From NCBI RefSeq assembly GCF_900108515.1, contig NZ_FNWW01000002.1:186001-250000 (forward strand): 64,000 bases of DNA, given 5' to 3'. This document shows, piece by piece, positions 1 through 64,000 of this stretch (positions within the stretch are counted from its first letter, which is position 1; every line of letters starts with the position of its first letter). The notes below the pieces were generated by a model that was not told the origin of the DNA, searched no databases, and worked only from the letters and a program-made list of their open reading frames with translations. This DNA comes from Halobacillus karajensis (GTDB lineage Bacteria > Bacillota > Bacilli > Bacillales > Halobacillaceae). The translations under genes and the position numbers were made by a program.

Positions 1-2037
1 AGGCAAGTGATAAAAGACAAGTAAGAATAGAGCAACCGTTACGGTTTCTACAATCAACTGAGTAAGGGCTAAGTCTGGTGCTCTGTAGAGAACAAAAAGC
101 ATGGAGAGCCCATAACCAACGACTCCTAAAATAAGGATAGCAGCAATACGGTTATTGGTGATTGCTGTTCCCACAGCTGCAATTACCATCATTATTGCTA
201 CTAGTATTTCCGGGGTCGTTATCTCAGCTACATTGGATGTATCGATTGTGAATCCACCTGTAATAGCCATAAATGCAAAAGAAATGACGATGATTGCAGC
301 AAGAATAAGACGGACATAACGTCCTAGTGAACCGTTCATATATCCTTTTGTAATGTTCTTAGAATAGCGTTCCATACGGTCCACCGTACCATCATAAACC
401 TTATTCATACTGAGCACACCTGGTACGAATCGATAGACAGGTGCCCATACTTTTCTCGATAGAGCTAATATACTTCCAAATACTACTACAGTAATTGACA
501 TAATAAATGGAGGGATAAAACCATGCCAGAAATAAATGTGTTTCTCTTCTAACACCGCTCCCTTAACAGATTCTGCTGCATGAGCAATGAATGGTTCGTT
601 GATCAGGCTTGGAAACAGTCCAATAATAATTACGCCTGCAACGAGAATAATCGGTGAGATCAACATCCCAATAGGAGCTTCATGCGGCTTCTTTGGTAGT
701 TCCTCTAAATGAGACTTCCCGCGAAAAGTCCCGAAGAAGAAGTACATAGAGTATACAAACGTGAAAATACTACCAAACACAGCCAAGTAAGGTATGCTTG
801 CCTGTAAGAACCCTGCAAATCCTGTACTTGCTGCCTCCAAATGTAAAGAAGATTCAAAAAACATTTCTTTACTATAGAAACCATTTAAGAAAGGTAAAGG
901 CAGTCCAGCCATGGAAAAAGAAGCGATAATAGCAAGGGTTGCTGTCATAGGCATAAACGTCATTAAACCGCCTAGCTTCCGTATATCTCTCGTACCTGCT
1001 TCGTGATCCACAATTCCTGCTATCATAAATAAGCTTCCTTTAAACGTAGCATGGTTAAGAATATGGAACACTGCACCGAAAATAGCAACTTTCGTACCGA
1101 ACCCAAGCATAGCCATAATCATTCCGAGCTGACTGATTGTTGAAAATGCTAGAATTCCTTTTAAATCTATTTGTCTTACTGCCATATAAGATCCCCAACA
1201 CAAGGTTACGATACCCGCGAGCGAAACGATAATAAAAAACCATTCATTCGCTGAGAGCATTGGAGAATAACGGGCTACTAAATAGATTCCAGCTTTAACC
1301 ATCGTTGCTGAGTGCAAGTATGCACTAACGGGTGTTGGAGCTTCCATAGCATCCGGAAGCCAGATATGAAATGGAAACTGAGCCGACTTTGTAAAGGCAC
1401 CCAACAATAATAAAATAAGGATTAACGGGAAAAATTCACTATTAAGTATCAGTTGTTGCTGATCAATCATTCCCTGGATACTTGTTGTATTGGTAAGAAT
1501 ACTCATGAAAATAAGTGCACCAAGTAAACTCAATCCACCAAATACGGTAATAAGCATTGATTTTAATGCCCCATACCTTGATTCTTTCTTATAGTTCCAA
1601 AATCCGATCAATAAGAACGAAGATAGGGATGTAAACTCCCAAAAGCTATAAAGAGCAAATACATTATCTGAGAGGACAACCCCGAGCATAGAACCCATGA
1701 ATATTAAGAAATATACATAAAAATGTCCCAGTTGCTCTGATTTATGCAAATAAAAAATCGAGTAAAAAGCAACTAGGGAGCCTATACCGCTGATCAAGAG
1801 TACAAATAGTAAACTTAATCCATCCAAATGGAAGACCATATTGATATCAAGTGATGGAATCCAAGAGTATTCATGGATAACAGGTTCAAATCCTGTCCCT
1901 AAAAAGCGTACAAAATAAATAAACACGAGTACAGGTACGATTGTGACAAAAAAACCTGTATGTACTTTATCTTTCCACTTACTTAAAAATGGAATGAAAA
2001 TAGCAATAATAAAAGGCAATAATACAGCCACCAGCAT
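1..2037 (-). CDS. mrpA: Na+/H+ antiporter subunit A, 5' part (MrpA)
   Basis: First 679 codons of the large subunit of the multi-subunit Mrp cation/proton antiporter, which exports Na+ in exchange for H+ at the cell membrane; the gene runs off the left edge. The translation is almost entirely membrane segments, with the complex-I-like WEFTSLSSF motif near residue 130, the proton-antiporter core with PFHIWLPDAMEAPTPVSA, and the MbhD-type segment (RAPDLALTQLVVE) at the visible C-terminal end. The rest of that region and mrpB-G should lie beyond position 1. ATG at 2037 follows AAAGGAGGAAC. Related ND5-type subunits look alike in the core, but the MbhD segment favours MrpA. Confidence 0.93.
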   Translation of the reverse strand, partial: MLVAVLLPFIIAIFIPFLSKWKDKVHTGFFVTIVPVLVFIYFVRFLGTGFEPVIHEYSWIPSLDINMVFHLDGLSLLFVLLISGIGSLVAFYSIFYLHKSEQLGHFYVYFLIFMGSMLGVVLSDNVFALYSFWEFTSLSSFLLIGFWNYKKESRYGALKSMLITVFGGLSLLGALIFMSILTNTTSIQGMIDQQQLILNSEFFPLILILLLLGAFTKSAQFPFHIWLPDAMEAPTPVSAYLHSATMVKAGIYLVARYSPMLSANEWFFIIVSLAGIVTLCWGSYMAVRQIDLKGILAFSTISQLGMIMAMLGFGTKVAIFGAVFHILNHATFKGSLFMIAGIVDHEAGTRDIRKLGGLMTFMPMTATLAIIASFSMAGLPLPFLNGFYSKEMFFESSLHLEAASTGFAGFLQASIPYLAVFGSIFTFVYSMYFFFGTFRGKSHLEELPKKPHEAPIGMLISPIILVAGVIIIGLFPSLINEPFIAHAAESVKGAVLEEKHIYFWHGFIPPFIMSITVVVFGSILALSRKVWAPVYRFVPGVLSMNKVYDGTVDRMERYSKNITKGYMNGSLGRYVRLILAAIIVISFAFMAITGGFTIDTSNVAEITTPEILVAIMMVIAAVGTAITNNRIAAILILGVVGYGLSMLFVLYRAPDLALTQLIVETVTVALFLLVFYHLP

Positions 2038-2240
2038 GTGGAACGTTCCTCCTTTGACATAACTTTCATCTATTTTTTATGGATTTTGGATGTTTGTAAT
2101 GATGTATTCACTCAATTGTAATCAAAAAAAGACTCATTATTCAACTGTAGTATACCGGCAAATTGATGTTGATAGACCCTATTTAGTTTACCCTTATAAA
2201 TAAGAAGAGAGACATCATTTGCTTAAATAAAAAAAGTAAT

Positions 2241-2272
2241 AAAAAAAACTCGTCCAGCATTAGCAGACGAGT
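2241..2272 (-). terminator. Intrinsic terminator after sda
   Basis: Minus-strand hairpin with arms ACTCGTC/GACGAGT (2248-2254 and 2266-2272) running into an eight-T tract, directly downstream of the sda stop. Confidence 0.8.
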
Positions 2273-2315
2273 GGAAATTGGAATTTGATGTCATTGTTTG
2301 TTAGATCATGTCAAA

Positions 2316-2483
2316 TTAACCTACATGAGAGATGTGCTTTTCTAAAAGGTGTTGGATCGACCGGTGGTTAATTTCCTTTTTGATTTGATCTATAAATTCT
2401 TCTGAAAGGTTGAGTTCAATGGCTTTGTGATAAGATTGTATTAGTAGGGAATCAGATAATTGCTTCATGCCGCTGTCACACAT
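2316..2483 (-). CDS. sda: Sporulation checkpoint inhibitor Sda
   Basis: Small protein of 55 residues (50 from the internal ATG) that matches Sda: a KQLSDSLLIQSYHKAIELNL helix followed by a second helix with FIDQIKKEINHRSI, the antiparallel hairpin that binds the sporulation kinase KinA and blocks its phosphorelay when replication is disturbed. I chose the ATG at 2483 because GGAGGTGA sits seven bases upstream; the ATG at 2468 would give the more usual length of about 50. It lies divergent to yqeG across a cluster of DnaA boxes, the arrangement known from B. subtilis, where DnaA activates sda. The gene has its own terminator. Confidence 0.9.
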   Translation of the reverse strand: MCDSGMKQLSDSLLIQSYHKAIELNLSEEFIDQIKKEINHRSIQHLLEKHISHVG

Positions 2484-2577
2484 GTGACAGTCACCTCCCG
2501 CTTGATTTGTATCTCTGAACGTTACAATTTTTAATGTATTCTTACCTTATCACGACCCTTATTTCGCCACAATATGG

Positions 2578-2680
2578 AAGTTATCTACATAAAAATGTAG
2601 ATAACTTTTGGTGATAGGTAGTTTAAATGAGTGATAACAAAGAAGTTACTGTGTGGAATATGTGTATAAACTTATCCACA
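2578..2680. promoter_or_regulatory. DnaA-box cluster with palindrome, sda-yqeG divergent region
   Basis: Two perfect 9-mers of the TTWTNCACA type lie here: TTATCCACA at 2672-2680 and TGTGTATAA (reverse strand) at 2661-2669. One-mismatch copies occur at 2581-2589, 2596-2604 and 2652-2660. The two at 2581 and 2596 are the halves of a perfect 13-bp inverted repeat (2578-2590 and 2595-2607, AAAA spacer). DnaA binding upstream of sda is established in B. subtilis; the call here rests on sequence alone. The rest of the 2484-2807 gap holds the yqeG promoter and no gene. Confidence 0.75.
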
Positions 2681-2733
2681 ACCTAGATTTGTCGTTAATT
2701 GTCGAACGATTTTTGTTCTTGTGAGAACTCTTT

Positions 2734-2762
2734 TTGAAACATGTCTCAATTTTGTATATGAT
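2734..2762 (+). promoter_or_regulatory. Sigma-A promoter of the yqeG operon
   Basis: TTGAAA (2734-2739), 17-bp spacer, TATGAT (2757-2762), about 45 bp before yqeG. Confidence 0.65.
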
Positions 2763-2807
2763 GGTGAAGGAGATTTTGCCGTTGTTATGAGGAGATGAAC
2801 TGATTAG

Positions 2808-3332
2808 ATGCTGAAAAACTTTTTACCAGATGAACATGTACCGAGTGTTTTTGATATTGAACCGGAAAAATTAAAAGATAAGGGTATTAAAGGTGTGGTA
2901 ACAGATCTTGACAATACTCTTGTCGCTTGGGATGTCCCTGATGCTACTGACGAAATTAAGCAATGGTTCAAGCAAATGAATGACCATGGAATTCAAGTGA
3001 CGATTGCTTCTAACAATAATGAAGCACGGGTAAAGCTTTTCTCTGAACCACTTGAAGCAACATTTATTTACAGTGCTAAAAAACCATTGTCTAAAGCTTT
3101 TAGACAAGCTCAAAAACAGATGAAACTCAAAAAAGATGAAGTTGTTGTAATAGGAGATCAGCTACTTACAGATGTACTTGGAGGAAATACTGCAGGGTTT
3201 CATACTATATTAGTTGTTCCTATCGTAGAAACCGACGGGTTTGTGACAAGGTTTAACAGGAAGATTGAGAGAAGGATATTAAACTGGATGAGAAGAAAAG
3301 GGAAAATCACATGGGAGAGGAGCGATTCATGA
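2808..3332 (+). CDS. yqeG: HAD-family phosphatase YqeG
   Basis: A 174-residue HAD superfamily (class IIIA-like) phosphatase; the physiological substrate is not known. The nucleophile motif DLDNTL is at residues 33-38, the second motif is IASNNNE near 66, and VIGDQLLTDVLGGN near 132 carries the acidic Mg2+ ligands. Length and start (MLKNFLPDEHVPSVF) match B. subtilis YqeG. The AGGAG at about 2789 lies 13 bases from the ATG, longer than ideal, but no better start is in frame. First gene of an eight-gene operon; its stop overlaps the yqeH start (ATGA), so the two are translationally coupled. Confidence 0.9.
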   Translation: MLKNFLPDEHVPSVFDIEPEKLKDKGIKGVVTDLDNTLVAWDVPDATDEIKQWFKQMNDHGIQVTIASNNNEARVKLFSEPLEATFIYSAKKPLSKAFRQAQKQMKLKKDEVVVIGDQLLTDVLGGNTAGFHTILVVPIVETDGFVTRFNRKIERRILNWMRRKGKITWERSDS

Positions 3333-4432
3333 TGTCCGAAATACAATGTCAAGGATGCGGAGCCGCTATTCAGACAACAAATCCAGACCAACCAGGCTAT
3401 GCACCTGCATCTGCCCTAGAGAGGGAAGACATCATTTGTAAGAGATGCTTCCGGTTAAAGCATTATAATGAAGTGCAGGATGTGCCATTCCAAGATGATG
3501 ACTTCTTGGAGATGCTGAATCAAATCAGTGATACAAAGGGACTTGTGGTTCAACTTGTAGACATTTTTGATTTTAATGGAAGTTTTATCTCAGGTTTAAA
3601 ACGCCTGACGGGGAACAACCCTGTTATTCTAGTCGGAAATAAAATGGACGTTCTTCCAAAGTCAGTCAATCATGGGAAAGTGAAACACTGGCTTAAACGT
3701 TCAGCTAAGGAAAATGGTTTGACGGTTGAGGATGTCTATTTGATTTCTGCTGAAAAGAATCAAGGGATTGAAGAATTGTCTCAAGCGATTGACCGCTACA
3801 GAAAAGGAGATAATGTTTATGTGGTAGGGACCACTAATGTAGGAAAATCGACATTCATTAACACCCTTATTTCCAACACTTCCGGTGTGAAAGATGCGAT
3901 AACCACTTCTTATTTCCCTGGCACCACATTAGGGTTTATAGATATCCCGCTTGATGAAAAAAGCTCTCTCTTTGACACGCCTGGTGTAATTCAACGTCAT
4001 CAAATGGCTCATTATGTCTCGGATAAGGACTTAAAACAGATTACCCCTCGTAAAGAAGTGAAACCAAAAGTGTATCAATTGAATGAGGGGCAGACTCTTT
4101 ATGTAGGTGGACTTGCGAGACTCGATTTTGAATCTGGAGGTCGCAGTTCTTTCGTTTGTTATTTCTCCAATGAATTGAACATCCATCGGACAAAATTAGA
4201 AAAAGCGGATGAACTTTATAAGAACCATCTAGGGGAGCTGTTATCACCACCGGACCAAGAGACTCTTTCTAAGCTTCCCCCACTAAAGGGACATACGCTT
4301 AAAATTAAAGATGATAAAACAGACATTGTTTTCTCCGGTCTTGGATGGGTGACAGTACCGGAAGGCGGCATTACAGTGACTGCTCATGTTCCGGAAGGGG
4401 TAAAAGTCTCGCTGAGAGATTCGTTAATATGA
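3329..4432 (+). CDS. yqeH: Ribosome assembly GTPase YqeH
   Basis: A 367-residue circularly permuted GTPase needed for 30S subunit assembly. An N-terminal zinc finger (CQGCG at 6-10, CKRC near 36) precedes the G motifs in permuted order: NKMD (G4), SAEKN (G5), GTTNVGKST (G1), DTPG (G3). A C-terminal RNA-binding domain ends in FSGLGWVTV. I use the ATG at 3329, six bases after GAGAGGAG and overlapping the yqeG stop; a second ATG follows directly at 3332, and an upstream in-frame ATG at 3311 would lie before the ribosome binding site. Confidence 0.95.
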   Translation: MMSEIQCQGCGAAIQTTNPDQPGYAPASALEREDIICKRCFRLKHYNEVQDVPFQDDDFLEMLNQISDTKGLVVQLVDIFDFNGSFISGLKRLTGNNPVILVGNKMDVLPKSVNHGKVKHWLKRSAKENGLTVEDVYLISAEKNQGIEELSQAIDRYRKGDNVYVVGTTNVGKSTFINTLISNTSGVKDAITTSYFPGTTLGFIDIPLDEKSSLFDTPGVIQRHQMAHYVSDKDLKQITPRKEVKPKVYQLNEGQTLYVGGLARLDFESGGRSSFVCYFSNELNIHRTKLEKADELYKNHLGELLSPPDQETLSKLPPLKGHTLKIKDDKTDIVFSGLGWVTVPEGGITVTAHVPEGVKVSLRDSLI

Positions 4433-4444
4433 GGAGGGGATCAT

Positions 4445-5281
4445 TTGTATAAATTAGGTTTAATCGGCTATCCGGTTGGACATTCTATGTCTCCTTGGAT
4501 TCATGAAAATCTAATGAAACAACAAGGAGTAGAGGGGAAATATGAATTAATAGAAATTAAACCTGAAGAATTCGATGAGAAAGTGAAAATGCTAAAAACT
4601 AAAGAGTTAGACGGCTTTAATGTAACAGTTCCTTATAAAGAAAAAATTATCCCCTATTTAGACGGACTTGATCAGAGTGCCCGTCATTTAGGCGCAGTGA
4701 ATACTGTGAAGTTAACCAACGATGGATGGATGGGGTATAATACAGATGGACAAGGATTTGTTGATTCTTTAAGGAATCGATTTCCTGATATTTTTCATAA
4801 AGGATCTCAGACCTTGCTCTTAGGAAGTGGAGGGGCAGCACGAGGGATCTATGAAGCTTTAATGCGGTCTGAAATTACGAAGATCGACGTAGCAAACAGG
4901 ACCACAACAAGGGCCGAAGAGCTGATCCAAGATATCTCTGCTGGGATATCCTCTCAACCATTGACACTTAATCAAGCGGAAAGCACACTTGAAAATTATG
5001 ATTTAATTGTTCAAACAACCACTGTAGGAATGAGTCCTGGGCATGATCAAATGATTATGTCTCTGGATCACTTGACAAAGGGGACGGTTGTAAGCGATAT
5101 TGTTTACCGCCCGATGAAAACGAAATTTTTAAGCGAAGCAGATAAAAGAGAGGCTCGGCTGCATTTCGGTCATGAAATGTTACTGCAGCAAGCTGTTTAT
5201 GCTTTTAAAATATGGACGGACACTGAACCACAGGCAGTACCATTGCTTAAAGAGTTCGAACAGAAATTGAAAGGGGTATAG
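4445..5281 (+). CDS. aroE: Shikimate 5-dehydrogenase
   Basis: A 278-residue NADP-dependent enzyme that reduces 3-dehydroshikimate to shikimate in aromatic amino acid synthesis. The substrate-binding start GYPVGHSMSPWIHE is at residues 8-21, the catalytic lysine lies in NVTVPYKEK near 65, NTDGQGF near 99, and the nucleotide-binding loop LGSGGAARG near 127. The start is TTG, set by AGGAGGGG at 4432-4439. It sits between yqeH and yhbY as in other Bacillaceae and ends one base before the yhbY start. Confidence 0.95.
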   Translation: MYKLGLIGYPVGHSMSPWIHENLMKQQGVEGKYELIEIKPEEFDEKVKMLKTKELDGFNVTVPYKEKIIPYLDGLDQSARHLGAVNTVKLTNDGWMGYNTDGQGFVDSLRNRFPDIFHKGSQTLLLGSGGAARGIYEALMRSEITKIDVANRTTTRAEELIQDISAGISSQPLTLNQAESTLENYDLIVQTTTVGMSPGHDQMIMSLDHLTKGTVVSDIVYRPMKTKFLSEADKREARLHFGHEMLLQQAVYAFKIWTDTEPQAVPLLKEFEQKLKGV

Positions 5282-5282
5282 A

Positions 5283-5573
5283 ATGTTAACAAGTAAACAA
5301 AAAAAGTATTTGCGTGCAGCTTCTCACTCCATTCAACCGATCTTCCAGGTTGGAAAAGCTGGTGTAAATGAAAATATGACGAAACAAATCGATGAAGCGC
5401 TTGAAAAAAGGGAATTAATAAAAGTAAGCATCCTGCAAAACTGCTTTGAGGATAACCAAGAAGTCGCGAATGAAATCGTCGAAGCGACTGGTGCTCATAT
5501 TGTCCAAGTGATCGGCAATACGATTATCCTTTACAAAGAGTCAGAAGAAAATAAGCAAATTGAATTGCCATAA
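5283..5573 (+). CDS. yhbY: RNA-binding protein YhbY/YqeI (CRM domain)
   Basis: A 96-residue single CRM-domain protein of the kind that binds the large ribosomal subunit precursor. It shows the N-terminal LTSKQKKYLRAASH, the conserved GKAGV(N)ENM loop of the CRM fold near residue 24, and the C-terminal VIGNTIILYK strand. It is tightly packed between aroE and nadD; AAAGGGG upstream supports ATG 5283. Confidence 0.92.
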   Translation: MLTSKQKKYLRAASHSIQPIFQVGKAGVNENMTKQIDEALEKRELIKVSILQNCFEDNQEVANEIVEATGAHIVQVIGNTIILYKESEENKQIELP

Positions 5574-5587
5574 AAAGGGGAGGCTCT

Positions 5588-6160
5588 ATGAAGAAAATTG
5601 GAATTCTTGGCGGCACGTTTGACCCCCTTCACCAAGGCCACCTAATCATAGGGGAGTTTGCTCTTGAGGCTGTGAACCTAGATGAAGTATGGTTCATGCC
5701 CTCTTATATTCCTCCCCATAAACAAGAGTCAGCGACTAAACCTGAAGCCCGTCTTGAAATGGTAGAAAAAGCTATAGCTGATCATTCGTCTTTTCGTATA
5801 TGTGATGTGGAATTACGTAGAAAAGGGACATCCTATACGGTTGATACAATGGCCTACTTAAACAGTGTTTATCCAGACCACCATTTCTACTTTATCATCG
5901 GGGGAGATATGGTTGAACATTTGCCGAAGTGGAACCGTATTGAAGAACTTGTCAAAATGGTTGACTTCATAGGAGTACGAAGGCCAGGGTATGGATGGAC
6001 GGATGAGATCCCTGTCCATTTTGTCGATATTCCTTCCATAGATGTGTCTTCAACGATGATTCGAGAGCGCATTTCTAAGCGCAAGAGCGTACGATATTTG
6101 ATTCCGGGTGTTGTGGATTCTTTTATAAAGGAGCATTGTTTGTATGAAGATGACGCGTGA
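5588..6160 (+). CDS. nadD: Nicotinate-nucleotide adenylyltransferase
   Basis: A 190-residue enzyme that joins nicotinate mononucleotide and ATP to make deamido-NAD. The nucleotidyltransferase signature GGTFDPLHQGH is at residues 8-18, FMPSYIPPHK near 38 contacts the nucleotide, and SSTMIRERI near 158 is the C-terminal ATP-binding motif. Strong ribosome binding site AAAAGGGGAGG. The last 17 bases overlap yqeK. Confidence 0.95.
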   Translation: MKKIGILGGTFDPLHQGHLIIGEFALEAVNLDEVWFMPSYIPPHKQESATKPEARLEMVEKAIADHSSFRICDVELRRKGTSYTVDTMAYLNSVYPDHHFYFIIGGDMVEHLPKWNRIEELVKMVDFIGVRRPGYGWTDEIPVHFVDIPSIDVSSTMIRERISKRKSVRYLIPGVVDSFIKEHCLYEDDA

Positions 6161-6704
6161 AGAGGCGCTTGAATATGTACGACCTTCGCTGAAGGCACAC
6201 AGATACGAACATACGGTTAGGGTAACGGATACAGCCGTACAATTAGCCGAACGCTTTAAAGTGGATGTGAAAAAAGCTGAGCTGGCAGCTGCCTTTCATG
6301 ACTATGCAAAATATAAACCGTTGGATGTAATGAGGCGTTGGATTGTGAATGACCGACGTTTATCCAAGGATCTTCTTCATTACCATCACGAGTTATGGCA
6401 TGGCCCTGTAGGAGCTTTGATGCTGGAGCAGGAAATAGGATTAACAGACCCGGAAATCCTTTCTGCCATCAGTTGTCATACGACAGGAAAAACACACATG
6501 TCACTGTTGGATAAGGTTGTTTTTTTAGCCGATTATATGGAACCGGGCCGTAATTTTCCTGGTGTGGAAGAGGTACGCCATTTAGCAGAGAAAAACCTGG
6601 ATGAAGCGTGTGCATTAGCCCTGAAAAACACAATTGTTTTCTTAGTAGGTAAGGAAAGGACCGTTTATCCGGACACGTTTTATGCATATAATGGTTTAAT
6701 ATGA
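6144..6704 (+). CDS. yqeK: HD-domain Ap4A hydrolase YqeK
   Basis: A 186-residue HD hydrolase. The metal-binding residues appear in order: the histidine in HRYEHTVRV, HD in AAAFHDYAK near 51, the downstream HHELWHGP and CHTTGKT segments, and DYMEPGR. The B. subtilis family member has been reported to split diadenosine tetraphosphate symmetrically. Translation probably starts at ATG 6144, ten bases after AAAGGAG and inside the end of nadD; ATG 6150 is further from the site. A 51-base gap with a small GATC/GATC hairpin separates it from rsfS. Confidence 0.9.
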   Translation: MKMTREEALEYVRPSLKAHRYEHTVRVTDTAVQLAERFKVDVKKAELAAAFHDYAKYKPLDVMRRWIVNDRRLSKDLLHYHHELWHGPVGALMLEQEIGLTDPEILSAISCHTTGKTHMSLLDKVVFLADYMEPGRNFPGVEEVRHLAEKNLDEACALALKNTIVFLVGKERTVYPDTFYAYNGLI

Positions 6705-6755
6705 TCTCAAGATCATGGAAAAGATAGAGATAGGAATGAAAAAGGGAGGAAACTC

Positions 6756-7109
6756 ATGGAAAGTAAAGAATTAGTGAATTTAGCTGCACAGGCGTGCGAT
6801 GAAAAAAGAGCGCAGGACATTGTTGTACTCGATATGTCTGATGTTTCGTTAATCGCGGATTATTTTTTAATTTGTGAAGGTTCTAATGAACGCCAGGTGC
6901 AGGCAATTGCTAGAGAATTGAAAAACCAAGCAGAACAAAATGGTATCGAAGTGAAGCGGATGGAAGGATTTGAACAGGCACGTTGGGTCCTGGTTGACCT
7001 TAATGATATCGTTTGTCACATCTTCCATAAAGATGAAAGACACTATTATAACCTCGAAAGACTTTGGGGCGATGCGGACAATGTAACTGTAGAAGGGTTA
7101 GAAAGATAA
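6756..7109 (+). CDS. rsfS: Ribosome silencing factor RsfS
   Basis: A 117-residue member of the RsfS/Iojap family, which binds L14 and blocks joining of 30S and 50S subunits in starved cells. The family core is clear: VVLDMSDVSLIADYF near 24-38, RQVQAIA, the VKRMEGF and RWVLVDLNDIVCHIF block, and the closing YYNLERLWGDA. AAAGGGAGGAAACTC precedes the ATG. It is followed after one base by yqeM. Confidence 0.95.
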   Translation: MESKELVNLAAQACDEKRAQDIVVLDMSDVSLIADYFLICEGSNERQVQAIARELKNQAEQNGIEVKRMEGFEQARWVLVDLNDIVCHIFHKDERHYYNLERLWGDADNVTVEGLER

Positions 7110-7110
7110 T

Positions 7111-7839
7111 ATGAGTTATGGGGATATGGCCCATGTATATGACCTTCTTATGGAAGATGCACCATATGACAATTGGATCCAATTCACAAAACGAATGGTC
7201 CAGAAATACAAACCTCACACGCATCATATTCTTGATGTAGGGTGCGGCACTGGGGAAATAACCCACCGCTTATCCAATGAAGGTTTCCTCATGACCGGTT
7301 TGGATTTATCTTCAGATATGCTGACTGTAGCACAGCAGAAACACCCTAAATCAAATATTCAATGGCTTCAACAGGATATGACATCTTTGAATGGGTTGCG
7401 TGGGTATGATTGTATTGTCAGTTATTGTGATGTCGTTAATTATCTGGTGGATGATGACGATGTTCTCAGCGCTTTTCAATCCATCTATGAAGCCCTGAAT
7501 GAAGGTGGATTATTTTTGTTTGATGTGCATTCTATAGATCATATTCACAACGACCTGAGTGGTGGTACATTTGCTGAGGTACGGGATGAACTATCTTACA
7601 TTTGGTTTTGTGATCCAGGTGTGAGAGAAAATAGTGTGGTCCATGATTTAACTTTTTTTATTAAGGAGCAAGAAAAATATAAAAGGTTTGATGAAATTCA
7701 TGAACAGCGAGGGTATGATCTAGACACTTTAGAATCATGGCTTACTACCGCAGGCTTTCACGTTCAAGATGTATACGCTGACTTTAGTGAAGCCCCTTCC
7801 TTAGAGGGCGACCGTTGGATGTTCATATGTAAAAAATAA
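7111..7839 (+). CDS. yqeM: SAM-dependent methyltransferase YqeM
   Basis: A 242-residue class I methyltransferase of unknown substrate. The SAM-binding motif I LDVGCGTGEIT is near residue 40, the acidic end of strand 2 lies in MTGLDLSSDM, and the motif IV region is DCIVSYCDVVNYL. It is the last gene of the yqeG operon, followed at once by a terminator. No strong ribosome binding site is visible, so it is probably translated by coupling to rsfS. Confidence 0.85.
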   Translation: MSYGDMAHVYDLLMEDAPYDNWIQFTKRMVQKYKPHTHHILDVGCGTGEITHRLSNEGFLMTGLDLSSDMLTVAQQKHPKSNIQWLQQDMTSLNGLRGYDCIVSYCDVVNYLVDDDDVLSAFQSIYEALNEGGLFLFDVHSIDHIHNDLSGGTFAEVRDELSYIWFCDPGVRENSVVHDLTFFIKEQEKYKRFDEIHEQRGYDLDTLESWLTTAGFHVQDVYADFSEAPSLEGDRWMFICKK

Positions 7840-7849
7840 ATTTGACAAT

Positions 7850-7879
7850 AAAGAGTCCGTAGAATCGGACTCTTTTTAT
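7850..7879 (+). terminator. Intrinsic terminator of the yqeG operon
   Basis: Stem AAAGAGTCCG/CGGACTCTTT (7850-7859 and 7866-7875) followed by T residues. Confidence 0.85.
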
Positions 7880-8110
7880 TGTCCAGGAAATAATGAAAGT
7901 AATTCCTCCTAATGAATGGCCTGCACAGACCTGACAAGAGGCACCAGGAATACTTGTATAAGCTCTTGCAGGAGGGAAAAAGGCCCTTCTAGCTCTGGTC
8001 TTAAAACAGAAGATTTTATTTGTAGATCATCATATCATCATGAATGCCCTTAACTCATGATTTTTTGAATTTATTGGAGGAATATCGGATTGTTTGTCGA
8101 ATATAAATAC
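7880..8110. other. Convergent intergenic region with a second plus-strand terminator
   Basis: No gene of normal size. A plus-strand terminator-like hairpin (ATCATGA 8037-8043, TCATGAT 8055-8061, then TTTTTT) lies downstream of the yqeM terminator. Ahead of it is a bulged hairpin (AGCT plus AGGAGGG at 7961-7976 against CCCTTCTAGCT at 7984-7994). The two could be the body and end of a small RNA, or relics. Confidence 0.35.
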
Positions 8111-8920
8111 CTATAAGTCAATATGGCTTTTATCTTTTTTGTGCTTATTTTGAGTAGCTTCAAACATTTTTTGGAATAACGGGCCGATATGGTCCTCTAA
8201 TGCTTGTAACCCTTCTCCTGTCACCCCACCTTTAACGGTTACCTTTGCCATTAATTCCTCAAGCGTCATCACTTTTTGTGCAAGGAGTTCCCCTAATCCA
8301 ACCATCATATTCTCTGTAAGTGCCGTGGCTTGATTTTTGGGAAGTCCAGCGACATCCCCAGCAGCAGTTATCCACTGACTTAACAGATAACTTATAAATG
8401 CAGGTCCGCAAGAAACGATGTCTGACGCAACACGGATGTATCTTTCTTCCACTTCAATTGGCTCAGAGATATGTTCAAAAGTTGTTTTTAATAGTTGTCG
8501 ATTCTCTTCTTTTATTTTGGTGCCAAACGTGAATAGACTCACACCGGAAAAAGCATGATTCGTTATGGATGGGACAATTCGAACAACTTGGCATGGAGTC
8601 ACTTTTTCCAATTGGTCAACTGCCACAGGACTTGTAATGGACACAAGACATTGGTCTTCTGTCCACTTTCCACTTAATGAATCAATTATATCCTTGTAAT
8701 GATGAGGTTTAACGCAAACGAATATAATATCACTTTCTTTTTGCAAACTTAGCAAATCGTTGGCCACTTGAATCTTCGGAAATCCTTCTTGAATTTTCTT
8801 GGCTTTCTCTAATGTTCGATTATAAATAGTTAGATTTTCGGCAGGTACGGCCCCGCTCTTAATAAGGCTTGAGATAAGCATACTCCCCATATTCCCTGTA
8901 CCGATGATTCCCCACTTCAT
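8111..8920 (-). CDS. comER: ComER, ProC-like late-competence-locus protein
   Basis: A 269-residue homologue of pyrroline-5-carboxylate reductase. The N-terminal dinucleotide-binding motif GIIGTGNMGSML is at residues 4-15; FVCVKPHH near 69 and the C-terminal VTVKGGVTGEGLQAL dimer segment follow the ProC pattern. It is encoded opposite the comEA operon, as in B. subtilis, where comER is not required for transformation; its enzymatic role is uncertain. ATG 8920 is preceded by AAGGAGGGATTCC. It could be a second functional ProC. Confidence 0.88.
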   Translation of the reverse strand: MKWGIIGTGNMGSMLISSLIKSGAVPAENLTIYNRTLEKAKKIQEGFPKIQVANDLLSLQKESDIIFVCVKPHHYKDIIDSLSGKWTEDQCLVSITSPVAVDQLEKVTPCQVVRIVPSITNHAFSGVSLFTFGTKIKEENRQLLKTTFEHISEPIEVEERYIRVASDIVSCGPAFISYLLSQWITAAGDVAGLPKNQATALTENMMVGLGELLAQKVMTLEELMAKVTVKGGVTGEGLQALEDHIGPLFQKMFEATQNKHKKDKSHIDL

Positions 8921-8993
8921 TGGAATCCCTCCTTAATGATTACCTATATATCCTTATTCTGAAAAAATGGAAATATGAAAGAAGGTATGAACC

Positions 8994-9576
8994 TTGGATA
9001 TGATCAAGAGATACGGTTGGATATTTATTGTCCTATTAGTAATAGGGCTCCTTTATTTGTTAAAATTCAATGATGGACCAGAAACACAAGAGGTCGAGCT
9101 GAAAAGCACGGAATTTGAAGATGAAATAATCGAAGAGCCAAATCTGACTGTTTCTGTAATTAAAGTAGATGTAAAGGGGGAAGTGAAAAAGAGGGGGGGT
9201 ATACTCCATGCCGGATGACACAAGAGTTGATGATGTTATTAAACGAGCTGGAGGAATGACCGAAGACGCCGATCCTACGAGTGTAAACCTTGCTCAACGA
9301 CTTCAGGATGAAATGGTTATTTTTGTAGCTTCTAAACAAAAGGGAGAAGGAGGATCTTCAGAAATAATTTCATCCTCAGAAGAAAAAATAAGTATTAATC
9401 GCGCCTCGTCTACGGAGATAGAGGCACTAAATGGGATTGGTCCTTCTAAAGCCGCTAGTATCATCGAATATAGGGAAGAAAATGGTCCTTTTTCTTCTGT
9501 AGAAGATCTCGTTAATGTTCCTGGAATTGGAGAGAAAACGTTAGAAATTTTTAAAGATCAAATAATGGTACCATAA
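8994..9576 (+). pseudogene. comEA: DNA receptor ComEA, frameshifted at a G7 run
   Basis: ComEA is the membrane-anchored receptor that binds incoming DNA during transformation. Here the first 74 codons (8994-9218) encode the transmembrane anchor (IFIVLLVIGLLYLLKF) and the start of the SLBB domain up to VDVKGEVKK; the remainder from MPDDTRVDDVIKRAGG to the two HhH motifs (ALNGIGPSKAASIIEYR and VPGIGEKTLE) is in another frame, 9208-9576. Removing one G from the seven-G run at 9193-9199 restores a continuous 193-residue ComEA, reading KKRGVYSMPDD. It may be a true mutation, a slippage-controlled gene or a sequencing error. The TTG/ATG start at 8994-9000 follows GAAGGTATG weakly. Confidence 0.85.
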
Positions 9577-9632
9577 GTTTGACTGAAATTATTGTTCAAA
9601 GTAAACTGAATGAAAAAAGTGGGGGATACATA

Positions 9633-10193
9633 ATGGAGCGTATTACATGGAATCAGTATTTTATGGCACAAAGCTATTTACTTAAATCGAGAAGTACTTG
9701 CCAGAGACTTGCGGTAGGAGCTGTTATTGTAAGAGATAAACGAATGATTGCGGGAGGATACAATGGGAGCGTTTCGGGAGGCGTTCATTGTATAGATGAG
9801 GGGTGTTATGTAGTCGAAGGCCACTGTGTACGAACGATTCATGCAGAAATGAATGCTCTATTGCAATGTTCTAAATTTGGGGTAGCGACCGATAATGCAG
9901 AGATTTATGTTACTCATTTTCCTTGTCTCCATTGTACGAAGGCCATAATTCAGGCTGGAATAAAAGCTGTCTATTATAGTGAAGATTATAAAAATAATCC
10001 ATATGCGATTGAACTGTTACAACAATCAGGAGTACGTATGCAAAAAGTTCCGATCGAAAAAGAAACTCTCCCAACAGAGCAACAAATACTTATTAATAAA
10101 ATGTTGGATAAACTTGAATCTTATGAAGATCCTGAAGCTTTGCAGTTAAAAGAAGAAGCGCACAAGAAATTTACATTAGATGAACGATGCTGA
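9633..10193 (+). CDS. comEB: dCMP deaminase family protein ComEB
   Basis: A 186-residue zinc-dependent deoxycytidylate deaminase that converts dCMP to dUMP for thymidylate synthesis; it lies in the competence operon but is not needed for transformation in B. subtilis. The catalytic HAEMNA motif is near residue 70, and PCLHC near 98 supplies the two zinc cysteines. ATG 9633 is chosen over an in-frame TTG at 9579 because GTGGGGGATACATA precedes it and the protein then begins MERITWNQYFMAQ like its relatives. The gene is intact although both neighbours are frameshifted. The last bases overlap comEC. Confidence 0.93.
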   Translation: MERITWNQYFMAQSYLLKSRSTCQRLAVGAVIVRDKRMIAGGYNGSVSGGVHCIDEGCYVVEGHCVRTIHAEMNALLQCSKFGVATDNAEIYVTHFPCLHCTKAIIQAGIKAVYYSEDYKNNPYAIELLQQSGVRMQKVPIEKETLPTEQQILINKMLDKLESYEDPEALQLKEEAHKKFTLDERC

Positions 10194-12455
10194 ATTTAAA
10201 AGGGAACTGGCATATCCTCGCCATTGCATTTGTGCTCGGCGGGGTGTTGTCTAATCAGGAGGGTTTGGCTGTTTATTTGATATTAATCCTTTTAATGGCC
10301 TGGCTTTTTATTTACCGTTTTCATTTCCTTCATTCAACCCTTCTTCTTCTTTTTGTCTTTATAGGGTACACTTATCTTTCCCCCATATCCCCACATGTCC
10401 TCTCACATAGTTCGCCCGCAAAATGGGAAGGGATTATTACTCCAGAAATAAAAAATACAGAACATACCTTATCTCTAATCCTTAAAGATCAGTCAGGTGA
10501 TAAAAAACAGATTCGGTATATAAAAAAAGATGATGAGGATATTCACCCTCAATGGAAGGTCGGAGCTACATGTATAGTTGAAGGAAATGTAGAGCCTTTT
10601 GAAGCTGCTCGAAATCCTGGTCAATTCGATTATCAAAGCTATATGGGAAGAATGGGTATTTTTTCTCAAGTGATCATCAAAGAACCGAGCAACCTGACTT
10701 GTGAAGGTGAATCATGGATGAACCAATTGCTCGAAAGCCGGGAAATTTTAAAAGGAAAAGTTAAGACGAATGTGTCTGATTATACATATCGTTGGATGAA
10801 TGCCCTTGTATTTGGCGATACCGATCTACTTGATTCTTCAATTGTCGATTGGTTTCGAGAATTTAATTTGTCGCACATTTTAGCCATTTCCGGTTTGCAT
10901 GTTGGTCTTACCATTGGTGGGCTATATTGGTTATTCTTCCGTTCAGGACTCATAACAAAAAGGCAGTCAAAGTTTATTTTAGTGGTATTTCTGCCTGTTT
11001 ATATGTTTCTTTCAGGTGGGGCTCCCTCGGTTATGCGTGCTGGATTGATGGCAGGTGTTTTAATGCTCACTGGATCCTTTCAAAGGAAATTTCCCCTTAC
11101 AGATATTCTCTCTATTATATGTCTTCTCTTCCTATTTTTGTCTCCTTCTTATTTCCATCATATAGGATTTCAATTTTCTTTTTTGGTTACATTTAGTTTA
11201 CTGCTTACCATTCCAATTTTAAAACACTACACTAATACATGGATGCAGTCCGCAGTGATTGGATTAACAAGTCAACTTTCTATCTTAGCTTTGCAGGTCC
11301 ACTACTTTTATGAATTTCAGCCTTTTTCTTTATGGATGAACATGATTGCCGTTCCTTATTTTTCGTTTTTTGTTATCCCTGGGTTAATGGTCATTTTAGT
11401 TGTTTCTTTTCTCTATCCCCCGTTTTCCTCCTTTCTCTCTTCTTTGTTTCAGGACGTCCACGAAATTGTTTTATCTTATATGATCCATATTTCTGAATGT
11501 CTTGATTTTCTTTGGGTAATTGGAGAAATTTCTATGCCTTATGTAGTTTTGTATACCCTTTGTTTTATACAAATGATGAGAATTTGGGAGAAGGGGGAAA
11601 AGTGGAAAACTTTTTTAGCATCTTGTGCGGTGGTGGGTGTTTTTATAGTTTGGTGTTTGTCCCCTTATCTTTCTGAAAAGGGTACCCTTACAATGTTGGA
11701 CGTTGGACAAGGTGATTCCTTTATTATAGAGCTTCCATATAGACGTGGGATTGTAATGGTGGATGCAGCAGGACCTCCCGTCTATGCTTCAAATAAGGAA
11801 AGGACGGCAGAGGACGTGATTCTCCCTTACTTGAAATCAAAGGGAATTCATCGAATAGATGCTATGTTTATTACTCACGATGATACAGATCATAGTGGCA
11901 GTGCACCTTATATTGTAGATGATATCGATGTTCATCGTATTTATGTCAGTCCATATCATAAAGAGGAGTATCATGTAGCGGGAAAGGCAGAGAGGATTAA
12001 GGCTGGTCAAAAATTGTTGGTCGGTGACCATGCTTTCGATGTTCTTCACCCTTCGGACGTAGATCATAAGGATTCTAATGAAAATTCTCTTGTCCTACAC
12101 AGTATCATTGGGGGGAAACAATGGTTATTTACTGGGGATATATCCAAACGTATTGAACAAGGTATTGTTGAGCATTACCCTTCTTTGAAGGTTGATGTGT
12201 TAAAAGTTGCCCCACCATGGAAGTCATACATCAACATCAGACGAGCTGCTCAAAGCCTTTCAACCGAGAGTGGCGATGATTTCTGCAGGCGTAAATAATC
12301 GTTATGGTCATCCACACCAGGATGTAACGGACCGCCTCCATGAAAATGGAGTTCTACTTTTGCAGACCAATCATCATGGTGCAGTACAATACATTTTTTC
12401 TGAGCAAACTGGAACGTTTTCAACATTTTTGCCGTATAATGCGAGCAGAGAATAA
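10187..12455 (+). pseudogene. comEC: DNA uptake channel ComEC, frameshifted near the 3' end
   Basis: ComEC forms the membrane channel that admits single-stranded DNA. The first frame (10187-12298) has the N-terminal soluble OB-like domain, the polytopic Competence domain (FNLSHILAISGLHVGL, GGAPSVMRAGLMAG) and most of a metallo-beta-lactamase-like domain (MLDVGQGDSF, THDDTDHSG). It then leaves frame just before the HHGSHTSTS motif, which continues at 12207-12455 to the normal end. One extra C in the CCCC run at 12210-12213 explains the break; without it the protein would be 755 residues, near the usual length. The shortened 703-residue product lacks the last motif and carries a foreign tail. 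Confidence 0.87.
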
Positions 12456-12478
12456 AAAAAGACTGCCGAGAAGCAGCC
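12454..12478 (-). terminator. Terminator of yqzM, possibly bidirectional
   Basis: GGCTGC/GCAGTC stem (one G-T pair) with a seven-T tract on the minus strand, located between the comEC and yqzM 3' ends. Confidence 0.55.
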
Positions 12479-12496
12479 TTCTGGTTTTGCATTTAC

Positions 12497-12631
12497 TTAT
12501 TGTCCAATAAAAGCAAATACAACGCCGATTAAGAAAATGACGAAGAAGAAAACAAATGAAAATACAAACCCTAACCCAGAGTCGATCACATCATTAGTTT
12601 TGGATTGAATATCGTTTTTAAACTCGTTCAT
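12497..12631 (-). CDS. yqzM: Small membrane protein YqzM
   Basis: A 44-residue protein starting MNEFKNDIQSKTNDVIDSG, followed by one long hydrophobic helix (FVFSFVFFFVIFLIGVVFAFIG). Sequence start, size and place between comEC and holA match YqzM of B. subtilis, whose function is unknown. The longer in-frame opening from 12700 is rejected because AGGAGGGGTAACA lies just before the ATG at 12631. Confidence 0.85.
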   Translation of the reverse strand: MNEFKNDIQSKTNDVIDSGLGFVFSFVFFFVIFLIGVVFAFIGQ

Positions 12632-12860
12632 TGTTACCCCTCCTATATCAATTACTAAGTATAGTCCATTCTTAAACAAAAATCTACAATCACTCGGCAT
12701 GAAATCGAATTTTACCGATGATTCATACCATTCCCACTGCTAGCAAGACTTGTCACCGATAATTCTTAAAGAAGCGGTCAAACTAAACGCAAGAGAGGAA
12801 CAACATCGTCCTCTTCAAAAGCACCCGGGGCTTTTGGAATGGCGTTTATATAGATGGTTC

Positions 12861-12955
12861 ATACGGCGAAATCAGTCCACTATTTTGACAGAACTTCCAA
12901 TGAAACATAAAATAGTGACACTGAGCCCCATAATTGGGGCGCCGTATTCTTTTTT
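12861..12955 (+). ncRNA. Candidate structured RNA with three-way junction, upstream of holA
   Basis: A closing stem ATACGGCG/CGCCGTAT (12861-12868 and 12940-12947) encloses two hairpins: CACTATTTT/AAAATAGTG (12878-12886 and 12909-12917, extended by AGT/ACT) and CCCC/GGGG (12926-12929 and 12936-12939). The closing stem is followed by TTCTTTTTT, as at an intrinsic RNA end. Two more hairpins lie just upstream (12791-12815 and CAAAAGC/GCTTTTG at 12816-12836). No ribosome binding site supports the weak TTG reading frame that crosses the region. The rest of the 12632-12977 gap holds the yqzM upstream region. No known RNA family is recognised. Confidence 0.4.
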
Positions 12956-12977
12956 ATGAAGGAAGGACAACCACATT

Positions 12978-13997
12978 ATGGTTAATGTAAAACAATCACA
13001 AGTGTACTTATTATATGGAGAAGAATCTTATCTAATTCAGGAATATAAAAACAAAATCATACAAAATACGTTGAAGAAAGAAGACCAAGAATTTAACGTC
13101 TCACAATATGATTTGGAAGAAATCCCTATTGAAGATGCTGTCACAGATGCAGAAACATTCCCTTTTTTGGGTGAAGGGAAAGTAGTCATCGCCAATCATC
13201 CTGTGTTTTTAAAAGCGAAACCTGATAAGCTTCCTTTTGAACATGATATTGACGTGCTTCTGGAGTACCTTCAGAACCCTGCGGAATATACGGTTCTTAT
13301 TTTGGTTGCGCCCTATGAAAAACTAGATGAAAGGAAAAAGGTATTTAAGCAATTGAAAAAGAACGGGGAAGTCATTAGTTGTCACTCTGTAAAGGAATGG
13401 GACATTGATCAATGGGTCCAAACTTTAGCAAGGGATTTACATATCACAGTCCCAGAGGAAATTCATGAGCTTTTCGCCCAAGAAATAGGAGCAAACCTTA
13501 TGGCTCTTAGAAAAGAAATGGAGAAGTTAGCACTAAATGTTGGAGAAGGCGGTGTAGTAACAAGAGAGCTTGCCGAACAACTGCTATCCCACAGTGTTGA
13601 AGCTTCTGGGCTCAAGCTTGTGGATGCGGTCATGGAAAAAGATTTAAGCCGTGCGATTCGTATCTACAAAGATCTAGAAAAATTAAATGAAGAACCAATA
13701 GCTTTAACTGCACTCCTGGCATCGCAATTTAGAATCATTACTCAGGCAAAAGTATTAAAACAGAAAGGGTACGGCCAGAATCAAATGAGGAGCTACATTA
13801 AGGCGCATCCCTATGTTATTAAAATGGCATTGAAGAGGGAAACCCGCTTTACACAACAAGAACTTGATCAAGTAATGGACCAACTCGCTGAGACGGACCA
13901 TAGCCTGAAGCAAGGGAAAATGGAAAAATCTCTTGCCTTTGAAATGCTGTTGTATCGTTTGATTAACATAAAACAAAACCCGGCCGTTACGTCTTAA
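12978..13997 (+). CDS. holA: DNA polymerase III delta subunit
   Basis: A 339-residue clamp-loader subunit that opens the beta sliding clamp. It shows the N-terminal VYLLYGEESYLIQEY, a P-loop-like but non-ATPase fold, the middle VVIANHPVFLKA and APYEKLDERKK segments, the ANLMALRKEMEKLAL helix, and the C-terminal collar (EPIALTALLASQFRI, MALKRETRFT). Length and location before rpsT match B. subtilis yqeN. GGAAGGA precedes the ATG. It sits just downstream of the candidate structured RNA. Confidence 0.95.
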   Translation: MVNVKQSQVYLLYGEESYLIQEYKNKIIQNTLKKEDQEFNVSQYDLEEIPIEDAVTDAETFPFLGEGKVVIANHPVFLKAKPDKLPFEHDIDVLLEYLQNPAEYTVLILVAPYEKLDERKKVFKQLKKNGEVISCHSVKEWDIDQWVQTLARDLHITVPEEIHELFAQEIGANLMALRKEMEKLALNVGEGGVVTRELAEQLLSHSVEASGLKLVDAVMEKDLSRAIRIYKDLEKLNEEPIALTALLASQFRIITQAKVLKQKGYGQNQMRSYIKAHPYVIKMALKRETRFTQQELDQVMDQLAETDHSLKQGKMEKSLAFEMLLYRLINIKQNPAVTS

Positions 13998-14125
13998 GCT
14001 GAAAACTGTTAATAGGCAGGAAAGTACGATTAGGGTCACACAATACTGATTAAGAGAGAAACATTCCTGGCAAACGTTGATCTTAAACACTGTAGTGTAG
14101 GAGTAATGGATGAGTTATAAATAAT

Positions 14126-14158
14126 AAAGAAGCCCTCCGGAATCCGGAGGGCTTCTTT
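14126..14158. terminator. Bidirectional terminator between holA and rpsT
   Basis: Strong stem around AAGCCCTCCGG/CCGGAGGGCTT with A- and T-rich flanks on both sides, between convergent genes. The 13998-14125 stretch holds no gene. Confidence 0.9.
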
Positions 14159-14218
14159 CATGTAAAAACGACCCATTCAAAAAGAAGGATCGTCTGTTGG
14201 TCATAAATTACGAATGAA

Positions 14219-14479
14219 TTATAATGCGTTAACTAATTTAGTTAGGCGGGATTTTTTGCGGTTCCCACTGTTTTTTGGAAGGGCACCACGTTGAACAGCT
14301 TTGTCGATCTTCTTAACTGCTGTAGGAAGTGCTTGTTTCGCGTTCTCTACATCCTTGCTATCAACAAGTGTTTCTACACGTTTAACCGCAGTACGCATGT
14401 CAGATTTGAAGGCTGCATTCAAAGAACGAGCGTCGTTATTCACACGTACACGTTTTTTCGCTGATTTAATGTTAGGCAT
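14219..14479 (-). CDS. rpsT: 30S ribosomal protein S20
   Basis: An 86-residue basic protein, MPNIKSAKKRVRVNNDARSLN at the start and RGALPKNSGNRKKSRLTKLVN at the end, the standard S20 pattern of long helices that bind 16S rRNA. Perfect AGGAGGTGAAAC site before ATG 14479. It is monocistronic, with its own promoter (14532-14560) and terminator, and runs opposite to holA and gpr as in B. subtilis. Confidence 0.98.
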   Translation of the reverse strand: MPNIKSAKKRVRVNNDARSLNAAFKSDMRTAVKRVETLVDSKDVENAKQALPTAVKKIDKAVQRGALPKNSGNRKKSRLTKLVNAL

Positions 14480-14531
14480 AGTTTCACCTCCTAGGTAAAA
14501 ACAAAAGACTCATTCATATCGAACAAAAGAC

Positions 14532-14560
14532 ATTTTACCAGAGCGGTGCTCTGTTTTCAA
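14532..14560 (-). promoter_or_regulatory. Sigma-A promoter of rpsT with palindromic spacer
   Basis: On the minus strand TTGAAA (14560-14555), 17 bp, TAAAAT (14537-14532). The spacer contains the inverted repeat CAGAGC-GGT-GCTCTG (14539-14553). Confidence 0.75.
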
Positions 14561-14640
14561 TACTTATATCAATACCAATCGACGGTTTTGCATAGTTTTT
14601 ACCGCCTTGGGAGAAGATTTTCATAAGGAGGTTGAAATTA

Positions 14641-15732
14641 ATGGAGGAAAAATTCGACTATTCATTAAGGACGGACTTGGCTTTAGAGGCCCAGGAGATG
14701 AACGTCAAAGATGACCCACAGTCGGCAGATAATGATGGTGTGGAAGTTCACGAAAATGAAAAAAATGATATTAAAATCACTTATGTAACCGTGGATCAGT
14801 CTGGCGCTGAAAGAATAGGGAAAAAAGCTGGCCACTATGTAACTTTAGAATCTTTGGCTATTCGGAAACAAGATCATGATTTGCAAGTTCATTTGTCTAA
14901 AACGTTATCCGGGCAATTGAGAAAACTCATGAATGAGTGCGGCATTAAAGAAATGGATAGAGGTCTAATCGTGGGATTGGGGAATCAAAATGTTACTCCT
15001 GATGCCCTAGGTCCATTAGTCACGGAAGAGGTTTATGTTACGAGTCATTTATTTGAACTTCATCCTGAAACTGTATCTGATGGGTTTCGTCCGATTTCAG
15101 CTTTTACTCCAGGGGTAATGGGTGTGACAGGTATAGAAACAAGTGATATGGTTCATGGGATTATTGAAGAGACAAAGCCCGACTTCGTGTTAGTCATTGA
15201 TGCATTAGCTTCACGTTCTATCAACAGAATAAACGCTACCATTCAACTTTCCGATACAGGCATCCACCCTGGATCAGGTGTCGGCAATAAGCGTAAGGAA
15301 ATAAGCAAGGAAACCTATGGGATTCCTGTTATTTCAATTGGGGTGCCTACGGTTGTTGATGCGGTAACCATCACAAGTGATGCCATTGATTATGTATTAA
15401 AGCACTTTGGGAGGGAATGGCGTGAAAAAGATCGCCCGTCAAATGCTCTTTCTCCGGCTATGAATCCTTTTGAAAGAAAAACGTTGACAGAAGAGGACCA
15501 TCCTGATGAAAAGCAAAGTAAGGCCGTGATGGGAATGTTTGGGCAGTTAGCAGAATCGGAAAAGAAACAATTGATTAAAGAAGTCCTAACCCCACTCGGA
15601 CATAATTTAATGGTCACGCCAAAAGAAGTGGACAGCTTTATACAAGATATGGCCCATGTAATTGCTAAAGGAATAAACGGTGCTCTTCATCCGGGAGTCG
15701 AAGATGGGGAAGGTCAATCATATTTCAAATAA
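14641..15732 (+). CDS. gpr: Germination protease GPR
   Basis: A 363-residue aspartate-type endoprotease, made as a zymogen in the forespore, that degrades the DNA-binding SASP proteins at germination. The N-terminal YSLRTDLALEA resembles the SASP cleavage sequence and is the expected self-processing site. LIVGLGNQNVTPDALGP, FTPGVMGVTGIET and DFVLVIDALASRSI are conserved family blocks holding the catalytic aspartates. ATG 14641 lies nine bases from AAGGAGG; a TTG at 14632 abuts the site and is unlikely. A sigma-G-like promoter (TCAATA 14569-14574, 16 bp, CATAGTT 14591-14597) lies upstream, fitting forespore expression. Confidence 0.95.
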   Translation: MEEKFDYSLRTDLALEAQEMNVKDDPQSADNDGVEVHENEKNDIKITYVTVDQSGAERIGKKAGHYVTLESLAIRKQDHDLQVHLSKTLSGQLRKLMNECGIKEMDRGLIVGLGNQNVTPDALGPLVTEEVYVTSHLFELHPETVSDGFRPISAFTPGVMGVTGIETSDMVHGIIEETKPDFVLVIDALASRSINRINATIQLSDTGIHPGSGVGNKRKEISKETYGIPVISIGVPTVVDAVTITSDAIDYVLKHFGREWREKDRPSNALSPAMNPFERKTLTEEDHPDEKQSKAVMGMFGQLAESEKKQLIKEVLTPLGHNLMVTPKEVDSFIQDMAHVIAKGINGALHPGVEDGEGQSYFK

Positions 15733-15809
15733 CAATTTAATAGAGGTGTTCTATCAAATCCCTCTCTCTCATACCATTTACTAGATAGTGGATGAGGGGA
15801 GGATTTTTT

Positions 15810-16958
15810 ATGTCTCGTTACCCGGTTTTGAAAAAAGATCGGAAAAGTTATATGAAACAGGGAACAAGATGGACAATCATCACGGTCACTGTTTTGATTT
15901 TATTATTTATTGGTATTGGTGTACTTACAGGTGCGAAAACGACGTATCGTGTTTATTCAAGCACCATCCAGGAATGGACGGCAAAGCTGGATGGAAGCGC
16001 CTTTCTCTATTTGTTTGAAATGGAGAACAGGTCTTTCAGAGAGGCTCATCCGGAGGGGAACAGGATTCCGAGTTTAACTTCGTTATCTTTTCAATTGCTT
16101 ACTAGCCTAACCCCAAATGATCCCCGCAGTCTGTTAGGGCGGGAAATTCCAGGTCTTTCATCTTACAATAGTCAGATTATTATAGCGGGGAAAGGGACCG
16201 ATTATTCGACTCTTCCGATTGAGTCGGAACCTCCAATGACCGTAGATGAAAGAGGGGAAGTGGGGGAAGTTGAAGAGGAAAAAGAAGATAATGGACAAAC
16301 GGAGGAAAAACCTTTAGGGGAGAAAGATATTTACATTTACCATACGCACAACACAGAATCTTTTTACCCACACTTGCCGGATACCTCAACAGGTCATGAT
16401 GGAAAAGTGAATATTACTCTTGTTGGTGAACGTTTAAGTGAGAGTTTAGAGGAAAGGGGGATAGGGTCTATCGTGGATACAACAGATATTGCCTCTCTTT
16501 TGAAAGAGAAAGGGATGAAGCATTATCAGTCGTATGATGCAATGAGACCGGTAGTAGAAGAAGCTATAAGTCAAAATGACGATCTTAAATATTTCTTCGA
16601 TCTGCATAGAGATTCCCTTTCAAGAGAGCACACTACGGCAAACATTAATGGCAAGGATTATGCCCGTTTCGCCTTTGTCATCGGTGCTGAACATCCGAAA
16701 TATGAACAAAACTTACAGTTTGCATCTGAAATGCATCAGCGTTTAGAAGAAAAATATCCAGGAATCAGCCGTGGGGTTATTACAAAAAAAGGCTCAGGAG
16801 TAGATGGTGTATATAACCAGGATCTGCACCCAAATGCAATATTGATTGAGTTTGGTGGTGTGCATAATAATTTAGACGAATTGTATCGATCGGCCGATAT
16901 AATGGCGGAAGTTTTTAGTGAATACTACTTTGAGGATGAAAAAGTATCAACAGATTAA
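15810..16958 (+). CDS. spoIIP: Stage II sporulation protein P (cell wall hydrolase)
   Basis: A 382-residue membrane-anchored amidase/endopeptidase that, with SpoIID and SpoIIM, digests septal peptidoglycan for forespore engulfment. One transmembrane segment (TIITVTVLILLFIGIGVL) is near residues 22-39, followed by a variable acidic linker near 150. The amidase domain has IYHTHNTESF, FFDLHRDS and ILIEFGGVHNN as zinc and catalytic motifs. GGGGAGGA sets ATG 15810 rather than the upstream 15792 ATG. A sigma-E-like -10 (CATACCAT, 15770-15777) lies in front, consistent with mother-cell expression; its -35 is not clear. Confidence 0.95.
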   Translation: MSRYPVLKKDRKSYMKQGTRWTIITVTVLILLFIGIGVLTGAKTTYRVYSSTIQEWTAKLDGSAFLYLFEMENRSFREAHPEGNRIPSLTSLSFQLLTSLTPNDPRSLLGREIPGLSSYNSQIIIAGKGTDYSTLPIESEPPMTVDERGEVGEVEEEKEDNGQTEEKPLGEKDIYIYHTHNTESFYPHLPDTSTGHDGKVNITLVGERLSESLEERGIGSIVDTTDIASLLKEKGMKHYQSYDAMRPVVEEAISQNDDLKYFFDLHRDSLSREHTTANINGKDYARFAFVIGAEHPKYEQNLQFASEMHQRLEEKYPGISRGVITKKGSGVDGVYNQDLHPNAILIEFGGVHNNLDELYRSADIMAEVFSEYYFEDEKVSTD

Positions 16959-16980
16959 AAAAGTAGAAAGGGGGGGCAGC

Positions 16981-17298
16981 ATGAAGGGGATGGCTGCTAT
17001 TGTAATGATTTTAATCGTATTCGTAGCAGGAGCTCTTTATGGGATCGACAAAAATAATGAAAAGGCACATGAACAGCCGGATATGGTGGTTACAGAACAG
17101 GATGCCAGTAATGAGGATAGTAAAATAACAAAAGAAGATAAGGATCACCCTAAAGAGGATTCCATTTGTGCGCCTCCTCCAATGGAATCCAATGGTCCGT
17201 GGGTTACTAAGTTGGCTGAAGGATTGGGCAATGGAGTGGCCTCAGGGTTTAATGGAGTGATTGTTGTTTTATCGGAAATCATTCAGGCAGGGTCATAA
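16981..17298 (+). CDS. yqxA: YqxA-like small sporulation-locus protein (DUF3679)
   Basis: A 105-residue protein with an N-terminal membrane segment (AAIVMILIVFVAGALYGI, residues 5-22), a charged middle rich in D, E and K, and a weakly amphipathic C-terminal helix. Its location between spoIIP and lepA and its architecture correspond to YqxA; residue-level similarity is modest, so the assignment leans on context. AAAGGGGGGGCAGC selects ATG 16981. It is probably co-transcribed with spoIIP, 22 bp away. Function unknown. Confidence 0.7.
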   Translation: MKGMAAIVMILIVFVAGALYGIDKNNEKAHEQPDMVVTEQDASNEDSKITKEDKDHPKEDSICAPPPMESNGPWVTKLAEGLGNGVASGFNGVIVVLSEIIQAGS

Positions 17299-17324
17299 GT
17301 TTAGAAGTGTTCTGCCAGTTTACA

Positions 17325-17353
17325 TTGAATATTGCTCTCCGTATTGCTATAAT
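17325..17353 (+). promoter_or_regulatory. Sigma-A promoter of lepA
   Basis: TTGAAT (17325-17330), 17-bp spacer, perfect TATAAT (17348-17353), 42 bp before the start codon. Confidence 0.8.
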
Positions 17354-17395
17354 CAAGCTAGATATTTGTGTCGAATTCAGTAGGAGTGATTTAAG

Positions 17396-19210
17396 TTGAC
17401 AGCACAATCAAAACAAGAAAGGGTCCGCAATTTTTCGATTATTGCCCATATCGACCACGGGAAATCGACACTTGCTGATCGTATTTTAGAGAAAACGAAA
17501 GCCTTAACACAAAGAGAAATGAAAGAACAATTCCTTGACGCGATGGATCTTGAGCGTGAGCGTGGGATTACAATTAAATTAAATGCCGTCCAGTTGAGTT
17601 ACGAAGCTAACAATGGTGAAGATTATACGTTTCATTTAATCGACACCCCGGGTCACGTAGACTTTACATATGAGGTCTCAAGAAGTTTAGCAGCCTGTGA
17701 AGGGGCGATCCTCGTAGTAGATGCTGCCCAGGGGATAGAAGCTCAAACCCTAGCCAATGTTTACTTGGCGTTAGAAAATGACCTGGAAATTATTCCAGTG
17801 ATAAATAAAATCGACCTGCCAGGTGCTGATCCCGAACGAATTAAACAGGAAATTGAAGATGTCATTGGGATCGACGCCTCTGATGCTATCCTTGCGTCAG
17901 CGAAGGAAGGCGTTGGGATTGAAGAAATATTAGAAAGGATTGTCACGGATATCCCTGCTCCTGAAGGGGATAAGAATGATCCTACGAAAGCTTTGATTTT
18001 TGATTCCCTTTATGATTCTTACCGTGGAGTAGTTGCTTATACGTGTGTCCGTGAAGGCTCGATCAAAGTCGGGGATAAGATCAAGATGATGGCTACAGGG
18101 AAAGAGTTTGAAGTTAATGAACTGGGTGTTTTCCGTCCAACCCCAACCCCGCTGAAAGAGCTAAATGTCGGGGATGTCGGATTTTTGACAGCTTCCATCA
18201 AGAATATTGGTGACAGCCGGGTCGGTGATACGATTACACTTGCTGATAAACCGGCAGCGGAACCACTTCCCGGCTATAAGAAAATGAATCCAATGGTCTT
18301 TTGCGGGATGTACCCGGTGGATGCGAACAAATACAATGATTTAAGGGATGCACTTGAGCGCCTGGAGCTCAACGATTCTTCCCTTCAATTTGAACCTGAA
18401 ACATCACAGGCGCTTGGTTTTGGATTCCGTTGCGGCTTCCTAGGAATGCTTCATATGGAAATTATCCAGGAACGGATTGAGCGAGAGTACAAAATTGATC
18501 TTATTACGACAGCTCCGAGTGTTATTTATCAAGTAACCCTTACGGATGGCTCTGTCATTGATGTGGATAATCCATCTATGATGCCGGATAATCAAAGGCT
18601 GGATGAAGTCCAAGAGCCTTATGTCAAAGCAACAATCATGGTACCGAATGATTATGTAGGACCTGTGATGGAAATATGCCAGCGGAAGCGAGGCAATTTC
18701 ATAGACATGCAATATTTAGATGATAACAGGGTTAATATTGTTTATGAAATTCCATTGTCTGAAATTGTTTATGATTTCTTTGACTCTCTTAAGTCTCAAA
18801 CAAAAGGATACGCCTCTTTTGATTATGACTTGATTGGTTATCGTGTATCTAACCTCGTGAAAATGGATATCTTGCTGAATGGAGATACCATTGATGCCCT
18901 TTCCTTTATCGTTCACCGTGATTTTGCTTACGAGCGTGGTAAGCTGATTGCTGAGAAACTTAAGGAACTGATACCAAGGCAGCAGTTTGAAGTTCCTGTC
19001 CAAGCTGCAATCGGGAACAAAATTGTTGCGCGTTCTACAATTAAAGCCATGCGTAAGAATGTTCTCTCCAAATGTTATGGTGGAGATATTTCCCGTAAAC
19101 GTAAATTGTTAGAAAAGCAAAAAGAAGGGAAAAAGCGTATGAAGATGGTAGGGTCAGTGGAAGTACCTCAGGAGGCCTTCATGTCTGTTCTTGATTTGAA
19201 TGAAGACTAA
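17396..19210 (+). CDS. lepA: Elongation factor 4 (LepA)
   Basis: A 604-residue translational GTPase related to EF-G that acts on stalled or assembling ribosomes. G1 AHIDHGKST is at residues 17-25, DTPGHVDF near 83, NKIDLP near 138; the LepA-specific C-terminal domain includes [20 protein letters not shown]. Length is standard. TTG start with TAGGAGTGA upstream. Own promoter and terminator. Confidence 0.98.
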
Positions 19211-19229
19211 AGCTTAAGTATGACGGGTG

Positions 19230-19261
19230 AAACCGCAGGAGATATTCTCTTGCGGTTTTCC
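19230..19261 (+). terminator. Terminator of lepA
   Basis: Stem AAACCGCA/TGCGGTTT (19230-19237 and 19251-19258) with TTT. It ends just before the hemW ribosome binding site. Confidence 0.75.
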
Positions 19262-19282
19262 TTATGAAAGGTGGAAACAACC

Positions 19283-20422
19283 ATGAAAATTTCATCCGCT
19301 TATATCCACATTCCTTTTTGTCAGCAAATTTGTCATTATTGTGATTTTACAAAGTTCTTTTATAATGAACGGCTGGCCGATGAGTATTTGGAGGCGTTAG
19401 AAAAAGAGATAAACACATATATCCCTGGAGAAAAAGCAAATGTCCGTACAATATTTGTTGGGGGAGGGACACCGACAGCTGTAAATCACAAACAATTGGA
19501 AAAACTTTTACAAATGATTGATGATCATTTTGACATTTCTGGTTGTGAAGAATATACGTTTGAAGCGAATCCAGGGGATCTTGATCAAGAAAAAGTAAGA
19601 TTGCTAAAAGCTTATGGCGTGGATAGAATCTCGCTTGGTGTTCAGGTTTTTGATGACGAAATGCTTGAAAAGATTGGGCGTGTCCATAAAGTGAAAGATG
19701 TGTACACGAATATTGATCGGCTGCTCCAAGCCGGATTATCCAATATCAGTATTGATTTAATGTATGCCTTACCTGGACAGACGGTAAAAGATTTTGAAAA
19801 AACGATCGATGAGGCTTTGCAGTTTGATTTGCCGCATTATTCTTCCTATTCCCTTCAAATTGAGCCGAAAACTGTGTTTTACCAACGCTATAAAAAGGGT
19901 AAGCTCTCCAAGGCGAAAGAAGATGATGAAGCTGAAATGTATGAGCTTCTCCAACAGAAGCTAACGAAAGCGGGAGCCATTCAGTATGAAATCAGTAACT
20001 TTGCTAAACCTGGGTTTGAAAGCAAACACAACTTGACATACTGGAATAACGAATATTATTTCGGGATTGGTGCCGGCGCTCATGGCTATCTGCCAGGGAA
20101 GCGAACGATTAATATCCGTCCTCTCCCAGCTTATGTTAAGAAAGCTTTTGAGGATGGAAAACCTATTCTGCATGAAGAACCTATTGGCTTGAAAGAACAA
20201 TTGGAAGAAGAAATGTTTCTTGGTTTGAGAAAATCCAAAGGCGTTTCTAAAGAGCTTTTCAGAGAAAAATACGGAAAAACACTTACAGATGTTTTTGGCC
20301 GCAAACTTACTGATTTGAAAAACCGTGAGTTAATAGCAGAAGATAGTGAAAACATCCGCCTTACACCCAAGGGACGTATTTTAGGAAATGAAGTATTTCA
20401 GGAATTTCTATTGGATGAGTAA
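19283..20422 (+). CDS. hemW: Radical SAM heme chaperone HemW
   Basis: A 379-residue radical SAM protein of the HemN-like branch now assigned to heme handling (HemW) and not coproporphyrinogen oxidation. The 4Fe-4S motif CQQICHYCDF (CxxxCxxC) is near residues 14-23, GGGTPT near 64 and the HemW C-terminal domain follows. AAAGGTGG precedes ATG 19283; the in-frame GTG at 19271 overlaps that site. The genuine HemN motif with a fourth nearby cysteine is not seen, which favours HemW. Confidence 0.92.
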   Translation: MKISSAYIHIPFCQQICHYCDFTKFFYNERLADEYLEALEKEINTYIPGEKANVRTIFVGGGTPTAVNHKQLEKLLQMIDDHFDISGCEEYTFEANPGDLDQEKVRLLKAYGVDRISLGVQVFDDEMLEKIGRVHKVKDVYTNIDRLLQAGLSNISIDLMYALPGQTVKDFEKTIDEALQFDLPHYSSYSLQIEPKTVFYQRYKKGKLSKAKEDDEAEMYELLQQKLTKAGAIQYEISNFAKPGFESKHNLTYWNNEYYFGIGAGAHGYLPGKRTINIRPLPAYVKKAFEDGKPILHEEPIGLKEQLEEEMFLGLRKSKGVSKELFREKYGKTLTDVFGRKLTDLKNRELIAEDSENIRLTPKGRILGNEVFQEFLLDE

Positions 20423-20432
20423 TCATCAGATT

Positions 20433-20463
20433 TCTTTTTCATTGTCGCAGACAATGAAAAAGA
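20433..20463. terminator. Perfect inverted repeat after hemW, probable terminator
   Basis: 14-bp arms ending TTTTTCATTGTC/GACAATGAAAAA around GCA; the T tract is inside the stem, so strength is uncertain. Confidence 0.5.
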
Positions 20464-20522
20464 GTGATGGTAGAGTTCATATTGAAGTGGAGATCAAGCT
20501 GTATTGTTCACGACGAACACAG

Positions 20523-20664
20523 TGTTGACCTTCATTTTGTTTGGCAAAGGCTGGAGGAGGATGAACACACTTCTGTTCATGGGGCGTTTAGGTACCCTTC
20601 TGAAGTACCTATAACGCACCCAAACACTTTAATGAGATCTAATCCTGGGGGATTGGGGTCAACA
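20523..20664 (+). ncRNA. Candidate multi-branched RNA between hemW and hrcA
   Basis: A long-range stem TGTTGACC/GGTCAACA (20523-20530 and 20657-20664) closes a region holding three hairpins: ATGAACA/TGTTCAT (20561-20567, 20574-20580), GCGT-AGGTAC/GTACCT-ACGC flanked by GGG/CCC (20581-20621), and AATCC/GGATT (20641-20645, 20650-20654). A weak open frame crosses it but has no ribosome binding site and no recognisable protein. The strand is unproven: the element precedes the hrcA promoter, and no obvious terminator follows on the plus strand. No known family is recognised. Confidence 0.38.
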
Positions 20665-20687
20665 GTTAAAAAAAAGGGCCATATCCG

Positions 20688-20754
20688 TTGACATCAATAT
20701 CCCCTTTTGATAATTTATTAATTAGATTTAGCACTCACCATAAACGAGTGCTAA
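20688..20754 (+). promoter_or_regulatory. hrcA promoter and CIRCE operator
   Basis: TTGACA at 20688-20693 with TAATTT 17 bp downstream (20711-20716), followed by a perfect CIRCE element, TTAGCACTC-N9-GAGTGCTAA, at 20728-20754. HrcA binds CIRCE and represses the operon until heat shock titrates GroE. Confidence 0.95.
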
Positions 20755-20769
20755 CAGGGGTGATCATCG

Positions 20770-21792
20770 ATGTTAACAGATAGACAGTTGCTCATTTTGC
20801 AGGTCATAATTGATGATTTCATTCTGACTGCCCAACCTATAGGTTCGCGGTCCATTGCTAAGAAAGATGCTGTGACATTTAGTTCCGCAACAATTAGGAA
20901 TGAAATGGCTGATTTAGAGGAAATGGGGTTCATTGAGAAAACCCATTCGTCCTCAGGGAGAGTCCCTTCTGAAAAAGGGTATCGCTTCTATGTCGACCAC
21001 CTTCTTTCTCCCTTACGTCTTACCAGTAAGGAAATTCTGACAATCAGAGAAGCTTTTGATGATAAGATGATGGAGTTTGAACGTGTGGTGCAAAAGTCAG
21101 CAGGGATACTCTCTGACTTAACCAATTACACGTCCATTGTGCTTGGACCAGAAGTGTTTGAGACAAAATTGAAGCAATTGCAGATTGTTCCTTTGTCAGA
21201 GCAGTCTGCCATCGCCATTTTGGTTACAGATACGGGTCATGTCGAGCACCGGGCTTTTAACGTTCCTGTAGAAATCAAGGGTGTAGACTTAGAGAAGATG
21301 GTGAACATCTTAAACAGCCGGCTCGAGGGAGTTCCTTTGGTGAAGTTGCATGAGAAACTCTATACTGAAATCAATGATCTATTGAAAACACATACGGATC
21401 AGCATGAAGAAGCTTTTCAATACCTTCGTGCCGCTCTCGTAGATGAACATCCTACAAAGCTGTATATTGGTGGGAAGACGAATATTCTTATGCAGCCTGA
21501 GTTTCGGGACCTTGAGAAAGTGCGGTCCCTCTACGCTACCATTGAACAGGAAAATGAAATGGCTGATTTACTCCGAACTGGGGAAGATGGGATTCAGGTG
21601 CGTATTGGACAGGAAAATCCTTATGATGCTATGCAGAACTGCAGCCTGATTACAGCCAGCTATCAACTGGGAAACGACCAGTACGGCACTATTGCACTGC
21701 TGGGGCCCACTCGAATGGAGTATAACCGTATGTTTTCATTAATGAATGTCTTATCCAAGCATATGACAAATACCTTCCGGGGCTGGTACTAG
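20770..21792 (+). CDS. hrcA: Heat-inducible transcription repressor HrcA
   Basis: A 340-residue repressor of class I heat-shock genes. The N-terminal winged helix (LTDRQLLILQVIIDDFI, PIGSRSIAKK, SATIRNEMADLEEMGFIEKTHSSSGRVPSEKGYRFYVDHL in pieces) is canonical; a GAF-like domain and dimerisation helices follow. It is the first gene of hrcA-grpE-dnaK-dnaJ, with its own binding site 16 bases upstream, so it is autoregulated. AGGGGTGAT precedes the ATG. Confidence 0.97.
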   Translation: MLTDRQLLILQVIIDDFILTAQPIGSRSIAKKDAVTFSSATIRNEMADLEEMGFIEKTHSSSGRVPSEKGYRFYVDHLLSPLRLTSKEILTIREAFDDKMMEFERVVQKSAGILSDLTNYTSIVLGPEVFETKLKQLQIVPLSEQSAIAILVTDTGHVEHRAFNVPVEIKGVDLEKMVNILNSRLEGVPLVKLHEKLYTEINDLLKTHTDQHEEAFQYLRAALVDEHPTKLYIGGKTNILMQPEFRDLEKVRSLYATIEQENEMADLLRTGEDGIQVRIGQENPYDAMQNCSLITASYQLGNDQYGTIALLGPTRMEYNRMFSLMNVLSKHMTNTFRGWY

Positions 21793-21912
21793 AACGGAAT
21801 GGAGATATGAGATGGGAAATCCCCATCGCTTCTTATTGGTCTATTGCTTTTTCAGGATATTGATTCATGTTATAGTCAGTAACGGTGTAAAGGAAAGTAG
21901 GAGGTGGAAGTC

Positions 21913-22452
21913 ATGGAAGAGAATAAGCAAGAAATCATCGATGAAAAAGATGAATCACAAAATGAAGAGATTGAAGCTGAGACTGAGGTAGTTGAAGAGG
22001 AGCCGAATGAGCTTGAACAACTACGTCAGGAGAAAGAAGAAATCAACAATCGACTGCTTCGTCTGCAAGCGGATTATGATAATTTCCGCCGCCGTACTCA
22101 GAAAGAAAAAGAGGCGGATAGGAAGTATAGATCTCAGAGCTTGGTAGAAGAATTGATCCCTGCTTTGGATAACTTTGAAAGAGCTCTCCAGGTTGAAGTG
22201 GATGGCGATTCAGCTAAAAACTTTGCTAATGGTATGAAAATGGTTTATGACCAATTCAAAGCGGCTCTGGAAAAAGAGGGTGTGGAAGAAATTCCTGCTA
22301 AAGGAGAGGAATTCGATCCCCACATGCACCAGGCGATCATGCAAGTCGAAGATGAAAACTATGAGAGCAATATCGTAGTAGAAGAATTGCAAAAAGGGTA
22401 TCGCTTGAAAGATCGGGTTATCCGCCCGTCAATGGTAAAAGTAAATCAATAA
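21913..22452 (+). CDS. grpE: Nucleotide exchange factor GrpE
   Basis: A 179-residue dimeric exchange factor that releases ADP from DnaK. The acidic N-terminal tail is followed by a long coiled coil ([20 protein letters not shown]) and the conserved [12 protein letters not shown]; the C-terminal beta-wing has FDPHMHQAI and [30 protein letters not shown] places the start at ATG 21913, not GTG 21904. The 120-bp gap after hrcA holds a weak GATGGG/CCCATC hairpin only. Confidence 0.97.
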
Positions 22453-22457
22453 TTTGA

Positions 22458-24320
<1,863 letters not shown>

Positions 24321-24332
24321 GATAAAGTAAGA

Positions 24333-24373
24333 AAAAAAGTCAAAGTCAGGTTCTTCTTGACTTTGACTTTTTT
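24333..24373 (+). terminator. Terminator/attenuator between dnaK and dnaJ
   Basis: 16-bp stem AAAAAAGTCAAAGTCA/TGACTTTGACTTTTTT around nine bases. Reduced readthrough to dnaJ is expected. Confidence 0.85.
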
Positions 24374-24463
24374 CATGAAGAAGAAAATTAGTCAGTTTGC
24401 CTGCCTTCATATAGAATGTTAATATAAAATTTATGTAATAGCGTCCGGGAGAGTGATCGACAA

Positions 24464-25594
24464 GTGAGTAAACGAGATTATTATGAAGTCCTTGGCGTGT
24501 CCAAGGATGCTTCGAAAGATGAAATAAAGAAAGCCTATCGTAAACTGGCGCGTAAGTATCACCCAGACGTCAGTGAAGAAGAAAACGCTTCGGAGAAGTT
24601 TAAAGAAGCCAAAGAAGCTTATGAAACATTAAGTGATCAACAGAAGCGTGCCCAATATGACCAGTTCGGCCATGCTGGTCCAAACCAAGGTGGATTTGGT
24701 GGTTTCGGTGGAGGCGCTGAAGATTTCGGTGGTTTTGGTGATATTTTCGATATGTTCTTTGGAGGGGGCGGCCGTCGTCGCGACCCGAATGCTCCGCGTA
24801 AAGGAGCAGATCTACAGTACACAATGACGCTTCAGTTCGAAGAAGCAATTTTTGGGAAATCTACAGATATTGAAATTCCGGCCGAAGAAGATTGTGATAC
24901 ATGTGACGGATCTGGAGCCAAACCGGGAACTTCTCCTGAAACCTGCTCACACTGTCAAGGAACAGGGCAAGTTAACCAAGAACAAAACACACCGTTTGGC
25001 CGTGTGGTCAATCGCCGTGTCTGTCATCATTGCCAAGGAACAGGGAAGGTTATTAAAGACAAATGTAATACCTGTGGTGGAGAGGGCCGTGTGAAGACAC
25101 GCAAGAAAATCCACCTGGATATTCCAGCGGGAATTGATGATGGTCAGCAAATCCGTGTCCAAGGAAAAGGTGAAGAAGGAGCCAATGGTGGGCCAGCAGG
25201 GGACTTGTTTGTAGTTATCCGTGTCCAGCCTCATGAATTTTTCCAACGTGAAGGGGACCACATTTTCTGCGAAATTCCACTGACGTTTGCCCAAGCTGCT
25301 CTCGGTGACGAGATTGAAGTGCCAACTGTACATGGCAACGTCAAGTTGAAAGTACCTGCAGGAACTCAGACAGGGAAGACCTTCCGTCTGAGAGAAAAAG
25401 GTGCTCCAAATGTTCATGGCAGAGGACAGGGTGACCAACACGTTAAGATGAAAGTAATCACACCTAAGAATTTGACAGAAAGACAAAAAGAATTACTTCG
25501 TGAATTTAATGATATTAGTGGAAATGAGGCCACGGATGAGCAGCATGGAAACTTTTTTGAGCGTATGAAGCGTGCGTTTAAAGGTGATAGCTAA
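24464..25594 (+). CDS. dnaJ: Hsp40 co-chaperone DnaJ
   Basis: A 376-residue partner of DnaK. J-domain with HPD at YHPDVSEEE near 34, a Gly/Phe-rich linker (residues 75-105), and four zinc-binding CxxCxGxG repeats ([32 protein letters not shown]), then two beta-barrel substrate domains. GTG start behind GGGAGAGTG. It is the last gene of the heat-shock operon. Confidence 0.98.
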
Positions 25595-25607
25595 AGATTA
25601 AAGGAAG

Positions 25608-25675
25608 GTGTCTGTACGATTGATTATTAGGGTTTTTCAAGGTGAATTTCCCGTTCCTTCGTGCAGGCACTTTTT
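25608..25675 (+). terminator. Long-stem terminator after dnaJ
   Basis: 12-bp stem GTGTCTGTACGA/TCGTGCAGGCAC (two G-U pairs, 25608-25619 and 25659-25670) with a 39-base loop and TTTTT. The loop is unusually large for an intrinsic terminator. Confidence 0.55.
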
Positions 25676-25753
25676 ATTGTAAGAAACAGTCTATTAAGGA
25701 AGAATGAGACTTTTTTTTATTTAGAAAATTATAATGAAGAGGGTGGATCATAA

Positions 25754-26692
25754 ATGAAATGGTCTGAAGTGTGTATCCATACAACTACCGAAGCGATCGA
25801 ACCAGTCTCGAATATCCTACATGAATCAGGAGCAAGTGGAGTGGTAATTGAAGATCCTTCAGATATGAAGAAGACAAAGACAAAGCTTGGAGAAATATAT
25901 GAATTGAATCCTGATGATTATCCTTCTGAGGGTGTTTATGTAAAAGCGTACTTGCCCTTGAATAGTTTCCTTGGAGAAACAGTCGATGGGATTAAACAGT
26001 CTGTAACGAATCTTACGGATTTCGGCATTGATATCGGCCATAATAACGTAACTATAAGCGAAATTCATGAAGAAGATTGGGCTACGGCGTGGAAAAAATA
26101 TTATAAGCCTGTAAAAATATCAGAAAGAATGACGATCATCCCGACGTGGGAAGAATATACACCGGTGTCGAGTGATGAAATTATTATAGAAATGGATCCG
26201 GGAATGGCTTTTGGGACAGGGACTCACCCAACAACTGTCTTAAGCATCCAGGCACTAGAACAGTATTTAAGCAAAGGAGATCAAATCCTGGATGTTGGCT
26301 CAGGATCCGGTATTTTAAGTGTCGCTTCTGTCCTTTTAGGCGCTGAGCATGCTCATGCATATGACCTTGATGATGTTGCCGTCTCTAGTACGAAGAATAA
26401 TGCTGTATTAAATGGTGTTGAAAATAAGGTAACAGCCAAAGTGAATGACCTCCTTGAAGGAGTTGACTGGGAAGCAGACTTAATTGTATCTAATATCCTG
26501 GCAGAAATTATTATTAAATTTACCAATGATGCCTACCGTGTGGTTAAGCCAGGGGGTTACTTCATTACATGCGGGATTATATCAGGCAGAAAAGAAATGG
26601 TTCATGATCGGTTAATCCAATCAGGATTTGAAATTGTTGAAACCAATAAAATGGAAGATTGGATAAGTATTATCGCCAGAAAACCGGAGTGA
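25754..26692 (+). CDS. prmA: Ribosomal protein L11 methyltransferase
   Basis: A 312-residue enzyme that trimethylates amino groups of L11. The N-terminal substrate domain starts MKWSEVCIHTT; EEDWATAWKKYYKP near 110, the GTGTHPTT loop near 155 and SAM motif I LDVGSGSGILSV near 178 are family hallmarks, with SNILAEII as the NPPY-like motif IV equivalent. A TATAAT at 25730-25735 suggests a local promoter with poor -35. It is paired with rsmE, four bases downstream. Confidence 0.95.
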   Translation: MKWSEVCIHTTTEAIEPVSNILHESGASGVVIEDPSDMKKTKTKLGEIYELNPDDYPSEGVYVKAYLPLNSFLGETVDGIKQSVTNLTDFGIDIGHNNVTISEIHEEDWATAWKKYYKPVKISERMTIIPTWEEYTPVSSDEIIIEMDPGMAFGTGTHPTTVLSIQALEQYLSKGDQILDVGSGSGILSVASVLLGAEHAHAYDLDDVAVSSTKNNAVLNGVENKVTAKVNDLLEGVDWEADLIVSNILAEIIIKFTNDAYRVVKPGGYFITCGIISGRKEMVHDRLIQSGFEIVETNKMEDWISIIARKPE

Positions 26693-26696
26693 TTTC

Positions 26697-27440
26697 ATGC
26701 AGCGTTATTTTGTTGAAGAAACAAGGTGGGAAAATGACATCCTGCGTATTAGCGGGGATGACTCCCATCATATTGTGAGAGTCATGAGAATGAAGGCAGG
26801 GGACGAACTGATTGCGATCCATCCTGAAAAGGGTCCGGCTCATTGCAAAATCGCGGAAATCTCAGAGGGGTCTGTTTCATGTAAAGTGATGAATTGGGTT
26901 GAGGAAGAAAGAGAAATGCCTGTGCACGTAACTATTGTAGCGAGTCTTGGAAAAGGAGACAAGCTTGAACAGATTGTTCAAAAAGGTACGGAACTTGGTG
27001 CTTCTTCATTCATACCGTATCAGGCTGATCGTTCAGTGGCAAAGTGGGACGCTAAGAAAGAACCCAAAAAAATTCAACGTTTGCAAAAGATTGCAAAAGA
27101 GGCTTGTGAGCAGTCTGAGCGTACTTTTGTCCCTGATGTCAAAAGTGTACACACATTGGACCAAATCCTTAAACTCAGAGAAAACTACGATTATTGCTTT
27201 TTCGGCTATGCAGATGAAGCGAGACACTCGAACGCAGGAACACTAAAACACGCTTTAAAACCTGTTAAAGATGAACAGTCTATTTTAGTTGCTTTTGGCC
27301 CTGAGGGGGGTTTTTCAGAGTTGGAAGTGGAAAGGTTTAAACAATCGGACTTTTCATCAATTACACTAGGCCCGCGAATTTTACGGATGGAAACTGCCCC
27401 ACTCTACTTTTTATCAACCCTTTCCTTTATGATGGAATAA
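26697..27440 (+). CDS. rsmE: 16S rRNA m3U1498 methyltransferase
   Basis: A 247-residue SPOUT-class enzyme that methylates N3 of U1498 in 16S rRNA. The N-terminal PUA-like domain (DDSHHIVRVMRMKAGD) precedes the knotted SAM-binding end with FGPEGGFSELE and LGPRILRMETAPL. In B. subtilis the next gene is the tRNA methylthiotransferase mtaB; here deoC follows instead. Confidence 0.95.
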   Translation: MQRYFVEETRWENDILRISGDDSHHIVRVMRMKAGDELIAIHPEKGPAHCKIAEISEGSVSCKVMNWVEEEREMPVHVTIVASLGKGDKLEQIVQKGTELGASSFIPYQADRSVAKWDAKKEPKKIQRLQKIAKEACEQSERTFVPDVKSVHTLDQILKLRENYDYCFFGYADEARHSNAGTLKHALKPVKDEQSILVAFGPEGGFSELEVERFKQSDFSSITLGPRILRMETAPLYFLSTLSFMME

Positions 27441-27469
27441 AATTTGCAGTTCCACGAACTGGCTCGCAT

Positions 27470-27492
27470 TTTAATCGCTTTCATGCTAAAAT
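27470..27492 (+). promoter_or_regulatory. cre-like site and extended -10 promoter of deoC
   Basis: TGAAAGCGATTAAA on the minus strand (27483-27470) fits the CcpA consensus TGWAANCGNTNWCA at all but one fixed position. It overlaps the upstream half of a TGCTAAAAT extended -10 (27484-27492). Confidence 0.55.
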
Positions 27493-27537
27493 GAAAGAGA
27501 TGTACGAACAACTTAATTTTGGAGGGACAATTTCATT

Positions 27538-28209
27538 ATGGAACAAAATTTAGCTAAAATGATTGATCATACACAATTAAAACCGGATACACCTAAAGAA
27601 AAAATCACTCAAATTTGTGAAGAAGCCAAAGAACATCATTTTGCTTCTGTTTGTGTCAACCCTCACTGGGTAGCTCACTGTGCAGATTTATTGGAAGGTA
27701 CAGATGTGAAGGTATGTACAGTTATTGGTTTTCCGCTTGGTGCTACAACAAAAGAAACAAAAGCATTTGAAACAAAACAAGCCATTGAAAAAGGTGCGAC
27801 TGAAGTTGATATGGTTATCAATGTTGGTGAACTGAAGTCTGGAAATAAGGACCTTGTTCAACAAGATATCGAAGCGGTTGTCCGGGAAGCAGAAGGGAAA
27901 GCGCTCGTTAAAGTAATTATTGAAACTTCCTTATTGTCCGAAGATGAAAAGGTTGTTGCTTCTGAGCTTGCTAAAGCTGCTGGAGCGGACTTTGTAAAGA
28001 CATCTACAGGATTCTCCGGTGGTGGAGCGACAGTAGAGGATATCAGCCTTATGCGTAAAACAGTAGGCCCTGATATGGGTGTGAAAGCCTCTGGCGGAGT
28101 ACGTGATTATGAAGGAGCAAAAGCTATGATCGAAGCAGGCGCGACTCGTATTGGTGCAAGCTCTGGTATTGCCATTGTTAATGGTGGACAAGGTACATCA
28201 GATTATTAA
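27538..28209 (+). CDS. deoC: Deoxyribose-phosphate aldolase
   Basis: A 223-residue class I aldolase that splits 2-deoxyribose 5-phosphate into glyceraldehyde 3-phosphate and acetaldehyde in deoxynucleoside catabolism. The Schiff-base lysine lies in [11 protein letters not shown] near 123; [15 protein letters not shown] and VKTSTGF are the other active-site segments. Strong TTGGAGGGAC site. It is monocistronic between its own promoter with a cre-like operator and a terminator, apart from the usual nucleoside-catabolic partners. Confidence 0.97.
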
Positions 28210-28219
28210 TATTTCCTTC

Positions 28220-28249
28220 AAAAGCCACCAGCTTTTCGGTGGCTTTTAT
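28220..28249 (+). terminator. Terminator of deoC
   Basis: Stem AAAAGCCACC/GGTGGCTTTT with an eight-base loop. Confidence 0.9.
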
Positions 28250-28308
28250 AGGTTTTCAAATTATAGACTACTTCAATTAGAAGAAAAATTCCTATCTTTT
28301 AAAAAAAG

Positions 28309-28337
28309 TTGACCATATGACGTGCATATAATATAAT
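28309..28337 (+). promoter_or_regulatory. Sigma-A promoter of rpsU
   Basis: TTGACC (28309-28314), 17-bp spacer, perfect TATAAT (28332-28337). Confidence 0.85.
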
Positions 28338-28406
28338 TGTCAAAGGTATGGGGGGTTCCCATACAAGAGAAACAGTTTTGTTTGCTTCGGAGGGAGGGAA
28401 ATTAGC

Positions 28407-28580
28407 ATGTCAAAAACAACTCGCGTTCGTAAAAACGAGTCTCTTGAAGATGCTCTTCGTCGCTTTAAGCGTGATGTATCAAAAAGTGGTACATTAGCCG
28501 AATATCGTAAGCGTGAATATTACGATAAGCCTAGCGTACGCCGTAAGAAAAAGTCTGAGGCGGCTAGAAAGCGTAAGTAA
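28407..28580 (+). CDS. rpsU: 30S ribosomal protein S21
   Basis: A 57-residue very basic protein, [20 protein letters not shown] at the start and [14 protein letters not shown] at the end, the standard Bacillus S21. GGAGGGAGGGAAATTAGC precedes the ATG. It is co-transcribed with yqeY, 20 bp downstream, from the promoter at 28309. Confidence 0.97.
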
Positions 28581-28600
28581 TTGAAGAGGGTGTTGAAGAG

Positions 28601-29047
28601 ATGACAATTACAGACCGTCTGACCCAGGACATGAAGACAGCCATGAAGGCCCGCGATAAAGAAAAATTATCGACGATCCGCATGGTGAAAGCTTCTATGC
28701 AAAATGAAGCGATTAAACTGGGGAAAGACTCATTATCTGAAGAAGAAGAATTGACTGTTTTATCTCGTGAGGTAAAACAGAGAAATGATTCCCTCCATGA
28801 ATTCAAAGAAGCTGGACGTGAAGATCTTGTAGAAGGACTCGAACGTGAAATTGAGATTTTACAAGTATATATGCCGAAACAGCTGACAGATGAAGAACTC
28901 AAGCAGGTCGTTGATGAAGCGATCGAAGAAGTAGGCGCTACTTCTAAGAGTGACATGGGTAAAGTCATGAGTGCCGTCATGCCTAAAGTTAAAGGCAAGG
29001 CCGACGGATCCAAGGTCAATAAGCTCGTTCTTCAGCAACTATCGTAA
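28601..29047 (+). CDS. yqeY: GatB/YqeY domain protein
   Basis: A 148-residue helical protein resembling the tail domain of GatB, the tRNA-dependent amidotransferase subunit that grips t[13 protein letters not shown] start, [32 protein letters not shown] and [17 protein letters not shown] are the family blocks. Free-standing forms are thought to act in tRNA or aminoacylation metabolism; the exact job is unknown. Confidence 0.93.
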
Positions 29048-29051
29048 ATAT

Positions 29052-29083
29052 AAAGGCCTCTCTTAGTAAAGAGAGGCCTTTTT
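29052..29083 (+). terminator. Terminator of rpsU-yqeY
   Basis: Stem AAAGGCCTCTCTT/AAGAGAGGCCTTT followed by T residues. Confidence 0.92.
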
Positions 29084-29127
29084 ACATAACCAGCTTTATT
29101 ACTATGATGAAGAAAGCTGAGAAAATT

Positions 29128-29156
29128 TGAAACCAACGTAGGAATCAAATCGTATA
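29128..29156 (+). promoter_or_regulatory. Sigma-W-type promoter of the yqeZ-floA operon
   Basis: TGAAAC (29128-29133), 17 bp, CGTATA (29151-29156), matching the TGAAAC-N16/17-CGTA consensus of the envelope-stress sigma factor. The homologous B. subtilis operon is known to be sigma-W dependent. Confidence 0.8.
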
Positions 29157-29205
29157 AGGTAATAACCGATAGGAAGCTTTTGACTGATTGGGGAGGTGGA
29201 TGTGA

Positions 29206-30564
29206 GTGAAGCGGTCTTGGCGACTTTACGTTTTGGGATTGCTCATTTTAACAGCGGGTGTGTTATCGCTTTTCCATCTCCAACCTGCAGCTTATGCAGA
29301 AGGAGAAGGACAGACGGTTTACATCATACCGGTAAAGGACACTGTGGAACGGGGGATGGCCTCATTTTTAGAAAGAACGACGGAAGAAGCAAGTGAAAGT
29401 GGCGCGGATCATATTATTTTCGAAATCAATACTCCCGGCGGTCGTGTAGATGCAGCGGGGGATATTGGGGAAGTCTTTCAGGGTCTGGATATTCCGAATA
29501 GCGCGTTTGTAACGAACAGGGCTTATTCGGCAGGTTCTTATATCGCTTTGAATGCAGATGAAATATACATGAAGCCTACGGCTACAATGGGGGCTTCAGG
29601 TGTCATCAATTCAGATGGAACGGCTGCAGATAAGAAAGCACAATCTGCTTGGATTTCATCTATGGTTGCAGCAGCGGAATCTGCAGGACGTGACCCACTA
29701 TATGCTCGTGCTATGGCCGATGCCAATGTGGACTTGGAGGAGTTGGGTGCACCTAAAGGTGAATTTCTTACACTTGGGCCTACTGATGCTGAAGAGGTGG
29801 GGTATACCGAAGGGATTGTTGATGATCGAAACGAACTTCTTCATGTCCTGGGTTTATCGGATGCGTCGATTATTGAAGAAGAACCCACGCTATCAGAAAA
29901 TATTGCAAGATTTCTTACAGACCCTGTCGTTATACCGATCTTATTATCAGTGGCAAGTATCGGACTTGTTGTAGAATTATATTCACCTGGTTTTGGGATT
30001 CCCGGAACAATGGGGGGACTTGCTCTTGTCCTATTCTTTTACGGGCATATAGTAGCGGGTCTTGCTGGGTATGAAGCTATTATTTTATTGGTTCTTGGTA
30101 TCGGTTTAGTCATTGCAGAGTTCTTTTTACCTGGTGGTATTGCCGGGATCGCAGGAGTTATCGCCATTGTTTCATCGTTGATGTTGTCCTCCCAAGATAT
30201 GGGACATATGGCTATGAGTATTGGGATCGCCTTATTGGTAACGATTATAGTGTCCATCCTTCTATTTAAATTTATCGGATTGGAAAGAGGTTTCTTTCGT
30301 CATATCATACTTAATGATTCTACATCATCCGATCAAGGGTATGTGTCCTCGCATAATCGCTTGGACTTAATGGGGATGGAAGGAGAAACGATTACACCAC
30401 TGCGTCCTTCCGGTACTGCCGATTTTGATGGAGAACGTTTAGATGTGGTGACAGAGGGGGGATTTATTCCATCCAACCATGGGGTTAAAGTAGTGAAAAC
30501 AGAAGGGTCACGCATAGTCGTGCGGGGGCTCAAAAAAAATGAACAAGAGGAGGAAAAAGAATGA
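29206..30564 (+). CDS. yqeZ: NfeD-type membrane serine protease, long form (YqeZ)
   Basis: A 452-residue membrane protein with a cleavable-looking signal sequence ending PAAYAEG near 33, a ClpP-class serine protease domain ([38 protein letters not shown] with the probable serine), about four transmembrane helices between 230 and 360 ([27 protein letters not shown]), and a C-terminal NfeD OB-fold. Long NfeD proteins work with flotillin/stomatin partners, here the next gene, overlapping by four bases. GTG start behind GGGAGGTGG. Part of the sigma-W envelope-stress response. Confidence 0.93.
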
Positions 30565-31550
30565 CATTAGAACAACTTATGCCAATTATTATTATTGGTA
30601 TTATTATCATTGTGCTGGCTGTTTTGTTTACGTTCATCCCTGTCATGCTTTGGATTAGCGCTTTAGCAGCGGGAGTGAAGATCAATATATTCACTTTAGT
30701 AGGGATGCGTTTGAGAAGGGTTATTCCTTCACGTGTTATTAATCCATTGATTAAAGCCCACAAAGCAGGAGTGAATGTTAATACGAACCAGCTAGAAAGT
30801 CATTACTTAGCAGGTGGTAATGTAGACCGAGTGGTGAACGCTCTTATTGCAGCTCAACGAGCCAATATTGAGCTTAGTTTTGAACGTTGTGCAGCCATCG
30901 ATTTGGCAGGACGTGATGTGTTAGAAGCTGTTCAAATGAGTGTAAACCCGAAAGTGATTGAAACTCCATTCATTGCAGGTGTGGCAATGGACGGGATCGA
31001 AGTGAAAGCCAAGGCACGGATCACAGTTAGAGCTAACATTGACCGACTTGTCGGTGGTGCGGGAGAAGATACGGTCATCGCCCGTGTTGGGGAAGGTATC
31101 GTATCAACGATTGGTTCGAGCGAAAACCATAATAAAGTGCTTGAAAACCCAGATTTAATTTCCCAAAATGTGCTGGGGAAAGGGTTGGATGCTGGAACAG
31201 CATTTGAAATCCTTTCTATCGATATAGCCGATATTGATATTGGTAAAAACATTGGCGCCATTCTGCAAACGGATCAGGCGGAAGCTGATAAGAATATTGC
31301 ACAAGCTAAAGCTGAAGAACGTCGCGCGATGGCGATAGCACAAGAACAAGAAATGCGCGCACGTGTACAAGAAATGCAGGCTAAAGTTGTAGAAGCGGAA
31401 GCTCAAGTACCTCAAGCTCTTGCAGAGGCATTGCGTTCAGGCAAGATGGGTGTCATGGACTATATGAATTACCAAAACATCAATGCGGATACGGATATGA
31501 GAAATACTTTGGGTAAGATGTCCGATGAAGATGGGGAAGAAGAAAAATAA
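30561..31550 (+). CDS. floA: Flotillin-like protein FloA
   Basis: A 329-residue membrane scaffold that organises lipid microdomains. An N-terminal hydrophobic hairpin ([23 protein letters not shown] in part, residues 7-29) is followed by a PHB/SPFH-like region and an A-E-Q-rich coiled coil (residues 225-290, repeated [10 protein letters not shown]-type heptads), ending [12 protein letters not shown]. Second gene of the sigma-W operon, translationally coupled to yqeZ. Confidence 0.95.
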
Positions 31551-31578
31551 CCTTTGATTATCCAAAAGGAGAATTCGC

Positions 31579-32076
31579 ATGGGAGATCTTATAGAACTCA
31601 TTTTCAGTAATTTTCTCATTCTCGCAGCCATAATAGGTGGAATCATCAGTTGGTTCAGTGGGATGACGAAAGAAAGTGAGAACAAGCAAAGACCAGATCG
31701 GAAAACCTCCCCTGTCCCGCCTTCCTATCCAAGCGGCCCTAATCCAGATCTTGAGGAAAAGGCCAAAGCAGGGGATGAACGGTTAACGGATTATTATAAA
31801 ACGAAACAAAAAAAGCTTGCTGAGGTTAAGGAAGGACGAAAGCAGTCCGTAGATCAACCACGATTATCAGATTCTGAAGGGGAGACATACACTCAACCGA
31901 GCTTTTTACAGAAGGAACAGAGGATATCTCGATCACAATTGAATCAAGAGGGCCCTTTAATCGAAAACACAAGGAAGTGGGATAAAAAACGATTAGCGGA
32001 AGGGATTTTAATGGCTGAAGTGCTGGGTCCTCCCCGTGCTCACAAGCCTCACAGCTCCCACCCTCGAAAAAGATAA
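31579..32076 (+). CDS. Uncharacterised membrane-anchored protein at the yqfB position
   Basis: A 165-residue protein of unknown function, third in the NfeD-flotillin operon. A single N-terminal transmembrane segment (LIFSNFLILAAIIGGIISWF, residues 6-25) is followed by a charged, proline- and lysine-rich, probably disordered middle, and a compact C-terminal motif RLAEGILMAEVLGPPRAHKPH. It lies where B. subtilis has yqfB, but I cannot show homology. AAAAGGAGAATTCGC precedes the ATG. Shared sigma-W control suggests a role with FloA. Confidence 0.75.
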   Translation: MGDLIELIFSNFLILAAIIGGIISWFSGMTKESENKQRPDRKTSPVPPSYPSGPNPDLEEKAKAGDERLTDYYKTKQKKLAEVKEGRKQSVDQPRLSDSEGETYTQPSFLQKEQRISRSQLNQEGPLIENTRKWDKKRLAEGILMAEVLGPPRAHKPHSSHPRKR

Positions 32077-32080
32077 GCAG

Positions 32081-32118
32081 AACGCACGAATTGTAGTGAT
32101 ACAATTCGTGCGTTTTTC
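32081..32118 (+). terminator. Terminator of the yqeZ operon
   Basis: 14-bp stem AACGCACGAATTGT/ACAATTCGTGCGTT followed by T residues; it separates the sigma-W operon from yqfC. Confidence 0.92.
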
Positions 32119-32147
32119 GTATAAATGAAAAGAGGGGAGGGCGTCGC

Positions 32148-32441
32148 ATGTCAAAATGGCAACAGCAAATCCGGACGTGGCTTAGTCGTTATTTCGATTT
32201 ACCTTCCGATGTCATGTTGGATCTGCCGCGTATCACCACTATAGGATCCATTCATGTGTACATAGAAAATCACACAGGCCTCCTTCATTTTTCTGATGAA
32301 GAAGTGAGAATTCAATACAAACAAGGTCAGATCCGTATCTTAGGAAAAGACTTGGGTGTGAAAATGATGTTAAAGGAAGAATTACTATTGGAAGGAGAAC
32401 TCAAGTCTGTAGAGTTTTTGCCAGATTCTAAAGGGAGGTGA
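32148..32441 (+). CDS. yqfC: Sporulation protein YqfC
   Basis: A 97-residue YabP/YqfC family protein: LPSDVMLDLPRITTIGSIHVYIENHTG and LRLL-like end KGQIRILGKDLGV are the core strands. In B. subtilis yqfC and yqfD are mother-cell sporulation genes under sigma-E. GAGGGGAGGGCG precedes the ATG, and yqfD starts four bases after the stop. I see no clear sigma-E promoter outside the preceding terminator. Confidence 0.9.
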   Translation: MSKWQQQIRTWLSRYFDLPSDVMLDLPRITTIGSIHVYIENHTGLLHFSDEEVRIQYKQGQIRILGKDLGVKMMLKEELLLEGELKSVEFLPDSKGR

Positions 32442-32445
32442 GCGG

Positions 32446-33627
32446 ATGAAAAACCAGCATGATTTCTTTCAAGGGATCATGACGGTACAAGTGGAAGGAA
32501 CATTAATTGAACCATTTTTACAAGCGTGTATAAAACGAGGCTGCTACATTACAAACATGCGGAGAGTGGACCCTTCAATTGTCATCCTTACGATCCGCCT
32601 CAAAGATTGGAAGACATTTAGGCAATTGCGGAAAAAGTATCGGTGTAAATTATCCATAAAGAGCGGAAAAGGGGTTCCATTTCTCCTTCAGCAATTGGTG
32701 AGCAGGTTATCTCTGTTGTTTGCTTTTATTGTAGCGGTCGTTGTTATTTTCATACTAGCCAACACACTGTGGTCAATAAAAGTGGACGGACTTTCTCCTG
32801 AGCTCGAAGCAGATGTGGAAAGTAAACTGAATACGTATGGCGTATCTCCTGGAAAATTAACAATAGGAATGAAAGATCCTATCGAAATTCAACAACAGTT
32901 GTTGGAAGATATTCCGGACCTTTTATGGATTGGCGTAAAAAAGCAAGGGACGAGCTATCATCTGTATGGAGTTGAAAAAACGAGATATGATACAGATAAG
33001 AACAATCGTCCCTCAGACCTTGTGGCCACGAAAAAAGGAATGATCATTGAGACATTCATTAAAAAAGGTCGCCCGATGGTTTCTGTATATGATGTTGTCC
33101 GTAAAGGACAGGTTTTAGCAACAGGTCAACTTGTTGAAGAAGAGGATACTTTTGTTCATTCAGAGGGAGAGGTTATTGCAGAAACTTGGTACCGAGTGGC
33201 TCAGACTTTGCCTTTAAAACAAGTCCTTATGCTAACGGATGGAACAGTTGAAAGTGAATACCACCTTAAACTAGGGAAGTTTTCTATCCCTGTATGGGGA
33301 TTCTGGCGAGGAGAGGATGGAGACTTTCGAGAAGAAATTCACGGTTCAGATTGGAATCTTTTTGGTTTCAAAATTCCTATCCATATACAAACCATTGATT
33401 ATTATTCCATCGACCGGAAAGCATACGAATCATCTAAGAAGGAAATTGAGAAATTGGGGTTGTCCTCTGCCAGAAGTAACTTACAACAGGAACTTGACCC
33501 TGACGCAGAAATTAAAGAAGAAAAAGTTTTGCACCTCAGTGAGGAGAATGGTAAAGTAAAATTAATCCTAATGTACAAAGTTTATGAAAATATTGCAGAA
33601 ACCAAGTATATAAGCCAAGGAGATTGA
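32446..33627 (+). CDS. yqfD: Sporulation protein YqfD
   Basis: A 393-residue stage-IV-type sporulation protein. One transmembrane segment (LLFAFIVAVVVIFILANTLW, residues 90-109) separates an N-terminal cytoplasmic domain from a long extracytoplasmic domain beginning with an SpoIIID/FtsQ-like VDGLSPELEADV segment. It is required for efficient sporulation in B. subtilis, mechanism unknown. Its stop overlaps the phoH start by four bases, so it is coupled to the downstream ribosome-associated genes. Confidence 0.92.
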   Translation: MKNQHDFFQGIMTVQVEGTLIEPFLQACIKRGCYITNMRRVDPSIVILTIRLKDWKTFRQLRKKYRCKLSIKSGKGVPFLLQQLVSRLSLLFAFIVAVVVIFILANTLWSIKVDGLSPELEADVESKLNTYGVSPGKLTIGMKDPIEIQQQLLEDIPDLLWIGVKKQGTSYHLYGVEKTRYDTDKNNRPSDLVATKKGMIIETFIKKGRPMVSVYDVVRKGQVLATGQLVEEEDTFVHSEGEVIAETWYRVAQTLPLKQVLMLTDGTVESEYHLKLGKFSIPVWGFWRGEDGDFREEIHGSDWNLFGFKIPIHIQTIDYYSIDRKAYESSKKEIEKLGLSSARSNLQQELDPDAEIKEEKVLHLSEENGKVKLILMYKVYENIAETKYISQGD

Positions 33628-34592
33628 GTATGCCAGAAGATTTGAAAACCATGGACATTCAATTAGATAATACAACAGAAGCTTTAACCCTGTTTGGTAC
33701 AGAGGATCGGAACCTTAAGCAGATAGAAGAGCTGCTGAAAGTCACGATTATCACACGTGGAGAACAAGTCAGAGTTTCAGGACAAGTCGAACATGTTCAA
33801 CTGGTAGAGCAGATTCTACACAGTGTTCTTGCCATTATTCGTAAAGGGATAACCATTACCGAGCGAGATATCGTATATGCTGTGGAATTAGCAAAAAAAG
33901 GGAAAATCAACCAGTTCGAGGCCCTTTTTGAAGATGAAATTACCAAAAATTCTAAAGGGAAGTCTATAAGGGTTAAAACTCTCGGCCAAAGAAATTATAT
34001 AGCAGCGATCAAAAAAAATGATTTGGTATTTGGAATTGGTCCTGCTGGTACCGGGAAGACTTACTTGGCCGTTATTATGGCTGTAAACGCGTTGAAGAAC
34101 GGAGATGTGAAAAGAATCATTTTAACCCGCCCTGCTGTTGAAGCAGGAGAAAGTTTAGGCTTTTTGCCTGGGGATCTTAAAGAAAAAGTTGATCCATATT
34201 TAAGACCGCTGTATGACTCTCTTCATGATGTTTTTGGTGCGGAGCATACTGCACGTCTTATTGATCGGGGAACCATAGAAATTGCTCCACTTGCTTATAT
34301 GAGAGGGCGTACGCTTGATGATGCCTTTGCGATTCTAGATGAAGCGCAAAATACAACACCTGAACAAATGAAAATGTTTCTAACCCGTTTAGGGTTTGGT
34401 TCAAAGATGATTATAACGGGAGACATTACTCAAGTGGACCTTCCGAAAGGCGTAAAGTCCGGATTACGTGTAGCTGAAGAACGTTTAGCTGAAGTGAAAG
34501 GGTCATCCTTTATCCATTTGGACCAATCTGACGTGGTGAGACACCCACTTGTACAGCGAATTATTGATGCGTATGAAGGGGATAGTAAATAA
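33624..34592 (+). CDS. phoH: PhoH-like ATPase (YbeZ type)
   Basis: A 322-residue P-loop ATPase with an N-terminal KH-like region. Walker A GPAGTGKTY is near residue 137, Walker B FAILDEAQNTT near 237, and GFGSKMIITGDITQ follows. PhoH/YbeZ proteins act with the endonuclease YbeY in RNA metabolism, and ybeY is indeed the next gene, although 376 bp away because pgpH, normally between them in B. subtilis, is missing. Confidence 0.95.
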   Translation: MSMPEDLKTMDIQLDNTTEALTLFGTEDRNLKQIEELLKVTIITRGEQVRVSGQVEHVQLVEQILHSVLAIIRKGITITERDIVYAVELAKKGKINQFEALFEDEITKNSKGKSIRVKTLGQRNYIAAIKKNDLVFGIGPAGTGKTYLAVIMAVNALKNGDVKRIILTRPAVEAGESLGFLPGDLKEKVDPYLRPLYDSLHDVFGAEHTARLIDRGTIEIAPLAYMRGRTLDDAFAILDEAQNTTPEQMKMFLTRLGFGSKMIITGDITQVDLPKGVKSGLRVAEERLAEVKGSSFIHLDQSDVVRHPLVQRIIDAYEGDSK

Positions 34593-34617
34593 GGCCCAAC
34601 CTTTTGGGTCTTATTTC
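34591..34617 (+). terminator. Weak terminator after phoH
   Basis: AAGGCCCAA/TTGGGTCTT stem (one G-U pair) with TTATTT. Confidence 0.55.
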
Positions 34618-34968
34618 ATGTTCACTTATGGAATAAAATGGGAGATGTAGTGTGAAGATCCCCTCCTATCAACGCCTGAGAAACTTTACATAAGAATAAA
34701 CGTCAATGGTAGACTTGCTTGTTTTCTTTTATGTAACATTAAGAGAAAGCAGGAAGTTGAGCGGCATTTAAACTGAAGCTCATGTCTTGCTGTTTGTGAG
34801 GCATCCTAAAAAAGGGTGGAGTATAGCTGCTTTGGGTGTAATTCCCCTTGCAAAAACCTTTAAAGGGTCTGCTAGATAAAGTTTAACAGTAGATGAACAT
34901 TGGAACATCTAACTATGAATCGTTTATTGGATGATCCAAGCGATTACATTTCAAGGAGGCAAAAGAAA
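34618..34968. other. Gene-free gap where pgpH is expected
   Basis: No convincing frame in either strand. It contains an inverted repeat TTACATAA/TTATGTAA (34686-34693 and 34729-34736) and the ybeY ribosome binding site AAGGAGG at 34953. In B. subtilis the 7TM-HD phosphodiesterase gene yqfF (pgpH) occupies this place. I see no residue-level remnant of it. Confidence 0.6.
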
Positions 34969-35439
34969 ATGATAACGATTGATTTTCAAGATGAAACGAA
35001 CTCTGTTGATGAAGCTTTCGTTGATATGATTCAACGGATTATCCACTTTGCTGGAGAAAAAGAAGAAGTAAATGGGGATGCGGAAGTGTCAGTGAGCTTT
35101 GTGGACAATAAACACATCCAGGAAATTAACCGAAATTATCGCCAAAAGGACGAGCCTACGGATGTGATTTCTTTTGCAATGCAAGAGCTCGGAGAAGACG
35201 AATTGAATGTATTGGACGAAAATATGCCCCTTATGCTTGGGGACATCGTTATTTCTGTAGATAAAGCGAAAGAACAAGCAGAGGAGTATAACCATTCCTT
35301 AGAAAGGGAGTTTGGGTTTTTGGCATTGCATGGATTCCTGCATTTGCTCGGATACGATCATCTAAATGAAGAAGATGAAAAGAAAATGTTCGGACGCCAA
35401 GAGGAAATCTTATATGAGTTCGGACTTCAAAGGTCGTAA
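34969..35439 (+). CDS. ybeY: rRNA maturation endonuclease YbeY
   Basis: A 156-residue zinc-dependent endoribonuclease active in 16S rRNA 3' processing and ribosome quality control. The metal site HGFLHLLGYDH (HxxxHxxxxxH) is near residue 123, preceded by the conserved RQKDEPTDVISF. ATG 34969 lies nine bases after AAGGAGG; the upstream extension from 34900 has no ribosome binding site. It overlaps dgkA by 26 bases. Confidence 0.96.
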   Translation: MITIDFQDETNSVDEAFVDMIQRIIHFAGEKEEVNGDAEVSVSFVDNKHIQEINRNYRQKDEPTDVISFAMQELGEDELNVLDENMPLMLGDIVISVDKAKEQAEEYNHSLEREFGFLALHGFLHLLGYDHLNEEDEKKMFGRQEEILYEFGLQRS

Positions 35440-35791
35440 CCAAAAGAATACAGTAGGGTTCCGTTTTGCTTGGAATGGGATAGTTTGGGTTTTTAAGGCA
35501 GAGCGAAACTTTCGTATTCACCTAGCTTTTGCACTTCTAGTCATTGTATCTGCCTTTCTTCTAAAGGTATCCTTATGGGAATGGACTGCTATCATGATCA
35601 TCATTTCATTGGTATTGACTTTAGAAATGATTAATACAGCCATGGAAAGGTTGCTCGATCACTTTCATCCCGAAATTCACCCGGTAATTGGATCGATTAA
35701 AGATATTACAGCAGGTGCGGTTCTAGTGGCGAGTATCAGTTCTGTATTCATCGGGCTCATTATTTTTCTTCCGAAACTCTTTGCCTTATGA
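35414..35791 (+). CDS. dgkA: Undecaprenol/diacylglycerol kinase
   Basis: A 125-residue integral membrane kinase of the DgkA family; in Gram-positives it phosphorylates undecaprenol to feed cell wall synthesis. FRFAWNGIVWVFKAERNFRIH start, the catalytic EMINTAMERLLDHFHPEIHP motif near 68, and GSIKDITAGAVLVASI are diagnostic; three transmembrane helices. ATG 35414 inside the end of ybeY follows AAGAGGAAA; the longer opening at 35366 is just ybeY sequence in another frame. Confidence 0.93.
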   Translation: MSSDFKGRNQKNTVGFRFAWNGIVWVFKAERNFRIHLAFALLVIVSAFLLKVSLWEWTAIMIIISLVLTLEMINTAMERLLDHFHPEIHPVIGSIKDITAGAVLVASISSVFIGLIIFLPKLFAL

Positions 35792-35869
35792 TAACTGGTA
35801 TGAATTGAAGTGGATAATGTAATAAAATAAAGAGATAACGTTGCTTAAGAATCTATTGGAGGAACAATT

Positions 35870-36775
35870 ATGACAGAGAATTTTAAATCGGGTTTTGTCA
35901 CAATCGTGGGGCGCCCGAATGTGGGAAAATCAACATTCATGAATAGAGTGATTGGTGAGAAAATTGCAATCATGAGTGATAAGCCACAGACAACAAGAAA
36001 CAAAATACAGGGAGTCATGACGGATAAGGAATCGCAGATTATTTTCATTGATACTCCCGGAATTCATAAGCCTAAGCATAAACTCGGGGACTTTATGGTG
36101 AATGTTGCAGAAAATACTTTAAATGAAGTAGATGCTGTCCTTTTCATGATTAATGCTGAAGAGGGGTATGGACGAGGAGATCAGTTCATTCTCGAGCGTC
36201 TTAAGCGTGTTGATCAGCCGATCTTTTTAATTATCAATAAAATTGATCAAGTGCATCCGGACCAATTACTCCCCTTAATTGACCAGTATAAAGAAAAAAT
36301 GGAATTTGAGGAAATCATTCCAATTTCAGCTTTGGAAGGTAATAATGTCAATCATTTATTAGATGTACTAAAAAAACATTTACCTGAAGGACCACAGTTT
36401 TATCCGGAGGATCAAATTACCGATCACCCTGAGCGCTTCGTGATTAGTGAATTTATTCGCGAAAAAGTACTTCACTTAACACGGGAAGAGATTCCTCATT
36501 CCGTTGCTGTTGTTATCGAAGGCATTGAACCACGTGATGAACATAATAAAGTTCATATTCAAGCAGCAATTGTGGTGGAACGTAAATCACAAAAAGGAAT
36601 TATTATTGGTAAACAAGGGAGCATGTTAAAGGAGATTGGTAAGAGAGCAAGAAAAGATATAGAATCTCTGTTAGGCAGTAAAGTCTACTTAGAATTATGG
36701 GTAAAAGTGCAGAAAGACTGGAGAAATAAGCAAATTCAACTCAGTGATTTTGGATATCGCGAAGACGAATATTGA
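35870..36775 (+). CDS. era: Ribosome assembly GTPase Era
   Basis: A 301-residue essential GTPase that binds the 3' end of 16S rRNA. G1 GRPNVGKST is at residues 14-22, TTRNKI (G2) near 42, DTPG near 62, NKID near 124; the C-terminal KH domain has [35 protein letters not shown] before the ATG. B. subtilis has cdd between dgkA and era; it is absent here. Confidence 0.98.
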
Positions 36776-36870
36776 GGGTTGGAAAAAATTAAGTCTAATG
36801 AATTCAGGCAGAGGAAGCATTCTAGTAATGTACAATCATTTATTGATGATTAAGAAAGGCGGTGTTTCTT

Positions 36871-37023
36871 GTGCGCGACAAGCTTTCATGGAACGTTTTC
36901 AGGCAAACAGGCAGTGTGGAAACTTATTTATTGATGAAAGAATTGGAGTCTCAAGATCAGCACTCTCAAGAGCAGTTCGCTTCCTCTCCTGAACCAATCT
37001 CTACGGATGATTTGAATCCGTAA
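36871..37023 (+). CDS. yqzL: Small protein YqzL
   Basis: A 50-residue protein with GTG start reading (M)RDKLSWNVFRQTGSVETYLL then an acidic, glutamine- and serine-rich tail ending EPISTDDLNP. The W-x-x-F-x-x-T-G-x-x-x-T-Y-L-L pattern, size and location between era and recO match YqzL, a conserved Bacillaceae protein of unknown function. AAAGGCGGTG lies eight bases upstream. Confidence 0.8.
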   Translation: MRDKLSWNVFRQTGSVETYLLMKELESQDQHSQEQFASSPEPISTDDLNP

Positions 37024-37040
37024 CAAAGCAGGTGAGGCCA

Positions 37041-37787
37041 ATGATGGATAAGGTGGAAGGAGTCGTCATTCGGACAAATAACTACGGAGAAACACACAAA
37101 ATCGTTACAATGATGACCAGAGAAAAAGGTAAAATTGGAGTGATGGCTCGCGGTGCCAAGAAACCCAAGAGCCGTATGTCTTCCATTACCCAACCATTCA
37201 TACATGGCACATTTTTAATTCAAATAGGGTCCGGTTTAGGCTCCATGGGCCAGGGGGAAATGTTGTCTTCTTTAAGGTCGATTCGTGAAGACATAGTGAA
37301 AACGGCTTATGCTAGCTACATTGCAGAATTAACAGACAAGCTTATTGATGAAAAACAGCCGGACCCTTTTTTGTACGAACAGTTGCTTCAAACATTCGTA
37401 TGGATGAACGAAGGAAAGGAACCGAATATTCTGACGATGATGTATGAACTGAAAATATACAAAAAAGCGGGTTTTGCTCCGGTTGTTGATCAGTGTATAC
37501 AATGCGGCGGACAAGAAGGTCCTTTTTCCTTTTCTATAGTGGAAGGCGGGGTGCTTTGTTTTCGTTGTAAACACAAAGACCCACAGGCCTATGGTCTTCC
37601 TGATCCACTTCCAAAATTACTGAGAATTTTTTTACATATGGATGTGAAACGACTGGGAGAAATCACCATGAAGGAAGAAAATAAAAATCTGTTGCGTCAG
37701 ATTATGGATGAATACTATGATCGATATGGTGGATACTTCATTAAATCCAAAAAGTTTTTAAAACAGCTGGATTTGTTTTCAGAATGA
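37041..37787 (+). CDS. recO: DNA repair protein RecO
   Basis: A 248-residue recombination mediator that loads RecA with RecR. The N-terminal OB fold begins VEGVVIRTNNYGETHKIVTM, and KGKIGVMARGAKKPKSR is the conserved loop. The zinc site has CIQCGG and CFRCKH near 155-180, followed by helices. ATG 37041 is chosen because AGG of AGGTGAGG lies eight bases away; ATG 37044 is adjacent and possible. Confidence 0.95.
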   Translation: MMDKVEGVVIRTNNYGETHKIVTMMTREKGKIGVMARGAKKPKSRMSSITQPFIHGTFLIQIGSGLGSMGQGEMLSSLRSIREDIVKTAYASYIAELTDKLIDEKQPDPFLYEQLLQTFVWMNEGKEPNILTMMYELKIYKKAGFAPVVDQCIQCGGQEGPFSFSIVEGGVLCFRCKHKDPQAYGLPDPLPKLLRIFLHMDVKRLGEITMKEENKNLLRQIMDEYYDRYGGYFIKSKKFLKQLDLFSE

Positions 37788-37790
37788 TGT

Positions 37791-37820
37791 TTGACAATTT
37801 GATAGGATTTAGAGTATGAT
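37791..37820 (+). promoter_or_regulatory. Sigma-A promoter of glyQS
   Basis: TTGACA (37791-37796), 18 bp, TATGAT (37815-37820). Confidence 0.75.
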
Positions 37821-37825
37821 GCTAT

Positions 37826-38040
37826 TACTTAATAACGTGTTGCGGAGAAGGAGAGTAGTATCCGGGGAAACTATTTCCAAGAGCGAGCTTGTGACGGTGA
37901 GAGACAAGCGGAAAAAGCCCGGGGAAGGCGTTCCTGAGCGACGGTGAAAGTGGCTTCCTATACATGAAGGGAGCAATTAGGGTGGAACCGCGGAGACCCC
38001 GTCCCTATGTCTTTGATAGACGTAGGGACGGGGTCTTTTT
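37826..38040 (+). promoter_or_regulatory. Glycine T-box riboswitch with terminator
   Basis: A T-box leader that reads the charging state of tRNA-Gly. Stem I shows the AGTA loop-E strand, the distal GGTGAGA loop near 37900, and GAA-GGC at 37924-37929, giving a GGC (Gly) specifier. The T-box sequence AGGGTGGAACCGCGG is at 37979-37993. The terminator stem GACCCCGTCCCTA/TAGGGACGGGGTC (37996-38035) ends in a T tract. The uncharged tRNA acceptor end pairs with GGNACC and favours the antiterminator. Confidence 0.95.
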
Positions 38041-38211
38041 CGTTGTCTGTGAAAGATAATGCGCACATGAGGATATAGAGGGTCCTTGTTGAAGGGCCGG
38101 AATTAGCACAAGCGGCCCCTGAAGCCTCTGTGGCCAATAATGCGATTTTGAGACTTCACCTTTTAAGGTGAACAAGGCACATAGAGCTTGAAATTTTTGA
38201 GGAGGGAAAGT
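38041..38211 (+). other. Long extra leader between T-box terminator and glyQ
   Basis: 171 bases without a gene. Two hairpins compete for the same bases: GGTCCTT/AAGGGCC (38081-38087, 38092-38098) and GGGCCG/CGGCCC (38094-38099, 38113-38118). TTCACCTT/AAGGTGAA lies at 38155-38172. The glyQ ribosome binding site GAGGAGGG follows. Confidence 0.5.
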
Positions 38212-39099
38212 ATGAATATTCAAGACATGATTTTAACGTTACAAAATCATTGGTCAAATCAAGGTTGCTTGCTTATGCAAGCATATGATACTGAAAAAGG
38301 AGCGGGAACAATGTCTCCAATGACCCTATTAAGAAGTCTGGGTCCAGAACCTTGGAACGTTGCTTATGTAGAACCTTCCCGTCGTCCAGCTGATGGACGG
38401 TATGGACAAAATCCAAATCGCTTATATCAACACCATCAATTCCAAGTCATCATGAAGCCGTCTCCAGATAATATTCAGGAACTTTATCTGGAATCCTTGG
38501 AAGCTTTGGGAATTGATCCTAAAAAACATGACATCCGATTCGTGGAAGATAACTGGGAGAATCCTACATTGGGGGCTGCCGGACTGGGCTGGGAGGTTTG
38601 GCTTGATGGAATGGAAATCACCCAATTTACTTACTTTCAACAGATAGGCGGCCTTGAAGCAAAACCGGTTTCTGCAGAAATCACATATGGTTTAGAACGG
38701 TTGGCTTCTTATATTCAGGATAAAGAAAATGTGTTTGAATTAGAGTGGACCGATGGAGTTACCGTTGGTGATATTTTCACTCAGCCGGAATATGAGCATT
38801 CTGTATATACATTTGAAGCTTCTGATGAACAGATGCTTTTTGATCTATTTTCTACTTACGAAAAGGAAGCTAAGCGCATCATGGAAGAAGGGCTTGTCTT
38901 TCCTGCTTATGATTATGTCCTTAAATGTTCACACACTTTTAACCTTCTAGATGCTAAAGGTGTGATCAGTGTGACAGAAAGGACCGGCTATATTTCCAGG
39001 GTGCGGAATCTAGCAAGGAAAATAGCCAAAACATATGTTGAGGAGCGGGAGCGGCTTGGCTTCCCGATGCTGAAAAAGGAGGAGGATCATCATGAGTAA
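38212..39099 (+). CDS. glyQ: Glycyl-tRNA synthetase alpha subunit
   Basis: A 295-residue catalytic subunit of the alpha2beta2-type glycyl-tRNA synthetase. [19 protein letters not shown] start, [27 protein letters not shown] motif 2 and [10 protein letters not shown] motif 3 region are as expected. The in-frame ATG at 38188 lies before the ribosome binding site and is rejected. Expression is controlled by the glycine T-box. It overlaps glyS by eight bases. Confidence 0.98.
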
Positions 39100-41176
39100 A
39101 TCCGTATTGTTTGAACTCGGCGTCGAAGAGCTACCGGCTCGTTTTATCAATAATGCTTTAGCGCAGTTGGAAGAAAAGACAGCTAAGTGGCTAAAGGAGC
39201 AGCGAGTTCCATTTGGGGAAATCACTGGATTTGCTACTCCAAGAAGACTGGCTGTGAAAATTACGGAAGTCGAAGAAAAGCAGCCTGATATTGAAGAAGA
39301 AGCTAAAGGGCCGGCCAAGAAAATTGCCCTCGACGATGAAGGGAACTGGACGAAAGCTGCTATTGGGTTCTCAAAAGGGCAAGGAAAAAGTGTGGAAGAT
39401 ATATATTTCAAGGAGATTAATGGCACAGAATATATCCATGTGAATAAATTCATTGAAGGTGAGCAAACAGCAAAACTACTTGAAGATTTTCGTGAAGTAT
39501 TTTTATCTTTGACCTTTCCTAAAAATATGCGATGGGGAAATCGCGACTTACGTTATGCCCGTCCTATTCGCTGGATGGTTGCTCTTTTTGGAAAAGAAAT
39601 CATACCATTTTCTATAGAAGGTGTGAACACAGGAAATCGCAGCTTCGGGCATCGGTTCCTAGGATCAGAAACGACTATAGTAGATGCGGATCAATATGAG
39701 TCTTTGCTTAAGGACGAGTATGTTATAGCCTCTGTGGAAGAAAGAAAGGCAGAAATCCTTAGCCAGCTTAAGCAGCTAGAAAAGGAAAATAATTGGAAAT
39801 TGATATTAGATGAAGGATTATTGGATGAAGTTACTCATTTGGTAGAATATCCAACTGTTTTTAGTGGCGAATTTTCGGAAGAGTTTCTTGAGGTTCCAGA
39901 AGAAGCGTTAATTACATCTATGAAGGAACATCAGCGATATTTCCCAGTACGTTCTTCCAACGGCCGGTTACTTCCATGTTTTGTAGGGGTACGGAATGGG
40001 GATGATCAGTATATTGATACGGTAGCAAGGGGAAATGAAAAAGTTTTAAAAGCACGCCTGAAAGATGCCCAATTCTTCTTTGAGGAAGATCAGAAAGGAA
40101 GCATCGACGAAAAAATGCAGAAGCTTTCGAGAATGGTTTATCAAGAAGAGCTTGGTACATTAGCAGATAAAGTTCAGAGGATTATTGCTATTACTGGTAA
40201 AATTGGCGAATGGGTTGGCCTTGAAGCGGAGCAAATGACCAAGGCTAAACGAGCAGCGGAAATCTGTAAGTTTGACCTAGTGACACAAATGGTTGATGAG
40301 TTTACTGAGTTACAGGGCGTAATGGGTGAGAAGTATGCTCGAATTTTTGGAGAAGAAGAAGAAGTGGCTATGGCCATTAATGAGCATTACATGCCGCGTC
40401 AAGCAAGTGGTGCCGTGCCATCTACTACAATCGGCTCAATCGTTAGCATTGCGGACAAGCTTGATACGATTGTGGGAAGCATTTCCATCGGGATCATTCC
40501 TACAGGGTCTCAGGATCCCTACGGATTAAGGCGACAAGCCCTAGGTATTCTCCAAACTCTTACCGCTCAAGGGTGGTCCATACCTGTGGAAAAATTGATT
40601 GACCTTGTTCATCAGTTCTACTATGAATTAGATCTCCCGACACGGGATAAGAAAGATGTTCGTAATGATTTACAAGAATTCTTCCAGGTACGAGCTGCCT
40701 ATTTAATGAAAGAAGATGAGATTGACCCCGATGTAGTAGAAGCGGTATTGGCAACAGGAATAGGTGTATACCCCGCTACAAAAGCAAAAGCTATTCTATT
40801 AGTAGAGAAGCGTCAGGATCCTTCCTTTAAGTCTGTACATGAAGCTCTAGGAAGGGTATTGAATTTGGCAAGGAAAGCAGAGAGTGCAAAAGTAGATCCT
40901 AAGTTGTTTGAAAATGATAAAGAGCATGGCCTATTTAATGCGTATCAAAATGTGCATGATGTTTATAGGAAATCAATGCAAAATAATCAACCACAAGATG
41001 CTCTGAACCGGTTATCAGAACTTGCCAAACCAATTCATGACTTCTTTGACGAAACAATGGTCATGGCAGAAGATGAAGCTATTCGTCATAACCGTTTAGC
41101 TCTTCTGAAACAAATAGCAGAAGATGTTTATGCCTTTGCAGACCTGAATGCAATTGAATGGAAGCAACAGTTCTAG
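39092..41176 (+). CDS. glyS: Glycyl-tRNA synthetase beta subunit
   Basis: A 694-residue tRNA-binding subunit. [18 protein letters not shown] start, [37 protein letters not shown], the HD-like [15 protein letters not shown] and the C-terminal anticodon-binding region ([21 protein letters not shown]) are standard. Translationally coupled to glyQ; AAAAGGAGGAGG precedes the ATG. Confidence 0.98.
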
Positions 41177-41186
41177 ATCTCCCTCT

Positions 41187-41215
41187 TTTACCGATAGTTA
41201 AAAATGAGCTATAAT
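41187..41215 (+). promoter_or_regulatory. Sigma-A promoter of ccpN
   Basis: TTTACC (41187-41192), 17 bp, perfect TATAAT (41210-41215). A start of transcription near 41222 argues for the GTG 41257 translation start. Confidence 0.75.
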
Positions 41216-41256
41216 GAAAAAATAGTATGTCACAGTCACTGATCGGGGTGAAAAGA

Positions 41257-41886
41257 GTGGAACTATCGAATCGGCAAGAACAGATTATTCAAATCGTTAA
41301 GGATAATGGACCGATTACTGGTGAGAATATCGCAGACCAATTGAACTTGACCCGGGCTACGCTGCGTCCTGATCTGGCTATCTTAACTATGGCGGGATAT
41401 TTGGATGCCCGCCCCCGGGTCGGTTACTTCTTTACGGGAAAAACCGGGTCTGAACTTTTTACTGAACGATTAAAGAAATTTAAAGTGGATGAATATCAAT
41501 CCAGGCCTATCGTAATAGAAGAAGATGTTTCGGTTTATGATGCGATTTGTGCCATGTTTTTAGAAGATGTGGGAACATTGTTTGTAACTAACAAAAATTC
41601 CATGTTGGTTGGGGTTTTATCAAGGAAAGATCTATTAAGGGCTTGTATTGGAAACCAGGACCTTACTTCTGTACCTGTTCACATCATTATGACGCGTATG
41701 CCAAACATAACGGTTTGTGAACCTGAAGACTTATTGTTGGATGCAGCCCAGAAATTGATTGAAAAACAAATCGATGGACTTCCTGTAGTCAATCCGAGTG
41801 AAGAGGGGATGGAAGTAGTCGGGCGTTTAACTAAAACGAATATAACAAAAGCACTTGTGGAGCTTGCTCGAGATCAGCATCTGTAA
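41257..41886 (+). CDS. ccpN: Gluconeogenesis repressor CcpN
   Basis: A 209-residue transcription repressor with an N-terminal winged helix ([49 protein letters not shown]) and two CBS domains (near 75-130 and 140-205) that sense adenine nucleotides. In B. subtilis it represses gapB and pckA during glycolysis. GTG 41257 has GGGGTGA just upstream; an ATG at 41227 would leave almost no leader. It is followed by yqfL, its known operon partner. Confidence 0.93.
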
Positions 41887-41911
41887 CTGGGGTGGTGAGA
41901 GGAGGAGAAAC

Positions 41912-42724
41912 ATGGAAAAACCTTTAATTTATGTATTGTCTGATTCGGTTGGGGAAACCGCTGAATTGGTAGTGAAAGCATGTCTTAGTCAGTTTGATGA
42001 TGGTCCTTTTGATTTGCAGCGTATACCTTACGTCGAGGATAAGGGGACCATTAATGAAGCTATTCAACTAGCCAAAGAACATAAGGCCATGATTGGTTTC
42101 ACACTTGTTATACCGGAATTCAGACAACATTTGAAAGAAGAAGCAGAGAAGCACGGGATCAAATGTGTAGACATTATGGGGCCAATGATGGAAATAATGG
42201 AAGAACATCTTCATATCAAACCACGTCTGGAACCAGGGCTTGTTCATAAACTGGATGAGGATTATTTCAAAAGAGTAGAAGCCATTGAATTTGCTGTTCG
42301 TTACGATGATGGGCGTGATCCGCGTGGTATAGCTAAAGCAGATATCGTCCTTATTGGCGTATCACGAACTTCTAAAACGCCTTTATCTCAGTATTTAGCT
42401 CACAAGCGTTTGAAAGTTGCAAACGTTCCTATTGTTCCTGAAGTACAACCTCCATCTGAATTATTTGGAGTAGCTCCAGAAAAATGTATTGGTTTGAGCA
42501 TCAGTGCAGAAAAACTTAATGATATTAGAAAAGAAAGATTGAAGTCTTTAGGATTGGGTGATCAAGCAAGTTATGCAAATATCAATCGAATCCAACAAGA
42601 AATCGATCATTTTAATCGTATTATTGAAAGAATTGGATGTCCAATCATTGATGTTTCAAACAAGGCGGTTGAGGAAACGGCAAATGTCATTATGAACAAA
42701 TTACGGAAAAATGCTCAAGAATAG
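41912..42724 (+). CDS. yqfL: Pyruvate phosphate dikinase regulatory-type protein YqfL
   Basis: A 270-residue bifunctional kinase/pyrophosphorylase-family protein (DUF299). [14 protein letters not shown] near residue 7, the P-loop-like [15 protein letters not shown] near 153, and [13 protein letters not shown] near the end are the family motifs. Homologues regulate PPDK or PEP synthase by ADP-dependent phosphorylation; in B. subtilis YqfL modulates CcpN activity. GAGGAGGAGAAAC sets ATG 41912. Confidence 0.92.
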
Positions 42725-42736
42725 TACAATTTCACA

Positions 42737-42766
42737 AAAGTCGCGCTTTGATTAAGCGCGACTTTT
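42737..42766 (+). terminator. Terminator of ccpN-yqfL
   Basis: Stem AAAAGTCGCGCTT/AAGCGCGACTTTT with short loop. Confidence 0.92.
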
Positions 42767-42822
42767 GTTGGGAAGAATGAAATTAGGTACAATTAGACAT
42801 GGCATATTATGTTGGAATGTAT

Positions 42823-42978
42823 TATAATATCTATTTGTGGTAAAAATCCTTTTAATGAGAGGTGTCTTCTAAATGATGTGTTTTTAGGCGGAAAGCCCTA
42901 AAAAGATACACTTTTCAGAAAAATAAAACATTCACTTTCAAGGAGGATTCTACCGCTTATTGTAGAAATATTGATATT
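42823..42978 (+). promoter_or_regulatory. Promoter -10 and structured leader of yqxD-dnaG-sigA
   Basis: TATAAT at 42823-42828 (weak -35). A four-codon frame ATG ATG TGT TTT TAG (42873-42887) follows GAGAGGTG; its stop merges with the hairpin TTTTTAGG/CCTAAAAA (42881-42906 region). An AAGGAGG at 42940-42946 is too far from the yqxD ATG to serve it directly. Confidence 0.4.
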
Positions 42979-43440
42979 ATGCCAATTAAAAATGTCCATA
43001 TTTATGTCGATGCAGATAGTTGTCCAGTTCAAGAAGAAATTTTGGAAGTCTGTAAACACTTTCTTTTAAGACCTCATTTTATAGCAACCGTGAATCACTA
43101 TAGTCCTGAAAAAGCAGAGGCTGGATGGATGTTTGTCGACGACGGTTCACAGTCCGTGGATATATATATCCTTAACCATGTCCGAAATGGCGATATCGTC
43201 ATTACTCAAGACCTTTCCCTGGCTGTATTGTTAACGTCCAAAGGAGTTTATGTATTAACTCCAAGAGGTAAACTGGTAAAAGAAAACGATGCGGACCTTA
43301 TTATGAATCAGAAGTATATTCGGCAGCAAACGATGAAGCGAACGAAGAAGTGGAAAGGCCCGTCTGCATTTACGGTCAAGGATCGTGAAAAGTTTCGCTC
43401 CGTTTTCAAAGATTTGTTGTCAGAACATGAAGGAATTTAA
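42979..43440 (+). CDS. yqxD: YaiI/YqxD family protein (DUF188)
   Basis: A 153-residue protein with the PIN-like family signature IYVDADSCPV near residue 8, GDIVITQDLSLAVLLTSKGVYVLTPRG near 70 and a basic C-terminus ending at a KDREKF segment. Function unknown; a nuclease fold has been suggested for the family. It is the first gene of the macromolecular synthesis operon. The good AAGGAGG lies 32 bases before the ATG with no usable start between, so initiation may depend on leader folding, or the true start is unusual. Confidence 0.88.
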   Translation: MPIKNVHIYVDADSCPVQEEILEVCKHFLLRPHFIATVNHYSPEKAEAGWMFVDDGSQSVDIYILNHVRNGDIVITQDLSLAVLLTSKGVYVLTPRGKLVKENDADLIMNQKYIRQQTMKRTKKWKGPSAFTVKDREKFRSVFKDLLSEHEGI

Positions 43441-43477
43441 TCATTTACCGAGAATAATTGAGTAGTATGGTGATCAT

Positions 43478-45289
43478 ATGGCTGGACAAATTCCAGAAGA
43501 GAAAGTAGATGAAATAAGAAAGTCAGCAGATATTGTTGAAGTCATTGGCAATTATGTCGATTTGAAAAAGCAAGGAAGAAACCATTTTGGGCTTTGCCCG
43601 TTTCATGGAGAGAACACTCCTTCTTTTTCCGTTTCCCAGGACAAGCAGATTTTTCACTGCTTTGGTTGTGGAAAGGGAGGGAATGTCTATACCTTCCTGA
43701 TGGAGATTGAAGGCTTCAGTTTTATCCAGGCGCTGAAGCAGCTGGCCGAACAGACCGGTATCGATCTTCCTGAACAAATGGCTGAAGAAGCTCCTCCTGA
43801 ACAGAGCCAGGAGTCCCAAGTAATGCTGGAAGCTCATCAATGGCTGACTAAATTATACCATCATTTGTTAAAGAATTCCAAAGATGGCCGGGAAGCTTAT
43901 CAATACCTGATTGATCGGGGATTCACCGATGAAACGATTCAGAAATACCAAATTGGTTATTCCCCTGATTCTAAGGACTTCGTTGTCACATTCCTTGAAA
44001 AGAAGGGATATCATCCACAGACGATGGTGAAGGCTGGTTTACTTAGTGCAAATGATCAAGGGGATTATGCGGACAGGTTTCGGGGGAGAATTATATTCCC
44101 TCTTCGGAATCACTTGGGAAAGACAGTAGCTTTCGCAGGAAGGGCACTAGGTGAAAATGAACCCAAATATCTAAACAGTCCTGAGACAGAACTTTTCCAT
44201 AAGGGGCGGCTTCTATATAACTTTGACCTTGCTCGCTCCGCGATTCGGAAAGAAAAAACAGTGATTTTGTTTGAAGGATTTGGTGATGTAATATCTGCTG
44301 ACCAAGCTGGAATCCATTATTCTGTGGGTACGATGGGCACATCATTATCCAGTATGCAAGCAAATCTACTCAAAAAGTACGCAGACCAAATCATCATCTG
44401 CTACGATGGGGACCGCCCAGGAATAGAGGCTGCAGTTAAGGCAGCAAAGTTAGTTAAAAGCGTAGGATGTCAAACGTATGTTGCCCGTATCCCGGATGAA
44501 ATGGACCCGGATGATTTTATACAAAGGTATGGCGGAGACAGATTCAGACGTGAAATTATCGATACAAGTGATACGTACACCTCTTTCATGATGCATTATT
44601 TACGCAGAGATTATAATTTGCAAGTGGAAGGAGATCGTATTACTTATATCGAAAAAGTACTACAGGAGATATCGGGAATAGATCGAGCGGTGGAACGAGA
44701 GCACTATCTTAACGAATTAGCTTCAGAATTCCAGATGTCATTAGAAACTCTGAAGGAAGAGGTTCAAAGGATTAGGTCGCAAAGCGGTGTAAAGGATAAG
44801 GAGCCGAAGAACCGATATACTAATGATACAAAGAAACCGTCAGTTCAAAAGAAGCTTCTGCCCGCTTTTCATAATGCAGAGAGGAATTTAATTGCATATA
44901 TGTTGAGAGACCCTTATATAGCTGATAAAGTTCAGGAAGAAATCGGGGGCTCTTTCAATATTGAAGACCATCAGGTCATTGTCACACATCTTTATGCATA
45001 TTATGAAGACGGCAATGAATCGGATATCAGTCAGTTCGTTGAGATGATTGGAGATCCATCTGTTAAAAATCTGGCGATTGAGCTTGCCATGGTCCCTGTC
45101 AGTGACGAGGTTTCTGATCAGGAAATCAATGATTATATAGCAAGGATCCAGTCAGAACAATGGGCTCGGACGGATATTAAAAGCCTTGAATCTGAGCTGA
45201 AAAAGGCCGAACAGCAGAATGAGCCACTTAAGGCAGCAGAGATAGCGATGGATATCATTCGTCGTAAGAAAGAGTTAAAACACCATTAG
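43478..45289 (+). CDS. dnaG: DNA primase
   Basis: A 603-residue enzyme that makes RNA primers for lagging-strand synthesis. The N-terminal zinc ribbon CPFHGENTPSF...CFGCGKGG is near 40-66; the TOPRIM core has VILFEGFGDVIS and CYDGDRPG, and the C-terminal helicase-binding domain begins after a lysine-rich linker near 440. No strong ribosome binding site; TGGTGATC precedes the ATG. Second gene of yqxD-dnaG-sigA. Confidence 0.98.
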   Translation: MAGQIPEEKVDEIRKSADIVEVIGNYVDLKKQGRNHFGLCPFHGENTPSFSVSQDKQIFHCFGCGKGGNVYTFLMEIEGFSFIQALKQLAEQTGIDLPEQMAEEAPPEQSQESQVMLEAHQWLTKLYHHLLKNSKDGREAYQYLIDRGFTDETIQKYQIGYSPDSKDFVVTFLEKKGYHPQTMVKAGLLSANDQGDYADRFRGRIIFPLRNHLGKTVAFAGRALGENEPKYLNSPETELFHKGRLLYNFDLARSAIRKEKTVILFEGFGDVISADQAGIHYSVGTMGTSLSSMQANLLKKYADQIIICYDGDRPGIEAAVKAAKLVKSVGCQTYVARIPDEMDPDDFIQRYGGDRFRREIIDTSDTYTSFMMHYLRRDYNLQVEGDRITYIEKVLQEISGIDRAVEREHYLNELASEFQMSLETLKEEVQRIRSQSGVKDKEPKNRYTNDTKKPSVQKKLLPAFHNAERNLIAYMLRDPYIADKVQEEIGGSFNIEDHQVIVTHLYAYYEDGNESDISQFVEMIGDPSVKNLAIELAMVPVSDEVSDQEINDYIARIQSEQWARTDIKSLESELKKAEQQNEPLKAAEIAMDIIRRKKELKHH

Positions 45290-45326
45290 GTAGAGTTTGT
45301 ATAGATTGTTGGAAGGAGGGGGACTT

Positions 45327-46460
45327 ATGGCAGATAAGCAACAACAGCCATCACGTTCTAAAGAAACTGAGAATCAAACGGAATTAACACTTGAGCAAGC
45401 CAAAGAGCAAGTTGTAGAGTTAGGGAAAAAGCGAGGAATCCTCGCATATGAAGAGGTAGCAGAAAAATTATCGAGTTTTGAGTTGGATTCCGACCAAATG
45501 GATGAATTCTATGAGCACCTAAATGAACAAGGGGTAGAGGTCATTGGCGATTCAGATTCTGATCCTAGTATAAAGCAGTTAGATAAAGAAGAAGAATTCG
45601 ACCTCAACGATCTAAGTGTACCACCAGGTGTCAAAATCAATGACCCTGTACGTATGTATTTGAAAGAGATCGGTCGTGTGAACCTATTATCTGCAAAAGA
45701 TGAAATCAGCTTAGCACAGCGTATCGAAAACGGTGATGAAGAGGCGAAAAGGGATTTGGCAGAAGCCAACCTTCGTCTTGTCGTCAGTATTGCTAAAAGG
45801 TACGTAGGGCGAGGAATGTTATTCCTGGATTTAATCCAGGAAGGTAACATGGGCTTGATCAAAGCGGTTGAAAAATTTGATTATCGTAAAGGATACAAGT
45901 TCAGTACGTACGCCACATGGTGGATTCGACAGGCGATCACAAGAGCGATTGCCGATCAAGCACGGACCATTCGTATCCCTGTTCACATGGTAGAGACTAT
46001 TAATAAGCTGATTCGTGTTCAACGTCAACTGCTTCAAGATCTTGGTCGTGAACCGACTCCGGAAGAAATTGCACAAGACATGGACCTTACACCAGATAAA
46101 GTGCGGGAGATCTTAAAAATCGCCCAAGAACCTGTCTCTTTAGAAACACCAATTGGGGAAGAAGATGATTCCCACTTGGGTGATTTCATTGAAGATCAGG
46201 AAGCAACGTCTCCTTCTGATCATGCCGCATATGAACTGCTGAAAGAGCAACTGGAAGACGTTTTAGATACGTTGACGGACCGGGAAGAAAATGTTCTACG
46301 TCTTCGCTTTGGATTAGACGATGGCCGTACGAGAACGCTTGAAGAGGTAGGAAAAGTATTTGGGGTTACTCGTGAGAGAATCCGCCAAATTGAAGCGAAA
46401 GCTTTACGGAAACTGCGCCATCCTAGCAGAAGCAAGCGTCTAAAAGACTTCATGGAATAA
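45327..46460 (+). CDS. sigA: Primary sigma factor SigA (RpoD)
   Basis: A 377-residue housekeeping sigma factor. Region 1.1 at the N-terminus, region 2 with [19 protein letters not shown] and [14 protein letters not shown] (-10 recognition), region 3 HMVETINKL, and region 4.2 helix-turn-helix [19 protein letters not shown] for -35 recognition. GGAAGGAGGGGGACTT fixes ATG 45327; the opening at 45297 is upstream of it. Confidence 0.99.
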
Positions 46461-46469
46461 GTATCTGTC

Positions 46470-46518
46470 AACTCAGGGACCCTGTCGTAATTAATAGCGG
46501 TAGGGCCCTGAGTTTTAT
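46470..46518 (+). terminator. Terminator of the sigA operon
   Basis: AACTCAGGG-CCCT paired with AGGG-CCCTGAGTT across a 20-base loop, then TTTATTT. Confidence 0.8.
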
Positions 46519-47081
46519 TTGTGGAAGGGGATTAAGAAAGATGACCACTGGAAAATCTTCAATGAAGTGATAAACGATTGAAAAAAGAATCATCTTTCTG
46601 GACGATATCGATTTACTCACAATAGTTTCGGTTTTGTTACCCCTTTCATTTCTTGTCATTTATTTTACTGAAATGGGAATCATAATGCAAACAGTGCTTT
46701 TGTCGAGTTTTGTAGTCTTCGTATGGATTATTGATAGACGGTTAAAATATAAAAGTCAGTTGAGTTGTTATCCCACCTACTACAGGTGTTTCAATTATTT
46801 TTTATCCGTCCACTTGGTGAGAAACTTCTTTTAAAATGAAAAGCTTTGCCTATAGCTCTGGACCTAAACTTTTTTACATGGGTTTGTTTTGGGACAATCG
46901 TGGAAAGTGAAAACACTTTTCATTTCTGGTTATTATAGGTTGCTTTCTTGCGATAATTTACATTATTTCATAAGTTTTCACATGATATCTCTTTAATAAG
47001 TAACGGTTTTCAAGTAAAATAAATATAGTCGAATAGACACGAAAAATTTATGAGAAGGAATACATAAGGAGGTTGCAACAA
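46519..47081. other. Gene-poor gap between sigA and cccA
   Basis: 563 bases. A 10-bp inverted repeat AGAAAGATGA/TCATCTTTCT (46535-46544, 46590-46599) and a hairpin GAAAGTG/CACTTTTC near 46906-46921 stand out. A hydrophobic frame at 46634-46834 has no ribosome binding site. The cccA ribosome binding site AAGGAGG is at 47067. Confidence 0.5.
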
Positions 47082-47447
47082 ATGAGAAAGAACCCTGTGA
47101 TTCCATTCGCAATCATCGCTGTACTGGGAATTGTTGCTATGATCATCGTTTCCGCAGCAGGTATTAATCAACGCGAAGCCATTGAAAATGAGGAAGAAGG
47201 CGGCGGTGAACACCAGGAGGAAACAGCTAATGCGGGTCCAGAAGAACTCTTCCAAAACCAATGTGCGAGCTGTCATGGTGGTGACCTTAGTGGAGGGGCC
47301 GGTCCGAACCTTCAGGAAGTAGGAAGCCGATACTCTGCAGAGGAAATTGAAGAAATAATCATCAATGGTAAAGGCTCTATGCCTCCTGGACTTTATACAG
47401 GAGAGCAAGCGACTCAAATAGCCGAATGGCTTGCTGAAAAGCAATAA
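47082..47447 (+). CDS. cccA: Cytochrome c-550 (CccA type)
   Basis: A 121-residue membrane-anchored class I cytochrome c acting in the respiratory chain. One N-terminal transmembrane helix ([20 protein letters not shown]), an acidic linker, the heme-binding CASCH near residue 67 with [12 protein letters not shown], and the axial methionine in GSMPPG near 100. Location right after sigA matches B. subtilis cccA. AAGGAGGTTGCAACAA precedes ATG 47082. Confidence 0.93.
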
Positions 47448-47463
47448 GAATATTTAGAAGAAT

Positions 47464-47500
47464 GAAAAGCTTTCTGGCCATTACAGAAAGCTTTTCTTTT
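47464..47500 (+). terminator. Terminator of cccA
   Basis: Stem GAAAAGCTTTCTG/CAGAAAGCTTTTC with TTTT. Confidence 0.9.
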
Positions 47501-47518
47501 ATGAGAGGATAGAAAATT

Positions 47519-48226
47519 ATGAATGTCAATCAATTATCACAACGACTAGCTCGCGTAGCTGATTATTTACCCAAAGGAGCTCATTTCGCTGATATCGGAT
47601 CCGATCACGCTTATCTACCTTGTTTTGTCTGTCTCCACGATCTAGAGGCAAGGGCAGTCGCGGGAGAAGTGAACCAAGGTCCTTTTGATAGTGCAAAAAA
47701 TGAAGTAGAAAAGCATGGTCTTGAAGAACGAATCGATGTTCGCCTTGGAGATGGATTAACGGTTGTTCAAAAGGGAGAAGTCGAACAAGTTGTCATTGCA
47801 GGCATGGGAGGGCCCCTGATACGGGATATTCTTGACGGTGGAAAAGAAAAGCTCTCCAATGTCAATCGTATTGTCGTGCAACCTAATATTGACTCTAGAT
47901 CTCTTAGAAAGTGGTTTTATGAACAAGGCTTTCTTCTTGTGGATGAAACAATCATTGAAGAAAATGGTCATATTTATGAAATCTTAGTTGCTGAAAAAGG
48001 CAATCCTTCAGCATGTTATAATAATGAGACATTTGAAAAAGAGATGTGGCTGGGGCCTTTTTTATTGGAAAGTCAAACCGAACCGTTTATCCAAAAATGT
48101 AGAGAAGAATGGAAAAAGAAACAGTATATTGTGAGTCAAATGAAACAGGCATATTCTCCGGATGAGGAGAAGTTAAAACAACAAAATAAGGAAATTCAAT
48201 GGTTGGAGGAGGTATTGAGAAAGTGA
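47519..48226 (+). CDS. trmK: tRNA m1A22 methyltransferase TrmK
   Basis: A 235-residue enzyme that methylates N1 of adenine 22 in tRNA. SAM motif I DIGSDHAYLP is near residue 25, GLTV and VIAGMGGPLI near 85 form the NPPL-like catalytic segment, and a C-terminal coiled coil follows. ATG with TGAGAGGAT upstream. Its stop overlaps the GTG of yqfO. Confidence 0.94.
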   Translation: MNVNQLSQRLARVADYLPKGAHFADIGSDHAYLPCFVCLHDLEARAVAGEVNQGPFDSAKNEVEKHGLEERIDVRLGDGLTVVQKGEVEQVVIAGMGGPLIRDILDGGKEKLSNVNRIVVQPNIDSRSLRKWFYEQGFLLVDETIIEENGHIYEILVAEKGNPSACYNNETFEKEMWLGPFLLESQTEPFIQKCREEWKKKQYIVSQMKQAYSPDEEKLKQQNKEIQWLEEVLRK

Positions 48227-49335
48227 AGTGTACAGCTCAGGAAATTATAAAACAATTTGAAAAATGGTCACCCAAACATTTGGCTTATGAGTGGGATAAT
48301 GTAGGTCTCCAGGTGGGTTCTTTAAATAAACCGGTTCAAAAAGTCATGGTGACTCTTGATGTTCTTGATTCTGTGGTAGATGAAGCGATTGAAAAAGATG
48401 TGGATTTAATTATAGCGCACCATCCTTTATTATTTATCAAGCTGAAGCAAATCAATTTAGATACGCCTAAAGGGAGAATCGTTCAAAAATTGATTAAACA
48501 TGATATTACGGTCTACGCAGCCCATACAAATTTAGATGTAGCTAATGGCGGTGTAAATGATGTGATGGCTGATTTATTAAATGTTACTCAATGCAAACCG
48601 CTTATTGAATCAGGTGAAGATGATCTTGTGAAATTGACCGTATTTGTCCCAGAAGATCATGCCGATCATTTACGTTCGTCCATCAGTGAAGCAGGTGCCG
48701 GATATATTGGAAATTATAGCCATTGTACCTATCAATTATCTGGCCAGGGAACATTTAAACCTGAAAGTGGGGCAGACCCTTATATTGGTGAACAAGGGAA
48801 AATAGAATTTGTTGATGAGAAAAGAGTAGAAACAATCGTGCCACAATCAAAACTGGCTGACGTGTTGAGAGCGATGGAAGAAGCTCACCCGTACGAAGAA
48901 GTTGCCTATGATCTATATCCATTATTGAATCAAGGGGAATCCATCGGCGTAGGGAGAGTTGGGAATCTCGCTGATTCCACTACGCTGAGGGATTTGGTAG
49001 GGAAAGTGAAAGAAAAGTTCGATGTTTCTCATGCCCGTGTATCTGGTGATTTAGATAAAAAAATTAAACGAATTGCTTTGCTTGGCGGCAGCGGAGAAAA
49101 GTATATTCATGCTGCAAAACGAAGTGGAGCGGAGGTCTTTATCACAGGGGATATGACTTTTCACATGACTCAGGATGCTATGGAAATGGGGCTCGCTGTT
49201 ATTGACCCAGGTCACCATGTAGAAAAAGTTGTTTGTCCAAAAGTTAAAGAATATCTGGACGACAAATGCAATCAGGATGGTCAACTGGAAGTTATCATCT
49301 CTGAGGTGGATACTGAGCCATTTAAAATTTTGTAG
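48223..49335 (+). CDS. yqfO: Nif3-like dinuclear metal protein YqfO
   Basis: A 370-residue Nif3/DUF34 protein, probably a hexameric GTP cyclohydrolase-like metal protein of uncertain reaction. The metal ligands appear in WDNVGLQVG, IIAHHPLLF near 70, AAHTNLDVANGG near 103 and the C-terminal TGDMTFH and DPGHHVEK. A PII/CutA-like domain is inserted between about 130 and 240. GTG 48223 follows GGAGGAGGT and overlaps trmK by four bases. Confidence 0.92.
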   Translation: MKCTAQEIIKQFEKWSPKHLAYEWDNVGLQVGSLNKPVQKVMVTLDVLDSVVDEAIEKDVDLIIAHHPLLFIKLKQINLDTPKGRIVQKLIKHDITVYAAHTNLDVANGGVNDVMADLLNVTQCKPLIESGEDDLVKLTVFVPEDHADHLRSSISEAGAGYIGNYSHCTYQLSGQGTFKPESGADPYIGEQGKIEFVDEKRVETIVPQSKLADVLRAMEEAHPYEEVAYDLYPLLNQGESIGVGRVGNLADSTTLRDLVGKVKEKFDVSHARVSGDLDKKIKRIALLGGSGEKYIHAAKRSGAEVFITGDMTFHMTQDAMEMGLAVIDPGHHVEKVVCPKVKEYLDDKCNQDGQLEVIISEVDTEPFKIL

Positions 49336-49444
49336 AGGATGGATTAGATTTCTTTCTCATTTTTAATCGGAACAAAACATGTAATTTGACACCCCTGTTT
49401 TTTCAAAACCTTTCTTTTAACGGATACAAACTCATACCCTAGAA

Positions 49445-49481
49445 AAAAAGAGATGAAAGCCAAGCTTTCATCCCTTTTTTT
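49445..49481. terminator. Bidirectional terminator between yqfO and ispH
   Basis: GATGAAAGC/GCTTTCATC stem with A and T tracts on either side, between converging genes. Confidence 0.9.
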
Positions 49482-49482
49482 C

Positions 49483-50439
49483 TTATCTTTTTATTTTTTT
49501 TCTAGCTCTCACAGGCGGAAGGATTTTTTTCTGTTCTACTTTGGATTCACGAATCCATGTATCTTTATTATCGTGATCGAATTGCTCGATAAATTTGATT
49601 ACTTCTTTGGTGATAGGAGTAGGAGTAGAAGCTCCAGCAGTAACAGCTACTTTCTCGACACCTTCCAACCATTCCAATTGAATTTCGGTTACATCAGCAA
49701 TGCGGTAAGCTGTAGTTCCTGCTTTTTCCATAGACACTTGAGCAAGTCGGTTGGAGTTGTTACTCATTGGATCACCAACGACTAACGTCAAGTCTGCTTC
49801 TCTAGCCTGCTCTGAAACAGCCTCCTGACGAACTTGTGTCGCCATGCAAATCTCCTGCTGTTTTTCAAGCTGAGGATATTTTAATTTTGCTTTTTCCATG
49901 ACATCATATACGTCCCATTGGCTCATAGTGGTTTGATTGGTAATCATTAATTTATCATGGTCAAGAGTAAGTGCTTCTACGTCCTCCTCTGTTTGGACAA
50001 GGTGGACTTTTCCAGGAGCTACCCCCATAGCACCTTCTGGCTCAGGGTGTCCTTTTTTACCCACATAAATCACCTCAAAACCTTCAGCTACTTTATCTCT
50101 AATTAAGTTGTGAGTATTGGTCACATCAGGACAGGTAGCATCTAAGACGGTCAGGCCCTTTGCTTTCGCGCGTTCCTTTATTTGAGGAGATACGCCGTGG
50201 GCCGTAAAAATGACTGTGCCATCATGAATACCTTCCAGCATGTCACTGCGATTTTTACCGTCAACGGTAATAATCCCTTCTTCTTTAAAAGCTTCGGTTA
50301 CATGAGTGTTGTGGACAATCATTCCTAATATATATATCGGGCGAGGCAGATTAGGGTCTTTAGCTGCGTTTCGAGCAATAACCATGGCATCTACTACACC
50401 GTAACAATAACCGCGAGGGGCGATTTTAATGACTTCCAT
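49483..50439 (-). CDS. ispH: 4-hydroxy-3-methylbut-2-enyl diphosphate reductase
   Basis: A 318-residue iron-sulfur enzyme making IPP and DMAPP in the last step of the MEP pathway. The three cluster cysteines are visible in [10 protein letters not shown] near 12, [11 protein letters not shown] near 103 and [13 protein letters not shown] near 198. A basic, lysine- and arginine-rich C-terminal tail is typical. Its partner ispG lies 5 kb downstream on the same strand. Confidence 0.97.
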
Positions 50440-50615
50440 TGATTAATGTCCTCCTCTATAAATCCAATACAATAACTTTTAAGATACCATTATCATTATA
50501 AAGCGTAAAGGGAAAGATGACAAAGAAAGTCATTCCCTGGCAACGTTATCGTGCAATTTCCCTTCTGCTCTATTATAATAGGGTAGGAACATTTTACTTT
50601 AAAGGAGAACGGTTT

Positions 50616-51935
50616 ATGAGTAAGCATACATTTGATCAATATGCCATCACTTCTACAGTCAGTCGAGTTGTAGAAGGGTTAGGCTTTAAAGAACCTACAC
50701 CCATTCAGAAGCAGGTATTACCCGCAGCTCTGAGAGGAGAGAGCCTTATCGGCCAATCTCATACAGGTTCTGGAAAAACACACGCGTATTTACTGCCGCT
50801 TTTGAACCAACTGGATGGAGAGAAAGACCAGGTACAGGTTATCATCACAGCGCCGACAAGAGAATTAGCAATACAAATTCAGGAAGAAGTAAAGAAAGCG
50901 ATCCAATTGGCCGGCAAAGAAGAACAATGGCGCTCCAAACTCCTCATTGGTGGTACAGACAAGCAAAAAATGGTGGATAAGTTATCTTCTAGAGCTCCTC
51001 ATATTGTCGTGGGAACTCCCGGCCGGATTCTAGATATGGTTAAAGAGAAAGCCATTGATCTTTATCAAGCAAAGGCATTTGTTTTGGATGAAGCAGATTT
51101 AATGCTTGATCTAGGATTTATTGAAGACGTCGATCAAATTCTTGTTCGAATGGATGAGAATGTACAAATGCTCGTCTTTTCTGCTACGATCCCAGAACGT
51201 TTGCAGCCTTTCCTTAAAAAGTACTTGACTAACCCGACGCATATACAAATTGAGGATAACAAACCCTCTCCAGAGTCTATGGAGCATCGGCTTATTCCGC
51301 TACGTCACAAAGAACCGGCGGATGTAATTATAGAAATATCTAAAGCTATCCAGCCTTATTTGGCCATTATTTTTACAAATGGCAAAGATCATGCTGATGA
51401 GCTTGCAGACAAGCTGATGAGTCGTGGTCTTGAAACAGGGATTCTTCATGGAGGTCTTTCACCAAGAGAAAGAAAAAGAATGCTGAAAGACTTGCAAAAT
51501 TTGCGCTATCAATACATTGTGGCTACTGATCTTGCATCGAGGGGAATTGATATCCAAGGGGTTAGCCATGTCATCAATGCACAAATGCCGAAAGAAGAGG
51601 AATTTTATATCCATCGGGTCGGGAGAACAGCCCGTGCAGGTCTACAAGGTACGGCGATTAATTTGTATAAAGAATCTGACCTGCCACTCATCCAAAAGTT
51701 AGAGAAAAAAGGTCTTTCCTTCGAATTTTTTGAAGTGAAAAAAGGCGAATGGAAAGAAGTAAATGCTTACAATGAACGGCAGACAAGAGAAAGACATGCT
51801 TCGGACCTTGAGAAGAAAGCTAAACAGATGGTGCGCAAACCTAAAAAGGTGAAACCTGGTTATAAGAAGAAAATGAAACAACAGGCAGATAAAAACAAAA
51901 GGAAGTTAAAGCAGGAGCGGTTCAGAAAGAAATAA
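50616..51935 (+). CDS. cshB: DEAD-box RNA helicase CshB
   Basis: A 439-residue ATP-dependent RNA helicase that unwinds RNA in the cold. Q motif with FKEPTPIQKQVLP, Walker A SHTGSGKTH, DEAD box VLDEADLML, SAT motif SATIPE, and HRVGRTARAG. The C-terminus is a lysine-rich tail. ATG 50616 is fixed by AAAGGAGAACGG. TATAAT at 50574-50579 is a likely -10. Downstream nfo follows after 15 bases. Confidence 0.95.
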   Translation: MSKHTFDQYAITSTVSRVVEGLGFKEPTPIQKQVLPAALRGESLIGQSHTGSGKTHAYLLPLLNQLDGEKDQVQVIITAPTRELAIQIQEEVKKAIQLAGKEEQWRSKLLIGGTDKQKMVDKLSSRAPHIVVGTPGRILDMVKEKAIDLYQAKAFVLDEADLMLDLGFIEDVDQILVRMDENVQMLVFSATIPERLQPFLKKYLTNPTHIQIEDNKPSPESMEHRLIPLRHKEPADVIIEISKAIQPYLAIIFTNGKDHADELADKLMSRGLETGILHGGLSPRERKRMLKDLQNLRYQYIVATDLASRGIDIQGVSHVINAQMPKEEEFYIHRVGRTARAGLQGTAINLYKESDLPLIQKLEKKGLSFEFFEVKKGEWKEVNAYNERQTRERHASDLEKKAKQMVRKPKKVKPGYKKKMKQQADKNKRKLKQERFRKK

Positions 51936-51950
51936 GAAAGGATAGATAGT

Positions 51951-52844
51951 ATGGTAAAAATCGGATCACATGTATCGATGAAAGGGAAAAAAATGTTACT
52001 CGGAGCCAGTGAGGAGGCGACCTCTTATGGTGCCAGTACATTTATGATTTATACAGGAGCGCCGCAAAATACAAGGCGCCGACCGATTGAAGAACTTAAT
52101 ATTGAGGCAGGAATGGAACATATGAAAGCGAATGGGATTGATGATATTGTCGTACATGCTCCTTATATCATCAATATTGGAAACACAACCAAACCGGAAA
52201 CCTTTCAACTTGGCGTTGACTTTCTAAGGAATGAAATAGAACGGACGGAAGCTCTTGGAGCCAAACAAATTGTTCTTCATCCTGGCTCTCATGTCGGGCA
52301 AGGTATTGAAAAAGGGTTACCTAAAATCATCGAAGGTCTGAACGAAGTCTTACACAAAGATCAAAATGTACAAATTGCCCTTGAGACTATGGCCGGAAAA
52401 GGATCAGAAATCGGGCGAAGTTTTGATGAGCTTGCCCAGATTATTGATGGCGTTACACTAAATGAAAAATTATCTGTCTGCCTGGACACTTGCCACATTC
52501 ATGATGCAGGCTACAATGTGGTGGAGGATTTTGATGGTGTATTAGAAGAATTTGATAAAATCATTGGGGTCGATCGTTTGAAAGTCGTCCACGTCAATGA
52601 TAGTAAGAACATGAAAGGGGCAGCAAAAGACCGTCACGAAAATATCGGCTTTGGCCACATTGGTTTCGATGCCCTCCATAAAGTTATCCATCATCCAACA
52701 TTGAGTCACTTACCCAAAATTTTAGAAACTCCATATGTAGGGGAAGATAAAAAGAATAAAAAACCGCCGTACCGGTTTGAAATCGATATGGTTAAAAAAG
52801 GTACGTTTGATGAAGGACTTAAAGAAAAGATTATGGAGCAGTAA
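51951..52844 (+). CDS. nfo: Endonuclease IV (Nfo)
   Basis: A 297-residue AP endonuclease for base excision repair. [10 protein letters not shown] start, [16 protein letters not shown] near 104, [22 protein letters not shown] near 178, HVNDSK, the [10 protein letters not shown] motif and ILETPY supply the zinc ligands. Operon with cshB; a terminator hairpin overlaps the following gap. Confidence 0.98.
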
Positions 52845-52849
52845 AGAGC

Positions 52850-52884
52850 GAAAGAGGGGGGCCAATATGGCTTCCCCTTTTTAT
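52850..52884. terminator. Terminator between nfo and yqfT
   Basis: AAAGAGGGGGGCC/GGCTTCCCCTTTTT stem; serves nfo, and overlaps the yqfT stop on the other strand. Confidence 0.7.
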
Positions 52885-53165
52885 TTCAGCCAGTGCTCTA
52901 CCCCGTATTCCTTAGCCATTTTCATAAGTAATTGATAAACAGAACGGGCAGTATCCTTAGATGTTATACTTGCCAGCTTTTTGAACATTCTTTTCCGTCC
53001 AACAGGGTCGAAAGGGTTATCCTCATTCTTCTTCAAGGCTTTAACAATGGCAGCTGCTTCTTCTTTAGTAATTGGAATTCGGTGTTTTTCACTATAAAAA
53101 AGTAGTTCTTTGACAGTTAATTGTTTCAATTTTTGGTTAATTAACTGTTGTGCCATATTCTTCAT
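52881..53165 (-). CDS. yqfT: DUF2624 family protein YqfT
   Basis: A 94-residue helical, lysine-rich protein (QLINQKLKQLTVKELLFYSE, ITKEEAAAIVKALKK, NPFDPVGRKRMFKKLA) matching the DUF2624/YqfT family at the expected location after nfo. Function unknown. GAGGGAGT lies eight bases before ATG 53165; an internal ATG at 53156 is possible. Confidence 0.85.
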   Translation of the reverse strand: MKNMAQQLINQKLKQLTVKELLFYSEKHRIPITKEEAAAIVKALKKNEDNPFDPVGRKRMFKKLASITSKDTARSVYQLLMKMAKEYGVEHWLK

Positions 53166-53588
53166 AGGCTTATACTCCCTCTCTTTGTATTTAGTACACC
53201 ATATGAATATGGAAATGGATTTGTGTTTTTTAAAAAGGTACCTAGGAGTCTCGATGGAATACCATAGTTCCTTCGATTAGAATAAGCCAATGGGGCAAAA
53301 TAGAATGGTCAAATTATCTATATAGTCGTGTTGATTCCTTTGATCGGCTCTGGAACTTATAATGGAGAGGACTGACGGGAAGGTGAAAATTGGGTGTTCT
53401 TCTTAAAAAGATGGGTTACTGGATGACCTTTGTTATTTCCTTGTTATTATTCTTTTAGCTCCTTAGTAGTAAAAAAGTGGCTGATTATAATACGTTAGTT
53501 GCTTTTTTTCCATCAACTCCCTGATGTAAATTAATCGGACTTCCATATAATATTCATGATTCTCCAAACAGAAAGTGAGGGTGTTTCT
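53166..53588. other. Gap between yqfT and the DUF4190 gene
   Basis: 423 bases. The one coding suggestion is a 22-codon hydrophobic frame at 53390-53458 (TTG after GGAAGGTG, ending ISLLLFF). A TATAAT occurs at 53358-53363 and another at 53544-53549 near the next gene. Nothing else recognisable. Confidence 0.4.
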
Positions 53589-54167
53589 ATGCATGATCCG
53601 AGAAAAACTGTTGAGAATCAACACACTGAAAAAGCTCCTAAGCATGGGGATGAATTAGAACAGGTTCACGTGGAGGGCGTGGATGAACGAACTTATAACG
53701 AGCCAAGCACTGAACAAGTTCTAAATGAAGCATTTGAAGAAATTCAAGACCAAGATCTGCGAAACGAAGAGGGGAACGATGAAGCTGTAACTGATGAAAA
53801 TACTCAATCAGTTGAAGTTGAGGGTCAAGACCCTGGTTCCCATCAACCTGTTTATGGAGACAGGTATGAAGAAGAATTTGCACAAGAAGCGGCTGTCGCA
53901 CCAATGAATGATACACCGATGGATAATGAAGAGCAGGAAACAACGATGGAAGATGATGATGTCAAAACAGGGATGGGCTGGTTAGGATTGTCCGCCGCTA
54001 TACTTTCGTTTTTCTTTGCTCCTTTGATCCTTGGGGCAGCGGGGATTATTCTAGGCATTGTCAGTAAACGACGTGGAGCCGATACATTAGGGAATATGGC
54101 GATTATCGTAAGTATCGTATCCATTGCGTTTTCTTTCTTCTTCACTCCGTTTTACAACTTGATATAG
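53589..54167 (+). CDS. DUF4190-type membrane protein
   Basis: A 192-residue protein of unknown function. The first 130 residues are hydrophilic and strongly acidic (rich in E, D, Q and N), probably disordered; the C-terminus has two transmembrane helices (LSAAILSFFFAPLILGAAGI and MAIIVSIVSIAFSFFFTPF) joined by a SKRRGAD loop, as in DUF4190 proteins. ATG 53589 follows GTGAGGGTG; the upstream frame from 53556 has no site. Monocistronic with a terminator. Confidence 0.8.
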   Translation: MHDPRKTVENQHTEKAPKHGDELEQVHVEGVDERTYNEPSTEQVLNEAFEEIQDQDLRNEEGNDEAVTDENTQSVEVEGQDPGSHQPVYGDRYEEEFAQEAAVAPMNDTPMDNEEQETTMEDDDVKTGMGWLGLSAAILSFFFAPLILGAAGIILGIVSKRRGADTLGNMAIIVSIVSIAFSFFFTPFYNLI

Positions 54168-54180
54168 ATCACGCTACAAA

Positions 54181-54212
54181 AAAAGGTGGGCCCTAGAGGG
54201 CTCACCTTTTAT
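54181..54212. terminator. Terminator between the DUF4190 gene and ispG
   Basis: AAAAGGTGGGCCC/GGGCTCACCTTTT hairpin between convergent genes. Confidence 0.85.
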
Positions 54213-54254
54213 CAATGTTTAGAAAACATAAAAATTAAGCTTGAGAACGTAAGA

Positions 54255-55370
54255 TTAAAGAGATTGTTTTTGTTTCTCTTTCTCTAATCGTTCTTTCTCG
54301 TAATGTTCTTCAGCCAATTTATCGACTTCTTTTTTCAATTCATCGACCATGATGTCTTCCGGTACTTTGCGAATGATTTCACCATGGCGGAAAAGAAGAC
54401 CTTCTCCACGTGCCCCTGCGATACCAATATCTGCTTCACGTGCTTCTCCGGGACCGTTAACAGCACAACCTAGGACAGCTACTTTAATAGGTGCTTTAAT
54501 GGTTTGGATATATTCTTCGACCTCATTCGCAATGGAAATCAAGTCAATTTCAATTCGACCGCATGTAGGGCATGAGATTAATGTTGCAGCATTGGAGGCG
54601 AGTCCAAAAGACTTAAGGAGTTCTTTTGCGACTTTAACCTCTTCGACAGGATCCGCACTTAAACTGATGCGCACGGTACTTCCAATGCCCTTACTTAGAA
54701 TAGCGCCTAGTCCTGCTGCGCTTTTTACAGTACCTGCAAAAAGCGTACCTGATTCCGTAATTCCCAAGTGAATCGGATAGTTAAAGGCAGCGGCTGCTTT
54801 TTCATAAGCTTCAATTGCTAATTTAACATCTGATGCTTTAAGGGATACGATGATATCATGAAAATCAAGATCTTCAAGTATCTTAATATGGTGAAGGGCA
54901 CTTTCAACCATCCCATCTGCTGTAGGATAGCCGTATTTCTCAAGAATGTGACGTTCAAGAGAACCAGCATTTACTCCGATACGAATCGGAATCCCTTTTT
55001 CTTTGGCTGCTTTTACAACCGCTTCGACTTTTTCGCGTTTACCAATGTTCCCAGGGTTAATGCGAATCTTGTCTGCGCCGCCTTCAATGGCTTTCAGCGC
55101 TTTTTTGTAATCAAAGTGTATATCGACAACGAGCGGAATGTTGATTCGTTTTTTTATTTCAGGAATAGCGTCGGCAGCACGGTCATCCGGACATGCAACA
55201 CGGACAATTTGGCAGCCTGCTTCTTCCAAACGTTTAATTTCAGCTACGGTCGCTTCTACATCGTGGGTTTTTGTTGTTGTCATCGATTGGATGACAACTT
55301 CATCGGCTCCACCTATCGTAACATCCCCAACTTTTACAGGGCGTGTATCTTTTCTGTGCGTAATTGCCAT
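54255..55370 (-). CDS. ispG: (E)-4-hydroxy-3-methylbut-2-enyl-diphosphate synthase
   Basis: A 371-residue iron-sulfur enzyme of the MEP isoprenoid pathway. [13 protein letters not shown] start, [30 protein letters not shown], then the cluster cysteines in [11 protein letters not shown] near 268 and [12 protein letters not shown] near 308. ATG 55370 is set by AAAGGAGCG; the frame open to 55481 lies upstream of that site. Confidence 0.97.
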
Positions 55371-55567
55371 TAAAAATCGCTCCTTTATATAATCACAAAA
55401 AGGTATGCAAGATGAATTTCCAACATTCATTATAAGGGCTATTTGCTTAAATGAGAAGTAAGGACCCTTAAATATAAACAATAATACGTTAAGTTTGTGT
55501 AAATGGGAGAAGGATTCGGTTTATTATATCATGACATGACAAATGAAGGGGAGAAGTGATATAAGTA

Positions 55568-55596
55568 TGAAACAAACGATCTCTTTCATTCGTACA
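55568..55596 (+). promoter_or_regulatory. Sigma-W-type promoter of the second NfeD gene
   Basis: TGAAAC (55568-55573), 17 bp, CGTACA (55591-55596); same consensus as the promoter before yqeZ. Confidence 0.75.
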
Positions 55597-55627
55597 TATA
55601 ATAATAAAGGAGAGGATGTGAACTGTC

Positions 55628-56257
55628 GTGTTTACTTATGATTGGATCGCGTTATTCATAACTTTTCTCGGGACCATGTTCCTGGTTGGTGAGCTGCTTG
55701 TTAATATGCGGGGGATATTCGCAATTCTTGGCTTTGGCTTTATAACTGTTTATTTTGCGGGGTACTTGGAAACCGAGATGTTCATCATTATGATGTTCGT
55801 TTATTTCCTTGGTATTATTTTAATGATTATTGATGGAAAGCTAGTGAACGATGGAACGTTGGCTACAATTGGAGCAGCCACAATGGTCATTGCTGTTGGT
55901 TTTAGTGCCCCAAACTGGGTAGCGGGTTTATATAGTGTCATCGGAGTCGTGCTCGGAGGTTCGGCCTCACTGCTTTTTTTGAGAGTGTTCAAGCAAAGAA
56001 AAATGTGGTCGAAAATGGCTTTGAATGATCAGCTATCATCAGAAATGGGATACAATTCGATGAATGAAGGATATCAGTTTCTCCTGGGCAAGCAGGGAGA
56101 AGCTGTTACCGATATGAGACCTGTCGGTAGTGTGCAAATTGATGATGAGGAATATAGTGCGGTATCCAATGGTCAATGGATTACCCATGGGGATAAAGTT
56201 GAAGTGACGAAAGTGGATGGAACCAAAATACTTGTGAAAAAACTCTCTGACCATTAA
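55628..56257 (+). CDS. NfeD-family membrane protein, short form
   Basis: A 209-residue protein with four or five transmembrane helices in the first 120 residues (ITFLGTMFLVGELLVNMRGI, FIIMMFVYFLGIILMII, LGGSASLLFLRVF), then a cytoplasmic OB-fold NfeD domain (GKQGEAVTDMRPVGSVQIDDEEY, GDKVEVTKVDGTKILVKKL). It has no protease domain. It resembles YuaF, whose gene in B. subtilis is followed by the flotillin gene floT under sigma-W; here no flotillin follows. GTG start; AGGAGAGG is 12 bases upstream. Confidence 0.85.
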   Translation: MFTYDWIALFITFLGTMFLVGELLVNMRGIFAILGFGFITVYFAGYLETEMFIIMMFVYFLGIILMIIDGKLVNDGTLATIGAATMVIAVGFSAPNWVAGLYSVIGVVLGGSASLLFLRVFKQRKMWSKMALNDQLSSEMGYNSMNEGYQFLLGKQGEAVTDMRPVGSVQIDDEEYSAVSNGQWITHGDKVEVTKVDGTKILVKKLSDH

Positions 56258-56356
56258 TGTTTCGGTACACTTTGCAGGGACCGATTAGGGTTAAGCTTAA
56301 GATAAGGGACGCTTTTGGCTGACCTTAGAGCAGACGTTCTCCATAGAAAAAGAAGT

Positions 56357-56385
56357 ACTCCATCGAATATGATGGAGTTTTTTTG
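56357..56385 (+). terminator. Terminator of the short nfeD gene
   Basis: ACTCCATC/GATGGAGT stem with seven T residues, 100 bp after the stop. Confidence 0.88.
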
Positions 56386-56817
56386 TGAAGAAAAGTATGG
56401 CAATCTTTTATGTTCCCTTTAAAAAGGTGTATTATCCATTGAAAGACTCACATAAAAAGACTTAGCTTTCAAAATATAGATGAAAAACATTCCTTCAAGA
56501 TTTTGAAGGGATGGATTAACGCTAATTGTGTATATTAATGGAGAGTCATTTTGAGATTTTATCAAAGACATAGACTTTCGTTATCATGTCCATAAAGGTT
56601 TGATTTTTTTTGAAATACAATCGGGTGGGATGGGGCATTTTTATTTGTGTTTATCTCATTAAACATATACTTCGTGGGATAAGGAATAAGCGAATGTAAA
56701 TTTAATGTTAAGATTCAGAAATTATCTTTACAAAAGGATTGTCGCTGGTTAATATGAATGAGGTTGTTTTTAAAAAGAGAATAATGTTGAATTTTGGATG
56801 GAGAAAGGGTGGAGAAA
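56386..56817. other. Gap before the Na/Pi cotransporter with Pho-like repeats
   Basis: No gene. On the minus strand TTAACA (56711-56706), five bases, TTTACA (56700-56695) match the spacing and consensus of PhoP half-sites TT(A/C/T)A(A/C/T)A. A clear -35/-10 pair is not visible. Confidence 0.4.
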
Positions 56818-58455
56818 ATGGAAATCGATGTGCAACAGATGATATTTGAATTCATCGGTGGACTCGGTATCTTTCTATTCGGTTTAAAGTATATGGCAGA
56901 TGGCCTGCAACGGACCGCGGGAGATCGTTTGAGAGAAATGTTAGACCGTTTTACGAGCAATCCGTTTATGGGGGTACTTGCAGGTACAATTGTAACGATT
57001 TTGTTACAAAGTAGTAGTACAACAACAGTCCTTACAGTAGGTCTTGTTAACGCAGGGTTTATGACCTTTAGACAGGCCATTGGTGTAATCATGGGTGCCA
57101 ATATCGGCACAACAATGACCGCATTTATTATTGGTATAGATATTAAGCAATATGGCCTGCCAATTTTGGCGGTAGGTGCCTTCTTATTATTCTTCTTCAA
57201 GAGTAAGAAAGTTGGAAACATCGGCCAAACTATATTTGGCCTTGGTTCTTTATTTTTCGGACTTGAAGTTATGAGTGGAGGGGTGAAACCTCTTCGGTCT
57301 CTACAAGCCTTTCAGGACTTAATGGTAAGTATGAGTGATAACCCAATCTTAGGTGTCATCGTTGGAACGTTATTTACAGTAATTGTCCAGAGTTCAAGTG
57401 CGACAATCGGTATTTTGCAAACATTACTTGGGGAAGGGCTTGTAGATTTAAAAGCGGCGATCCCTGTATTATTTGGGGATAATATTGGGACTACCATTAC
57501 AGCCGTTCTGGCATCGATTGGAGCAAGCGTCGGAGCAAAACGTGCCGCATTTGCCCATGTTATCTTTAACGTCTTAGGGGCGACGGTATTTTTAATATTC
57601 CTCCTTCCATTTGAACGTTATGTCAATTGGTTACAAACAAGTATGGACCTAGAACCAGAAATGACGATCGCATTTGCGCACGGATCATTTAATATAGCTA
57701 ATGCAGTAGTACAATTTCCGTTTATTGCAGTTCTTGCTTGGATCGTGGTAAAACTTGTGCCAGGGAATGATTCATTAATTGATCATAAACCGCAGCATCT
57801 TGATCCTATATTCATTGAACAGTCTCCATCCCTTGCTTTGGATCAGGCAAAAGAAGAAGTTGTACGTATGGGTGAATATGCTTACAAAGGTCTTGAAGAG
57901 ACAAGCCTTTACTTAAATAATAAGCAGCAAAAGCACTCTGAAATAGCTATGCAAATCGAAGATGCCTTAAATAACCTTGATCGGAAAATTACGGATTACC
58001 TTGTAGATTTATCGCAAGCATCCTTATCAGACGAAGAGAGTCAGAAACATTCAGCTTTAATGGATTCAGTTAGAGACCTTGAACGTATCGGGGACCATTT
58101 TGAGAATATCATTGAGCTCATCGATTACAAAAACTCAAATAAAGTAAACTTAACTTCACAAGCTATAGAAGACCTAAATACAATGTTTGACTTGACCCTA
58201 ATGACCGTAAAACAGGCTACAAAAGCTCTTGAAACAATGAGCAGAGAGGAAGCTCTTGCTGTTGTTCAAAAAGAGAATGAATTGGACCGTATGGAGCGCA
58301 GCTACCGTAAGAAGCATATTATCCGCCTGAATGAAGGTGTTTGTACAGGACAAGCAGGTATTGTATTTGTGGACATGATTAGTAATTTGGAACGTATCGG
58401 TGATCACGCAGTTAATATTGCTGAAGAAGTACTTGGTGAAAAAGAAAGTCTATAA
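56818..58455 (+). CDS. Na+/phosphate cotransporter family protein
   Basis: A 545-residue NptA/PNaS-type transporter. Two Na/Pi cotransport repeats carry the QSSS motif twice, LLQSSSTTTVLT near 62 and IVQSSSATIGIL near 198, with GANIGTT and GDNIGTT loops after each. The C-terminal 200 residues form a PhoU-like helical domain (DLERIGDHFENI, NLERIGDHAVNIAEE). GGGTGGAG precedes ATG 56818 closely; the in-frame ATG at 56794 lacks a site. Imports phosphate, probably for the low-affinity or salt-rich condition. Confidence 0.92.
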   Translation: MEIDVQQMIFEFIGGLGIFLFGLKYMADGLQRTAGDRLREMLDRFTSNPFMGVLAGTIVTILLQSSSTTTVLTVGLVNAGFMTFRQAIGVIMGANIGTTMTAFIIGIDIKQYGLPILAVGAFLLFFFKSKKVGNIGQTIFGLGSLFFGLEVMSGGVKPLRSLQAFQDLMVSMSDNPILGVIVGTLFTVIVQSSSATIGILQTLLGEGLVDLKAAIPVLFGDNIGTTITAVLASIGASVGAKRAAFAHVIFNVLGATVFLIFLLPFERYVNWLQTSMDLEPEMTIAFAHGSFNIANAVVQFPFIAVLAWIVVKLVPGNDSLIDHKPQHLDPIFIEQSPSLALDQAKEEVVRMGEYAYKGLEETSLYLNNKQQKHSEIAMQIEDALNNLDRKITDYLVDLSQASLSDEESQKHSALMDSVRDLERIGDHFENIIELIDYKNSNKVNLTSQAIEDLNTMFDLTLMTVKQATKALETMSREEALAVVQKENELDRMERSYRKKHIIRLNEGVCTGQAGIVFVDMISNLERIGDHAVNIAEEVLGEKESL

Positions 58456-58481
58456 GAAAAAGGGGCTCATTAAGCCCCACA

Positions 58482-58516
58482 GGCTGTCGAGAAAGTTCTC
58501 GACAGCCTTATTTTTT
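58482..58516 (+). terminator. Terminator after the cotransporter gene
   Basis: GGCTGTCGAGAA/TTCTCGACAGCC stem and a T tract, preceded by a smaller GGGGCT/AGCCCC hairpin (58462-58478). The longer hairpin may instead belong to the adjacent IS remnant. Confidence 0.8.
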
Positions 58517-58588
58517 GATTTTGGTCTCAATTTACGTTTGGCTGTTTGTTACCCTAAAGATAGAAAAATCCTTTGAGGCGGTGATGAT

Positions 58589-59450
58589 TTGTTTCAATCA
58601 AGGAAAGATCGACAAAATGAGCTGGAAATGGTGACTAGTGAAGAGCTTGTGCCTGAAAACCTCATGTGGAAACGGTGGATTTTATCAATGAACTCAATGA
58701 AGCTGTCTTGAAAGATCGGGAGAACCACGGAAAAAAGCTTCTCAAAGAAAAGAAGGAGGTGGAAAAACAAGGAAGTGAAAGTCAGTGATACCGATCCAGA
58801 AAGTGGGTTATTTATATCGGCAAAATAAGCCGGAAGGGTTCTTCTATCTGGACCACCGTACGACGGATTTAAAGTACATTATTATTACGGATGTTCATGT
58901 GACACCTGGAAATATCCATGATTCCAAGCCCTACTTAAACCGTCTGGATCGCCAAGTGAAACGATTCGGTTTTTCTGTGGGAACAGTAGGTTTAGACGCT
59001 GGTTATTTAATCACCCCTATCTGCTATGGACTTGCCCAAAGAAACATCTTTGGTGTGATTGCCCACCGTCGTTACCAGACAAGGAAAGGGTTTCTAGCTA
59101 AATGGAAATATAAGTATGAAGTGGAACGGGATGTCTATGTCTGTCCGCAAGGAGAAGAGCTAAGGTATGGCACAACAGACCGTGACGGATATTGCCATTA
59201 TAAATCAGATCCGCAGCAGTGTGAGACATATCCTCTTCTTACGCAGCGCACGCAAAATCAAAATCACCAGAAAACTATTACACGCCATGTATGGGAGGAG
59301 GATAAAGAGCAGGTGCGTATGAACCGACTTTCCAATGAAGGCAAGTGGATTTATCGCATGAGAAAAGAGAAAGTGAAGGAACAGGCGCTGATGACGGCCG
59401 CCTGTCAAAACATGAAAAAGATTGCCTACCATTTAGCCAGGGTAAGTTAG
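58589..59450 (+). pseudogene. IS1182-family transposase remnant
   Basis: Broken transposase. The first frame reads LFQSRKDRQNELEMVTSEEL then PENLM, typical IS1182 N-terminus. It shifts frame at about 58670 (VDFINELNEAV), and a large central part is missing where the text jumps to LKDRENHGKKLLKEKKEVEK. A further shift precedes 58785-59450 (PEGFFYLDHRTTDLKYI, TDVHVTPGNIHDS, VGLDAGYL, RNIFGVIAHRRYQ). Near the end RMRKEKV joins KEQALMTAACQNMKKIA, so the usual ERSFADAKxxHGLRYCR segment with the last catalytic residue is deleted. It cannot be active. Exact IS ends are not recognisable. Confidence 0.88.
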
Positions 59451-59486
59451 ATGGAGGAGAGTCTTTTGGCTATAAGCTAGAGCGAA

Positions 59487-59599
59487 GGAGCACAGACCAT
59501 GACACTCCTGCGGAAAAACGGGCGATCCGAGACCCCGCAGTGTGGGTTTCACGAGGAGGCTCGGGCGTTCGTCCGCGGAAAGGGGATGGTCTGTGCTCC
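59487..59599. repeat. Palindromic dispersed-type repeat element
   Basis: Perfect 14-bp terminal arms GGAGCACAGACCAT (59487-59500) and ATGGTCTGTGCTCC (59586-59599) enclose a GC-rich centre containing CTCCTGCGG, GAGGAGGCTCGG and CCGCGGAAAG. Elements with these internal blocks recur in Bacillaceae intergenic regions from my memory of such genomes. Base composition differs sharply from the AT-rich flanks. Frames through it are artefacts. Confidence 0.6.
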
Positions 59600-59819
59600 T
59601 GGTGGCAAGAAAAAAGCTTGTAGGTCGCTCTTAAAACAGGGTATCCCACCTTAGTCAACCCAGGATGGATTCCAACCTGCAGGGCTGTTTTTTCTGATCC
59701 TGATAAGAAGGTTGGTTAAGTTTTTCATACGGAAATTATTATTTTTTAAAAAAACCCTTGAAACGAGGGTCAGAGCATGCTATATTATTTTTGTCGCTGA
59801 TTTAATAACAAAAAAGTTG
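59600..59819. other. AT-rich spacer between repeat and tRNA promoter
   Basis: No gene. A CCTGCAGG-GCTGTTTTTT stretch at 59676-59695 could be the outer end of the IS remnant. Confidence 0.35.
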
Positions 59820-59848
59820 TTGACGATATAGCGAATAAATGGTATATT
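59820..59848 (+). promoter_or_regulatory. Sigma-A promoter of the tRNA cluster
   Basis: TTGACG (59820-59825), 17 bp, TATATT (59843-59848), 31 bp before the first tRNA. Confidence 0.8.
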
Positions 59849-59879
59849 TATTAAGTCGCTTGTTGATATTTTAACAAAT

Positions 59880-59956
59880 GGCGGTGTAGCTCAGCTGGCT
59901 AGAGCGTACGGTTCATACCCGTGAGGTCGTGGGTTCGATTCCCTCCACCGCCACCA
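59880..59956 (+). tRNA. tRNA-Met(CAT), elongator
   Basis: Acceptor GGCGGTG/CACCGCC, loop TTCATAC with CAT at 59914-59916, GGTTCGATT T-loop, encoded CCA. The acceptor and D-arm follow Bacillus elongator tRNA-Met, not the CGCGGGG initiator. Confidence 0.93.
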
Positions 59957-59988
59957 TTACCATTTACATAATGAACTATTTAAAGCAT

Positions 59989-60065
59989 GGCGGTTGTGGC
60001 GAAGTGGTTAACGCACCGGATTGTGGTTCCGGCATTCGTGGGTTCGATCCCCATCAACCGCCCCA
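59989..60065 (+). tRNA. tRNA-His(GTG)
   Basis: Encoded G-1 opposite C73, acceptor GCGGTTG/CAACCGC, loop TTGTGGT with GTG at 60023-60025, encoded CCA. Confidence 0.96.
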
Positions 60066-60068
60066 TGT

Positions 60069-60145
60069 GGACCCTTAGCTCAGCTGGTTAGAGCTATCGG
60101 CTCATAACCGATCGGTCGCAGGTTCGAGTCCTGCAGGGTCCACCA
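60069..60145 (+). tRNA. tRNA-Ile2(CAT), lysidine type
   Basis: Acceptor GGACCCT/AGGGTCC, anticodon loop CTCATAA with CAT at 60103-60105, encoded CCA. Although CAT suggests Met, the body (GGACC start, CGGCTCATAACCG stem) matches Bacillus tRNA-Ile2, whose C34 is modified by TilS to read AUA. Confidence 0.8.
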
Positions 60146-60156
60146 CAACAAAATAC

Positions 60157-60249
60157 GGAGGAGTACCCAAGTTTGGCTGAAGGGAGCGGTCTTGAAAACC
60201 GCCAGGGGCTTTACGGCTCGCGGGGGTTCGAATCCCTCCTCCTCCGCCA
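60157..60249 (+). tRNA. tRNA-Ser(TGA)
   Basis: Class II tRNA of 93 bases with a long variable arm (GGGGCTTTACGGCTCGC region), acceptor GGAGGAG/CTCCTCC, TGA at 60193-60195, encoded CCA. Confidence 0.96.
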
Positions 60250-60356
60250 TATTTACATAATTATCGGTAGTAAAGTGACGAGAGAAGACCATCTTTGAAT
60301 CATCTTGAGAACAAGAGGATAGAGTGAATTTAAATTTTGATCTATAAACTAATTAT

Positions 60357-60429
<73 letters not shown>

Positions 60430-60436
60430 CTTCAAA

Positions 60437-60467
60437 ACAATCAAGTAAATACTTGATTGTTTTTTTA
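60437..60467 (+). terminator. Terminator of the tRNA cluster
   Basis: ACAATCAAGT/ACTTGATTGT stem with four-base loop and seven T residues. Confidence 0.95.
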
Positions 60468-60536
60468 TGTTTGAAAATAGCTGCACAGGGAATGGTTACT
60501 TCTACAGGGAATGATTATTATCGTAATGCAAATAAT

Positions 60537-60565
60537 TTGCTAATCATTTTCCGGTTTGATAATGT
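60537..60565 (+). promoter_or_regulatory. Sigma-A promoter of sodA
   Basis: TTGCTA (60537-60542), 17 bp, TAATGT (60560-60565). The -35 lies at the right side of a GCAAAT/ATTTGC palindrome, a possible operator. Confidence 0.6.
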
Positions 60566-60621
60566 AAAAAGTGAAGCGAAAAGCTTCCGTTTTACATATT
60601 ATTTAAAGGAGGAGTTACATT

Positions 60622-61236
60622 ATGGCTAAATTTGAACTACCAGAACTACCTTATGCTTACGATGCACTAGAACCAACAATTGATAAGGAAACAATGAACA
60701 TTCACCATACGAAGCACCACAACGGTTATGTGACAAAGCTTAACAACGCACTAGAGGGACATGCAGATCTTCAGGATAAGTCTCTAGAAGAGCTTCTTTC
60801 TAATAACCTTGCTGCAGTACCGGAAGATATCCGTACAGCAGTGCGTCGTAACGGTGGAGGACATGCCAACCACAGTCTTTTCTGGACAATTCTGTCCCCT
60901 AACGGCGGTGGAGAGCCGACAGGCGACCTTGCGACTAAAATTAATGACACTTTCGGTGGTTTCGATCAGTTCAAAGAGAAGTTTGAAAACACCGCTAAAG
61001 GCCGCTTTGGATCTGGCTGGGCTTGGTTAGTAGTCAATAATGGTGAACTCGAAGTAATCGATACCCTTAACCAGGATTCTCCGATTATGGAAGGTAAAAC
61101 TCCGATTTTAGGTCTTGATGTTTGGGAGCATGCATATTACCTGAACTACCAAAATCGTCGCCCTGAGTACGTTTCTGCATTCTGGAATGTAGTCAATTGG
61201 GATGAAGTTGCTAAACGATTTGACGCAGCAAAATAA
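60622..61236 (+). CDS. sodA: Superoxide dismutase (Mn/Fe type)
   Basis: A 204-residue enzyme that dismutes superoxide. Metal ligands: His in [13 protein letters not shown] near 27, His in [11 protein letters not shown] near 82, and Asp/His in [19 protein letters not shown] near 165. [10 protein letters not shown] and the GAD-less QDSP context suit the manganese form usual in Bacillus. Highly biased codons suggest strong expression. AAAGGAGGAG before the ATG. Confidence 0.97.
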
Positions 61237-61246
61237 ACAGCTGGGA

Positions 61247-61283
61247 AGAGAGGCATGGATTTATATCCATGCCTCTCTTTTTG
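61247..61283 (+). terminator. Terminator of sodA
   Basis: 14-bp stem AGAGAGGCATGGAT/ATCCATGCCTCTCT followed by TTTTT. Confidence 0.95.
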
Positions 61284-61338
61284 TATATCTCCTTTTGTTC
61301 TGAAAACACTAAAGGATGAACACAAAGGAGACATGGAT

Positions 61339-62574
61339 ATGGTGAGTAAGCTGCGTGTGTGGCTCAGCCACGAAAATGTATCAAAGGATTTATTGCTGTT
61401 GCTGACGATCGGAGGGTTATACTCTCTTGGTATATTCTTATCCAGTACATTTGTAAACATATACTTATGGAAACAATCCAACAGCTATATTGACATAGCT
61501 CTCTATAATTTAGCCATTTATGTCTTGCAGCCGCTGACTTTCATATTGGCTGGCAAGTGCGCAAAACGAATGGATCGTGTGATTGTATTGAGAACCGGTG
61601 TTACCGTTCTCTCTTTGTTTTTTTTGACTGTACTCCTTGTTGGGGAAAAAGCTGCTACTTTCAATATCATGCTCGGGGCCTTGTTGGGAATCGGGTATGG
61701 TTTCTACTGGCTCGCCTATAATGTATTGACATTTGAAATCACTGAACCGGATACGCGTGATTTTTTTAATGGATTTTTAGGAGTTCTGCAATCCCTAGGA
61801 GGGATGACCGGACCCCTTTTGGCTGGTTATATCATATCCCGTTTAAACAACTTTACTGGGTACACCGTTATATTTACTATTTCTTTCGGGTTGTTTATTA
61901 TCGCTGTGCTAGTAAGTTTTGGTTTATCTAGAAGGAAGGCAAAGGGGAATTTTTCTTTCAGGAGAGTTGTGACGGAGAGAAAGAATAATTCAAACTGGAA
62001 GAGAATATTAAGCGCACATATTTCTCAAGGTTTTAGAGAAGGTACGTTTTTGTTTGCTGTTTCCATTTGGATTTTCTTAATGACTAATGACGAACTTTCA
62101 TTAGGTGTGTTCAATTTGGTTTACTCGGGTTTCTCTTTTTTGTTTTACTTTCTGGTCAGTCGCTGGGTGAAGCCGAGTCGTCGTAAAAAAGCCATATTTA
62201 TCTCAGGATTAGCATTGTACTTAAGCGTGTTAATATTGTTAATTAGCGACACGTTGTCTCTCCTGCTTATTTACGCTGGTATTGCTGGAATCTTTTTCCC
62301 AATGTTCTATGTACCCTATATTTCATTAACATATGATGTCATTGGGAAGTCATGGAATGCTGCTGAAATGAGAATTGAGTATATCGTCGTAAGAGAAATC
62401 TTTTTGAACTTAGGGCGAGTCCTGTCTATTATCATTTTTCTTCTGGCGATAACTCTTATCCCACCGGAAACAGGAATTCCTTATATTCTCCTGCTTGTGG
62501 GTGGTGGTCATTTCTTCGTTTACTTCTTCGTGAGGGGTGTCGATACGAAGTATACCTATTCCTCACATAATTGA
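61339..62574 (+). CDS. yqgE: MFS transporter YqgE
   Basis: A 411-residue major facilitator protein with about 12 transmembrane helices and no identified substrate. The cytoplasmic loop GKCAKRMDRVIVLRTG between helices 2 and 3 is an MFS motif A variant; GIGYGFYWLAYNVLTFEIT and a central loop near 200 follow. Its position between sodA and pbpA matches B. subtilis yqgE. ATG 61339 is eight bases after AAAGGAG; the earlier frame from 61255 falls in the sodA terminator. Confidence 0.85.
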   Translation: MVSKLRVWLSHENVSKDLLLLLTIGGLYSLGIFLSSTFVNIYLWKQSNSYIDIALYNLAIYVLQPLTFILAGKCAKRMDRVIVLRTGVTVLSLFFLTVLLVGEKAATFNIMLGALLGIGYGFYWLAYNVLTFEITEPDTRDFFNGFLGVLQSLGGMTGPLLAGYIISRLNNFTGYTVIFTISFGLFIIAVLVSFGLSRRKAKGNFSFRRVVTERKNNSNWKRILSAHISQGFREGTFLFAVSIWIFLMTNDELSLGVFNLVYSGFSFLFYFLVSRWVKPSRRKKAIFISGLALYLSVLILLISDTLSLLLIYAGIAGIFFPMFYVPYISLTYDVIGKSWNAAEMRIEYIVVREIFLNLGRVLSIIIFLLAITLIPPETGIPYILLLVGGGHFFVYFFVRGVDTKYTYSSHN

Positions 62575-62660
62575 ATCCAATCTCCCATGAGCTTCATCTA
62601 TTCTTTGATGGTAAAAAAATGCTATAATGTATAAAGCATTGTAGAGAAGGAGAGGAGTTC

Positions 62661-64000
62661 ATGGGAAAGAAGAATAAAAACAAACTGAAGCATAAATCAC
62701 ACCTTTCTTTCCGATTGAACGTGGTGTTTTTTGTTGTGTTCCTTTTGTTTGCAGGAATTATATTGCAGCTAGGAGTTGTTCAAATTCTTAATGGGGAAGA
62801 AGCTCAGGATGAGATCGACCGCACAGAAAATACAACAACAAGCATCCCGGTCCCGAGAGGAGAATTTTACGATCGGTATGGACGGGTAGTTGTGGATAAT
62901 CAGCCCTTGTACTCCATCACATATACACCTCCAAAAGGGGTTCAGCCACATGATAAACTTCAGTTGGCTGAAGAAATTTCGAAGTATATTGATATGGATT
63001 ACGAAGAGAAGTTGACAGATAGAGACTTAAAAGAATACTTCTTTTTAAAGAATGAGGAAGAAGTTACCGCACGTATTGAAGATGAGGATACTTCTGATCT
63101 TGATAATGGAGAAGTTTACCAACTTCAATTAGATAGTATTACGAAAGAAGAAATCTCAAATTATGATAACCAGACAAAAGAGATCATCGCCATAAAGAAA
63201 GAGCTGGATAAGGCATACACTCTTGCTCCTCATGTTTTAAAAAACGCGGATATTTCTGAAAAAGAATATTCAACTGTGGCCGAACATTTAGCAGAGCTGC
63301 CTGGAATTAATGTGACATCGGATTGGGAGCGTACATATCCATTCGATTCAACATTCCGTAGTTATATTGGAAGCATCACATCAAAAGAACAGGGCGTACC
63401 GCGTGATCAACTGGATTATTTTATGTCGCTTGACTACAGTCGAAATGACAGGGTGGGGACAAGCGGTTTGGAAGAACAATATGAAGATGTGCTTAGAGGT
63501 ACGAAAGAGAAAGTTCAATATGAAACAGACAAGAATAATAAGGTGGTTAATTCCAAAGTCATCCGTGAAGGTGAGAGAGGAAAGGATCTTGTATTAACTA
63601 TTGATATGGAACTCCAGGAGAAAGTGAACAAGATTGTTCAGGAAGAATTAGCAGATGCTATTCATAAGGCGCCCGGACAAAACCGCCACCTTGATAATGC
63701 TATTGCTGTTGTTTCGAATCCAAATACGGGAGAAATCCTTGCCATTAGTGGTCAAACATATAACAGGAATCCGGAAGAAGGAGAATCAAGATTTACCGAT
63801 ACTTCTCACCAAGCTCTTTACAATTCCTATATGCCAGGTTCTGTCGTTAAAGGAGCTACCGTTTTGACAGGTTTACATGAAGGAGCGGTTACTCCAGGCA
63901 CATGGATCAATGACAGGCCAATCACGATAGGCGGCAGCCAAAAGGGGTCTTATACGTCAAATATTGGCTCTGTTAATGACATACAGGCATTACAGCAATC
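62661..64000 (+). CDS. pbpA: Penicillin-binding protein 2 type transpeptidase, 5' part
   Basis: First 446 codons of a class B PBP that cross-links peptidoglycan for elongation; it runs off the right edge. A short cytoplasmic basic tail, one transmembrane anchor (VVFFVVFLLFAGIILQLGVV, about 21-40), the dimerisation domain starting VPRGEFYDRYGR, and the transpeptidase domain with the active-site serine in YMPGSVVKGAT (Ser394, SxxK). Position after sodA-yqgE matches B. subtilis pbpA. AAGGAGAGGAGTTC before the ATG; TATAAT at 62623-62628. Confidence 0.93.
   Translation, partial: MGKKNKNKLKHKSHLSFRLNVVFFVVFLLFAGIILQLGVVQILNGEEAQDEIDRTENTTTSIPVPRGEFYDRYGRVVVDNQPLYSITYTPPKGVQPHDKLQLAEEISKYIDMDYEEKLTDRDLKEYFFLKNEEEVTARIEDEDTSDLDNGEVYQLQLDSITKEEISNYDNQTKEIIAIKKELDKAYTLAPHVLKNADISEKEYSTVAEHLAELPGINVTSDWERTYPFDSTFRSYIGSITSKEQGVPRDQLDYFMSLDYSRNDRVGTSGLEEQYEDVLRGTKEKVQYETDKNNKVVNSKVIREGERGKDLVLTIDMELQEKVNKIVQEELADAIHKAPGQNRHLDNAIAVVSNPNTGEILAISGQTYNRNPEEGESRFTDTSHQALYNSYMPGSVVKGATVLTGLHEGAVTPGTWINDRPITIGGSQKGSYTSNIGSVNDIQALQQ

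What the first reader, a model, noticed from the sequence alone, without database searches (positions are those of the whole stretch)
20523..20664. Multi-branched structure between hemW and hrcA
A perfect 8-bp long-range stem encloses three local hairpins, so four helices occupy a 142-base region with no protein. The gap is larger than I expect at this locus. It could be a small RNA, a structured leader read from an upstream promoter, or a mobile repeat that has settled beside the heat-shock operon.
Basis: partly seen in the sequence, partly recalled or inferred. Interest (0 to 1): 0.55.

Follow-up and report, generated by a model that had tools for sequence, protein, structure and literature searches.

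The report
Decaying insertion beside heat-shock operon
In one branch of the salt-loving genus Halobacillus a stretch of 200-300 extra bases sits in front of the heat-shock operon; some of these species still show traces of a common dispersed hairpin repeat there, so the folded structure seen here is most likely a decaying remnant rather than a working RNA.

Summary
The helices exist and the region folds better than chance (z -4.2 for the 142 nt, about -5 for the whole gap on either strand), but 28 of 5235 windows of the same genome fold at least as well. The 8-bp closing stem is fragile: pairing probability 0.94 for the isolated span, 0.00-0.01 once the hemW-proximal sequence is included. The gap is enlarged: 347 nt here, 300-404 in 8 of 22 Halobacillus genomes, which form one clade, 98-100 in the other 14. 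The hrcA promoter and CIRCE lie downstream, so this is not the hrcA leader. It is single-copy, has no Rfam match, and is not kept in sister species. Two of the eight enlarged gaps (G001, G013; probably G008) hold degenerate copies of a ~137-bp covarying palindromic element, R1, found in 22 of 22 genus genomes and 107 of 150 genomes sampled from the order. For the window's own gap the link is only suggestive (p about 0.02-0.10). Best reading: an insertion in the clade's ancestor, probably of R1 type, now decaying, without demonstrated function. R1 itself, with one intact copy at 59474-59612, is the more interesting object.

The parts
19271..20422 (+). hemW (the ORF listing begins at a GTG); its end aligns with the other 21 genus genomes (stop 6 codons earlier in G013)
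Evidence: ORF; C-termini.
20423..20667 (.). extra spacer, present only in an 8-species Halobacillus clade among the genus genomes searched
   Evidence: gap lengths, tree
20433..20463 (.). perfect 14-bp inverted repeat with 3-nt loop just after hemW; no T-run follows, so not a canonical terminator
   Evidence: (I2)
20523..20664 (.). the reported multi-branched span: 8-bp closing stem and local hairpins
20561..20580 (.). 7-bp hairpin ATGAACA/TGTTCAT
   Evidence: (I11); lost in the longest contexts
20581..20621 (.). strongest hairpin of the reported span (15 pairs)
   Evidence: structure; core 20589-20611 (I12) at pairing probability 0.98 in all five contexts tried
20668..20675 (+). A-tract upstream of the hrcA -35, at the position of an UP element
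   Evidence: sequence; aligned with A-rich sequence in ten relatives; UP-element role is inferred
20688..20716 (+). hrcA operon promoter, TTGACA-17-TAATTT with extended -10 TGA
   Evidence: read by eye; kept in all 22 genus genomes (sequences); the consensus scan did not list it, TAATTT having only 3 of 6 consensus bases
20728..20754 (.). CIRCE operator TTAGCACTC-N9-GAGTGCTAA
   Evidence: I6; both halves in every genus locus; the name CIRCE is recalled
20770..21792 (+). hrcA
59474..59612 (+). intact copy of the dispersed palindromic element R1, for comparison
   Evidence: 110 bits (this copy is one of the 16 rows the model was built from)

Best explanation
A stretch of roughly 200-300 bases was inserted between the hemW stop codon and the upstream edge of the hrcA promoter, most simply once, in the common ancestor of eight Halobacillus species (gap lengths and tree shown; the single event is inferred). 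The likely source is the dispersed ~137-bp palindromic element R1, degenerate copies of which are still recognisable in G001 and G013 (shown) and probably in G008. Since then the insert has drifted, its hemW-side part diverging faster than fourfold sites of hrcA in the six-species subclade (shown on an alignment that is poor there). The hairpins in the window are what is left of, or has grown from, that palindrome-rich insert (inferred). They lie upstream of the hrcA promoter and CIRCE, so they are not in the hrcA leader and should not affect HrcA control; if transcribed at all they would be the 3' tail of hemW mRNA or read-through into hrcA (inferred).
For: Gap 300-404 nt in 8 of 22 genus genomes, 98-100 in 14 of 22; the 8 form one clade with support 99/97 on hemW+hrcA, 90/91 on hrcA alone; four further named Halobacillus species have 98-101. 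With model R1 run over the 22 hemW-hrcA loci (88,010 bases) the only two matches up to E 10 both fall inside the enlarged gaps, G001 (16.7 bits, E 0.023) and G013 (15.6 bits, E 0.045), both over the whole model. G013's insert also matches DNA in 18 of 44 family genomes including itself, best foreign E 6.6e-7; the seven foreign places fetched (L152-L158) all hold an element copy there, L152 a partial one. G001's insert matches one place in G039 at E 2.2e-4, an element copy too (L149). Against 42 element copies not picked by similarity to these inserts, G001, G008 and G013 score above 60 of 60 shuffles on both measures; the window's insert is reached by 1 of 60 (best score) and 5 of 60 (mean). 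In one search G008 is reached by 4 and 10 of 500 shuffles and 1 and 3 of 500 real windows. The window's insert gives no blastn hit to a sister's gap at E <= 0.05; the six hemW-side blocks of the six-sister alignment are 0.34-0.59 identical, the three promoter-side blocks 0.68-0.87, fourfold sites of hrcA 0.79; five of those six inserts show no excess folding.
Against: For the window's own insert the element link is weak: no hit, none with the sequence profiles, best 7.4 bits (E 0.064 for the 501 bases searched, filters off), which only fits the 20581-20621 hairpin to the outer arms with the core skipped; in the larger test 20 of 500 shuffles and 21 of 500 real windows reach its best score, 36 and 50 its mean. 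G008 is not found by model or profile. No link is seen in G004, G020 or G011, and G003 is at most borderline (6 and 3 of 60; 99 and 143 of 500 shuffles). Model R1 is not independent of the inserts: 13 of its 16 rows come from loci fetched through the inserts of G013 (9), G001 (2) and G000 (2), and the 42 copies were partly found with R1. The window's insert folds far better than expected (z about -5), odd for a decaying sequence unless palindromes were kept or renewed. All eight species kept a long spacer, which could mean selection for length.
Confidence: 0.5

Rival explanations
1. Ordinary lineage-specific spacer growth unrelated to any mobile element: the hairpins in this species are accidental or came from local inverted duplications.
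For: No significant element match for the window's insert by model or profile and only 0.04-0.10; single copy in the genome; 21 other loci in 464 kb fold at least as well; the closing stem is context dependent.
Against: Element remnants sit in the same gap in G001 and G013; the enlargement marks one clade; folding z about -5.
Confidence: 0.33
2. A species-specific structured RNA, either a stable 3' tail of hemW mRNA or a small RNA made between hemW and hrcA.
For: Folding z -4.15 for 142 nt and -5.17 for 253 nt; perfect 14-bp hairpin just after the hemW stop; the + strand fold holds 10 G-U pairs against 4 on the - strand.
Against: No match in any of 21 other genus genomes at E <= 0.001, no Rfam match, no terminator-like site, similar z on both strands, negligible consensus fold in six sisters.
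Confidence: 0.12
3. A structured leader of the hrcA operon transcribed from an upstream promoter, or a transcriptional insulator between hemW and hrcA.
For: The enlarged spacer is kept in all 8 species of the clade.
Against: The conserved hrcA promoter and CIRCE are downstream (sequences); 14 of 22 species do without the spacer; no terminator-like hairpin in any of the 22 gaps.
Confidence: 0.05

Closest known systems
Dispersed palindromic element R1 (defined here; in the window at 59474-59612)
   Same: Similar length (137 model positions against 142 nt), hairpin-rich; degenerate copies in the same gap of G001 and G013; the best foreign DNA match of the window's insert (25 nt, 92%, E 0.006 for one of 44 genomes) lies in the outer arm of an R1 copy of G005
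   Different: R1 folds as one long interrupted rod, not a multi-branch; the window's insert is not recognised by the R1 model or profile
Stem-loop repeat families of bacilli, such as Bhal-1 of Bacillus halodurans (74 bp, 36 copies) and bcr1 of the B. cereus group (147-167 bp)
   Same: Repeated, able to fold (tables seen as passages of PMC2267715)
CIRCE/HrcA-controlled heat-shock operon leader
   Same: Same locus
   Different: The structure lies upstream of promoter and operator

Membership tests
Dispersed element R1 | Significant match to the R1 covariance model or sequence profile | tested here: not met
   For the window's insert: none, 7.4 bits, none. Met, weakly, for G001 and G013
Dispersed element R1 | Similarity to individual element copies above shuffled and real control sequence | tested here: inconclusive
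   Window's insert: 1/60 and 5/60 shuffles; 20/500 and 36/500 shuffles, 21/500 and 50/500 real windows
Dispersed element R1 | Rod-like palindrome with outer arms and the GAGACCCC / GAGGAGGCT core | tested here: not met
   Fold is multi-branched; only a GGAGGAGGATGA trace lines up with the core (alignment)
hrcA operon leader | Lies between transcription start and hrcA start codon | tested here: not met
   Promoter 20688-20716 and CIRCE 20728-20754 are downstream of 20664; the start was not mapped by experiment
Known RNA family (Rfam 15) | Match at gathering score | tested here: not met
   one search lists only sub-threshold matches
MITE-like mobile repeat | Several copies in the genome | tested here: not met
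   One copy; TGTTGACC-N(100-130)-GGTCAACA occurs at one place
MITE-like mobile repeat | Target-site duplication at the insertion | tested here: inconclusive
   Junctions printed beside the short-gap genomes; no clear duplication by eye
Conserved RNA gene | Covariation supporting the helices among orthologues | not testable with these tools
   No alignable orthologue of this insert was found

The most novel reading that the evidence does not exclude
The insert descends from R1, an order-wide family of ~137-bp dispersed elements for which I found no name, whose pairing is maintained by covariation (22 of 30 pairs with changes on both sides) while the outer arms change from copy to copy. Copies settle in operon gaps, here directly upstream of a heat-shock promoter, and then break down into species-specific hairpin clusters. 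R1 would be a structured mobile element, part of whose copies stand as divergent pairs about 120-500 bp apart.
Probability: 0.4. Interest if true: 0.45.

Novelty: new member of a known kind. Interest (0 to 1): 0.28.

Why it matters
For the locus itself, little: it shows that a strongly folded, single-copy intergenic region can be a lineage-specific insert without a conserved function. The useful by-product is the R1 element: matches in 22 of 22 Halobacillus genomes (24 in G000; at most 150 are scored per genome, a limit that several reach) and in 107 of 150 genomes drawn from the order, with strong covariation and no Rfam match at gathering score over its intact copy in the window. If it is mobile, its carrier and mode of transposition would be testable questions; if it is a stabilising or regulatory RNA element it could affect many operons.

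Tried and rejected
Coding gene in the gap: the 75-aa GTG frame at 20464-20691 has no evident counterpart among the frames of the other seven enlarged gaps, compared by eye; substitutions between G004 and G020, the one pair tested, fall 11/11/10 over the three codon positions. Duplicate of the hemW 3' end: local alignment scores reached by 80 to 275 of 300 shuffles in all 8 genomes. Phage or plasmid origin: no match in either collection; a 16-mer matched three viral contigs exactly, but blastn of the insert against the DNA then held gave no hit to them at E <= 0.05, so I took them as chance; a 23-mer matched none. Shared structure in the six sisters: consensus energy only -6.23 kcal/mol, covariation term -0.63; 8 of 22 predicted pairs do have changes on both sides, but on a poor alignment. 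R1 in hemW-hrcA gaps outside the genus: in 59 loci the only match up to E 0.1 is a copy in L040, 2.7 kb downstream of its hrcA; R1 in plasmids and phages: one copy searched, no match. A spaced core pattern found nothing in the window although a copy lies there, its spacing being wrong. Two of the weak DNA matches of the window's insert (L107, L108) are not element copies.

Literature, listings only unless said: lepA-hemN-hrcA operon; Halobacillus small RNA; palindromic or dispersed repeats in bacilli. The paper I followed up is PMC2267715 (passages); PMC2864571 (candidate structured RNAs) and papers on repeats of other bacteria (PMC3049150, PMC3733652) appeared in the listings and were not opened.

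Full report
What is there. The window lies in a Halobacillus genome (hrcA 95% identical at protein level to H. litoralis 22505_10_Sand). Between the hemW stop (20422) and the hrcA start (20770) there are 347 nt. The 8-bp perfect stem at 20523-20530 / 20657-20664 and hairpins inside it exist; the minimum-energy fold has five. A hairpin of 14 perfect pairs at 20433-20463 lies just outside the reported span. The 142-nt span has z -4.15, the gap up to the A-tract z -5.17 on the + and -5.43 on the - strand. By folding energy corrected for dinucleotides, 28 of 5235 windows from 464 kb of the genome (the window plus 400 kb of contig C13, out of 4.07 Mb) do at least as well, 21 separate loci, so it is strong but not rare; those loci include what looks by eye like a T-box leader and a dispersed repeat.

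The closing stem is fragile. Its mean pairing probability is 0.94-0.96 when the fold starts at or shortly before the stem, but 0.01 with the hemW-proximal 100 nt included and 0.00 in two longer contexts; the hairpin at 20561-20580 also goes to 0.00 in those two, while 20589-20611 stays at 0.98 in all five. Any transcript reading through from hemW would contain the competing sequence.

Position relative to hrcA. The promoter TTGACA-17-TAATTT with an extended -10 (20688-20716) and CIRCE (20728-20754) are downstream of the structure. The printed gaps of all 22 genus genomes keep this block, while the sequence upstream of it differs. The structure is therefore not part of the hrcA leader. The consensus scanner did not list this promoter; the assignment rests on reading and conservation.

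The gap is enlarged in one clade. Of 22 genus genomes 8 have gaps of 300-404 nt (G000, G001, G003, G004, G008, G011, G013, G020) and 14 have 98-100. On hemW plus hrcA the eight form one clade (99/97), with the short-gap G012 next to it (89/89); on hrcA alone the clade has 90/91. Four further Halobacillus species from the named collection have 98-101. One insertion in the clade's ancestor is the simplest reading.

The insert turns over fast. The window's insert has no match at E <= 0.001 in 21 other genus genomes and none at that level in 43 other family genomes. Six sister species can be partly aligned with each other: the three promoter-side blocks are 0.68-0.87 identical, the six hemW-side blocks 0.34-0.59, below the 0.79 of fourfold sites in hrcA. 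Excess folding was seen in G000 (z -5.2), G013 (-3.3, + strand only) and weakly G003 (-2.0), not in the other five. A consensus structure of the six is negligible.

Link to a dispersed element. Searching the sisters' inserts, part of G013's (195 nt) matched places in 18 of 44 family genomes including itself, part of G001's (210 nt) one place in G039 besides itself, and part of G008's (200 nt) only itself. The foreign places that were fetched (L149, L152-L158) hold copies of a repeat that also lies intact in the window near 59500 (24 nhmmer matches in the DNA then held, some being one palindrome on both strands). Sixteen copies were aligned: 9 from loci fetched through G013's insert, 2 through G001's, 2 through G000's, and 3 near-identical ones from this genome. 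They gave a 30-pair rod in which 22 pairs show changes on both sides. A count with controls gives 89.9% paired cells against 74.5% in shuffles and at most 50.9% when slid, covariation 0.520 against 0.235 (0 of 500 shuffles), and further pair types 44 against 39.7 (24 of 500), the structure having been derived from the same alignment. Model R1 finds matches in 22 of 22 genus genomes at E <= 0.001 (24 in G000; at most 150 scored per genome) and in 107 of 150 genomes drawn from the order at E <= 1e-8, 62 of 83 genera. The intact copy in the window had no Rfam match at gathering score.

Run over the 22 hemW-hrcA loci of the genus (88,010 bases), R1 gave two matches up to E 10, both inside enlarged gaps: G001 16.7 bits and G013 15.6 bits. 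Two sequence profiles found the same two and reported nothing for the other six gaps. Against 42 individual copies not picked by similarity to these inserts, though partly found with R1, G001, G008 and G013 beat 60 of 60 shuffles on both measures; the window's insert was reached by 1 of 60 on best score and 5 of 60 on mean, G003 by 6 and 3, G004 by 36 and 46, G020 by 18 and 23, G011 by 13 and 18. A larger test (56 copies, leaving out loci fetched with the window's insert but including loci fetched with G001's and G013's; G020 not run) gave for the window's insert 20/500 and 36/500 shuffles and 21/500 and 50/500 real windows, for G008 4, 10, 1 and 3 of 500. The best foreign DNA match of the window's insert (25 nt at 92%, E 0.006 for one genome of 44) lies in the outer arm of an R1 copy in G005; of the 19 loci fetched for weak matches, L106 is the only one in which R1 was found. 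For the window itself the descent from R1 is therefore suggestive, not shown.

Conclusion. The finding is a real, locally strong but unconserved folded region in a clade-specific insert upstream of the hrcA promoter. The most likely history is insertion of an R1-type palindromic element, recognisable in two sister species, followed by decay. I found no evidence for a small RNA or a leader; transcription could not be tested. PMC2267715 (passages only) lists Bhal-1, a 74-bp stem-loop family in B. halodurans, which may or may not be the same family as R1; I could not compare sequences. That R1 has no published name is not established; I searched the held open-access library only.

Noticed in passing
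window 59474-59612: Intact copy (110 bits) of a dispersed ~137-bp covarying palindromic element shortly before the tRNA cluster; 24 matches at E <= 0.001 in this genome, matches in 22 of 22 genus genomes and 107 of 150 genomes drawn from the order.
   Followed up: partly
L106, L149, L154, L155, L156, L157, L158; G000:C12:130320-130712 and G000:C13:538012-538445: R1 copies can stand as divergent pairs (first copy on -, second on +) about 120-500 bp apart, as if bounding a composite unit: 7 of 14 loci with matches, and 2 pairs among 29 places in this genome (one member of the second pair has only E 0.16).
   Followed up: no
window 37951-38040: T-box-like leader (AGGGTGGAACCGCG followed by a hairpin with a T-run) before the ORF at 38188; not listed by Rfam at gathering score (T-box motif recalled).
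   Followed up: no
L009 (G013), end of hemW: In-frame stop 6 codons before the usual hemW end.
   Followed up: no
gaps of G004, G020, G011, G001, G008, G013: The 40 nt directly upstream of the A-tract are on average 82% identical, ending in GAGGAACGAYTAAAAAAAA in five of the six, while the hemW side turns over; this is about the fourfold-site level (79%), so not clearly constrained.
   Followed up: partly
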